Shown in pieces: positions 1 to 38,120 of a stretch of 38,120 bases of DNA. Where the stretch lies: the NCBI GenBank assembly GCA_016744925.1, contig JADGDJ010000016.1, positions 1 to 38,120 on the forward strand, read 5' to 3'. The number at the start of each line of letters is the position of its first letter. Positions within the stretch are counted from its first letter, which is position 1. Below the pieces are notes generated by a model. It worked only from the letters and a program-made list of their open reading frames with translations, was not told where the DNA came from and made no database searches. Origin of the DNA: Spirochaetaceae bacterium (GTDB lineage: Bacteria; Spirochaetota; Spirochaetia; DSM-2461). The position numbers and the translations under genes are program-made.

Positions 1-49
1 TTTTCCGGTGTATTGTTCGCAATATTGATTACTCGCCGGCTCGCAGTCT

Positions 50-162
50 TTGTTCGGTCCTGCAAGCTTCGCGAAAAAGACGGCTCTCAAAGGAAAATTG
101 AGCCTTGTTTTTTGAGGCGCGCTTCGCTTGCATGGTTTCATTGTTCGGTCCTGCAAGCTTCG
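50..162. repeat. Direct 22-nt repeat, two copies
   Basis: Two identical 22-nt copies lie at 50-71 and 141-162, 91 nt apart. Each begins TTGTTCGGTCC and ends GCAAGCTTCG. They flank the hairpin at 82-113. The second copy ends 5 nt before the rlmH stop codon. The sequence is richer in GC than its surroundings. It could be an interspersed intergenic repeat of this genome, but with only two copies in view this is a guess. Confidence 0.7.
82..113. terminator. Probable bidirectional terminator hairpin
   Basis: GGCT at 82-85 with CAA at 88-90 pairs with TTGAGCC at 98-104, giving a 7-bp stem with a 2-nt bulge. On the plus strand it is followed by TTGTTTTTT. On the minus strand the same hairpin is followed by GTCTTTTT. 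It could end both a gene lying left of the window and rlmH. The bulged stem lowers certainty. Confidence 0.5.
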
Positions 163-166
163 GACC

Positions 167-646
167 TCATTTATGATAGGGTTCGTTTTTGATGATTCTA
201 AAGGACCTGTAAATCTGTTCAACGAGTATTAATTTCATTAGCTGATGGGGAAACGTCATCTTTGAAAAAGAAAGACTGAGTTTTGATATATTCTTCAATT
301 TATCGCTTAGGCCTAGAGAACCTCCAATGAGAAAGGTTATATGGCTGAATCCCGATGTGGTGATTTTTTCAATCTTTTCTGCCATTTCTTCGGACGTGAA
401 TTGTTTTCCCTCAATTTCAAGGCTGATGATATAGGAACCCTCTTTTAATTTCGCGAGGATTTTTTCGCCTTCTTTGTTCTTTATGATTTCCCTATCGGCA
501 GCACTGAGTGTTTCAGGGCATTTTTCATCGGCGACTTCAATTAAGGAGAGTTGGCAATATCTCGATAGTCGTTTGCTGTATTCTTCAATACCCGATTTAA
601 GATATTTTTCTTTTAATTTTCCTACAGATATGACAGTTATTTTCAT
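167..646 (-). CDS. rlmH: 23S rRNA (pseudouridine1915-N3)-methyltransferase RlmH
   Basis: The 159-residue protein is the usual length for RlmH, a SPOUT-family enzyme that methylates pseudouridine 1915 in helix 69 of 23S rRNA using S-adenosylmethionine. The N-terminus MKITVISVGKLKEKY, the glycine-rich knot segment FLIGGSLGLS near residue 105, the SKMTFPHQ segment and the C-terminal EPYHK are all family hallmarks. It is transcribed away from the hexokinase gene and probably ends at the hairpin at 82-113. The start has no good Shine-Dalgarno sequence; the nearest AAGG is about 15 nt upstream. No other start fits the family N-terminus better. Confidence 0.95.
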   Translation of the reverse strand: MKITVISVGKLKEKYLKSGIEEYSKRLSRYCQLSLIEVADEKCPETLSAADREIIKNKEGEKILAKLKEGSYIISLEIEGKQFTSEEMAEKIEKITTSGFSHITFLIGGSLGLSDKLKNISKLSLSFSKMTFPHQLMKLILVEQIYRSFRIIKNEPYHK

Positions 647-686
647 ATTTTATATTGTTTACCTTTTTCCTGATTACTTCAATCCA

Positions 687-715
687 TTGAAATATTTATA
701 GAAAAATTGTATTTA
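687..715 (+). promoter_or_regulatory. Possible promoter of the hexokinase gene
   Basis: TTGAAA (687-692) is one mismatch from the -35 consensus. After a 17-nt spacer comes TATTTA (710-715), a weak -10. The stretch is very AT-rich, so chance matches are likely. It lies in the divergent gap between rlmH and the hexokinase gene. Confidence 0.3.
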
Positions 716-750
716 TATGTTGAATCAATAAAACAGTAAACGAGGTGCAG

Positions 751-2070
751 ATGAGTACAGAATTTACTAAGGTTAAAAAGTTCCTTAGAAAAATGAATAT
801 GTTCCACGAACAGGTCGATATGGAAGAAGCTTATCAACATTTTATAGAAGAGATGGATAAAGGCTTGAGGGGTGAGCCAAGTTCACTGGAAATGATTCCT
901 ACATTTATCGAGAGCAGCAATGACATCCCTATAAATGAGAAAGTTATCGTACTTGATGCGGGAGGGACAAATTTTCGTGTGGCTCTCCTTTCATTTGATG
1001 ATGATCGAAAAGTTGTAATTGATGAATTTAAAAAATATCCCATGCCCGGAACGAAAGGCATTCTCACAGCAGATGAATTTTTTGAAACTATTGCCGAAGC
1101 GATCGGTTCTCTCGCAGACAAGAGTGAGAAGATCGGTTTTTGTTTTTCCTATCCAACAGAGATTCTTCCCAATAAAGATGGAAAACTGATCCGTTTTTCC
1201 AAAGAAGTTCAGGCACCTGAAGTAGAAGGAAAGATCATCGGCGAATGTCTCCGTGCAAAATTAAAAAGCCGGGGCTGTACTGTTGATCACAAAATTGTCA
1301 TTCTCAATGATACGGTTGCAACCCTTTTGACTGGAAAAGCCGCATCCCCTGATAGAAATTATGACGATTACCTGGGGTACATTCTTGGTACGGGACTTAA
1401 CAGCTGTTATTCCGAATCTAATGAATTGATTACAAAATTGGGAACTATGTCTCTCGACAATTCCCAAAGTCAGATTATCAATGTTGAATCTGGAACTTTT
1501 TCCGTCGCAGACAGAGGAGATATGGATAAGGTTCTCGATAAGAAAACATCTATACCAGGTACTTATTTTCTTGAAAAAATGACATCGGGGGCTTATTTCG
1601 GCTCTCTAGTATCAGAAGTGCTCTTTGAAGCGGAAAAGACTGATCTTTTTAATAAAGCTTTCAATGAAGAGCTTATAGAGGCGGGATCCTTGAATACCAG
1701 ACAGGTGAATGAGTTTATTCAGAATCCTTTCCGCAAAGACAATATCCTCAGTAAAATCTGCTTTAAACACGATGAAAAAAACCGGGAACTTCTCTATTTT
1801 CTTATAGACTCGCTTCTCGAAAGAGCTGCCAAATTGATTGCCGTTAATATGGCGGCGATTATTCTCAAGTCAGGGAAAGGAAAAAGTCCCGTAAGACCTA
1901 CATGTCTCACAGTCGACGGTACGACGTTTTATGCCTATCACAAATTTCAGTACAGAGTAGAAACGTACTTGAACGGTTTTCTCTCGGGACACCATAAACG
2001 ATATTTTGATATTGTTCAGGTTGAAGATGCCCCTCTCATAGGTGCTGCCATTGCGGCTTTGACAAATTAA
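751..2070 (+). CDS. Hexokinase (eukaryote-type)
   Basis: The 439-residue cytoplasmic enzyme should phosphorylate glucose or other hexoses with ATP, feeding glycolysis. The phosphate-binding motif LDAGGTNFRVALLSF is near residue 70. The sugar-binding region FCFSYPTE is near 130, the second motif LGYILGTGLNSCY near 210, and the C-terminal adenosine-side segment CLTVDGTTFYAYHKF near 385. This is the hexokinase type of eukaryotes and spirochaetes, about 440 residues long, rather than the short bacterial glucokinase or ROK type. I chose ATG 751 over the in-frame GTG 745 because GAGG at 742-745 lies 5 nt before ATG 751 and overlaps the GTG. The gene stands alone and is followed by a strong hairpin. 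Confidence 0.93.
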   Translation: MSTEFTKVKKFLRKMNMFHEQVDMEEAYQHFIEEMDKGLRGEPSSLEMIPTFIESSNDIPINEKVIVLDAGGTNFRVALLSFDDDRKVVIDEFKKYPMPGTKGILTADEFFETIAEAIGSLADKSEKIGFCFSYPTEILPNKDGKLIRFSKEVQAPEVEGKIIGECLRAKLKSRGCTVDHKIVILNDTVATLLTGKAASPDRNYDDYLGYILGTGLNSCYSESNELITKLGTMSLDNSQSQIINVESGTFSVADRGDMDKVLDKKTSIPGTYFLEKMTSGAYFGSLVSEVLFEAEKTDLFNKAFNEELIEAGSLNTRQVNEFIQNPFRKDNILSKICFKHDEKNRELLYFLIDSLLERAAKLIAVNMAAIILKSGKGKSPVRPTCLTVDGTTFYAYHKFQYRVETYLNGFLSGHHKRYFDIVQVEDAPLIGAAIAALTN

Positions 2071-2071
2071 T

Positions 2072-2104
2072 AAAAAAGAGCCGGGGAAGGACACCCCGGC
2101 TCTT
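2072..2104. terminator. Strong terminator between convergent genes
   Basis: An 11-bp perfect stem (2076-2086 with 2094-2104) has a 7-nt loop. The poly-A run at 2072-2077 becomes a U-tract on the minus strand, so the site is a textbook terminator for the minus-strand gene at 2136-2825. On the plus strand the stem begins right after the hexokinase stop but has only a weak U-run, so termination there is probably less efficient. Confidence 0.85.
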
Positions 2105-2135
2105 AGTTCTCAATTAAAGTGTATATATAAAAAAT

Positions 2136-2825
2136 TTAAAAAGAGACATTTAATAGATCATCGACTTTACTCTGATATGAAACTGATTTTTCAATTGCAG
2201 AATCCAGAGATGATGAATCCTGACTGGAATAGACAATGCACTCCTGAAGGTAGTTGATTTCCTTGATATTTCTTCGAATAAAGAGATTGCTCACAGTTAC
2301 ATAACGCTTTGAGGTTTCAATTTTATTCTTTAATACTTCCAGTGAAGCATACATAGAATATTTTCTATTGTTCAGGTCATATATTTGCTGTCTGTTTTGT
2401 TCGATTCCGTTCTGAAGTGTCTGACGCATCTCTTTATCCGTAAGAGTTGATTTTAAAGTATATAATTCTGCCGATGTTGATTTGAGATCAATAAGGAGAA
2501 GATCCATTTTGTTTAAAAGTTGATAAATTTCTGATTCTTTGGCTAAATCACTATCAATTTCTGAACTGAGATTCTTAATCTCACCTGAAAAAGAATCATT
2601 TTCACTGTTAATCGAAGCAATTTTCCTATTGGCATAATCGATATCCATATAACCAGGTTGTCGTTGGTTAAATTCCAGCATGCTTCCAAAATTATTGCCA
2701 TAGAGATTCGAATAATTATTATTGAGGTTTATATCATTTTTGCCGTAGAGGGCTTCTATATTATTAGCACTTATTATAAATCCCGTTGTTAATATCAATA
2801 AAGTGAAAAGTGTTAATTTTTTCAT
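2136..2825 (-). CDS. Exported coiled-coil protein, unknown function
   Basis: I do not recognise the family. The 229-residue product starts MKKLTLFTLLILTTGFIISA, a signal peptide with a likely cleavage site near residue 20. The mature part is rich in Ser, Asn, Glu, Leu and Lys and reads as long heptad-like helices from about residue 55 to 210, with no cysteine in the signal that would make it a lipoprotein. It is probably periplasmic or surface-associated. The start is ATG 2825, preceded by AAGGAAT; an upstream in-frame extension of 13 codons adds charged residues ahead of the signal and was rejected. The gene diverges from the nucleoside operon and ends at the terminator at 2072-2104. Confidence 0.7.
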   Translation of the reverse strand: MKKLTLFTLLILTTGFIISANNIEALYGKNDINLNNNYSNLYGNNFGSMLEFNQRQPGYMDIDYANRKIASINSENDSFSGEIKNLSSEIDSDLAKESEIYQLLNKMDLLLIDLKSTSAELYTLKSTLTDKEMRQTLQNGIEQNRQQIYDLNNRKYSMYASLEVLKNKIETSKRYVTVSNLFIRRNIKEINYLQECIVYSSQDSSSLDSAIEKSVSYQSKVDDLLNVSF

Positions 2826-2902
2826 GAGTAATTCCTTAGACCTTTTATTTCTGGATATCAACATGCAAAAAGTATGCCATTTTTCTTGTTGCCGTTTTAA
2901 GG

Positions 2903-2924
2903 TGTGAAATTTAAAAATATCACA
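2903..2924. promoter_or_regulatory. Imperfect palindrome in divergent gap
   Basis: TGTGAAATTT at 2903-2912 and AAATATCACA at 2915-2924 form two 10-nt arms with one mismatch around a 2-nt centre. The outer TGTGA...TCACA resembles the half-sites of CRP/FNR-family regulators, but the spacing (12 nt rather than 6) does not match CRP. It lies between the gene at 2825 and the lipoprotein promoter at 2984, so an operator role is possible. Confidence 0.3.
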
Positions 2925-2983
2925 TATATTCGACCTGATAGTCGTTGTAATCGCCTATTTTGTCGATCAATTTTAAAAATGAA

Positions 2984-3012
2984 TTGACTCTACACAATCA
3001 TAGCAATATTCT
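2984..3012 (+). promoter_or_regulatory. Probable sigma70-type promoter of the nucleoside operon
   Basis: TTGACT (2984-2989, 5 of 6 consensus) is separated by 17 nt from TATTCT (3007-3012, 4 of 6). Transcription would begin near 3019 and leave a leader of about 34 nt containing the ribosome site AAGGAG at 3041-3046. Confidence 0.6.
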
Positions 3013-3052
3013 TTAAAATTATTACAAATATTGAATTCAAAAGGAGTTTTTC

Positions 3053-4159
3053 ATGAAAAAAGTAATATTAGGAATGATGGTCCTGGTTTTGTTTCTCGGT
3101 TCTTGCTCAAAGAAAGTTGAAGAAACAATGAAACCAGAGGAAGAAGTTCTCAAAGTGGTTCTCATTTTAAACGGAACATTAGGGGATAAATCATTTTTTG
3201 ATTCTGCAGACAATGGTCTGAATCTTATAGAGCAGAAATATGGTGATAAAGTAGAAGTTAAAACCATTGAAATGAGCTATGACGAAACTAAGTGGGAGCC
3301 AACACTTCTCGATGTGTCAGAAGAGGATTGGGATATCGTTGTTATGGGAACATGGCAGATGACAGAAATGCTCCAGGAATACGCTCCTGAATATCCCAAT
3401 AAAAAATATATAATATTTGATACATCAGTTGATTATTCACTTCCCGATATGGGCAATGTTTACTCTATTGTCTACAAGCAGAATGACGCTTCCTTCGTTG
3501 CAGGGGCCCTTGCTGCCAGCGTTACTTCTTCAGATATGCCATTATCTAATGATGAAAACATAATCGGTTTTCTCGGAGGAATGGATATTCCTGTCATCAA
3601 TGACTTCCTAATCGGATACATTGAAGGTGCACAATATGTTGAACCGGATACTAAGGTAGCTGTTTCCTATATCGGATCTTTTGATGATTCGGCAAAAGGG
3701 AAAGAGATGTCTCTTGCCCAGTATAGCTTAGGCGCAGACATTGGATACAATGTCGCCGGACAGGCAGGATTGGGACAGCTCGATGCTGCTAAAGATGTTA
3801 GTCGATATGCCATCGGTGTTGATTCTGACCAGGCGGCAATTTTTACAACATCTGATCCGGAAAAGGCTAAGTTGATTACAACTTCCGTACTCAAAAGAGT
3901 TGATAATTCTATCTTGAGAGCTATTGATCTTCATATTGCCGGTAAGGCACCCTGGGGAGAAGTTGAAGTTCTCGGATTTCAGGAAGAAGCTGTAGGTTTT
4001 GCTGAGAATGATATCTATATGGAAATCGTTCCCGAAGAGATTAGAAATGAAATGAAGAAGATTGAAAGTATGATCATCAATGGAGAAATTGTCGTAAGCA
4101 GTGCTTTCGGTATGAGTTCTGAAGATCTAAACTCTGTGAGAAACAGTGTAAAACCATAA
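3053..4159 (+). CDS. PnrA/BMP-family nucleoside-binding lipoprotein
   Basis: This 368-residue lipoprotein is the likely substrate-binding component of a nucleoside ABC importer. The lipobox LGSC places the lipidated cysteine at residue 18. The BMP/Med fold shows in LNGTLGDKSFFDSADNGL near residue 45, the hinge segment with YKQNDASFVAGALAA near 140, GFLGGMDIPVINDF near 180, and IGVDSDQAA near 265. The family includes the Treponema purine nucleoside receptor PnrA (TmpC) and Borrelia BmpA. AAGGAG lies 6 nt before the ATG. It is the first gene of the operon and is followed by an attenuator-like hairpin, as expected for a binding protein needed in excess over its transporter. A purine preference is inferred from family and operon partners. 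Confidence 0.92.
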   Translation: MKKVILGMMVLVLFLGSCSKKVEETMKPEEEVLKVVLILNGTLGDKSFFDSADNGLNLIEQKYGDKVEVKTIEMSYDETKWEPTLLDVSEEDWDIVVMGTWQMTEMLQEYAPEYPNKKYIIFDTSVDYSLPDMGNVYSIVYKQNDASFVAGALAASVTSSDMPLSNDENIIGFLGGMDIPVINDFLIGYIEGAQYVEPDTKVAVSYIGSFDDSAKGKEMSLAQYSLGADIGYNVAGQAGLGQLDAAKDVSRYAIGVDSDQAAIFTTSDPEKAKLITTSVLKRVDNSILRAIDLHIAGKAPWGEVEVLGFQEEAVGFAENDIYMEIVPEEIRNEMKKIESMIINGEIVVSSAFGMSSEDLNSVRNSVKP

Positions 4160-4171
4160 ATTAAAATACAG

Positions 4172-4225
4172 AAAACAGCTGTCACCTCATCTTGGAAATT
4201 TGATTTGGAGACAGCTGTTTTTATT
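4172..4225 (+). terminator. Attenuator-like hairpin between binding protein and ABC ATPase
   Basis: A perfect 12-bp inverted repeat (4172-4183 with 4210-4221, core ACAGCTGT) encloses a 26-nt loop and runs into TTTTTATTA. It starts just 12 nt after the lipoprotein stop. The downstream operon has no clear promoter of its own, so this is best read as a partial terminator that lets some transcription through. Confidence 0.65.
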
Positions 4226-4243
4226 ATAAAAGGGGAACTATTG

Positions 4244-5797
4244 ATGCAGAGCGAATTACTCAGTATGAATGGAATCACTAAAGTATACCCCAATGGGATC
4301 GTCGCCAATGAGAGCGTCGATTTTTCCATTAGAAAAGGGGAAATCCATGCTCTAGTCGGTGAAAACGGGGCGGGAAAATCGACATTGATGAAAATTCTCT
4401 TCGGGTTGGAACATCCCGAAGAGGGTGAGATTATTCTCAATGGTGAACAAATCCAAATATCTTCACCCAATGCCGCAATTGATCACGGTATCGGAATGGT
4501 GCATCAGCATTTTATGCTCGTTCCATCATTGACCGTTGCAGAAAATATGGTTCTCGGTTCTGAACCTAAAAAAGGTCTCTATGTCAATTTGAAAAAAGCT
4601 GTGGCAGAGACAAAAGAATTAGCTGAAAAATACAATCTTATCGTGGATCCCACTGCGAAAATACGCGATCTACCCGTCGGTATTAAGCAAAAAGTGGAAA
4701 TCCTTAAAGCTCTATACCGTGGAGCTGAAGTTCTCATTCTCGATGAACCAACAGCCGTGCTGACTCCACAGGAGACCAAAGAGTTGTTCGAAGAGCTTCA
4801 TCTGCTTAAAGATCAGGGAAATACAATCATTTTTATTTCCCATAAACTTCATGAAATCAAAGAACTGTGCGACCGGCTCACTATTATGAGAAACGGTAAA
4901 AGCCAGGGCGTTTTTAATGTCTCCGATGTTTCGGAGGCAGATATTTCCCGTCTGATGGTCGGGCGGGATGTTATTCTCAAGGTCGAAAAAGAAGATGCCG
5001 ATCCGGGAGATGTCATTCTTGATGTGGATAAACTCACTGTGATAAATGATTTTGGAAAACAAGCGGTCAATGATATCTCTTTTTCTGTTCGAAAAGGAGA
5101 GATACTCGGTGTTGCCGGAGTAGAGGGTAATGGACAGGGTGAACTTGTTGAGATTATCACAGGTCTGAAACAAATCCATTTTGGAGACGTTAGAATCTGC
5201 GGAAACAACATCAAACCTCTATCAATTAAAGAAATACGCAATCTCGGAACTTGTCATATTCCTGAAGATCGTATGACATACGGTGTAGCGGAATCCCTCG
5301 ATATTGAACAAAATCTTCTAGCAGATAAACACGATTCACCTGAGTACACGGGTAAATTTTTGACAAAACCGAAAGTAATCAGGGAGAACTCCCTTAAACT
5401 GATAGAAGAGTATAAGATTAAATGCGGTTCTCCACTGCAAGAGGTCAAAATGCTCTCTGGAGGGAACATTCAAAAAGTTGTTGTCGCAAGAGAATTTTCT
5501 TCCAGTCCACAGTTGATCATCGCCGATCAGCCGACAAGGGGTATCGATGTGGGTGCCACGGAGTTTATCAGGAAGAGGCTTGTCGAACTGCGTGATCAGG
5601 GGAGTGCCGTGTTGCTTGTTTCAGCCGATTTGAATGAAGTTATGGAACTTTCAGACAGCCTGATCGTTATGTATGGCGGGGAAATTACCGCCTATATAAA
5701 AGATACAAAATCATTGAACGAAGAGGAGCTTGGATTGTACATGCTCGGAATTAATAGACAAAGTCCGGAAGAAATCGGGAGGGCTATTCATGTTTAA
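4244..5797 (+). CDS. Nucleoside ABC importer ATPase (tandem domains)
   Basis: The 517-residue cytoplasmic protein has two fused ATP-binding domains and should power nucleoside uptake. Domain one has Walker A GENGAGKST (residues 39-47), the Q-loop segment VHQHFM, an unusual signature LPVGIKQK and Walker B ILDEPTAVL. Domain two has a degenerate Walker A, GVEGNGQGE, with no lysine, but a full signature LSGGNIQK and IADQPTRG. One degenerate site is normal for this sugar/nucleoside family (YufO, RbsA). The start is ATG 4244 with AAAGGGG 9 nt upstream. An upstream TTG at 4205 would translate through the hairpin and was rejected. The 3' end overlaps the next gene by 8 nt. Confidence 0.95.
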   Translation: MQSELLSMNGITKVYPNGIVANESVDFSIRKGEIHALVGENGAGKSTLMKILFGLEHPEEGEIILNGEQIQISSPNAAIDHGIGMVHQHFMLVPSLTVAENMVLGSEPKKGLYVNLKKAVAETKELAEKYNLIVDPTAKIRDLPVGIKQKVEILKALYRGAEVLILDEPTAVLTPQETKELFEELHLLKDQGNTIIFISHKLHEIKELCDRLTIMRNGKSQGVFNVSDVSEADISRLMVGRDVILKVEKEDADPGDVILDVDKLTVINDFGKQAVNDISFSVRKGEILGVAGVEGNGQGELVEIITGLKQIHFGDVRICGNNIKPLSIKEIRNLGTCHIPEDRMTYGVAESLDIEQNLLADKHDSPEYTGKFLTKPKVIRENSLKLIEEYKIKCGSPLQEVKMLSGGNIQKVVVAREFSSSPQLIIADQPTRGIDVGATEFIRKRLVELRDQGSAVLLVSADLNEVMELSDSLIVMYGGEITAYIKDTKSLNEEELGLYMLGINRQSPEEIGRAIHV

Positions 5798-6845
5798 GCA
5801 GAAACGTTTATTCGAGTTGAGTCGAACCATACTGGCAATTGCCATAGCTCTGCTCATTGCCCTTGTTACCATATTGTTTGTGAGCGAAGAACCGGCAAAA
5901 GCATTGAGTACATTTCTTCTGGGACCTCTGAAAAGTGTTCGTCATTTCGGTAATGTCCTTGAGATGATGATACCTCTTCTTTTTACGGGGCTTGCCGTGA
6001 GTATCATGTTTTCAGCAGCTCAGTTCAATCTGGGAGCTGAAGGAGCATTTTTTCTCGGCGGGATAGCATCTACTTATATCGCAGTGCGATGGGCACTTCC
6101 CAATGTTATACATCCTGCCTTTGCTATTTTATTGGGTGGGGTTGTCGGTGCTGTTTTTTGCGGGATCCCTGCAATTTTAAAAGTAAAATGGAATGCCTCT
6201 GAGCTGGTTTCTTCACTTATGCTCAACTATGTTGCCCTTTTTCTGGGTCTCTATATCATTAATTATTTTCTCAGAGATGTGAATGCCGGTGCTATGGTTT
6301 CCTATAAATTGGCAGAGTCTTCAAAACTGATAAAAATGATTCCCGGTACGAGAGTACATTTCGGGATACTCATTGCGGTTCTTATGGTTGTTCTCGTATA
6401 TTATTTGATGTATCGAACCCGCTGGGGATATCGAATCCGTTTGACCGGTCTCAATAGCAGTTTTGCCCGCTATTCGGGGATTAAAACGGCATCGGTCATT
6501 GTTCTGGCTCAATTACTCGGTGGATTTATCGCCGGTGTCGGTGGTTCTATCGAAGTTCTCGGTATGTACAGACGTTTCTCATGGCAGACTCTACCGGGAT
6601 ACGGGTGGGATGGAATCATTGTTGCCATACTTGCCAGAAATAATCCGGCACTTATACCTGTGGGAGCTTTTTTTCTTGCCTATTTGAGAATTGGTGCGGA
6701 TCTCATGTCCAGAACTTCCGATGTGCAGAGCGAAGTGGTCTACATTATTCAGGGAGTCATGATTGTGCTTATAGCCGCCGAGAGTTTTCTGGCTCATTAC
6801 AGGCATAAACTCGTCTTCAAAGAAGCACGGAACAGGAGTACCTGA
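5790..6845 (+). CDS. Nucleoside ABC importer permease 1
   Basis: The 351-residue inner-membrane protein belongs to the BPD_transp_2 (YufP/LivH-like) permease family. It has about eight or nine hydrophobic segments, beginning TILAIAIALLIALVTILF, and the conserved LVSSLMLNYVA and GVGGSIEVLGMYRRF stretches near residues 150 and 255. It would form the channel together with the next gene product. The start is ATG 5790, preceded by GGGAGG at 5778-5783; it overlaps the ATPase stop by 8 nt, implying coupled translation. A longer reading from 5730 lacks a ribosome site and lies wholly inside the ATPase gene. Confidence 0.93.
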   Translation: MFKQKRLFELSRTILAIAIALLIALVTILFVSEEPAKALSTFLLGPLKSVRHFGNVLEMMIPLLFTGLAVSIMFSAAQFNLGAEGAFFLGGIASTYIAVRWALPNVIHPAFAILLGGVVGAVFCGIPAILKVKWNASELVSSLMLNYVALFLGLYIINYFLRDVNAGAMVSYKLAESSKLIKMIPGTRVHFGILIAVLMVVLVYYLMYRTRWGYRIRLTGLNSSFARYSGIKTASVIVLAQLLGGFIAGVGGSIEVLGMYRRFSWQTLPGYGWDGIIVAILARNNPALIPVGAFFLAYLRIGADLMSRTSDVQSEVVYIIQGVMIVLIAAESFLAHYRHKLVFKEARNRST

Positions 6846-7792
6846 TGTCAAACTTTTTTAATATAATTTTTTCAGTCGATTTCGGTTACGCGGTCTTACG
6901 GGTGACAACACCTATTTTGTTTGCTGCCATGGGAGCCTTGATTTCCGACAAAGCCGGGGTGATCAATATCGCTCTAGAGGGAATGATGCTCATCGCCGCA
7001 TTGACCGGTGTCATTGTCAGTGCTTTAGCTCAGAGTGCAGGATTGGGGCTTCTCGCCGCAGTTATTATGGGTGCACTTGTCGGTATGCTTCTGGCTTATT
7101 TTGCTCTGAATCTGAAAACCGATGTAATTCTTGCGGCAATTGCCATCAACCTCATAGCCATGGGCGGAACTGTTTTTGTTCTCTTTGTGGTCGGAGGAGA
7201 CAAGGGGATTTCCTCATCTCTTCCCAGTCTGGTTCTCCCTAAGGTAACCATTCCTCTGATTAATAAAATCCCCGTTTTGGGATCCATTTTATCGGGACAT
7301 AATATTCTCACTTACGGTGCTTTTCTTTCCGTATATCTTATGTACATATTTATCTACAAGACTCCTTTGGGGCTGCGTATCAGAGCCGTGGGAGAGAATC
7401 CCCATGCGGCTGATTCTGTAGGGATCAGTGTGAAGAAGGTTCAGTATATAGCACTCACTCTCAGCGGTGCATTGGCCGGTTTCGGCGGTGCTTATATGTC
7501 CATGGGTTATGTCTCGTGGTTCAGTAAAAATATGACCGCCGGTAGAGGGTTTATCGCACTAGCCGCAGAAGCTATGGGGGGAGCCACTCCTCAGGGAGCC
7601 ATGGCCACTTCACTTCTCTTTGGTTTTTTCGATGCTCTATCCAATTCCCTGCAGTCTTTGAGGATTCCCGCGGAATTTGTCCAGATGATTCCCTATTTGG
7701 CAACTGTTATAGGTCTTGTTATCTATGCTGCCAGTAAAACTAGACAGATTAAAAGAATTCAGGCACAGAAAGAGAGAGATGCACAATTATGA
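6845..7792 (+). CDS. Nucleoside ABC importer permease 2
   Basis: This 315-residue membrane protein is the second BPD_transp_2 permease (YufQ-like). The family motif INIALEGMMLIAAL sits near residue 40. GLRIRAVGENPHAADSVGI is near 180, followed by LSGALAGFGGAYMSMG near 205. TGATG joins the two permease genes: the stop of one and the start of the next share a base, and AGGAG lies upstream. With the ATPase, the other permease and the lipoprotein, the importer is complete. Confidence 0.93.
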   Translation: MSNFFNIIFSVDFGYAVLRVTTPILFAAMGALISDKAGVINIALEGMMLIAALTGVIVSALAQSAGLGLLAAVIMGALVGMLLAYFALNLKTDVILAAIAINLIAMGGTVFVLFVVGGDKGISSSLPSLVLPKVTIPLINKIPVLGSILSGHNILTYGAFLSVYLMYIFIYKTPLGLRIRAVGENPHAADSVGISVKKVQYIALTLSGALAGFGGAYMSMGYVSWFSKNMTAGRGFIALAAEAMGGATPQGAMATSLLFGFFDALSNSLQSLRIPAEFVQMIPYLATVIGLVIYAASKTRQIKRIQAQKERDAQL

Positions 7793-8718
7793 AAATACCT
7801 ATAATTATGGACTGCGATCCAGGCCATGATGATGCCATCGCGCTGATTCTGGCTCATGCTAGTGAAAAGCTGGATATAAGAGCCATTACGACCATAGCCG
7901 GCAATCAGACAGTTGAAAAAACGACTTTAAACGCCTTGAAAATAATGACTTTCCTCGGATCAGAAATTCCTGTTGCTATGGGCTGTGCAAAGCCTTTGTT
8001 CCGCGAACTGATTACCGCTTCGGAAGTTCACGGAGAGACAGGTCTTGACGGACCTGTTCTTCCCGAACCGTCCTATGAAAAGTCCGACTTACATGCTGTG
8101 GAATTAATGGCGGAGACGGTTAGAAATAGTTCTGAAAAAATCACCATAGTTCCAACCGGGGCATTGACCAATGTGGCTCTGTTTCTGACCAGTTACCCAC
8201 AGTTGAAAGAGAATATACAACAGATCTCCCTAATGGGGGGTGCCTGCTGGGGAGGTAACTGGACACCAGCGGCGGAGTTCAATATTCTGGTGGACCCCGA
8301 GGCGGCAAAGATCGTATTTGAGTCGGGAATTCCAATCATCATGAGTGGTCTCGATGTGACTCACAAGGCCTTAATCAAGGATGTCGATCGAGAGCGTTTC
8401 AGAAGTTCCGGCACTAAAGCGGGAATTATGGTCGCTGAGTTGTTGGATTTCTTTGCCAAATTCCATGATGATAATTTTGATTTTGGTGGAAGTCCTCTTC
8501 ACGATCCCTGTGCTGTGGCCTGGCTGATAGAACCGGAACTGTTTACTTCCAAATTGTGCCATGCTGATATAGAGACAAAAGGAAAACTGACTCTGGGGAA
8601 TACGGTAGTAGATGTTTACGAAGTATTGAAAAAAGAAAAGAATATCACTTTGCTCTATGATATCGACCGAGAGGGTTTTGTCGATTTATTAGCAGCACAT
8701 CTGGAGAAACTCCCATGA
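7789..8718 (+). CDS. Nucleoside hydrolase (IUNH family), first copy
   Basis: The 309-residue enzyme should hydrolyse the N-glycosidic bond of ribonucleosides to free base and ribose. The calcium/ribose-binding motif MDCDPGHDDAIAL is at residues 7-19. It also has PTGALTNVA near 125, LMGGACWGGN near 150, PAAEFNILVDPEAA near 165, and the later calcium ligand HDPCAVA near 240. It starts at an ATGA overlap with the permease stop, so it is translated with the transporter. It carries no signal peptide, so hydrolysis is cytoplasmic, after import. Base preference cannot be read from sequence alone. A divergent paralogue follows. Confidence 0.93.
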   Translation: MKIPIIMDCDPGHDDAIALILAHASEKLDIRAITTIAGNQTVEKTTLNALKIMTFLGSEIPVAMGCAKPLFRELITASEVHGETGLDGPVLPEPSYEKSDLHAVELMAETVRNSSEKITIVPTGALTNVALFLTSYPQLKENIQQISLMGGACWGGNWTPAAEFNILVDPEAAKIVFESGIPIIMSGLDVTHKALIKDVDRERFRSSGTKAGIMVAELLDFFAKFHDDNFDFGGSPLHDPCAVAWLIEPELFTSKLCHADIETKGKLTLGNTVVDVYEVLKKEKNITLLYDIDREGFVDLLAAHLEKLP

Positions 8719-9656
8719 TAAAAAATGACAAAGGCAGACCGGTTGTAATTGACTGTGATCCGGGAATTGACGATGCTCTGGCCATTTTTATGGCATTGGC
8801 TTCCGATCAGTTAAGAGTTGTCGGGATCAGTACAGCTGCGGGAAATGTTCCCGTTGAGCATACGGCTGCCAATGCACTGCAGCTTGTGGAACTTGCCGGG
8901 TGCACCATAGAGGTCTGTAAAGGTGCTACCGACCCTTTCTGCACAAAGAGAAAAACTGCAGAGTCTGTACACGGCAAAAATGGCATAGGTGATGTCAGGC
9001 TTCCAGAGTCCATAGGTAAAATCAGTGATCGGGCACCTCATGAAATGATTTTTGCAAAAGCAGAGGATTGCAGTGGTGAACTGGAAATAATCGCAACGGG
9101 ACCACTGACAAATATTGCAGAAACTCTTTTGATTTACCCCTCCATAAGAAATAAAATAAAGCGGATCTGGATAATGGGTGGAGCCGCGGGTAGTGGGAAC
9201 AGAACACCTGCAGCAGAATTTAACATCTTTGCCGACGCTCATTCCGCATCGGCTGTATTTGCATCGGGAATCCCCATAACTATGTGCGGTCTCGATGTAA
9301 CCAATAAAGCTTTAATTTATGAAGATGATATAAATACTCTTTCAGGTTTTGGAAATATTGTTTCCCAAAAATCTGCTCTGATGCTCCGCTGGTATCTGGG
9401 ATTCTACAAAAGTTTTGGTTTTAATGGCGTGGCGATGCACGACCCTTTTACAGTTGCCGTAGCCATTGATCCGACCTTGGTCAAGACCAAACACCTTTTT
9501 GTGGATGTTGAGACAGAAGGTGAGTTCACTTTGGGAAAAACGGTCGTAGACATGCTGGGTGTTTCAGGTAAAGAACCCAATGTAGATGTGGCTCTTGAAT
9601 TGGATAATGATCGCTTTGTAAAGCTTTTTAAAAATCTGATGATCAGTTATGGATAA
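8715..9656 (+). CDS. Nucleoside hydrolase (IUNH family), second copy
   Basis: The 313-residue paralogue of the preceding gene keeps the metal and ribose ligands: VIDCDPGIDDALAI at residues 12-25, ATGPLTNIAE near 125, MGGAAGSGNRTPAAEFNIFAD near 155 and HDPFTVAVAIDP near 245. It has His13-to-Ile in the DPGxDD motif relative to the first copy and differs through most of the chain, suggesting different base specificity rather than a recent duplication. It starts at an ATGA overlap with the first copy. Two hydrolases side by side may cover purine and pyrimidine nucleosides; that split is inference. Confidence 0.92.
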   Translation: MIKNDKGRPVVIDCDPGIDDALAIFMALASDQLRVVGISTAAGNVPVEHTAANALQLVELAGCTIEVCKGATDPFCTKRKTAESVHGKNGIGDVRLPESIGKISDRAPHEMIFAKAEDCSGELEIIATGPLTNIAETLLIYPSIRNKIKRIWIMGGAAGSGNRTPAAEFNIFADAHSASAVFASGIPITMCGLDVTNKALIYEDDINTLSGFGNIVSQKSALMLRWYLGFYKSFGFNGVAMHDPFTVAVAIDPTLVKTKHLFVDVETEGEFTLGKTVVDMLGVSGKEPNVDVALELDNDRFVKLFKNLMISYG

Positions 9657-10944
9657 AATGCTTTTAAAAAATGCCTCTTTAATTGATGAAGAGGCTCAAA
9701 TCATTCAAAACAGCAATATTCTCATTTCTCAAGGCATTATAGAAAAGATCAGTTCCAAGGCAATTGAAGAAACAGAGGATCTGCGAGTCTTAGACTGCTC
9801 CAATCTTTTTTTGACCCCGGGACTCGTTAATCTGCACACTCATTCTCCTATGAATATTTTTAAGGGGATTGCTGAAGACGTAGATGAGTTTGCCTGGTTT
9901 AATAAAGAGATCTGGCCTTATGAAAGCAAAATGGATGAAAATGATGTCCATGCGGGATCTAAGCTTGCCATTGCCGAAATGCTTCATAAGGGGGTAACTT
10001 CATTTGCCGACCATTATTTTCAGGCTGATAAAATCTGTCAGGCTGTTTTGGAAACTGGCATTCGCGGGGATATCGCTCCGACTCTCTTCGGAATGGCCGG
10101 TGGTTTTGATGATCAACTCCATGAGTCCGCTTCTTTAATGAGAAAATATGAAGATAATCAGGACCTTTTACAATTCCATTTTGGTCCTCATTCTCCCTAT
10201 ACATGTACACCGGAAGATTTGACAAAAACAGCTGAACTTGCCTGTAAAATGAACAAGGGGATTCATCTCCATGTGTCTGATGCGGAGGAGCAAATAGAAA
10301 AAAGCCGTGAAACTTATGGGAAAACGCCCTTTGAAGTACTGGTTGAAACCGGTGTGATGGATCAGTCCCTCATCGTCGGTCATGGTTTGTGGATTCTCGA
10401 TGATGAAAAAAAATTGATCACCGATAATACATGGTTTGCTGCCTGCCCGAAAACATATATGAAACTCAGTGCCGGTATGGGACGGCTCTGGACAAATTAT
10501 AAAGATCTTCCTCTCTGTATCGGTACCGATGGTGCCGCTAGTGCCAATAGCCTCGATCCTCTGGAGCAATTGAGGCTTTTTTTACTTATTGGAAAATTTA
10601 ATCTCGGTGATGCAGAAAAGTTCACTTTGGAAGAGGGCTGGAAAATGTTGATGAGAGGTCACGATGCCCTTAGTTTTAATTCGGGGAAATTAAAGGAGGG
10701 CTACAATGCCGATCTTCTGTTTTGGAATCTCGACGAAATTAGCACAATTCCGGTCTATAATCCTCTAGCATCGATTATATACAGCGCCAGTGCTGAAAAC
10801 ATCGTTCATTCGATGATTGGCGGTACGTTTGTAAAACAAGATGGCCGTTTGAAACTGGATGTTGAAGAGGTAAAAAAAGAAGCAAAGGCGAGAGCTTCTG
10901 CCATTCTAAATAAAGGTAAGGGCACCACTAAGCTGGTTTTTTAA
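9649..10944 (+). CDS. Amidohydrolase, MTA/SAH or nucleoside deaminase-like
   Basis: This 431-residue cytoplasmic metal-dependent hydrolase resembles the SAH/methylthioadenosine deaminase and chlorohydrolase (TrzN/MtaD) group. Metal ligands are visible: HTHSPMN near residue 63, HFGPHSPYTC near 180, HLHVSDAEEQ near 206, VGHGLW near 243 and the terminal GTDGAASANSLD near 293. In this operon the likely role is deamination of adenine-type nucleosides or of guanine; the exact substrate is open. The HLHVSD segment carries Asp where many MTA/SAH deaminases have Glu. The start overlaps the previous stop by 8 nt. A hairpin follows before the next gene. Confidence 0.8.
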   Translation: MDKMLLKNASLIDEEAQIIQNSNILISQGIIEKISSKAIEETEDLRVLDCSNLFLTPGLVNLHTHSPMNIFKGIAEDVDEFAWFNKEIWPYESKMDENDVHAGSKLAIAEMLHKGVTSFADHYFQADKICQAVLETGIRGDIAPTLFGMAGGFDDQLHESASLMRKYEDNQDLLQFHFGPHSPYTCTPEDLTKTAELACKMNKGIHLHVSDAEEQIEKSRETYGKTPFEVLVETGVMDQSLIVGHGLWILDDEKKLITDNTWFAACPKTYMKLSAGMGRLWTNYKDLPLCIGTDGAASANSLDPLEQLRLFLLIGKFNLGDAEKFTLEEGWKMLMRGHDALSFNSGKLKEGYNADLLFWNLDEISTIPVYNPLASIIYSASAENIVHSMIGGTFVKQDGRLKLDVEEVKKEAKARASAILNKGKGTTKLVF

Positions 10945-10955
10945 GAAATCTAGCC

Positions 10956-10981
10956 ATTTGTCAGGAGTTGTACTGACAAAT
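10956..10981 (+). other. Intercistronic hairpin
   Basis: A perfect 9-bp stem (10956-10964 with 10973-10981) with an 8-nt loop lies in the 75-nt gap between the deaminase-like gene and deoD. It has no U-run, so it is more likely an RNA-processing or stability element than a terminator. This is the only real gap between 5790 and 13711. Confidence 0.45.
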
Positions 10982-11019
10982 AGTACTAAAACAACTGCCC
11001 TGAAAACAAAGGAGATAAT

Positions 11020-11721
11020 ATGGGAACACCACATCTGGAAGCTAAAAAGGGCGATATAGCAGAATCAGTTCTGCTTCCCGGCGATCCGTTGAGAGCAAAA
11101 TATATAGCAGAAACATTCTTTGAAAATCCAGTCTGTTACAATCAGGTCCGGGGGATGCTCGGGTATACAGGTATTTACAAAGGAAAAAGGGTTTCTGTAC
11201 AGGGGACCGGAATGGGAATTCCCTCTATTTCAATTTATGTAAATGAACTGCTCATGGAATACGGAGCAAAAAAACTGATAAGGATCGGGACTTGCGGTGC
11301 CGTACATGAAGATGTCAAAATCCGGGATGTGGTTCTTGCAGTCAGCGCATCGACTGATTCATCTATCAACAAAATCAGATTCGGCGGTCTCGATTATGCC
11401 GCAACGGCTGACTTTGAACTTTTGCACAAAGCCTGGAATATTGCCTGTGAAAAGAAAATGCCAGTTAAAGCGGGACCGATTCTAACATCGGATACTTTTT
11501 ATGGAGATACACAGGACTGGTGGAAAATTTGGGCTGATTACGGAATCCTCACAGTGGAGATGGAAGCGGCAGCTCTCTATACTCTGGCTGCTAAATATCA
11601 TGCTCAGGCTCTAGCTCTTCTCACAGTGAGCGATCACATTCTCACAGGAGAGAGTTGTTCGACCCAGGAGAGACAGGAAACTTTCAATCAGATGATAGAG
11701 TTGGCACTGGAGACTATATGA
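11020..11721 (+). CDS. deoD: Purine nucleoside phosphorylase, DeoD type
   Basis: The 233-residue enzyme matches hexameric bacterial PNP, which converts purine (deoxy)nucleosides and phosphate to base and (deoxy)ribose-1-phosphate. Recognisable parts are [13 protein letters not shown] at the N-terminus, the phosphate site [10 protein letters not shown] near residue 20, [10 protein letters not shown] near 64, IRIGTCGAV near 87, the ribose-site [13 protein letters not shown] near 178 and the purine-site SDHILTGE near 203. AAAGGAG precedes the ATG by 7 nt. It offers a phosphorolytic route alongside the two hydrolases. Its stop overlaps the next start (ATGA). Confidence 0.95.
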
Positions 11722-12980
11722 GCACTAGCTATGAAGTCCTGGTTTTAGGATCGGGACCGGCTGGATATTATTCGGCTTTAAGCTGTGCACGGGGGGGCTT
11801 ATCCACAGCTATTGTGGAGAATTCTCTTTGGGGAGGAACTGGTTTTGCCACCGGTTGCCTTCCGGCAAAGTTAAAGCTCGATGGAATTCGATCACACACT
11901 TCTTTAGATCTTATAAGTGATCATATTCATGAGGTTTCGAAAAAGCTGCAGAGGCAATTAAAGGAAGCTGGTGTCTCTGTATATCATTCAGAGGGAATCT
12001 TCACCGATCGGAATTCGTATAAAATTAATGATCGGATTCTTCATGCTAAAAAAATCATCGTGGCAACAGGTTCAGAACCATCTTGTCTGAAAGGCTCAAA
12101 GTTCAGTGAAAAAATTATCAGTCATAAAGAAGCTCTGACTCTAAAAAAAGTACCGGATAATATTTTGATTGTCGGGGGAGATGTCGAGGGTATAGAGTTT
12201 GCCTCTCTCTTTTCTCAAATGGGAACAAAAGTTACAGTTGTTGAACTATTATCGCAGATCCTTCCCGGTTATGACCGCGATCTTGTAGGACCGGTTATAA
12301 GAGAACTACAGAATAGAAATGTCGATATTCTCTGTTCTACGGAAGTTCAGTCTCTTCGCGACTTAGCATCTGAAATCACAGTGGTAACAAATAAAGGTGA
12401 TATCAGTTGTGATTTGGTGCTTGTTACAGGTCTGCGTAAGAATTCTCTACCCCGTGGTTTGAAAGAACTGGGAGTTAAAATTGAAAATGACTCCATAATT
12501 GTAGATGACAATTTTGAAACCTCACTTCAGGGAATCTTCGCCGTAGGTGATATTAACGGAATCTTGGGGATGGCCGGAGCCGCAGTCCAACAGGCTATAC
12601 AACTGGGAGATTATCTGCTCTCAGGAGAACAAATCAATCTCGATTATTCGATATTGCCGAGAGCAGTTTTTTCGATCCCCCAGATCAGCGGTGGCGGACT
12701 TCAGGAAAAAGATATTTCCTCAAAATATAAAGTGAAAAAGTTTCAATTGAACGAGAGTTGGCGGGCTATGTATAAACAGAGTCATGCTGGTTTTGTAAAG
12801 ATTATTGTTGATGCTGATGAGGTTATCCGCGGGATCTGGTTCGTCGGCGAAAACGCCGAAGTTCACGGATCTTCTGCAGCCCTTATTTTGAAAAATAAAA
12901 CTACAATAAATGATCTCAGAAGAGATTTGTATATACACCCTACAGATTTTGAATCTGTTTTTGAGGCAGGAATTTTATGA
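11718..12980 (+). CDS. Lpd-like FAD/NAD oxidoreductase lacking one redox cysteine
   Basis: The 420-residue protein has the full fold of class I pyridine nucleotide-disulfide oxidoreductases. The FAD site GSGPAG is at residues 11-16, ATGSEP is near 136, the NAD site GGDVEGIEF near 174, the second FAD motif GIFAVGD near 284, and a C-terminal dimer domain carries HPTDFE (His407, Glu412), equivalent to the catalytic His-Glu pair of lipoamide dehydrogenase. The redox motif GGTCxxxGC reads GGTGFATGC, so the first cysteine is Gly42 and only Cys47 remains. Normal dithiol chemistry is therefore not expected. ATG 11718 overlaps the deoD stop; a longer frame from 11655 is inside deoD. Its role in nucleoside salvage is unknown. 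Confidence 0.85.
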
Positions 12981-13711
12981 AACAACCCCATATCTTATGC
13001 TCTGAGAAAGATGTCTCTCCCTGTGTTTTACTCCCCGGCGATCCCGAGAGAGTCCTAAGAATTGCCCCATACCTTGATGATTGGGAAGAGATTGCCTTCA
13101 ACAGGGAATTCAGGTCCGGAAAGGGATTATATAAAGGGATTCCGGTGACGGTACTCTCTACTGGCATCGGTGGTCCTTCCATGGTTATTGCTCTGGAGGA
13201 ATTGATCACCTGTGGTGCCGAGTATTTTATCCGCATAGGCAGTGGCGGGGCTTCACAACCCGATATATCCATTGGAGATCTGGTAATTGCCACCGGGGCT
13301 GTTCGGGAAGACGGTGCATCGGGCATGTATGTGGAAAAGGAATATCCGGCGGTTGCCGATTTTACATTATTATCAGCACTGGTCGAGAGCTGTAAAGAGC
13401 TTCAATTTCCTTTCCATCTGGGAATAACCAGAAGCCATGATTCTTTTTACATCGATGATGAATCTGAGAGGATGGCAAAGGCTCAAAAGAACAATGTTCT
13501 CGCTTCTGATATGGAAACGGCGACTCTCTATACTCTGGCATCGCTGAGAGGTGTTAAAGCCGCCTCAATCCTCAACAATGTGGTTTTGTATGAGGGGGAA
13601 GTAAAAGAGGGGATTGGTGATTATGTAGAGGAATCGGAAAATGCAGCGTCAGAAGGGGAAAAAAGGGAAATTCTGGCCGCTCTGGAAGCTTTTAGAAGAA
13701 TTGATCTATAA
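12977..13711 (+). CDS. Uridine phosphorylase-like nucleoside phosphorylase
   Basis: The 244-residue protein belongs to the PNP/UDP superfamily (NP-I) and most resembles uridine phosphorylase. It has VLLPGDPERVLRIA near residue 16, the phosphate-site STGIGGPSM near 62, FIRIGSGGASQPDI near 86, and DMETATLYTLAS near 178. The C-terminal segment after the DMET motif departs from the usual Udp active-site ending, so the base specificity (uridine, or another nucleoside) is uncertain. It begins at an ATGA overlap with the flavoprotein gene and is the last gene of the tightly overlapping run. Confidence 0.85.
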   Translation: MKQPHILCSEKDVSPCVLLPGDPERVLRIAPYLDDWEEIAFNREFRSGKGLYKGIPVTVLSTGIGGPSMVIALEELITCGAEYFIRIGSGGASQPDISIGDLVIATGAVREDGASGMYVEKEYPAVADFTLLSALVESCKELQFPFHLGITRSHDSFYIDDESERMAKAQKNNVLASDMETATLYTLASLRGVKAASILNNVVLYEGEVKEGIGDYVEESENAASEGEKREILAALEAFRRIDL

Positions 13712-13765
13712 AATTAACAGAAAACTAACACTATTTTAACATAGAGCCTGAACAATGGAGCCACA

Positions 13766-14545
13766 ATGAATATAGATAAAATACGATCAAAAGAAGCTTT
13801 TATTTGCGATATGGATGGTGTTATATACCATGGTAACAAGTTACTGAAAGGTGTTCCTGAATTTGTAGAGTGGTTACAAAAAGAGCAAAAGAAATTTTTG
13901 TTTCTCACCAATTCTTCAGAGCGGTCTCCCAGGGAGTTACACCAAAAACTCAAAAGGCTGGGTCTCGAAGTCCCGGAGGACCATTTTTACACCAGTGCTC
14001 TGGCAACAGGAAGTTTTTTAAAATCTCACAGTCCTGAAGGTAGTGCTTATGTAATCGGTGAAGCGGGACTTATCAATGCCGTATACGATGCGGGTCTTAC
14101 GATGAACAATATTTCTCCTGATTATGTCATCGTGGGAGAATCGAGCAGTTATACTCTTGAAACGGTAACGCATGCCGTAAACCTTGTGATTAAAGGGGCA
14201 AAGCTCATCGGAACAAATCCCGATCTAACCGGACCCATCGAAGGGGGAATTGCTCCTGCTACAGGTGCTTTGATCTCTCCCATAGAGAAAGCCACTGGAT
14301 CCAAGGCTTATTTTATAGGTAAGCCCAATCCTCTCATGATGAGGCATGCTCTTAAAAAACTGGGAGCAAAGAGAGAAGATACTGTGATCATCGGCGACCG
14401 GATGGATACGGATATGGTTGCAGGAATAGAAGCGGAAATAGAAACTGTTCTAGTTTTGAGCGGAGTCACAACACTGGAAGAGATGAAGCGCTACGCTTAT
14501 AAGCCGAGACATATTCTCGATGGAGTTTTTCAGATCCCAGAATAA
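13766..14545 (+). CDS. HAD-IIA sugar phosphatase (NagD-like)
   Basis: The 259-residue cytoplasmic phosphatase has the four HAD motifs: CDMDGVIYHG with the nucleophile and acid aspartates near residue 11, FLTNSSERSP near 46, the lysine in IGKPNPLMM near 190, and IIGDRMDTDM near 210. The type IIA cap is that of NagD/4-nitrophenyl-phosphatase relatives, which act on nucleotides and sugar phosphates. GGAG lies 5 nt before the ATG. It follows the nucleoside operon by 54 nt with no terminator visible, so it may be co-transcribed and could dephosphorylate nucleotides or pentose phosphates; that link is inference. Confidence 0.9.
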   Translation: MNIDKIRSKEAFICDMDGVIYHGNKLLKGVPEFVEWLQKEQKKFLFLTNSSERSPRELHQKLKRLGLEVPEDHFYTSALATGSFLKSHSPEGSAYVIGEAGLINAVYDAGLTMNNISPDYVIVGESSSYTLETVTHAVNLVIKGAKLIGTNPDLTGPIEGGIAPATGALISPIEKATGSKAYFIGKPNPLMMRHALKKLGAKREDTVIIGDRMDTDMVAGIEAEIETVLVLSGVTTLEEMKRYAYKPRHILDGVFQIPE

Positions 14546-14548
14546 ATT

Positions 14549-14577
14549 GTGACATCTCGGCGGAGTTTCTGTATAAT
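14549..14577 (+). promoter_or_regulatory. Near-consensus promoter giving a leaderless mRNA
   Basis: GTGACA (14549-14554, 5 of 6) is followed after exactly 17 nt by TATAAT (14572-14577, perfect). The start codon of the histidine kinase gene lies only 9 nt after the -10, so transcription would begin at or within about 3 nt of the ATG. There is no Shine-Dalgarno sequence in range; the GGAG at 14562-14565 is 21 nt upstream of the start and inside the promoter spacer. Confidence 0.7.
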
Positions 14578-14586
14578 GATAATCAA

Positions 14587-15816
14587 ATGAGTACATCCCT
14601 GCTGTCCGATGAAACAAAAAAATCAAGAAGATTGATATTACTCTTTTCTGTTATCAGTCATATCTTTGCACCTTTACTGTTTAAGCTGAGAAGTTGGGAC
14701 ATCCCTGTGGATAAATTATTTTTCTCCCACTTTTCAGTTCTAGTTCTCATTTCTATGATCCTTTCTTTTGTCATATATCACTACAGAGATACTGTTCCCT
14801 GTTTGACTTTTATATTAATTAAATTTTTGATCCTTCATTTTATAGGGTATCCGCTGGGTGATTACATTGGGATTGAGTTGATTTTGTTCACATCTCTCAT
14901 TATTGAAACAGGGATCCTTTTAGATTCTCCGATAAATAAGATTGTCCTTTCTATTGAAAATCTAATGTTTCTGCTCTTTCAGAGAAATTTATCTGCATGG
15001 GGATATCAAATCAATTCCGTGTCAAACCATGACCTGCTTTTTTCTTTTTTATACTGCACGGTTTTTTCACTTTTAATTCTATATCTCTCTATCAACATCG
15101 CCGACAGAAAAAGAAAGTCAATAAAGATCGAGCGTTTGGATTCCGCTATTTCCCAATTAACAGATGCCAATATCGGTTTTCAGAAATATGTCAAAGAGCA
15201 GGAGCTAGAGACAATAATCACAGAACGAAAGAGATTATCCCGAGAAATACATGATGCCGTCGGGTATTCATTAACCAATATTATCATGTTGCTTGAAGCA
15301 GCATTTTTACTTGTCGACCAGGATCCGCAAAAACAAAAAAAAGTCATTTCAGATGCAAAAAAACAAGCCATAAGTGGATTGGAAGAGACTCGTACAGCCT
15401 TGAGGCATTTAAGAGATGATAAAACCGAGAAGCTTCATGGTATATATGCCATTGACGAATTGATTCGGGCATTTCGTGATGCTACGGGGATAATGATAAA
15501 AGTGGAATATGGAAATCTTCCCATAAAAATGGATGAAATAACAGATTCTATTATATTCAGAATGATTCAAGAGGGGATGACTAATGCTTTTCGTCATGGA
15601 ATGGCTACTCAAATAATCATAATATTCTGGTATGATTCCAATATCGTGCGATTGTCCATTCATGATAACGGCAGTGGCTCAGCGGATGTCGTAGAAGGTA
15701 TAGGTTTGGCGGGCATGAGGGAAAGACTCGAAAATATAAATGGAAGGTTAACTTTTAAAAATGTTGTAGATGGCTTTGAGTTGGGAGCTGAAATTCCATG
15801 GGAGGAAAATAATTAG
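14587..15816 (+). CDS. DesK/NarL-type sensor histidine kinase
   Basis: The 409-residue inner-membrane kinase has about six hydrophobic segments in residues 15-175 and no large periplasmic domain, so it may sense membrane state or a small ligand. A helical linker leads to the HisKA_3 dimerisation domain with RLSREIHDAVGYSLTNI (phospho-acceptor His222). The ATPase domain has the N-box EGMTNAFRHG near 335 and GIGLAGMRERL near 380. It pairs with the response regulator that begins directly after its stop. ATG 14587 is the only start fitting the promoter at 14549-14577; translation is probably leaderless. The neighbouring sugar importer suggests a carbohydrate or osmotic signal, which is inference. 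Confidence 0.9.
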   Translation: MSTSLLSDETKKSRRLILLFSVISHIFAPLLFKLRSWDIPVDKLFFSHFSVLVLISMILSFVIYHYRDTVPCLTFILIKFLILHFIGYPLGDYIGIELILFTSLIIETGILLDSPINKIVLSIENLMFLLFQRNLSAWGYQINSVSNHDLLFSFLYCTVFSLLILYLSINIADRKRKSIKIERLDSAISQLTDANIGFQKYVKEQELETIITERKRLSREIHDAVGYSLTNIIMLLEAAFLLVDQDPQKQKKVISDAKKQAISGLEETRTALRHLRDDKTEKLHGIYAIDELIRAFRDATGIMIKVEYGNLPIKMDEITDSIIFRMIQEGMTNAFRHGMATQIIIIFWYDSNIVRLSIHDNGSGSADVVEGIGLAGMRERLENINGRLTFKNVVDGFELGAEIPWEENN

Positions 15817-16500
15817 ATGAAAGTGCTTCTTGTAGATGATCAGGTCTTATTTGTTGAGAGCCTTAAAACGGTCCTGTCTATCATTGCAGATGATCTCAAT
15901 ATCATAGGCATTGCTCATAATGGATTTGAAGCTCTGGAATCTATTGAACTGGAAAAACCGGATATAATTCTTATGGATGTGAGGATGCCGGAAATGGATG
16001 GTGTGATTGCGGCAAAGGAGATCCTTTCAAGATATAATGATATCAAAATTATGATGCTTACCACCTATGATGACGATGAATACGTCGATGAAGCCATGAA
16101 GTTCGGTGCCAGTGGTTATATGCTAAAAGATGTGCCCCCGGAGGATCTTGTGAACTCTATCCGGGCCATCATGGCGGGGACAATTCAGATGTCTCCCGGT
16201 ATCCTGGATAGAATATTGAAAGGTGGAAGGTCCGTTGAAGCTATTATTGAAGAAGATCATAAAGCAATAGTCATGAAGATCGAAAAACTGAGTAAACGGG
16301 AACAGGAAATCCTCTTTCTCATGTCGGAGGGACAGGATAATACTCAGATTGCCTTCCATCTTTTTATTGCAGAACAGACAGTAAAAAATCACGTTAGTAA
16401 AATATATTCAAAATTGGGAATACACGACAGAATGACAGTGCTGAAAATAGCAAAAAAATCAGATCTCAAGCAGTATTTCCAATATCTCATCCCAGAATGA
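15817..16500 (+). CDS. NarL/LuxR-family response regulator
   Basis: The 227-residue cytoplasmic regulator has a receiver domain (VDDQ at 6-9, phospho-acceptor Asp54 in LMDVRMPE, conserved Lys in MLKDVPPEDL near 107) and a C-terminal LuxR helix-turn-helix around residues 160-215 (LSKREQEILFLM, IAEQTVKNHVSKIYSKLGI). The start codon abuts the kinase stop. GGAGG at 15801-15805 sits 11 nt upstream, rather far. It probably regulates the sugar transport genes that begin 95 nt downstream; the palindrome at 16513-16527 is a candidate target. Confidence 0.93.
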   Translation: MKVLLVDDQVLFVESLKTVLSIIADDLNIIGIAHNGFEALESIELEKPDIILMDVRMPEMDGVIAAKEILSRYNDIKIMMLTTYDDDEYVDEAMKFGASGYMLKDVPPEDLVNSIRAIMAGTIQMSPGILDRILKGGRSVEAIIEEDHKAIVMKIEKLSKREQEILFLMSEGQDNTQIAFHLFIAEQTVKNHVSKIYSKLGIHDRMTVLKIAKKSDLKQYFQYLIPE

Positions 16501-16512
16501 CTGGAGTGTGCA

Positions 16513-16527
16513 GTACTGAAACAGTAC
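16513..16527. promoter_or_regulatory. Palindromic candidate operator
   Basis: GTACTG-AAA-CAGTAC has perfect 6-bp arms around a 3-nt centre. It lies in the 95-nt gap between the LuxR-family regulator and the sugar-binding protein gene, 13 nt upstream of the putative -35 at 16541. Position and symmetry suit a dimeric activator, possibly the response regulator just upstream. Confidence 0.4.
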
Positions 16528-16540
16528 CACAATGGGATTG

Positions 16541-16570
16541 TTGACTCCGCAATACTGCCGGTAATATTAG
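16541..16570 (+). promoter_or_regulatory. Possible promoter of the sugar importer operon
   Basis: TTGACT (16541-16546, 5 of 6) precedes TATTAG (16565-16570, 4 of 6) by 18 nt. The weak -10 would suit activation from the palindrome upstream. The ribosome site AAGGAG lies downstream at 16583-16588. Confidence 0.4.
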
Positions 16571-16595
16571 ATTCAAACAACTTAAGGAGAATTTA

Positions 16596-17975
16596 ATGAA
16601 AAAAAGTGTAATTTTTCTACTGGTGTCAGTATTTGCTCTGTTGCCGCTGACCTATGTATTTGCAGAAGGACAGCAGGAAGCTGCCGAGTCGGAAGTCGTG
16701 GAATTCGATTTCTGGACAACCCAGACTCAGTCTGATAGACAGTCTACAATACAGGTTCTGATTGATACCTATACTACGTTGTATCCCAATGTAAAGATCA
16801 ATCTCGTGCCGGTAGATGAAAATGATATGGTTTCCAACGTACAGACAGGAGCTATGTCGGGAACTCTTCCCGCTATGATAGAAGGTTCTGCCGATATGCA
16901 TGTTTCATTTGGAGTAGAGGGCATAATTGATACCGATGCTACAATGGATGTTATTGAACAAGTTGGAAAATCCAATTTTTATGAAGGACCCCTTAAAATG
17001 CTGGAATCAGCTGATGGGGGATCATATTACGGTGTACCCTATCATGGTTGGATTCAGGGTATCTGGTACAGAGCTGACTGGTTTGAAGAAGCAGGGCTTG
17101 AGCCACCTACAACATGGGATGCTATCGCAAAAGCTGCAAAATACTTTTATAAACCAGATGAAAATCAGTACGGTATCCTCGTTGGCACAAAAGCCGAGTC
17201 CTATGCCGAGCAGTGCTTCACTCCATTTGCCATGTCCAACAATGCCGGGCTGTTCGATAGTGATGGAAATCTGATTTTTAATTCTCCCGAAATGAAGGAA
17301 GCTGTTGAATTCTATGGGGAATTGGCAAAATATAATCCTCCGGGTCCTCAGACCTGGAGAGCGAGAGACTATTATCTTCAGGGCAAAATGGCTATGTTCT
17401 TCTACTCTACATACATCATGGATGATTTAGCTCTTGCTGAAGTAGCTCAGGGATCGTTGACCAGTGAAAATTTTGAAAATCTTAAAGGAACTTCTTTCGA
17501 TCCGGATCTGGTAAAAAATACCAGAATGGCTCCTATTGTTTCTAACGATAGCGATGCGGGATTTGGAACTGTGGTTTCCTTTACATTCCTGAATCAGGAA
17601 GATAAAAGGATTACTGAAGCCGCTTCAAAATTCGTTGCTTATCTCTATACTCAGAACGCTTATATAACATGGCTTCACATGGCTCCCGGCGGAATGAATC
17701 CTATGATCAGGGGAATTGCCGAAAATGCCAGATTTCAGAATGATCCCAAGGGTATCTTCAAGAATTATGGACCGGAGAAAATGGCTGAAATCATTGATGG
17801 TCTGAACAATATCGAATCTTTTGGAATTGTCGAAGGACAGGTTATTGAAGCTGCCAGCACAGTTACGGCTCAGCAGATTATACCTAAAATGTTGTATAGT
17901 ATCACTCAGGAAGGCGAAGATGTAGATGCCGCTATGGCAATGGCGGAAGAGGAAATGGAAAAACTCCTCAAATAA
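16596..17975 (+). CDS. ABC sugar-binding protein (family 1)
   Basis: The 459-residue periplasmic protein has a signal peptide cut after VFA (residue 23), leaving EGQQEA, a start seen often in spirochaete binding proteins. The MalE-like fold shows in FDFWTTQTQSD near 36, LIDTYTTLYPNVKINLV near 55, the hinge YGVPYHGWIQGIWYRADWFEEAGLEPPTTWD near 145, and GKMAMFFYST near 265. It has no lipobox. AAGGAG precedes the ATG by 7 nt. It delivers a sugar or glycoside to the two permeases downstream. A strong hairpin follows the gene and probably keeps its expression above theirs. The adjoining glycoside phosphorylase suggests a glucoside ligand. Confidence 0.93.
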   Translation: MKKSVIFLLVSVFALLPLTYVFAEGQQEAAESEVVEFDFWTTQTQSDRQSTIQVLIDTYTTLYPNVKINLVPVDENDMVSNVQTGAMSGTLPAMIEGSADMHVSFGVEGIIDTDATMDVIEQVGKSNFYEGPLKMLESADGGSYYGVPYHGWIQGIWYRADWFEEAGLEPPTTWDAIAKAAKYFYKPDENQYGILVGTKAESYAEQCFTPFAMSNNAGLFDSDGNLIFNSPEMKEAVEFYGELAKYNPPGPQTWRARDYYLQGKMAMFFYSTYIMDDLALAEVAQGSLTSENFENLKGTSFDPDLVKNTRMAPIVSNDSDAGFGTVVSFTFLNQEDKRITEAASKFVAYLYTQNAYITWLHMAPGGMNPMIRGIAENARFQNDPKGIFKNYGPEKMAEIIDGLNNIESFGIVEGQVIEAASTVTAQQIIPKMLYSITQEGEDVDAAMAMAEEEMEKLLK

Positions 17976-17986
17976 AACTATATCTT

Positions 17987-18011
17987 AAAACCCCGCAAGA
18001 GCGGGGTTTTT
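17987..18011 (+). terminator. Terminator/attenuator after the binding protein
   Basis: AAAACCCCGC pairs with GCGGGGTTTT in a 10-bp stem with an AAGA tetraloop, ending in a T5 run. It is a textbook intrinsic terminator, yet the permease ribosome site begins 4 nt later and no promoter lies between, so partial read-through is implied. Confidence 0.85.
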
Positions 18012-18025
18012 CATCGGAGATGTCA

Positions 18026-18907
18026 ATGAATAATACTAGGAAACAACTGGATAGAGCTCAGAGAGAATCCATCCTCGGGTGGGGACTAATATTACCTGCA
18101 GCCACCATAATCGGACTTCTGGTACTCTATCCAATAATATACAATATATATCTCAGTTTTTTCGATACTAGTCTAAGCGGGAACAATACTTTCATCGGTC
18201 TTAGAAATTATGAAAATGTTCTTTTTGACCCGGAATTCTGGAAAGCTGTCTGGACCACCTTGATATACGTGGTGTTCACTACCGTCGGAACAACTGTATT
18301 CGGACTTATTGTAGCTCTTGTGATGAACAAGGAGTTCCCCTTGAGGGGGCTTGTACGCTCTCTGCTTCTGCTGCCTTATGTCGCACCGGTCATATCGGTT
18401 GTATTTGCATGGAAATTCATATTCGATCCTGTAAACGGGCTTTTTATGGATCTAACAGTTGAGAAACTCGGAATTTTTACGGAGAGATTCAATCTGATCG
18501 GTACGCCTTCGGCTGCCATATGGGTGACTATTATCTTCAGCATCTGGAGGAATTTTCCCTTCACCTATCTGATGATACTCTCCCGTCTTCAAGCCATAGA
18601 TAAAAACCTCTACGAAGCAGCAGATATCGATGGTTGCGGAGGTTGGTCTAAATTCCGGTTTATAACTTTACCAGAAGTCTATTTCGTCGTGGGATCTATC
18701 GTTTTATTGAGAGTTATCTGGAACTTCAATAAGTTTGAAGACATATTTCTTCTCGCTGATAATGTGGAAGTACTATCAGTCTATACATATTTTAAAGCAT
18801 TTACAGGATCTATGGAGATGGGGCAGGGATCGTCACTGGCTGTTATTCAGTTCGTTCTGCTCATCGGATTTATTATCTATTATGTCAAAAAGGTGCTCAA
18901 ATGGTAA
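18026..18907 (+). CDS. Sugar ABC permease, MalF/UgpA-like
   Basis: The 293-residue inner-membrane protein has six hydrophobic spans, beginning LGWGLILPAATIIGLLVLYPI, and the ATPase-contacting EAA loop YEAADIDGCGGWSKFRFITLPEV near residue 195. CGGAG at 18015-18019 lies 6 nt before ATG 18026 but directly touches ATG 18020, so 18026 is chosen as the start. It forms a heterodimer with the following permease, whose start overlaps its stop by 7 nt. No ATPase gene is nearby, so a shared MsmK/MalK-type ATPase elsewhere in the genome must serve it. Confidence 0.93.
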   Translation: MNNTRKQLDRAQRESILGWGLILPAATIIGLLVLYPIIYNIYLSFFDTSLSGNNTFIGLRNYENVLFDPEFWKAVWTTLIYVVFTTVGTTVFGLIVALVMNKEFPLRGLVRSLLLLPYVAPVISVVFAWKFIFDPVNGLFMDLTVEKLGIFTERFNLIGTPSAAIWVTIIFSIWRNFPFTYLMILSRLQAIDKNLYEAADIDGCGGWSKFRFITLPEVYFVVGSIVLLRVIWNFNKFEDIFLLADNVEVLSVYTYFKAFTGSMEMGQGSSLAVIQFVLLIGFIIYYVKKVLKW

Positions 18908-19863
18908 AGTCTAAAAACATATCCAGGAAGATCGGCTTTTACGCATTGGTATTTTTTATCGTACTTTTTGCTATTTTCCCCTTTATACAGATGGTTTCCA
19001 TGTCACTGAAATACCAATGGGACTGGGGGAATCCCTCTTTAATTCCGACTCAGATTAATATAGAAGCCTATAAAGAACTTCTCAACATCGGGCAGGCTGA
19101 AAAAAATATACCCGATTCCATTAAGGATCTACTGGATAATACTCCTGATTTAACGAAAGATCAGAGAAAAGCTATTATTGATAAATACAAAGATTCGGGA
19201 AATGTATTTCCCTTTCTAAAGTATTTCGGGAATTCGCTCGTTTTATCTCTCACGGCGGCTTTCCTTTCATTATGTTTATCCATATTCGGTGCCTATTCCT
19301 TTAGCAGATTGAAATACAGTGGACAATCGACAATACAGAGAGGAGTACTGTTCGTATACATGTTTGGTGGAATCCTTCTGTTGATCCCTCTTTACAAGAT
19401 GGCGTCCAACCTGGGACTTTTGAGCTCTCAAACCGGTACTTTTATTGCCCTGCTTGTTATCTATCTGGTTCAGACTCTTCCTGTTTCTCTTTATATGCTG
19501 GGTAATTTTTTCAGAACCATCCCATATTCGATTGAAGAAGCGGCGATGATTGAAGGCTCGTCTAGATTGGGAACAATTGTCAGGATTATCATTCCACTAT
19601 CGATCTCTTCTATTGTAACAGTGTTTATTTACTCTTTTATGATAGCCTGGAATGAATATTTATACGCTTCTATATTTTTAAAAGGATATACGGATATTTA
19701 TACTCTACCCATGGGACTGCGCTCATTATTTGTTTCAAAAAATGCCATTTGGGATCGTATCATGGCTGCATCAATGCTGACGGCGATGCCAGTAATCGCT
19801 CTGTTTATGACTATTCAGAAAAACCTCGTCGGCGGTTTATCCTCTGGTGGTGTTAAAGGCTGA
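18901..19863 (+). CDS. Sugar ABC permease, MalG/UgpE-like
   Basis: The 320-residue inner-membrane protein has six hydrophobic spans and an EAA loop EEAAMIEGSSRLGTIVRIIIPLS near residue 215. After the first span there is a longer than usual periplasmic stretch, about residues 40-105, that is hydrophilic and includes DKYKDSGNVFPFLKYFGNSL. The canonical family version is about 275-280 residues; the insert accounts for the extra length. It ends GGLSSGGVKG, the typical C-terminus of the family. Confidence 0.93.
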   Translation: MVKSKNISRKIGFYALVFFIVLFAIFPFIQMVSMSLKYQWDWGNPSLIPTQINIEAYKELLNIGQAEKNIPDSIKDLLDNTPDLTKDQRKAIIDKYKDSGNVFPFLKYFGNSLVLSLTAAFLSLCLSIFGAYSFSRLKYSGQSTIQRGVLFVYMFGGILLLIPLYKMASNLGLLSSQTGTFIALLVIYLVQTLPVSLYMLGNFFRTIPYSIEEAAMIEGSSRLGTIVRIIIPLSISSIVTVFIYSFMIAWNEYLYASIFLKGYTDIYTLPMGLRSLFVSKNAIWDRIMAASMLTAMPVIALFMTIQKNLVGGLSSGGVKG

Positions 19864-19871
19864 TCTTTAAA

Positions 19872-19892
19872 GGGGTGGCTCTCTGCCACCTC
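19872..19892 (+). terminator. Weak terminator-like hairpin
   Basis: GGGGTGGC pairs with GCCACCTC in an 8-bp stem with one G-T pair and a TCTCT loop. Only a short ATTTATAAA follows, so termination would be partial. It lies in the 62-nt gap before the phosphorylase gene. Confidence 0.45.
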
Positions 19893-19925
19893 ATTTATAA
19901 ACTTTACAGAAATAAGGAATCTCAC

Positions 19926-21635
19926 ATGTTAAATGAAGCTGTTCTGGATGCATTGGAATACCTCTACCCGGAACATAATCAGAATGAATTACATCTTAGG
20001 ATTGAAACGCTGCTCAAAAATTATAGTGAAAGAAATGTTTTCTCCTCGGAGAAAAAAGAAATTTCAGAAAAAGATGTATTTTTAATCACCTATGGCGACA
20101 GTATTCTCTCTTCTGGAAAGAAACCGCTTGAATCTCTTAATCATTTTCTGAACAGCAAAATTGATAATAGAATTCAGAACATTCATATTCTTCCATTTTA
20201 CCCCTACTCATCAGACGATGGATTTTCAGTAATTGATTATTTCAATGTGAGTTCTGATCTGGGAGAATGGGAGGACATTCAAAAACTCTCTGAAAATTAC
20301 AACCTGATGTTTGATGGTGTTGTGAATCACATTTCTTCTCAAAGTGAATGGTTTACAGCTTATCTTAAGGGAGATAGTGATTACAGTAATTATTTTATTC
20401 ATGTTGAATCAGAGTCTGATCTCAGTGAAGTTGTAAGACCTCGAGCCTTACCTCTGCTCACGGAATTTAAAACATCTCAGGGAACTCGTAAAATCTGGAC
20501 GACATTTTCCGAAGATCAGGTCGATTTGAATTTTAAAAATCCCGATGTTTTTCTAAAAATCCTGGAACTGATACTCTTCTACTGTGAAAAGGGAGCTCAA
20601 TATCTCAGGCTTGATGCCATCGGTTTTTTATGGAAGGAGATCGGTACATCCTGTATACATCTTCCTCAAACTCACAGGATCATTCAGTTGTATAGAGAGC
20701 TTGTTGAACTGGTCAAAAAGGATTTTGTCCTTATTACAGAAACGAATGTCCCCCATAAAGACAATATCAGTTATTTTGGAAATGGCTATAACGAAGCCGC
20801 CATGGTGTATCAGTTTCCTTTGCCTCCTCTCCTGCTCAATGCTATTATGACTGAAAAGTGTACATATCTGACAAATTGGGCAAAACAACTGAAAAATCCC
20901 AGTCCAGAAACAGGGTATTTTAATTTTATTGCATCTCATGATGGAATCGGCCTCAATCCCGTTAGAGGAATCATTCCCGAAGATGAAATATTAATCATGG
21001 CGGAACGAGTCAAAAAATTGGGCGGACTAGTTTCCTATAAAATGAATGCAGATCGATCGATGAGCCCTTATGAGTTGAATATCAGCCTTTTTAACGCCGT
21101 ATCTGGTGAAAATGAACCTGAAGAATTAAATATCAGAAAATTTATCCTGTTACATGCTCTGCAGATGAGCTTGTCCGGTTCTCCGGCTATATACATTCAC
21201 AGTCTTCTTGGATCTGTTAATGATTATGAAGGTGTCAAAAAAACAGGGAGGTATAGGAGCATCAATAGGGAAAAGCTGGATAGTGAAACAATAATGGGGG
21301 AGTTATCAGATCCTTCGAGTAGAAGATACAGGATCTTTGAGGAATTGATGAAACTCATAGAGATTCGAACCGGAGATAAGGCATTTCACCCCGGAGCGGG
21401 ACAGGATATTCTTGAAATCAGTGATTCTGTTTTTTCACTTCGAAGACGATCTGTTGATAATGAATCTGAAATACTGGGAATATTTAATTTTTCAGGAAAA
21501 AAAGAAATTGTCATAAATCCCCTTTGGGGATATACATTAATTGATTTAATTTCTAATGAATTCGTCAGCGAAAATATTGAATTGGTGCCATATGGATTCC
21601 ATTGGTATAAAATAGTGAGTAAAATATATGAATAA
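19926..21635 (+). CDS. GH13_18 glycoside phosphorylase (glucosylglycerate/sucrose phosphorylase type)
   Basis: The 569-residue cytoplasmic enzyme is a retaining alpha-glucoside phosphorylase. The barrel starts with HILPFYPYSSDDGFSVIDY near residue 97. Catalytic residues are Asp230 in LRLDAIGFLW (nucleophile), Glu272 in ITETNVPH (acid/base) and Asp339 in ASHDGIG. It is longer than true sucrose phosphorylase (about 490-510) and closer in length to YcjM-type glucosylglycerate phosphorylases (about 560). The ABC importer followed by a phosphorylase parallels the E. coli ycjMNOP set. The products would be glucose-1-phosphate and glycerate, or another acceptor. The start ATG 19926 has AAGGAA 7 nt upstream; an in-frame GTG at 19875 lies inside the hairpin and was rejected. 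Confidence 0.85.
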   Translation: MLNEAVLDALEYLYPEHNQNELHLRIETLLKNYSERNVFSSEKKEISEKDVFLITYGDSILSSGKKPLESLNHFLNSKIDNRIQNIHILPFYPYSSDDGFSVIDYFNVSSDLGEWEDIQKLSENYNLMFDGVVNHISSQSEWFTAYLKGDSDYSNYFIHVESESDLSEVVRPRALPLLTEFKTSQGTRKIWTTFSEDQVDLNFKNPDVFLKILELILFYCEKGAQYLRLDAIGFLWKEIGTSCIHLPQTHRIIQLYRELVELVKKDFVLITETNVPHKDNISYFGNGYNEAAMVYQFPLPPLLLNAIMTEKCTYLTNWAKQLKNPSPETGYFNFIASHDGIGLNPVRGIIPEDEILIMAERVKKLGGLVSYKMNADRSMSPYELNISLFNAVSGENEPEELNIRKFILLHALQMSLSGSPAIYIHSLLGSVNDYEGVKKTGRYRSINREKLDSETIMGELSDPSSRRYRIFEELMKLIEIRTGDKAFHPGAGQDILEISDSVFSLRRRSVDNESEILGIFNFSGKKEIVINPLWGYTLIDLISNEFVSENIELVPYGFHWYKIVSKIYE

Positions 21636-23025
21636 TACATACAGAATAGCTTTTATAAGCGGGAAGCTTGCCGATATTGACGGCGTTTCACTGGAAGTGG
21701 ACAAGTGGATTGAAGTTCTACAGAATAAAAATCATGAAATTTTCACAATTGCCGGTAAATATGGCGCAAAAGTTAAAAATGTGCCCGATGAGAATCAATA
21801 TGAAAATATAAAATTAGGATTTGATTCTAAGCAGCAGAAATATTATGAACAGATCGTATTTCCCTACCTCTCGGGAAAACAAACCCATGTGTCGCAAAAA
21901 GATATAGACCGCGTTACTGAAGAGATGCTGATCGAAGGGGAAGAACTGGCTAACGACCTCTATGAGTATATTCAGGAACAAAATATCGATGTGCTGATCG
22001 CTCAGAATACCAATGCTATGCCAATGGCTCTTCTGACAGGAATAGCGGTTCACAAGCTGGCTACTTCGAGAAAAGTAGCTACTATTTTCCATCATCACGA
22101 TTTTTGGTGGGAGAGAAGCCGATTCAGTCAGAATCGCATAGAAGATCTTTTGAAAGAGATGATGCCTTCCCACGATCCCGGGCTGGAACACGTTGTCATT
22201 TCCTCTTATGCAGGGCACATACTCAAATCGATAAAAAGGGTAAATCCCCTGGTCGTCCCCAATTGTGAAGATTTTTCCAAAGCACCAGTATCCGATGAAT
22301 ACAATAGTGATTTCCGAAAAGAACTGGGATTCTCAGAGGATGATATACTCTTTGTTCAACCTACCCGGATTGTACCCCGTAAAAGGATTGAAGACTCCAT
22401 TGTTCTCGTTGCCGGTTTTAACAGGATGTATCCGGAATTGGCTGACAAAGTTCAATTTATAATATCACTCTATCAGGGTGATGAGCTGGACGGCGGTTAT
22501 GTCGATGATATTAAATTTCTGGCGGAAAAAATGAATGTCTCTCTTCACCTGATATCTCATAGAGTGTCTTCTGTCAGAGGACATAATACTGCGGGAGAGA
22601 AACTTTATACCAATAGAGACGTTCTGGTTAATTCCGATATCGTGACATATCTTCCTGTCTGGGAAGGATTCGGGAATGCTTTTTTAGAAGCGGTGGCCGC
22701 CAAAAAGCCTGTTGTCATCAGCACATACCTTGTTTATAAAACAGATATTAAAGGTGCAGGATTCGACAATATTGAAATTCGCGATGCTTATGATGAAAAG
22801 GGAAGCCTTATCATTGAAGATTCTGTCTATCCCGAAATTTATAATATTCTCAATAACAGTGGTCTGAGAGAGCATATGATCGAGAAAAATTTTGCCATAG
22901 GTGCCAGAGAGTTTGGGTTCAAAACTCTTGAAGAGAAACTTGAGGGCTTGTTTGAATCTTATGAATACGAGATAAAAGCGTCACGCAGGAGGCTGGTCAA
23001 ATCGAAGCTATCCTTCTCAGTCTGA
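21628..23025 (+). CDS. GT4-family glycosyltransferase
   Basis: The 465-residue cytoplasmic protein has a two-domain GT-B fold. The N-terminal half has ISGKLADIDGVSLEVDKW near residue 10 and IFHHHDFWWERSRF near 155. The C-terminal donor domain starts at VQPTRIVPRKRIED near 245 and contains the nucleotide-sugar motif PVWEGFGNAFLEAVAAKKPVV near 345. Its ATG overlaps the phosphorylase stop by 8 nt, so the two are made together. The partner suggests an acceptor such as glucosylglycerate or a related small glycoside; a mannosylglucosylglycerate synthase-like role is one possibility. Donor and acceptor cannot be read from sequence. Confidence 0.85.
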   Translation: MNNTYRIAFISGKLADIDGVSLEVDKWIEVLQNKNHEIFTIAGKYGAKVKNVPDENQYENIKLGFDSKQQKYYEQIVFPYLSGKQTHVSQKDIDRVTEEMLIEGEELANDLYEYIQEQNIDVLIAQNTNAMPMALLTGIAVHKLATSRKVATIFHHHDFWWERSRFSQNRIEDLLKEMMPSHDPGLEHVVISSYAGHILKSIKRVNPLVVPNCEDFSKAPVSDEYNSDFRKELGFSEDDILFVQPTRIVPRKRIEDSIVLVAGFNRMYPELADKVQFIISLYQGDELDGGYVDDIKFLAEKMNVSLHLISHRVSSVRGHNTAGEKLYTNRDVLVNSDIVTYLPVWEGFGNAFLEAVAAKKPVVISTYLVYKTDIKGAGFDNIEIRDAYDEKGSLIIEDSVYPEIYNILNNSGLREHMIEKNFAIGAREFGFKTLEEKLEGLFESYEYEIKASRRRLVKSKLSFSV

Positions 23026-23379
23026 ATTCGGGGATCTTTTTCCCTTATCGCCGGGATGAAGGTCTTCCACAAGAGGAGTCAGGAGAGCTTCGATAAATCT
23101 TTCTCCGAATCCAGGAAGTAGAATGAGAAAAACAGCCATGACATAACTTGTACTTTTAGTGAACAGGTATAAACCGATAGACATAATTAGAAGAGCTGTT
23201 CTCAATAGGGGTATTTTCCCGAATTGCTCAATTGAACATATAAATCCCAGAGATCCTCTCTGAGTTAGATTGAATGATAGCTCTTCTGATATTTGTACAA
23301 GACTGATAGGAATTGCAGTTATACAGGCCGCATAGATAAACGTTGATTTATTTCTTTTTAGAATCGTCTTTGTTTTCTT
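23017..23379 (-). pseudogene. Membrane-protein frame without a start, probably split from the Cys-rich ORF
   Basis: An open frame of about 120 codons encodes a convincing membrane protein: KRNKSTFIYAACITAIPISL, then a second span around TALLIMSIGLYLF, then VMAVFLILLPGF and a polar tail ending KGKRSPNSD. It has no ATG or GTG in its first half. A TTG at 23205 would drop the first span and lacks a ribosome site. Deleting one T from the T5 run at 23355-23359 would fuse it with the Cys-rich frame at 23348-23494 into one 158-residue protein. It could be a pseudogene, a recoded gene or a sequencing error. Its stop overlaps the end of the GT4 gene tail to tail. Confidence 0.55.
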
Positions 23380-23494
23380 TTAGGGGAAATTCATATTTTC
23401 CATGGAGAATGCAACCCCTGTCTCCCGGGGAACACAGCTTTTTCAGTTTCCGACACTGACCGTCTATCACTTTGTATTTACAATCGAAACTCAT
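23348..23494 (-). CDS. Small Cys-rich protein, or N-terminal part of a frameshifted gene
   Basis: The 48-residue product starts MSFDCKYKVIDGQCRKLKK. Its four cysteines at 5, 14, 21 and 28 form a C-x8-C-x6-C-x6-C pattern that could hold a metal. The ATG overlaps the diguanylate cyclase stop (ATGA), which supports real, coupled translation. The C-terminus is lysine-rich and stops 7 nt after the A5 homopolymer on this strand. As built it is complete; with a one-base shift it continues into the membrane frame at 23017-23379. I do not recognise the family. Confidence 0.6.
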   Translation of the reverse strand: MSFDCKYKVIDGQCRKLKKLCSPGDRGCILHGKYEFPLKENKDDSKKK

Positions 23495-24513
23495 GCTTGT
23501 ACCACTTTATTCCTTCCGGTTTCTTTCGCTCTGTACAGGGCTTCATCGGCTCTTTTTATCACATCCTGAGGGACCTTATCCATTTGGGGTATATACTTCA
23601 CTGCCCCTATGGATATGGTTGTTGTCACCTCTGTTCCCCCAGTTTTGAATACCTTATTCTCTATTGTCTTCCTTATTCTCTCTGCAATTTTTATGGCGAC
23701 GTCAAGTTGAATATAGCGGAGTACAACAGAAAATTCCTCACCGCCATATCTGGCTGCAACATCTTCTCTCCGAATTAGTTTCAGTATAGTTGAAGCTACT
23801 TCCTTGATGACAACATCACCGAAAGTATGACCGTAATTATCATTTAGTTTTTTAAAATTATCAATGTCCATCATAAGGACACAGATACTCTCGTCCCTAT
23901 AATCGATCATAATTTCACGAAGGTTCTGAAATAGAATATGGCGTTGTTTCAACTTGGTCATCATATCCGTCGAAGAGACTTCCAATAAAAATGTATTGTG
24001 AATGGCAATGGCTCCCAGATCAGCAACAGTCCTTAAAAAATCCTTTTCCTTGTCGGAGAAGCTGGCTTTGGTAATTCTGGCTCCCAATAAAATTATCCCC
24101 TGCACATCATTTTTCATGACAATAGGAATTATAAGAGATGGTTCCAATAGTGTGAAAGGTTTAATGTCGGCAATCTCTTTAATATCCTGGAGTAGTTCGG
24201 GCATTGTCATACAACAGGGGGCATTTCTCAGGGAAGTGATCAATTCTGATTTTTCATCGATAGAGTATTGGATATTTTTGTCGGGGTTGAAACCCTCGTA
24301 ATTCCTGTAGAGAGTAAAATCCTTACTGTCTATATCATTTTTTATAAATAGTCCGGCCTTTACTGTTCTCGCATGGCCCATACATGTGAGCAGGAGAGAG
24401 TCCAGGAGAGTGGAATATGTCAAATTGGAATTGAGGCTTTTACCAATATCGATCAATTCCTTAAGATCTTTAATCTCATTTATATAGTGGTTTATTTCTT
24501 TCTCGGAGGACAT
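23491..24513 (-). CDS. Diguanylate cyclase with GAF domain
   Basis: The 340-residue soluble protein should make c-di-GMP. An N-terminal helix leads to a GAF domain (about residues 35-175, with NAPCCMTMPELLQDI and IIPIVMKNDVQGIILLG), followed by a GGDEF domain (about 180-338) with the active-site YGGEEFSVVL near 258. The product-inhibition motif RxxD (RRED) sits five residues before GGEEF, so feedback control is likely. The GAF domain presumably binds a small ligand or senses redox; the paired Cys in NAPCC is notable. There is no Shine-Dalgarno sequence; a TATACT hexamer ends 12 nt before the ATG. The Cys-rich gene follows with an ATGA overlap. Confidence 0.93.
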   Translation of the reverse strand: MSSEKEINHYINEIKDLKELIDIGKSLNSNLTYSTLLDSLLLTCMGHARTVKAGLFIKNDIDSKDFTLYRNYEGFNPDKNIQYSIDEKSELITSLRNAPCCMTMPELLQDIKEIADIKPFTLLEPSLIIPIVMKNDVQGIILLGARITKASFSDKEKDFLRTVADLGAIAIHNTFLLEVSSTDMMTKLKQRHILFQNLREIMIDYRDESICVLMMDIDNFKKLNDNYGHTFGDVVIKEVASTILKLIRREDVAARYGGEEFSVVLRYIQLDVAIKIAERIRKTIENKVFKTGGTEVTTTISIGAVKYIPQMDKVPQDVIKRADEALYRAKETGRNKVVQA

Positions 24514-24525
24514 CTATTTAAATTT

Positions 24526-24531
24526 AGTATA
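24526..24531 (-). promoter_or_regulatory. Possible -10 element close to the cyclase start
   Basis: On the minus strand TATACT lies 12 nt upstream of ATG 24513, giving a leader of roughly 5 nt. The -35 region is poor: TTGTAG at a 15-nt spacing is the best I see. AT-richness makes chance matches common. Confidence 0.3.
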
Positions 24532-24583
24532 TAAAACTCAATGATTCTACAATTTTATTTATATTAAACAAAGATAAGAATTA

Positions 24584-25246
24584 TTATCCATTAATTATCC
24601 ATTTTTTTAATTGATTATTAAATTCATTTTCCAGTTTTAGAATTTCAACGGCATATTTTTTTGTTGCTTCGGGAATAATCCCGTATTTTCTCACTTTGGT
24701 CGGACCTGCATTGTAACAATAGAGAGCTTTTTGAATGTCCTGCTCATTGAGTTCAATCATCTCCTTTAAATATCTTGTTCCCTCAAAGGAGTTTTTATCG
24801 ACATTGTAAAAGTCTTCAACCGCCCAATTTTGTCTATAGCTGTCATTCAACTGAAACAAGCCCCGGTCTCGACTTTTCCCATTATCATTGTAGGCATCAA
24901 TTTTAAATTTACTCTCTTTAAAGGCTACTGAAAAAGCTAGATTGACGGGGATATTATGTTTAAGTGAGTGTTTTACGATTGCTCTGGATATACTGGAATC
25001 CTTTGTCATCGTCTCAGTGTAGAAAAGGATGCTTTCTTCCAAGTTTGTCTCTATCCACTTATTGAGATCCCCGGGCATTTCCTGTTCTATTATTAATTTT
25101 AATGATATCTCTAAGGGGGGAAGATCCCTTTTTACAACTTCAGGTTCACCGTATATAAAAAAACGGGGAAGGAACAAAAGGGCGAATCCTATTAACAATG
25201 TTGCTGTAGCCGTTATGTAAATGGCTTTGAATCGTAATAATTTCAT
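24584..25246 (-). CDS. Membrane-anchored lytic transglycosylase (SLT family)
   Basis: The 220-residue protein is anchored by one N-terminal span (residues 8-33) with the enzyme in the periplasm. The SLT domain covers about 90-205: the catalytic glutamate is Glu111 in AFKESKFK, followed by DRGLFQLN near 128 and ALYCYNAGPTKVRKYG near 180, all typical of Slt/MltC-type lysozyme folds. It would cleave peptidoglycan glycan strands, for instance during wall remodelling or the assembly of envelope-spanning structures. It has no ribosome binding site; TATGAT ends 8 nt before the ATG. It lies between the OmpR regulator and the cyclase gene on the same strand and probably has its own promoter. Confidence 0.9.
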   Translation of the reverse strand: MKLLRFKAIYITATATLLIGFALLFLPRFFIYGEPEVVKRDLPPLEISLKLIIEQEMPGDLNKWIETNLEESILFYTETMTKDSSISRAIVKHSLKHNIPVNLAFSVAFKESKFKIDAYNDNGKSRDRGLFQLNDSYRQNWAVEDFYNVDKNSFEGTRYLKEMIELNEQDIQKALYCYNAGPTKVRKYGIIPEATKKYAVEILKLENEFNNQLKKWIING

Positions 25247-25254
25247 AAGGCTGT

Positions 25255-25284
25255 ATCATAAATTAATCCTTTTGTTAATGAAAA
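25255..25284 (-). promoter_or_regulatory. Possible promoter giving a leaderless transglycosylase mRNA
   Basis: On the minus strand TTTTCA (25279-25284, 4 of 6) and TATGAT (25255-25260, 5 of 6) are 18 nt apart. The -10 ends 8 nt before ATG 25246, so transcription would start at or next to the start codon. Confidence 0.45.
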
Positions 25285-25321
25285 GAGTGAACTTTAGAAT
25301 TTGACGATAATTAATAATTTT

Positions 25322-26011
25322 TTATTTAATAAATTTGTATCCTCGACCCCTTATGGTTAGAATATGCTTTGGAATGTCCGACTCGGATAGTTTCTGCCTG
25401 ATTTTCGCAATGTGTACATCGACGGTCCTCGAAGATGTTTCAGAATCATAACCCCATACTTCATCGAGCATTTTATCTCTTTGTATAATCTTACTATGGT
25501 GAAGCAGCATATACTCGAGTAGCCTGTATTCCTGCCCATTTAAAGGGATTTCTTTCTCATTCGAAAAGAGTTCTCCCTTTTCCCTGTCCAGTGTAAAATT
25601 ACCAAAAGTGATCACAGAAGTATCCCTGTTGGAAGAGGTCCCATTCAATTGAGACCGACGAATCAGCGCTCCAACCCTTGCAAGAAGCACTGACATGTCA
25701 AATGGTTTTGCCATGTAATCGTCAGCGCCCTGCCTCAGTCCCAGTACGGTATCCAGGTTGGTATTTCTGGCTGTGAGCATTAAAACGGGAGTCGATATTC
25801 CTGCTTTTCGGATATTCTCGCAAACCGCATATCCATCTCTTCCGGGAAGCATAATATCCAGTAATATGGCATCAAATTTTTCTGCTCTTGCTGTTTGTTC
25901 CCCTGAAATTCCATCGCCTCTGATTGTTACTTCATAACCTTCGGCTTTTAATCTGTCTTCCAATGTCATCTGAACACCCGGTTCATCTTCTATTATCAAT
26001 ATTTTATTCAT
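25322..26011 (-). CDS. OmpR/PhoB-family response regulator
   Basis: The 229-residue regulator has a receiver domain (acidic pocket E8-D9, phospho-acceptor Asp52 in LLDIMLPGRDG, Thr/Ala switch in LMLTARN, Lys in YMAKPFDMSVLL near 105) and a C-terminal winged helix, residues about 135-229, with LNGQEYRLLEYML, DEVWGYDSETSSRTVDVHIAKIRQKL and IRGRGYKFIK. GGAG sits 8 nt before the ATG, and the kinase stop is only 3 nt upstream, so the pair is one operon. Regulators of this family bind direct repeats spaced about 10-11 bp. The TTTACA arrays at 27786-27822 and 29093-29129 fit that exactly and are the likely targets. Confidence 0.95.
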   Translation of the reverse strand: MNKILIIEDEPGVQMTLEDRLKAEGYEVTIRGDGISGEQTARAEKFDAILLDIMLPGRDGYAVCENIRKAGISTPVLMLTARNTNLDTVLGLRQGADDYMAKPFDMSVLLARVGALIRRSQLNGTSSNRDTSVITFGNFTLDREKGELFSNEKEIPLNGQEYRLLEYMLLHHSKIIQRDKMLDEVWGYDSETSSRTVDVHIAKIRQKLSESDIPKHILTIRGRGYKFIK

Positions 26012-26014
26012 GAA

Positions 26015-27721
26015 TTATTCTCCGCTGTTTATACTGTAGTAGGGGATTTTTAATGTGAAGCGGCACCCCTTTTTCAACCGACCATCAACTCTCTCATAAG
26101 GGCTGGTAAGTTTAAGTGAGCCCCCGAGCAATCGTGCTTTTCTCATGGATAGGTAGAGACCCAGGCCACTTCCCTTAATTTGTTCCTTCAGACTTTTCTT
26201 CCCTCTGTAGAATGGATCATATATATGTTTTCTATCAATTTTGTCTATGCCCGAACCATCGTCTTCTACCGTAAATAAAAGTGTGTGGGGCAGTTGGACA
26301 TGTCCCGTAACCCTTATTTCTCCTTTTGTCTCTAAGTTGTAAGCATGTTTTGCACTATTGGAAATAAGATTGGTCAGTATCATTTCTAAAGTTTCTCTAT
26401 CCGAAAGAGCTTCATCCGGTAGAGACCTGAAATCGATTTTTATAATTTTATTCATCTCTTTTTCAAGTGAGTGAGAAAATATAATCAGGTTGTCATTAAT
26501 TTCTGAAAAAATAATTTTTTGTGTCTGAGGAGCCCGTTCCGCTTTACCCTCTAGTCTGGAAAACAGGAGAATTCCTTCAATCATGGAAGCAAGACGTGTC
26601 GATTGATCGGTTATCAACCCTCCATACTGTTTTATCCTGTCTGGTGAGAGTATCCCGTTTTTGATGTTATCCGCTGCAGCGTTAATCACTGTCAGGGGAG
26701 TTCTCAGTTCATGAGTGACTGTGGCTACAAATTCTTTTTCCCTCTGTCTCATCCGCCTGAGATGATTAATCTGAGCGAGTATCACTATATAGGCAATACC
26801 AATTCCTATGATCAGCAACAGGCTCATCAACCATTGAATTGTCAGAACAACTTCTCTTTCTTTAATCAGGGATTTTCCCCCGGAAAGGACATCGACATAA
26901 ACTGTCGGGATGGGCAGTGTCTCCTGGGGAGGTTTATCACGGTTAAACTTTAATTTAAACATTTTGTTCTCATCTTCGTTAAAAATGATCACTTGAAGAG
27001 GTATTTCTATAAGCCATGGTTTCTGAGTCGAGGTCAGTGCTTCCCCTATAATCCGGAAAGGAGAGTAATGATAATCAGTGTCTACGAGGCTGGTCACTTC
27101 TCCTGTTAAATCATAATGCCATTTAAGTTGATAGTTACTTTCGCTGTTCAGCTGTGATTGTTCTATTTCATTCTGATAAAAAGAGAGTATGTCAAATTGA
27201 AAAAAAATAGCATTTTTATCTGCCTTGTCAATCGGTGGCAGAGGTGTGCTAATCCAGACTTTCCCTCTGTCGAATTTATCGGGTATCAAAGAGATTCTTC
27301 TCGGATCATCTGCCATCTCTTCAGGAACCAATTCACTTGTTTCCCATCCATCCTCTGTGTACACATTGTATGTACTTGAATGTTCAGTCGTAAAAGAATA
27401 GGAGATCGAGGTCATGTATCTTTTGTCAAAAGTGGAAATTCCCGCTTCGAACAAATAGACAACCCGCTCCTGAAGGTCTTCTTCACTAGACAGATCTCTG
27501 AAATACTCAAAACGATCACCAAGAAATGGGAAGAAGGAAAACTGTTCTGAAATAGCGGCTTGAATCCTGTAGGAAAAGTTCCTATATAGCTCGGTAAGGT
27601 TTTTTTCAGCGGAAGAGGTTACCCACCGGTATTGTATTGTTGATAGGATAATAAGTGCTATGACAACAATAGTCGCTGAAACCCTGCTGAATATTTTACT
27701 GCTCGTAGATGTGCCTATCAT
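26015..27721 (-). CDS. Sensor histidine kinase (HisKA type)
   Basis: The 568-residue inner-membrane kinase has one span at about residues 13-31, a large periplasmic sensor of about 260 residues, and a second span at about 294-314 (LMSLLLIIGIGIAYIVILAQI). Next come the HisKA domain (TVTHELRTPLTVINAAADN, phospho-acceptor His337) and the ATPase domain with the N-box LISNSAKHAYN near 455, VEDDGSGIDKID near 485 and GSGLGLYLSMRKA near 520. The sensor domain is not one I recognise. There is no ribosome site: ATG 27721 lies 7 nt after a TATACT -10, so translation is probably leaderless. It is divergent from the FliB-like gene. Confidence 0.94.
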   Translation of the reverse strand: MIGTSTSSKIFSRVSATIVVIALIILSTIQYRWVTSSAEKNLTELYRNFSYRIQAAISEQFSFFPFLGDRFEYFRDLSSEEDLQERVVYLFEAGISTFDKRYMTSISYSFTTEHSSTYNVYTEDGWETSELVPEEMADDPRRISLIPDKFDRGKVWISTPLPPIDKADKNAIFFQFDILSFYQNEIEQSQLNSESNYQLKWHYDLTGEVTSLVDTDYHYSPFRIIGEALTSTQKPWLIEIPLQVIIFNEDENKMFKLKFNRDKPPQETLPIPTVYVDVLSGGKSLIKEREVVLTIQWLMSLLLIIGIGIAYIVILAQINHLRRMRQREKEFVATVTHELRTPLTVINAAADNIKNGILSPDRIKQYGGLITDQSTRLASMIEGILLFSRLEGKAERAPQTQKIIFSEINDNLIIFSHSLEKEMNKIIKIDFRSLPDEALSDRETLEMILTNLISNSAKHAYNLETKGEIRVTGHVQLPHTLLFTVEDDGSGIDKIDRKHIYDPFYRGKKSLKEQIKGSGLGLYLSMRKARLLGGSLKLTSPYERVDGRLKKGCRFTLKIPYYSINSGE

Positions 27722-27728
27722 AGAGATA

Positions 27729-27757
27729 AGTATAACTTATGTTTATTTTACTGACGA
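27729..27757 (-). promoter_or_regulatory. Kinase/regulator promoter, apparently leaderless
   Basis: On the minus strand TCGTCA (27752-27757, 4 of 6) and TATACT (27729-27734, 5 of 6) are 17 nt apart. Only 7 nt separate the -10 from ATG 27721. The TTTACA array begins 28 nt upstream of the -35, placed well for autoregulation. Confidence 0.5.
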
Positions 27758-27785
27758 GTGGAGTGAGCTATGAGTCCATATCATT

Positions 27786-27822
27786 TTTACAAAGTTTACA
27801 ATAGTTTTACAATGGATTTACT
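27786..27822 (+). promoter_or_regulatory. Four-part TTTACA array, copy 1 (candidate response-regulator site)
   Basis: TTTACA begins at 27786, 27795 and 27806, and TTTACT at 27817, giving spacings of 9, 11 and 11. The same spacing recurs at 29093-29129, with 30 of 40 aligned bases identical. The reverse complement TGTAAA at 11-bp spacing resembles the direct-repeat boxes of OmpR-family regulators such as WalR and CpxR. It sits between the kinase promoter and the FliB-like gene. Confidence 0.7.
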
Positions 27823-27914
27823 CTTCTACTCTTTCATTTGAAACGGGGACATTATTTTGAAAGTCTGGTAAAATTACTATTCCGGGATTAATGGGGAGGA
27901 CGAATAAATACATC

Positions 27915-29090
27915 ATGAAGAAAATGACCAGGATTTTAAGCCCATCTTATTTAAAGAATTTTAAGTGTATAGGCAGTGAATGTGAGGATAGCTGTTGCAT
28001 CGGATGGGATATCGATATAGATAAACTCACTTACAGGAGATATTTTCGTACCAAAGATACGCAGATGAAGAAAGCATTTGTCGAACATGTCTATAAAAAT
28101 GATGATAGTGATTGCGATGAGATTGATTATGGGCGAGTGAGGATCAATGAAAAGAAATGGTGTCCTTTTCTGAATAAAGAGAAACTCTGCAATATTTACA
28201 GCAATTTAGGTGAAGACTATTTATCCAATGTCTGTTACTCCTTCCCGAGAGTGTACAATATCATCGATAATGTTTACGAATGTTCACTCTATATGTCCTG
28301 TCCCGAAGCGGTGAGACAGATGTTGTCCAATGATGAACCCATAAAATTTGTAGAAGAAGATGTTTTTCTTGAAAAATACATCATTCAGAGTTTCCTCGAT
28401 TCAAAAGAGAGTCAATGGAAAAATTCTCCTCTTCGAAAACTGAAGGAGATCCGCTCACTATCCATAGGAATTGTACAGGACAGAAAAATTTCACTTTCCC
28501 GGAGGCTTTTGCGGCTGGGTACAAGGCTGAGTGAAATATCCTCTCCGAAAGATCTGCAGGAAAAGAGTTGTTTAAATATTTCTGATTATTATACTTTTCA
28601 GATGGGATTTTTTAAAAAAGCCGTCGATTCTCTTCATGTTTTTACTGAAATTGATAGTGATGTTTTTATTGAACTCACAGGGATGCTTCACCGGGGATTT
28701 CTTCTGGATGAAAATATTGCCCTCACTGAAAAAGCAAAGTTGTACAGGAAAGCTCGGGAAACCATTGTAGAACCTTTCCTGAAATCAAATTCCTATATCT
28801 TCGAGCATTACCTTGTGAATTTTATGTTTCAGGGAAATTTTCCTTTTACAGAAAATGAGAGTGCTTTTGAAGGATATCTCATGATAATCGCCAGATATGC
28901 ACTCATGAAATTTTATCTTGCCGGTATAGGGTCTGTAAACGGTACAATAAATAAAGAAGATGTTGTTCTGGTCATTCAAGCTTTTACGAAAACTGTGGAA
29001 CACCATAGAACATTTATATTTGACCTCTTAGAAGATATAAAACAGAGAGAATTTGATAATATGGAGTTTATCACTCTGCTTTTGAAATAG
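27915..29090 (+). CDS. fliB: FliB-like lysine-N-methylase, Cys-rich
   Basis: The roughly 391-residue protein matches the FliB family, named for methylation of flagellin lysines. It has a cysteine-rich N-terminal half: LKNFKCIGSECEDSCCIGWDIDID, then WCPFLNKEKLCNIY near 95, LSNVCYSFPRV near 120 and ECSLYMSCPEAVRQML near 135. The cysteines probably bind an iron-sulfur cluster or metal. The C-terminal half is helical and poorly conserved. The start is uncertain: ATG 27915 and 27924 match the usual N-terminus, while ATG 27891 adds MGRTNKYI. GGGGAGG at 27893-27899 is 15 nt from 27915. No flagellar gene is nearby; it sits between the kinase/regulator pair and an export operon, so its target may not be flagellin. 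Confidence 0.85.
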   Translation: MKKMTRILSPSYLKNFKCIGSECEDSCCIGWDIDIDKLTYRRYFRTKDTQMKKAFVEHVYKNDDSDCDEIDYGRVRINEKKWCPFLNKEKLCNIYSNLGEDYLSNVCYSFPRVYNIIDNVYECSLYMSCPEAVRQMLSNDEPIKFVEEDVFLEKYIIQSFLDSKESQWKNSPLRKLKEIRSLSIGIVQDRKISLSRRLLRLGTRLSEISSPKDLQEKSCLNISDYYTFQMGFFKKAVDSLHVFTEIDSDVFIELTGMLHRGFLLDENIALTEKAKLYRKARETIVEPFLKSNSYIFEHYLVNFMFQGNFPFTENESAFEGYLMIIARYALMKFYLAGIGSVNGTINKEDVVLVIQAFTKTVEHHRTFIFDLLEDIKQREFDNMEFITLLLK

Positions 29091-29092
29091 AT

Positions 29093-29129
29093 TTTACATA
29101 GTTTACAATCCTTTTACATAGAATTAACC
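29093..29129 (+). promoter_or_regulatory. Four-part TTTACA array, copy 2 (upstream of export operon)
   Basis: TTTACA begins at 29093, 29102 and 29113, and TTAACC at 29124, giving spacings of 9, 11 and 11 as in copy 1. It starts 2 nt after the FliB-like stop. The fourth element lies where a -35 would be for the TATATT at 29150, an arrangement typical of activation by OmpR-family regulators. Confidence 0.72.
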
Positions 29130-29149
29130 ACGACAAATTCCTCCGCCTG

Positions 29150-29155
29150 TATATT
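29150..29155 (+). promoter_or_regulatory. Possible -10 of the export operon
   Basis: TATATT matches 5 of 6 consensus bases. The -35 position (about 29127-29132, ACCACG) is poor and overlaps the last TTTACA-type element, which suggests an activator-dependent promoter. A leader of about 125 nt would result. An alternative pair, TTGAAT at 29200 with AATCAT at 29222, is also possible. Confidence 0.4.
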
Positions 29156-29265
29156 TATTTAAAGGTTGGTTGCATCTTTTAATGCATCCAGTCATTGAGT
29201 TGAATTGCAGGACCGGTCACAAATCATTTTTGTCGATTGACCATAAAACACCTGCATAGGAGCTC

Positions 29266-29298
29266 ATGTGCCACCTAGGAGGAACATATGGCATCTGA
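29266..29298 (+). CDS. Possible 10-codon leader ORF overlapping the adaptor start
   Basis: ATG 29266 has its own AGGAG 3 nt upstream (29258-29262) and reads MCHLGGTYGI then TGA. It is out of frame with, and overlaps, the adaptor start at 29288, and its codons contain the AGGAGG ribosome site of the adaptor. Translating it could block or couple adaptor initiation. It may equally be chance. Confidence 0.25.
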   Translation: MCHLGGTYGI

Positions 29299-30580
29299 AA
29301 GAAAAATAATACAGGTTGAGGATTCAGCCCCATTAATTTCAAAAAAAAAGAAAAAGCAGGCGATTGTTACGGGAGTTATTCTCGCTGGAATTATCGGGCT
29401 GGTCATTCTTATCATTGGACTCAAGTCCTCTCAGAATATCACAGTTATTGGCGATTACACCTTAGCAAAAGTCTCTTCGGAATCGTTAACCACATCCACT
29501 GAAGCCAGTGGTACAGTAGTTCTACCGACTCAAGTATCCATCGTGAGTATGGAAGAGGGCTATGCCAAAGAACTATTGGTCAACGAAGGTGATTCTGTCA
29601 CTGATGCCACCATTTTGGCAGTACTTGACGTGCCTGAGCTGGAAGAGGACAGGGATGACCTGGCTCTTGAGCTGGAAACTGAAAAAATTGGACTCGAAGA
29701 GATTCATTTGGATTTTGAATATACAATTAAAGAGCTGAATATAGATTTGGACCGGATAAACGATGATATTGCCGAAGCGGGATATGATGTGGATGCGGAA
29801 AAGGAACTTCTCAACCTTAAAAGCTCCCGTCTTTCAGAATACGAAGATGCCGTCGATATACTTGATGCCCTATTAGAGGAAAAAGAAGATCTTGTTTTCA
29901 GTATAGAGAAAGAAACCCGTGGCAATGAACTGAATATCAGGAAACAGATAGCCTTGATCAATCAGCTGAACGTAAGTCTTCGTCGAGTTGAGCAGGATAT
30001 TGCGGATTCTCAAATAACCAGTCCCATTGCCGGAGATGTGCTCAGTCTTAATGAAGATCTGACGGTTCCTGGAAGTCTTATCGAGGAGAGCACGGCTCTT
30101 TTTACAATTGCCAATACAGAAGATGTCTATATCGATCTCGAAGTATACGAACAGTATAGTTCTTATCTGGAAATCGGAGGAACGATGGATCTTGTCATCA
30201 GTTCCACCTTGATAGAAGCGGAAATTACACAGATCGGTCAAATTGCTTCTCTTTCTTCAGACGGATTAGCAGCCACCATCTCTGTAAGGGCGAAACCGCT
30301 GGATGTGACAGATTTGACTCCCGGCGCCTCTGCAGTAGCTGATATCCCTCTGGGTACGAAAGAAAACGCTCTCATATTGCCCAGAGGTTCCTATCTGACC
30401 ACTGGAAATCAGAAATATGTCTACAAAATCGATGGATCTGAAGCGTATAAAACAGAAGTTGTCTTTGGTGAAATGCAGGGAAGTCAGGTTGAAGTTCTCA
30501 GCGGACTTAAAGCCGGTGACCAGATAATAATCAGTTCTTATCAGAACTTTATCAATCAGGACGTCATTGAAATAAAATAG
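29288..30580 (+). CDS. MacA/HlyD-like periplasmic adaptor
   Basis: The 430-residue membrane-fusion protein links an inner-membrane ABC exporter to an outer-membrane channel. It has a Lys-rich cytoplasmic start, one span (about residues 28-48), a split lipoyl domain (STEASGTVVLPTQVSIVSMEEGYAKELLVNEGD near 75, and ITSPIAGDVLSLNEDL near 240), a long coiled-coil hairpin between them (about 120-235), then beta-barrel and membrane-proximal domains ending in LKAGDQIIISSYQNF. AGGAGG lies 5 nt before the ATG. It heads an operon with an ABC ATPase, two permeases and a TolC-like protein. Confidence 0.92.
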   Translation: MASERKIIQVEDSAPLISKKKKKQAIVTGVILAGIIGLVILIIGLKSSQNITVIGDYTLAKVSSESLTTSTEASGTVVLPTQVSIVSMEEGYAKELLVNEGDSVTDATILAVLDVPELEEDRDDLALELETEKIGLEEIHLDFEYTIKELNIDLDRINDDIAEAGYDVDAEKELLNLKSSRLSEYEDAVDILDALLEEKEDLVFSIEKETRGNELNIRKQIALINQLNVSLRRVEQDIADSQITSPIAGDVLSLNEDLTVPGSLIEESTALFTIANTEDVYIDLEVYEQYSSYLEIGGTMDLVISSTLIEAEITQIGQIASLSSDGLAATISVRAKPLDVTDLTPGASAVADIPLGTKENALILPRGSYLTTGNQKYVYKIDGSEAYKTEVVFGEMQGSQVEVLSGLKAGDQIIISSYQNFINQDVIEIK

Positions 30581-30602
30581 AACGGAATAAAAGGAGAAAA
30601 TA

Positions 30603-31298
30603 ATGATTCAATTAAACGGAATTAGTAAATTATATGACTTAGGTGAAACAAAAGTAAATGCTCTTAAAGATGTCAATCTGACAATAAACAGGGGGGAATA
30701 TGTTGCTATAATGGGACCTTCCGGTTCCGGGAAATCGACACTGATGCATATTCTAGGAATACTCGATACGGTCTCTGGAGGTCAGTATCTACTGGAGGAC
30801 TACGATATTACATCGCTACCCGATAAGGAACAGGCTAGAATCAGAAACAAACATTTTGGTTTTATATTTCAAAGTTTTAACCTCTTTCCCGAACTCAGTG
30901 CCCTGGAAAATGTCATGCTTCCCATGAGCTATGGGGGCATCTCATATAAAAACAGACGATCCAGAGCCCAGGAACTGCTCGAAGATGTGGGTCTTGCGCA
31001 CAGGATGTATCATCTTCCCACAATGATGAGTGGTGGAGAGCAGCAGAGAGTGGCCATTGCACGATCGCTTTCGAATGATCCCGATCTTATTCTTGCTGAT
31101 GAACCTACGGGAAATCTTCCCTCTGACAAAGGTGAAGAGATAATGACTATGCTGGAAAAACTCAATGATAAAGGTGTCACTGTCGTTATGGTTACTCATA
31201 ACCCGGAGCAGGGGAATCGAGCTAAAAGAAAAATTTCTATCAAAGACGGACTCCTGCACAAAGATGAAATTGTAGTAAAAGAGGCTTTCAATGGCTAA
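30603..31298 (+). CDS. ABC exporter ATPase, MacB/LolD type
   Basis: The 231-residue ATPase has Walker [10 protein letters not shown] near residue 39, Q-loop [22 protein letters not shown] near 87, signature [15 protein letters not shown] near 140, Walker [12 protein letters not shown] near 160 and the H-loop VTHNPE near 198. This pattern is the MacB/LolD/FtsE subfamily that drives MacB-type mechanotransmission exporters. AAGGAG precedes the ATG by 7 nt. It is a separate gene rather than fused to the permease as in E. coli MacB. Its stop overlaps the first permease by 8 nt. Confidence 0.95.
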
Positions 31299-32658
31299 TG
31301 AATCTTTTCTTATTATAAAAAGGCGGTTTGTCAACAGACTGCTTGAATCCGGCTTGCTGATTCTGGCCGTCGCCCTCGGTGTGGGTACGGCAGCATCGGG
31401 ATTGTCGCTGCTGCTCCACACAAACGAATACAGCGAAAATATGCTCTCTTCCACTTCTTATAGGGAACTCGTGGTAACAACAAAAGACGACGCAGAAGAC
31501 ATGGAAACTCCTGTGGTGGCAAAAGGTAATGGAGATGATGTTATTCTCACGTCAAAAGATTTGACCGCTGCAGAAATAGTTCCACTGGTTTCTTATGCCT
31601 ATATATCAAATAAGGACAAGTTGAGATTTTTAAACCAGGAGATGATAGAGCGTTTCAGTCAAGATGGTGGACCTGGTGGCGGTGAAAAAGAGTCCGATGA
31701 AATTGATTCTCAAGAGGCTGAGAGGACCGAGAAGTTCGATGAAATGCAGGAGAGCTTGAAAGAGGCCGCTTCTAATCCGGAAATTATCGTTCCTGAAATC
31801 GAAGAGCTCTCAGGTTATGAAATCACTCCACAGTATTTCAGTGCCCATAATCTGGAGACTCAATACGGTAGCCTTTTTACAGAAACAGATATGAATTCTC
31901 TCTCTCGATTTATTGTGCTTGGAGTAAATACTGCAGAATTACTCTCTGAAGAGGGCACTGATATATCCACCCTGATAGGGAAAAAAATCCTCTCATTCGA
32001 TACCTATTATACCATTATCGGTATTCTGGAGGAGAGTGGTTCTCTTGTTGATGACCTCTATTTCACTCCCGATACGGGAAATGTGGGTAATGGCGCTAAT
32101 CAGTTCGGAAGTGACAGTAATAAACAGCTCCGATTTACTGTTTCAGATCCTTCAGATCTCGATGCTACATCAGAACTGCTGACGAACTGGTTTGAAAAAA
32201 CCTATGGAGAAGGGGAATTTGTTATTTCAAATCCCAGAGCTGAGGCGGAGAGACTTGTGAACCGAAACAAGGGGATTAGTCTGCTGATACTCTTTCTTAG
32301 TGTGGCCGGTCTTTTTATCGCATCGGTCAATATTTCTCATATTCTTATGAGCCGCACACTCAGAATGAAAAAACATGTGGGTATACTCAAAGCATTGGGG
32401 GCATCCAATAAAGATATTCTCAAGCTTTTTTCCAGCGAAGCTCTTGTAATCACTCTTATGGGGGCACTGTTGGGTACTGTAATTGCTTTTCCACTGGCAA
32501 ATGCTATGGAGAGTGCCATGGGGCTCGATCAGGGATCCTGGTTGTATATTGGGACTGGAGTTCTTCTTTCCTCATTGCTGACGATGGTCTTTTCTATAAT
32601 CCCGTCATTTCAGAATTCGGGAATTGAAGCCGCTGATGCCATGAGAACAGCGGTTTAA
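31291..32658 (+). CDS. MacB-like ABC exporter permease 1
   Basis: The 455-residue inner-membrane protein has the FtsX/MacB layout: one N-terminal span (LLESGLLILAVALGVGTAAS), a large periplasmic domain of about 280 residues, and three C-terminal spans starting near residue 327 (GISLLILFLSVAGLFIASVNI) with the cytoplasmic RTLRMKKHVGILKALGASNKDIL loop. The periplasmic domain carries a Gly-Pro run followed by a very acidic stretch (GGPGGGEKESDEIDSQEAER near 128) that I do not know from other family members. It probably pairs with the next permease as a heterodimer. Confidence 0.9.
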   Translation: MANESFLIIKRRFVNRLLESGLLILAVALGVGTAASGLSLLLHTNEYSENMLSSTSYRELVVTTKDDAEDMETPVVAKGNGDDVILTSKDLTAAEIVPLVSYAYISNKDKLRFLNQEMIERFSQDGGPGGGEKESDEIDSQEAERTEKFDEMQESLKEAASNPEIIVPEIEELSGYEITPQYFSAHNLETQYGSLFTETDMNSLSRFIVLGVNTAELLSEEGTDISTLIGKKILSFDTYYTIIGILEESGSLVDDLYFTPDTGNVGNGANQFGSDSNKQLRFTVSDPSDLDATSELLTNWFEKTYGEGEFVISNPRAEAERLVNRNKGISLLILFLSVAGLFIASVNISHILMSRTLRMKKHVGILKALGASNKDILKLFSSEALVITLMGALLGTVIAFPLANAMESAMGLDQGSWLYIGTGVLLSSLLTMVFSIIPSFQNSGIEAADAMRTAV

Positions 32659-32669
32659 GGATAAATAAA

Positions 32670-33974
32670 ATGAAAAAATTTCTAACATTATTACTGAGAC
32701 ACTGGGTGAAAACACCTGTGAAAATACTTTTGACAATATCCGCTGTATCTTTAGGAACGGGTATTCTTATTTTGTCTTTCAGCGCCGGCAAAATCCTTGA
32801 TGAGCAAGTGGTCGATAAAATGAATGATAATGGCATTATTGTCAATGTTGTCAATGGTGAATGGTCTGCAGATGGATCTGTTGAAATGGAGAGGCCCAGC
32901 CAGTGGGATTCGAATATTTTTAATAGTTTAATTTCCGATAGCGATTCTATAAGTTCTGCGGCACTCCTCATGAACGACCCATTTACTGAAGTGACTGTTA
33001 ACGGTAAGTCTTATATTCTCCGGAGTTCAGCAGGAACAGATCCTTCCTATTTTGATGTTTATTCCCTTGAGATCATAAGCGGTCTTCCCATGACACAACA
33101 GGATTACGATTCAGGATTTAAAAAAATCTGGATCAGTGAAGAAATGGCTGTAATGCTTTTTGGCTCAGCAGAAAAAGCCATTGGAGGTAAAGTCATTCCT
33201 CCAGGGACCCGATTTCAGAGAGGACCGGGGCGCAGCCAGGATCTGTTGACACAGTATTCGGTTGCAGGAGTTTATGCCGATCCTTCAGAGGTGGCAAGGA
33301 GATCCTATGGGATCAGTGATCTGATCGTACCTTTAACTGCCATGCTCCCCAACGATGATAATGCCAATAGAATGCTGGACTTTATGTCTGGCAAAATGGT
33401 CGTAAAGAGTTCGGAAACATCAGTCGATAAGCTGAACTCGGAGATTTCTCAGATTGTAGAAAACAATTATGGATACGATATAAACCTTCTGGTATGGGAG
33501 GGTACCCCGAAGGGGGAATCTAGCTATATGGAAGAGTTGAGACAGGCGGTTTCCATATTTACTGTCTCTGTCAATATTCTGGGAATCGTTTTGCTCCTGA
33601 CAAGTTCTCTTGGAATTTTCAGTATTATGGTTGTAGAAGCTCTGGGCAAGAAGAGGGAAATTGCTCTTGAGCGCTCTCTTGGAGCTTCGCAGATCAGAGT
33701 CGTTAAAGAGTTCTGGACCTGGTCGATTATGTTAAGCCTAATGGGTGCTGTCATCGGTGTCATTCTGGCATTTATTCTTGCCGGGCCGGTACTGGGAACA
33801 ATGGCGCCTCTCCTGGGAGAATTGTCAGGAAATTTCTCAGAGGCCTCAGGTGTACGATTCACATCAATAGTTGCAGGGTTTCTTCTCGCTTTAGGTTGCG
33901 GTGGAATACTAGGACTGCTCCCGGCATTTTCTGCTGTAAAAGGCAATATCGCCGAAACTTTACGGGAGGTGTAG
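32670..33974 (+). CDS. MacB-like ABC exporter permease 2
   Basis: The 434-residue protein has the same plan as the previous permease: an N-terminal span (residues about 12-33), a periplasmic domain, and three C-terminal spans from about residue 295, with the loop VEALGKKREIALERSLGASQIRVVKEFW. It shares little sequence with permease 1 outside these elements. Two distinct permeases with one ATPase suggest an asymmetric exporter, unlike homodimeric MacB. The stop is 1 nt from the TolC-like start, so the genes are co-translated. Confidence 0.9.
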   Translation: MKKFLTLLLRHWVKTPVKILLTISAVSLGTGILILSFSAGKILDEQVVDKMNDNGIIVNVVNGEWSADGSVEMERPSQWDSNIFNSLISDSDSISSAALLMNDPFTEVTVNGKSYILRSSAGTDPSYFDVYSLEIISGLPMTQQDYDSGFKKIWISEEMAVMLFGSAEKAIGGKVIPPGTRFQRGPGRSQDLLTQYSVAGVYADPSEVARRSYGISDLIVPLTAMLPNDDNANRMLDFMSGKMVVKSSETSVDKLNSEISQIVENNYGYDINLLVWEGTPKGESSYMEELRQAVSIFTVSVNILGIVLLLTSSLGIFSIMVVEALGKKREIALERSLGASQIRVVKEFWTWSIMLSLMGAVIGVILAFILAGPVLGTMAPLLGELSGNFSEASGVRFTSIVAGFLLALGCGGILGLLPAFSAVKGNIAETLREV

Positions 33975-33975
33975 C

Positions 33976-35256
33976 ATGAGAGTTATCCCTTTATTATTTT
34001 TTACTATTTTTATTGTGATTTCTATAGCGGTGCTACACGGTGAGACTCAATTGAAATCTCTTGAAGAAATAGCACTTTATGGTTCAGAACATAATCTGTC
34101 CTATCAATCGAGCCAGATCAGTGTATTAGAGGCTGATGGAGATCGGGTCGGAATGTTGAAGTTGGAAAATACATCAATTGATGTCTATGCCGGTTATGGT
34201 GTATCAGATTTCGATAGCTGGGATCTCAGCTCCACTCTGACCGTTCCAATAATTGAACAGATTAGCCTGGAAGGAAAGATCGAAGAAGATATGAGTGGAA
34301 AAATCGGTTTCACTTTGAGTCCTCTGGAACATTCTTCTGATAGAATCCAGTCTGAAATAAATTATGATTCTGCTCTGCTCAATTCCGAAGGGGCTAGAAT
34401 CAATTCTGAAAATAATGCTGTTTCTGCTGCATTAAATTGGATGGTATCCTATAGAGATTATGAATCTCAGGAGACTCTCGCTTCGATAAAAGAGATAAAT
34501 TACAGTGATGACAAGATCAGATATGAACTGGGAGAGGTCACATTAGATGATCTGCAGGCTTCGCTTATTGAGTGGTCTGAAGCCCGGGTTGAACTCTCTG
34601 ATAAAAGGAAGACATACCAGGATAGCGAAACCAAGCTGCTGGGAGAACTAGGATCAGGCCATGAAGAGGTTACGATAAAAAAGCTCACTCTTGAAGAATT
34701 ACAAAATTCCCTAAGGAGAATACAAGAGAGTTTAGAGCCTGAATCGGGAAACCCTCTCAAAAATAATGATTATCAGATATCTCTTCTCAATGTGAGCAGT
34801 GCAAAGGCTGCAGATAAAAATACCTGGGCCTATGAGCCGGATTTAGAGCTATCAACTTATCTGGACTTTGATAGTGACGGAGAAATGACAGTCAGCGCAG
34901 ATATCAGTTTAACCTTCTCTTTAGATCAGGTTCAGCTTAGAGAAAGCCAAATAAGTGAAATGGAGCTGGAGATATCACTCAAAGAAGCGGAACAGAGCAA
35001 AAATGAAGCTGAGTTGGAATTTCAGCAGATAGTCGATTCAATCAGGAGCACTGAAATTAATAGTGGAATTGCACAATTGGAGCTTGAACAGGCTAATATT
35101 TTACTTTCTGAGGCTGAATTGCTGGAAAAACTGGGTGATTATTCCTCTATAGAATTGGAGGAGATGAGTGTTACACTCTCCCTTGCTGAAAACTCTTATT
35201 TTGAGTCTTTAGCGAATGAATACAATGCCTGGTTAGATTTAAAAGAATATTTATAG
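33976..35256 (+). CDS. TolC-like outer-membrane efflux protein
   Basis: The 426-residue protein has a signal peptide (cleavage probably near residue 22, LHG|E) and two repeats of long alpha-hairpins typical of the TolC/OEP family: LKSLEEIALYGSEHNLSYQSSQIS near 28, a helical pair around 140-220, and a second copy after 265 ending LSLAENSYFESLANEYNAWLDL. The intervening strands (IDVYAGYGVSDFDSWDLSSTLTVP, LELSTYLDFDSDGEMTVSADISLTF) fit the beta-barrel. It completes the exporter with the adaptor, ATPase and permeases. It is shorter than E. coli TolC. A hairpin follows. Confidence 0.85.
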   Translation: MRVIPLLFFTIFIVISIAVLHGETQLKSLEEIALYGSEHNLSYQSSQISVLEADGDRVGMLKLENTSIDVYAGYGVSDFDSWDLSSTLTVPIIEQISLEGKIEEDMSGKIGFTLSPLEHSSDRIQSEINYDSALLNSEGARINSENNAVSAALNWMVSYRDYESQETLASIKEINYSDDKIRYELGEVTLDDLQASLIEWSEARVELSDKRKTYQDSETKLLGELGSGHEEVTIKKLTLEELQNSLRRIQESLEPESGNPLKNNDYQISLLNVSSAKAADKNTWAYEPDLELSTYLDFDSDGEMTVSADISLTFSLDQVQLRESQISEMELEISLKEAEQSKNEAELEFQQIVDSIRSTEINSGIAQLELEQANILLSEAELLEKLGDYSSIELEEMSVTLSLAENSYFESLANEYNAWLDLKEYL

Positions 35257-35267
35257 ACAAGAAATTT

Positions 35268-35312
35268 GCGGACCATCCCTCAATGCCCCGGGGGACCTGG
35301 TTCCGCTTTATA
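35268..35312 (+). terminator. Terminator after the export operon
   Basis: GCGGACCA (35268-35275) pairs with TGGTTCCGC (35298-35306) with one bulged base; inside, TCCC pairs with GGGA. It is followed by TTTATATGTTATTT. It lies between convergent genes, 2 nt before the HDOD gene stop. Confidence 0.5.
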
Positions 35313-35314
35313 TG

Positions 35315-36634
35315 TTATTTCCAAATATTCTGAGAATCAAAGGACTCTGTCAAGTCAGTGAACTTCTCTAAGAGTTCCACGTGGGAAGCTATTTTATGTC
35401 GCTTTAGGACATCGGGATCAATTGTACTCAGATCAAATCGCTCTGCTTCACTGTAAATGAGACAATCGGCCATATAAATAATATCGTTTAAATTTCGAAT
35501 TGATTCCGGAGCATCTCCAGGCGAATGATGAAATTTCATAATTAATTTAAGAGAATCGGGCAGGTTCCATTTTTCAGCCATGAAAAATCCCGTTTCGCAA
35601 TGACGAATTCCCGAAAGTGCATCTTCTATATCACTAAGAGTAATTTTGTATCTTACACAGTAGTCCAGAATGACGTCATTCTCATCGTCAAATAGCATGG
35701 ATATAGGGAATTTCCCTATATCGTGCAGCAATGCAGAAGTATAGATGCTGTCCGAATGAGCCACGTTAATTTTTAATCTTCTGGCAAGTTCACAGGAATA
35801 ATAAGCACACTTATAAGAGTGATACCAAAATTCGTTCATCTCTTTATCGTATAAACTCAAGGTCTTTTTAATGGAAAGACTGATCATCAGGTTGTACAGT
35901 TCTCTCAAGCCCAGATATTTCAGTGCTGATTGAATATCATCAATTCTTGAACTGAGTACAAATGCTCCGGAATTGACTATTTTGAGAATATCTATGGTCA
36001 GTGCGGGATCTGTTCCCACCTGTTCGGCAATACTGTCCATGTCAAATGTTCCCATATGAATCATCTTCTCGAGTTTGAGAAGGTTCTCCTTTAGTGGAGG
36101 GAGCTCATCGATGGAAGAGATAATTGCATTTCTCAATTCCATCCAAGTCTTTTCATCCAGCTTTTCCTGGGGAATAAATAATTCAAGCTTGTCACTTGAA
36201 TAACTTATGTTATCGGTATTGATCTCTTTAATTTCAAATAGTTTTTTAAGAAAAAAGAGGTCGGAGAATAACTCCGGTACAGATTCATATACGGAAAGGT
36301 CATTGATGAATTCAATAAACTCCCTCTTATTGATAGACTGATTCAGACCTTCTGAAAAAACCTGAATTACGAATGCATTATTTTCCTTGATCAGTCTAAT
36401 GCTGCACTGATTGATTTGGCAGCTTTTTATGGCAAAAAAAATCAGACCTCTCGTGAGAAGGCTAAAGTAATCCAGCCACACATCCATTTTGTAAAACTGT
36501 AGAGTATAGAGCAGTAATTGTTCCATCTGCTTAATCGTATTGCCTTCAAGATTAACAACTTTTACTGAGATTTTATTGTTTTTATTGAGAATACTCTGCA
36601 CTTTGGCGGCATTATTATTTTGTGTTTTACTCAT
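35315..36634 (-). CDS. HDOD-domain signalling protein
   Basis: The 439-residue soluble protein has an unassigned N-terminal domain (about 1-170) and a C-terminal HDOD domain. The latter starts at SSIDELPPLKENLLKLEKMI near 178, continues through VGTDPALTIDILKIVNSGAF near 207 and the canonical ALKYLGLRELYNLMI near 240, and has an intact TSALLHDIGKFPISML near 302. HDOD proteins are regulatory relatives of HD-GYP phosphodiesterases and often act in two-component or c-di-GMP networks; no GYP motif is present, so c-di-GMP cleavage is not expected. No clear Shine-Dalgarno sequence precedes the ATG. It ends against the export-operon terminator. Confidence 0.85.
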   Translation of the reverse strand: MSKTQNNNAAKVQSILNKNNKISVKVVNLEGNTIKQMEQLLLYTLQFYKMDVWLDYFSLLTRGLIFFAIKSCQINQCSIRLIKENNAFVIQVFSEGLNQSINKREFIEFINDLSVYESVPELFSDLFFLKKLFEIKEINTDNISYSSDKLELFIPQEKLDEKTWMELRNAIISSIDELPPLKENLLKLEKMIHMGTFDMDSIAEQVGTDPALTIDILKIVNSGAFVLSSRIDDIQSALKYLGLRELYNLMISLSIKKTLSLYDKEMNEFWYHSYKCAYYSCELARRLKINVAHSDSIYTSALLHDIGKFPISMLFDDENDVILDYCVRYKITLSDIEDALSGIRHCETGFFMAEKWNLPDSLKLIMKFHHSPGDAPESIRNLNDIIYMADCLIYSEAERFDLSTIDPDVLKRHKIASHVELLEKFTDLTESFDSQNIWK

Positions 36635-36783
36635 TTTTTGATTTCAGCTCTTAATACAGAATTATTAAATTCATTATCGGCGGAATAAGTAGATTTCTTG
36701 GCTATAAAAAACAGGTTCCCAAAAATATTTATCATACATTTCCCCAATTGCATATTTCAATTTCTTAAGGTAATCTGACGACT

Positions 36784-37578
36784 ATGAAGAATTTTCACAC
36801 ACATACAGTTCGATGCCACCACGCAGTCGGAATCGTTTCCGAATATGTGGAAGAAGCCATCGCTAAAAAAATGACCCATTTGGGTTTTTCAGATCATGTG
36901 CCGCTACCTGATAACCGCTGGTCAGATGTCCGGATGGATATGAGTGAACTGGAAGAGTACATCAAAGAGATTGATGACGCTACGGAAAAATACCAGCAAA
37001 TAGAGATCTTTAAAGGGCTTGAATGCGAATGGGCTCCAGAATATATCAATTATTACAAAGAAGAACTTCTGGGTAAATATGAGTTCCAGTATCTCGTGGG
37101 AGGAGCACACTACATGCCTGTCCATGGGGAATGGGTTGGATGTTATAGTGCGGAAAACAGAAAAGAGAACTTAATCGCATACACGAACTATCTCATTAAA
37201 TCCATTGATTCAGGACTTTTTGCTTTTATAGCTCATCCCGATTTATTTGCACGATTTTATCATCAGTGGGATTCGGAGGCACAATCGTGCTCAAAAGCAA
37301 TTTTGGAAGCCGCTGCCGATAGAAAAGCCATATTGGAGATAAATGGATATGGTTATCGGAAATCAAAAATTACAACTACTGATGGAGATCGAAGACCATA
37401 TCCCATTGATCCATTCTGGGAAATGGCTGCTGATTATAATATCGGAGTAATCATTAATTCCGATGCCCATAAACCACAGGACGTCAATGATTTCGGAGAG
37501 GCTTATGCCCTTGCAGAAAGACTCAATCTTCAAATAGAAGAATTACAAATAAAAGAAAATATAATGGCAAAGGTTTAA
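36784..37578 (+). CDS. PHP-family histidinol-phosphatase-like hydrolase
   Basis: The 264-residue cytoplasmic metal-dependent phosphatase belongs to the PHP superfamily, HisJ/HisK type. Metal ligands appear as HTHTVRCHH near residue 5, LGFSDHVPLP near 33, GLECEWAPEY near 79, GGAHYM near 107, FIAHPDLFARF near 146 and INSDAHKPQDV near 229. The likely reaction is removal of phosphate from L-histidinol phosphate, but other sugar or amino-alcohol phosphates are possible because no his genes are nearby. AAGG lies 13 nt before the ATG. It is transcribed divergently from the HDOD gene and may be followed in the same transcript by the MFS gene. Confidence 0.87.
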   Translation: MKNFHTHTVRCHHAVGIVSEYVEEAIAKKMTHLGFSDHVPLPDNRWSDVRMDMSELEEYIKEIDDATEKYQQIEIFKGLECEWAPEYINYYKEELLGKYEFQYLVGGAHYMPVHGEWVGCYSAENRKENLIAYTNYLIKSIDSGLFAFIAHPDLFARFYHQWDSEAQSCSKAILEAAADRKAILEINGYGYRKSKITTTDGDRRPYPIDPFWEMAADYNIGVIINSDAHKPQDVNDFGEAYALAERLNLQIEELQIKENIMAKV

Positions 37579-37626
37579 GAGCTGATTAAAATAGAATAAA
37601 GAGACTCTCGAAAAAAAGGATCACTA

Positions 37627-38120
37627 ATGCTGAATAAATTTACCCGAAATGAGAAAAGCTGGATTCTTTACGATGTAGCCAATTCCGCCTTTGTATTGGT
37701 TATCATCACAACTATCATGCCCATTTTCTTTAAAGACATTGCCGCAGTAGATGTTGATAGTGCCACATCTACTGCATATTGGGGTTTTGCCAATTCAACT
37801 GCTTCAATCATACTGGCTCTTTTGGCTCCTGTTCTGGGAGTTTTTGCCGACTTGAAAGACAGAAAGAAGAGATTCTTTACTATTTTTTTAATCATAGGTT
37901 TACTGTTCACTCTTTCATTGCCTCTGATCGGGCGGGGAGACTGGATCCTCTGTATAGTACTTTTTGTTGCAGCCCGGGTCGGGTGGGCGGGAGCTAATCT
38001 TTTTTATGATTCCTTCATTACAGATGTTACTGATAATGAAAGAATGGATGATGTATCGGCCAATGGTTTCGGATGGGGGTATATCGGAAGTGTAATCCCC
38101 TTTCTTGCAATAATTGCTTT
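37627..38120 (+). CDS. UMF1-family MFS transporter, 5' part only
   Basis: The frame opens at ATG 37627 (AAGGA about 8 nt upstream) and runs off the window after 164 codons, so the 3' end is missing. The start [25 protein letters not shown] is the hallmark of UMF1 (Atg22-like) major-facilitator proteins. At least four hydrophobic spans are visible, with the loop [14 protein letters not shown] after span two and [20 protein letters not shown] near residue 120. The family exports or imports small metabolites; the substrate is unknown. It lies 48 nt after the phosphatase gene. Confidence 0.9.

Follow-up and report, generated by a model that had tools for sequence, protein, structure and literature searches.

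The two four-box arrays in the window (the whole stretch of 38,120 nucleotides analysed here, from a Spirochaetaceae bacterium) are confirmed as arrays, and their sequences point to a widely conserved DNA switch in spirochaetes that marks the genes of a neighbouring sensor/regulator pair. The best explanation, to which we attach a probability of roughly 0.7, is that they are the operator of the adjacent response regulator, which would activate a MacAB-like exporter, tune its own operon and switch on a small RNA, predicted on contig C345 of the same genome, that would repress the mRNA of a surface protein. The features that can be read directly in the DNA are the arrays, their conservation, the promoter geometry, the co-occurrence with the kinase and an antisense match.

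The arrays and their neighbourhood

The arrays lie among the following features of the window:

25322..26011, minus strand: OmpR/PhoB-family response regulator, the proposed array binder (Pfam Response_reg and Trans_reg_C)
26015..27721, minus strand: membrane sensor histidine kinase (HisKA and HATPase_c), with an orthologue in exactly the array-bearing genomes
27729..27734, minus strand: predicted -10 of the kinase-regulator operon (TATACT), at a distance of 51 bp from array 1
27786..27822, plus strand: array 1, TTTACA/TTTACA/TTTACA/TTTACT, 9-11-11 spacing, the kinase-side copy with no matching downstream -10
27891..29090, plus strand: FliB-type flagellin lysine-N-methylase gene (NCBIfam NF038110, 297.8 bits against a cut-off of 85)
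29093..29129, plus strand: array 2, TTTACA/TTTACA/TTTACA/TTAACC, 9-11-11 spacing, canonical exporter operator, predicted to span -69 to -33
29150..29155, plus strand: -10 of the exporter operon (TATATT), at offset 57 from the start of array 2, predicted +1 at about 29162
29288..30580, plus strand: periplasmic adaptor, MacA/HlyD-like (HlyD_D23; RND_mfp subfamily above cut-off)
30603..31298, plus strand: ABC ATPase (ABC_tran)
31291..32658, plus strand: MacB-like permease 1 (MacB_PCD and FtsX)
32670..33974, plus strand: MacB-like permease 2 (MacB_PCD and FtsX)
33976..35256, plus strand: TolC-like outer-membrane efflux protein (OEP)

The first-pass annotation placed the hexamers at 27786, 27795, 27806 and 27817 and again at 29093, 29102, 29113 and 29124, and both these starts and the 9-11-11 spacing are exact. 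The identity between the arrays, given there as 30 of 40 bases, is actually 29/37 (29/40). The description of all four boxes as TTTACA-type holds for boxes 1-3, which read TTTACA in both arrays, but not for box 4, where array 1 has TTTACT and array 2 has TTAACC. TTAACC is the consensus form of box 4, and array 2 has no mismatches to the four-box consensus, nor to the consensus plus -10.

A three-box pattern of 17 fixed bases has two perfect matches in the window, whereas none with fewer than 3 mismatches appeared in 20 dinucleotide shuffles; thus the arrays are not a product of chance. A genome-wide scan had been proposed as a check; in 4.87 Mb (413 contigs) the three-box pattern is perfect at only 3 sites, namely arrays 1 and 2 and the C345 array. 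A further match in this genome, on C213 and with 1 mismatch, falls within a small gene flanked by tRNA-like sequence and was treated as chance. By eye, this small gene encodes ribosomal protein L33.

Like exporters of the MacAB-TolC type, the operon beyond array 2 brings together an adaptor, an ABC ATPase, MacB/FtsX permeases and an OEP. Unlike them, it has an ATPase that is separate from two permease proteins, and the MacA and MacB equivalog cut-offs are not reached.

Conservation among spirochaetes

The kinase was searched for in 61 genomes, and the loci retrieved were then scanned for arrays. In each of the best 16 kinase loci, an array directed away from the kinase lies within approximately 60-100 bp of the start of that gene. 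With up to 2 mismatches allowed, the four-box pattern gave 43 matches in 20 of the 61 genomes and the reversed-pattern control gave 0. The kinase orthologue is present in 20/61 genomes, and these are exactly the 20 that carry the array (p ~1.6e-16, a value that ignores shared ancestry). In most array-bearing relatives the kinase is adjoined by an orthologue of the regulator, 57-72% identical.

Comparison of the corresponding gaps in related spirochaetes, another check suggested at the outset, shows that the hexamers are kept and that most relatives have a single array in the divergent gap between kinase and exporter, directed towards the exporter. These sequences give a clear picture of the probable ancestral layout, with the regulator and kinase running leftwards from one array and the adaptor, ATPase, two permeases and OEP running rightwards. 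The window departs from the layout of its relatives in having fliB in the gap and one array on either side of it. In G005, the kinase, regulator and exporter are now apart and each retains its own array. G008 has two kinase-regulator pairs, each with an array, one of which faces the exporter (L112, on G008:C372) and the other a CotH gene (L062, on G008:C324).

An exact array scan of some 85,000 species genomes, in which no protein homology was used, returned 31 stretches, 26 of them from spirochaetes; most of the latter have a histidine kinase, a MacA/adaptor gene or both beside the array. Exact matches in Lachnospiraceae (L138) and Saprospiraceae (L148, L152) have no kinase or exporter context and were excluded from the site set. 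One match each in Acidobacteriota (L134) and Blastocatellia (L154) lies upstream of a gene for an exported protein. In the Blastocatellia metagenome-assembled genome, that is, in another phylum, the exact four-box array precedes a CotH gene, as it does in the spirochaete loci L062 and L120.

Other genes preceded by the array encode OEP (L111, L128), CotH (L120, L062), beta-helix (L114, L119) and S-layer-domain (L157) proteins, ferredoxin/ferric-reductase/DUF4405 membrane proteins (L124, L125, L159) and a chemoreceptor (L118). As judged from these predicted products, their common theme is the envelope and the cell surface. The array is a marker of a larger predicted regulon, candidate small RNAs included, than the first-pass annotation had envisaged.

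Promoter geometry and the type of operator

The consensus of 54 distinct aligned sites is T(-1) TTTACA TAG TTTACA nnnnn TTTACa nnnnn TTAACC. A TAnnnT motif lies exactly 57 bp from the array start in 46/54 sites (against 0-8 sites for any other offset), and the alignment has TCA, the expected start site, at offset 67-69. Together, these place +1 at an offset of about 69 and the array at approximately -69 to -33, with box 4 replacing the -35. Boxes 2, 3 and 4 follow an 11-bp period, with box 4 at -38 to -33 across the 54 sites, as in operators of the OmpR/PhoB type. The last element of array 2 had been said to overlap the -35 position of a TATATT, and this is borne out, with box 4 occupying the -35 and TATATT at offset 57. 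The geometry suggests a class-II activator arrangement, and array 2 fits exactly as the predicted activator operator of the exporter.

On the kinase side, TAnnnT is found 49-50 bp from the array in 18/24 of the relatives' sites (51 bp in the window). Often, no more than ~8-12 nt separate the kinase -10 from the ATG in L060, L061 and L072-L074, which suggests nearly leaderless mRNAs.

That the regulator controls its own operon and the MacAB-like exporter, as had been proposed, is the most likely reading, supported by the co-occurrence of array and kinase, the position in the divergent gap and the fixed promoter geometry. The regulator has the receiver and Trans_reg_C domains of the OmpR/PhoB family, and its best-scoring NCBIfam model is PhoB. 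Neither the PhoB/PhoR equivalogs (188.7 against a cut-off of 296.2 for PhoB; 117.6 against 334.2 for PhoR) nor those of CpxR/CpxA (145 against 341 bits; 69 against 486) are reached by the pair in the window. The regulator, under both the PhoB and the CpxR cut-offs, would work like these proteins but is classed as neither.

The arrays resemble the sites of several known regulators. CpxR recognises GTAAA-N5-GTAAA direct repeats (PMC12802237), which on the other strand are TTTAC repeats like those seen here; unlike CpxR boxes, the arrays have four boxes in a 9-11-11 layout and a TTAACC box at the -35. PHO boxes of PhoB and B. subtilis PhoP are tandem 11-nt direct repeats to which the proteins bind head-to-tail (PMC4415409). 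The present arrays differ from these in their 9-bp step between boxes 1 and 2 and in their targets, which are exporters and surface proteins rather than phosphate genes. In the KdpE site of kdpFABC, a 5-bp spacer lies between the half-sites TTTATA and TTTACA (PMC3264566), a hexamer and spacing almost identical to those of the arrays, although this site has two half-sites, serves potassium transport and works with another type of kinase. No earlier description of this array was found in the open-licence literature.

Array 1 and fliB

The first-pass annotation had grouped the regulator's own operon, fliB and the exporter as a single unit; with fliB under array 1, flagellin methylation would be part of the response. 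The grouping is supported for the own operon and the exporter, but not for fliB. Array 1 is correctly oriented for fliB and lies 69 bp upstream of it, but the slot in which its -10 would be expected reads ACGGGG and its box 4 is degenerate. Moreover, the gap in relatives has no fliB, and no array with 4 or fewer mismatches was found near other fliB homologues; control of fliB by array 1 is thus improbable.

Array 1 lies at the ancestral distance from the kinase, with the kinase -10 51 bp away, and so is best read as a kinase-side copy. Entry of fliB would have split an ancestral single operator region and left this copy behind, and the sequence gives no evidence for control of fliB. The inserted fliB resembles genes from a different genus (60%, 58%) more closely than genes from its own genus (55%, 46%, 44%), and a second copy (49%) is present on C38 of the same genome. 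Horizontal acquisition of fliB is possible.

A candidate small RNA and its predicted target

The C345 array, the third in the genome, is followed by TATATT at offset 57, with no ORF within 330 nt and, ~95 nt on, a terminator made up of a hairpin and T run (AAAAAAGCCG...CGGC, T10). It appears to drive a terminator-ended transcript of ~95 nt with no gene, a predicted RNA having its own promoter and intrinsic terminator, as expected of a small RNA. The sister species G003 has the same kind of ORF-less array locus. The two RNAs differ except for a shared 19-mer, CCGGTAAA(A)CTTTATTTAGA, into which the RNA from the genome under study has a single additional A inserted, as a bulge. The candidate has no match in Rfam.

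In 4/4 genomes of the genus, secreted-protein genes have the complement of the 19-mer, with 0-1 mismatch, 50-53 nt upstream of their ATG, compared with an expectation of ~0.002 such matches per genome. The promoters of these genes have TTCACA-type repeats with an 11-bp period, then a conserved TA(A/C)CAT; the distance from the start of the last box to that of this motif is 26 bp. This is the same geometry as that of the array promoters, and it places +1 at the A just before TCTAAATAAAG. The target +1 was worked out after the antisense match had been seen, and the promoter reading is our own. The complementarity of the RNA reaches its limit at positions 0 to +2 relative to the start predicted for the mRNA.

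In co-folding, the RNA pairs with the 5' end of the mRNA and, via UCUCUUC or CUCU, with the Shine-Dalgarno sequence, and repression is thus the favoured outcome. The predicted pairing has an energy of -17 to -22 kcal/mol, with z between -5.6 and -7.8 relative to shuffled seeds, a complementarity to the target initiation region stronger than chance. Only the seed stands out in this way, as full-length RNAduplex energies of the small RNA with the mRNA do not beat shuffles (z +0.5 to -1.5). In G001 (99% complete), the target leader is kept, but neither a second array nor an antisense copy was found, so the RNA is not the reason for the leader's conservation.

The target genes encode a signal peptide (MKKAFMLVAAIA..PVFA) and, in three of four cases, a terminal Phe. 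No firm match was found in Pfam or the PDB, the one Pfam indication being a sub-threshold OMP_b-brl hit (E 0.029), and the AlphaFold model is unusable (pLDDT 29). From its signal peptide and C-terminus, the target is taken to be a secreted and probably outer-membrane protein. At the target loci (L164, L163, L211, L212), conservation across the genus covers the leader and the signal peptide, whereas the mature proteins diverge strongly (19-27% identical to the first), as if the mature part had been swapped. In L164, a second OmpR-family regulator (162-887) lies just before the target gene (1176), whose promoter has the TTCACA-type 11-bp repeats; these are possibly the second regulator's own operator.

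Porin-repressing small RNAs of the MicF/OmpR type tie an RNA to an envelope regulator and pair with the start region of an outer-membrane-protein mRNA. The predicted C345 RNA is similar in its link to an envelope regulator and in pairing at the mRNA start region. It differs from MicF in having no sequence relation to it, in pairing at the extreme 5' end of the mRNA as well as the Shine-Dalgarno, and in belonging to the Spirochaetota; Hfq (PF17209) was not found in 6/6 genomes, in which positive controls were detected. CpxQ of E. coli is a small-RNA arm of an envelope-stress two-component system (PMC4817254); unlike CpxQ, the C345 RNA has its own promoter and is not derived from a 3' UTR, again with Hfq undetected.

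Candidate array-driven RNAs in other genera

Two predicted array-driven, ORF-less transcripts in Candidatus Thalassospirochaeta sargassi (G048) share a 5' hairpin with an identical loop, GGACAAGTGCTGAG, and a stem whose bases change together. Beyond the hairpin, both have the antisense of RBS-ATGAAAAAA and then a GC-rich terminator. In G054, the array is followed by ACTTTTTTCATACTCC and a terminator, so that antisense to RBS-ATGAAAAAA occurs in three array-driven RNAs of two other genera. For the RNAs of G048 and G054, the search for a long, unique target yielded only the generic RBS-ATGAAAAAA complementarity. They may act on generic MKK starts, or the matches may be due to chance, and the case is weaker than that in the genus under study. 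At L123 (G005), a short predicted transcript comes after an array adjoining a regulator gene, and the loop of its terminator, TTTCCTCC, is anti-Shine-Dalgarno.

Proposed mechanism and alternatives

Once phosphorylated by the kinase, the regulator would bind head-to-tail along the boxes (approximately -69 to -33) and bring RNA polymerase to promoters in which a -10 is present and a -35 is lacking. At array 2 this would activate the MacAB-like exporter, at array 1 it would probably adjust the regulator's own operon, and at C345 it would switch on the ~95-nt small RNA. This RNA would then base-pair with the target mRNA over its first ~15-20 nt and at its Shine-Dalgarno, blocking translation of the secreted, probably outer-membrane, protein. 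We infer binding, activation, transcription of the RNA and repression, as well as the stimulus, which would be envelope stress.

A simpler account is that the arrays are ordinary autoregulatory operators for the exporter and kinase only, that the C345 site is the promoter of a 5' leader or of a decayed gene, and that the antisense match is functionless. Ordinary protein genes do follow most array sites, and the G001 leader is retained with no detectable antisense copy. Nevertheless, a segment of the RNA is kept between two species when its surroundings are not, C345 has a terminator and no downstream ORF of useful length, and similar antisense cores follow arrays in G048 and G054. That the complementarity ends at the predicted mRNA 5' end also speaks against a functionless match, and this account is considered unlikely.

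The remaining alternatives concern the role of the 19-mer and the sign of regulation. The 19-mer could be a DNA-binding site for another regulator at both loci, as it lies beside a promoter in each and DNA sites can work in either orientation. This is the least probable of the readings considered here: RNA pairing could accommodate the 1-base insertion in the middle of the 19-mer of the genome under study, whereas a rigid operator could not, the predicted mRNA start sets the limit of the match, and the anti-Shine-Dalgarno bases that flank the match add predicted pairs. Alternatively, the mRNA 5' end and the Shine-Dalgarno region might pair with each other within the leader, and the small RNA would then activate translation by opening this structure. 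The G000 and G002 leaders are able to fold in this way, but the Shine-Dalgarno is only partly occluded (unpaired probability 0.43-0.8), the G001 and G003 leaders have no such fold, and in co-folding the small RNA itself pairs with the Shine-Dalgarno. Activation is therefore as improbable as control of fliB by array 1, and repression by the RNA is the reading we prefer.

Implications

A broader interpretation, to which we would give even odds, is that a spirochaete envelope two-component system uses a rigid four-box operator to turn on efflux together with antisense small RNAs, which would have arisen independently in at least three genera and would block the translation starts of secreted or outer-membrane proteins without Hfq. 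It would then be a separately evolved counterpart of the Cpx/MicF logic of Proteobacteria. No description of a porin-type small-RNA circuit in spirochaetes was found in the open-licence literature. Together with its -10 at a fixed distance, the operator sharply marks the regulon of a so far uncharacterised two-component system in several spirochaete families, and named candidate small-RNA/mRNA pairs in Spirochaetota are now available for testing. If the pairing is true, bacteria outside the Proteobacteria also remodel their envelope by coupling the induction of efflux to an RNA-mediated shutdown of surface proteins, perhaps without Hfq.
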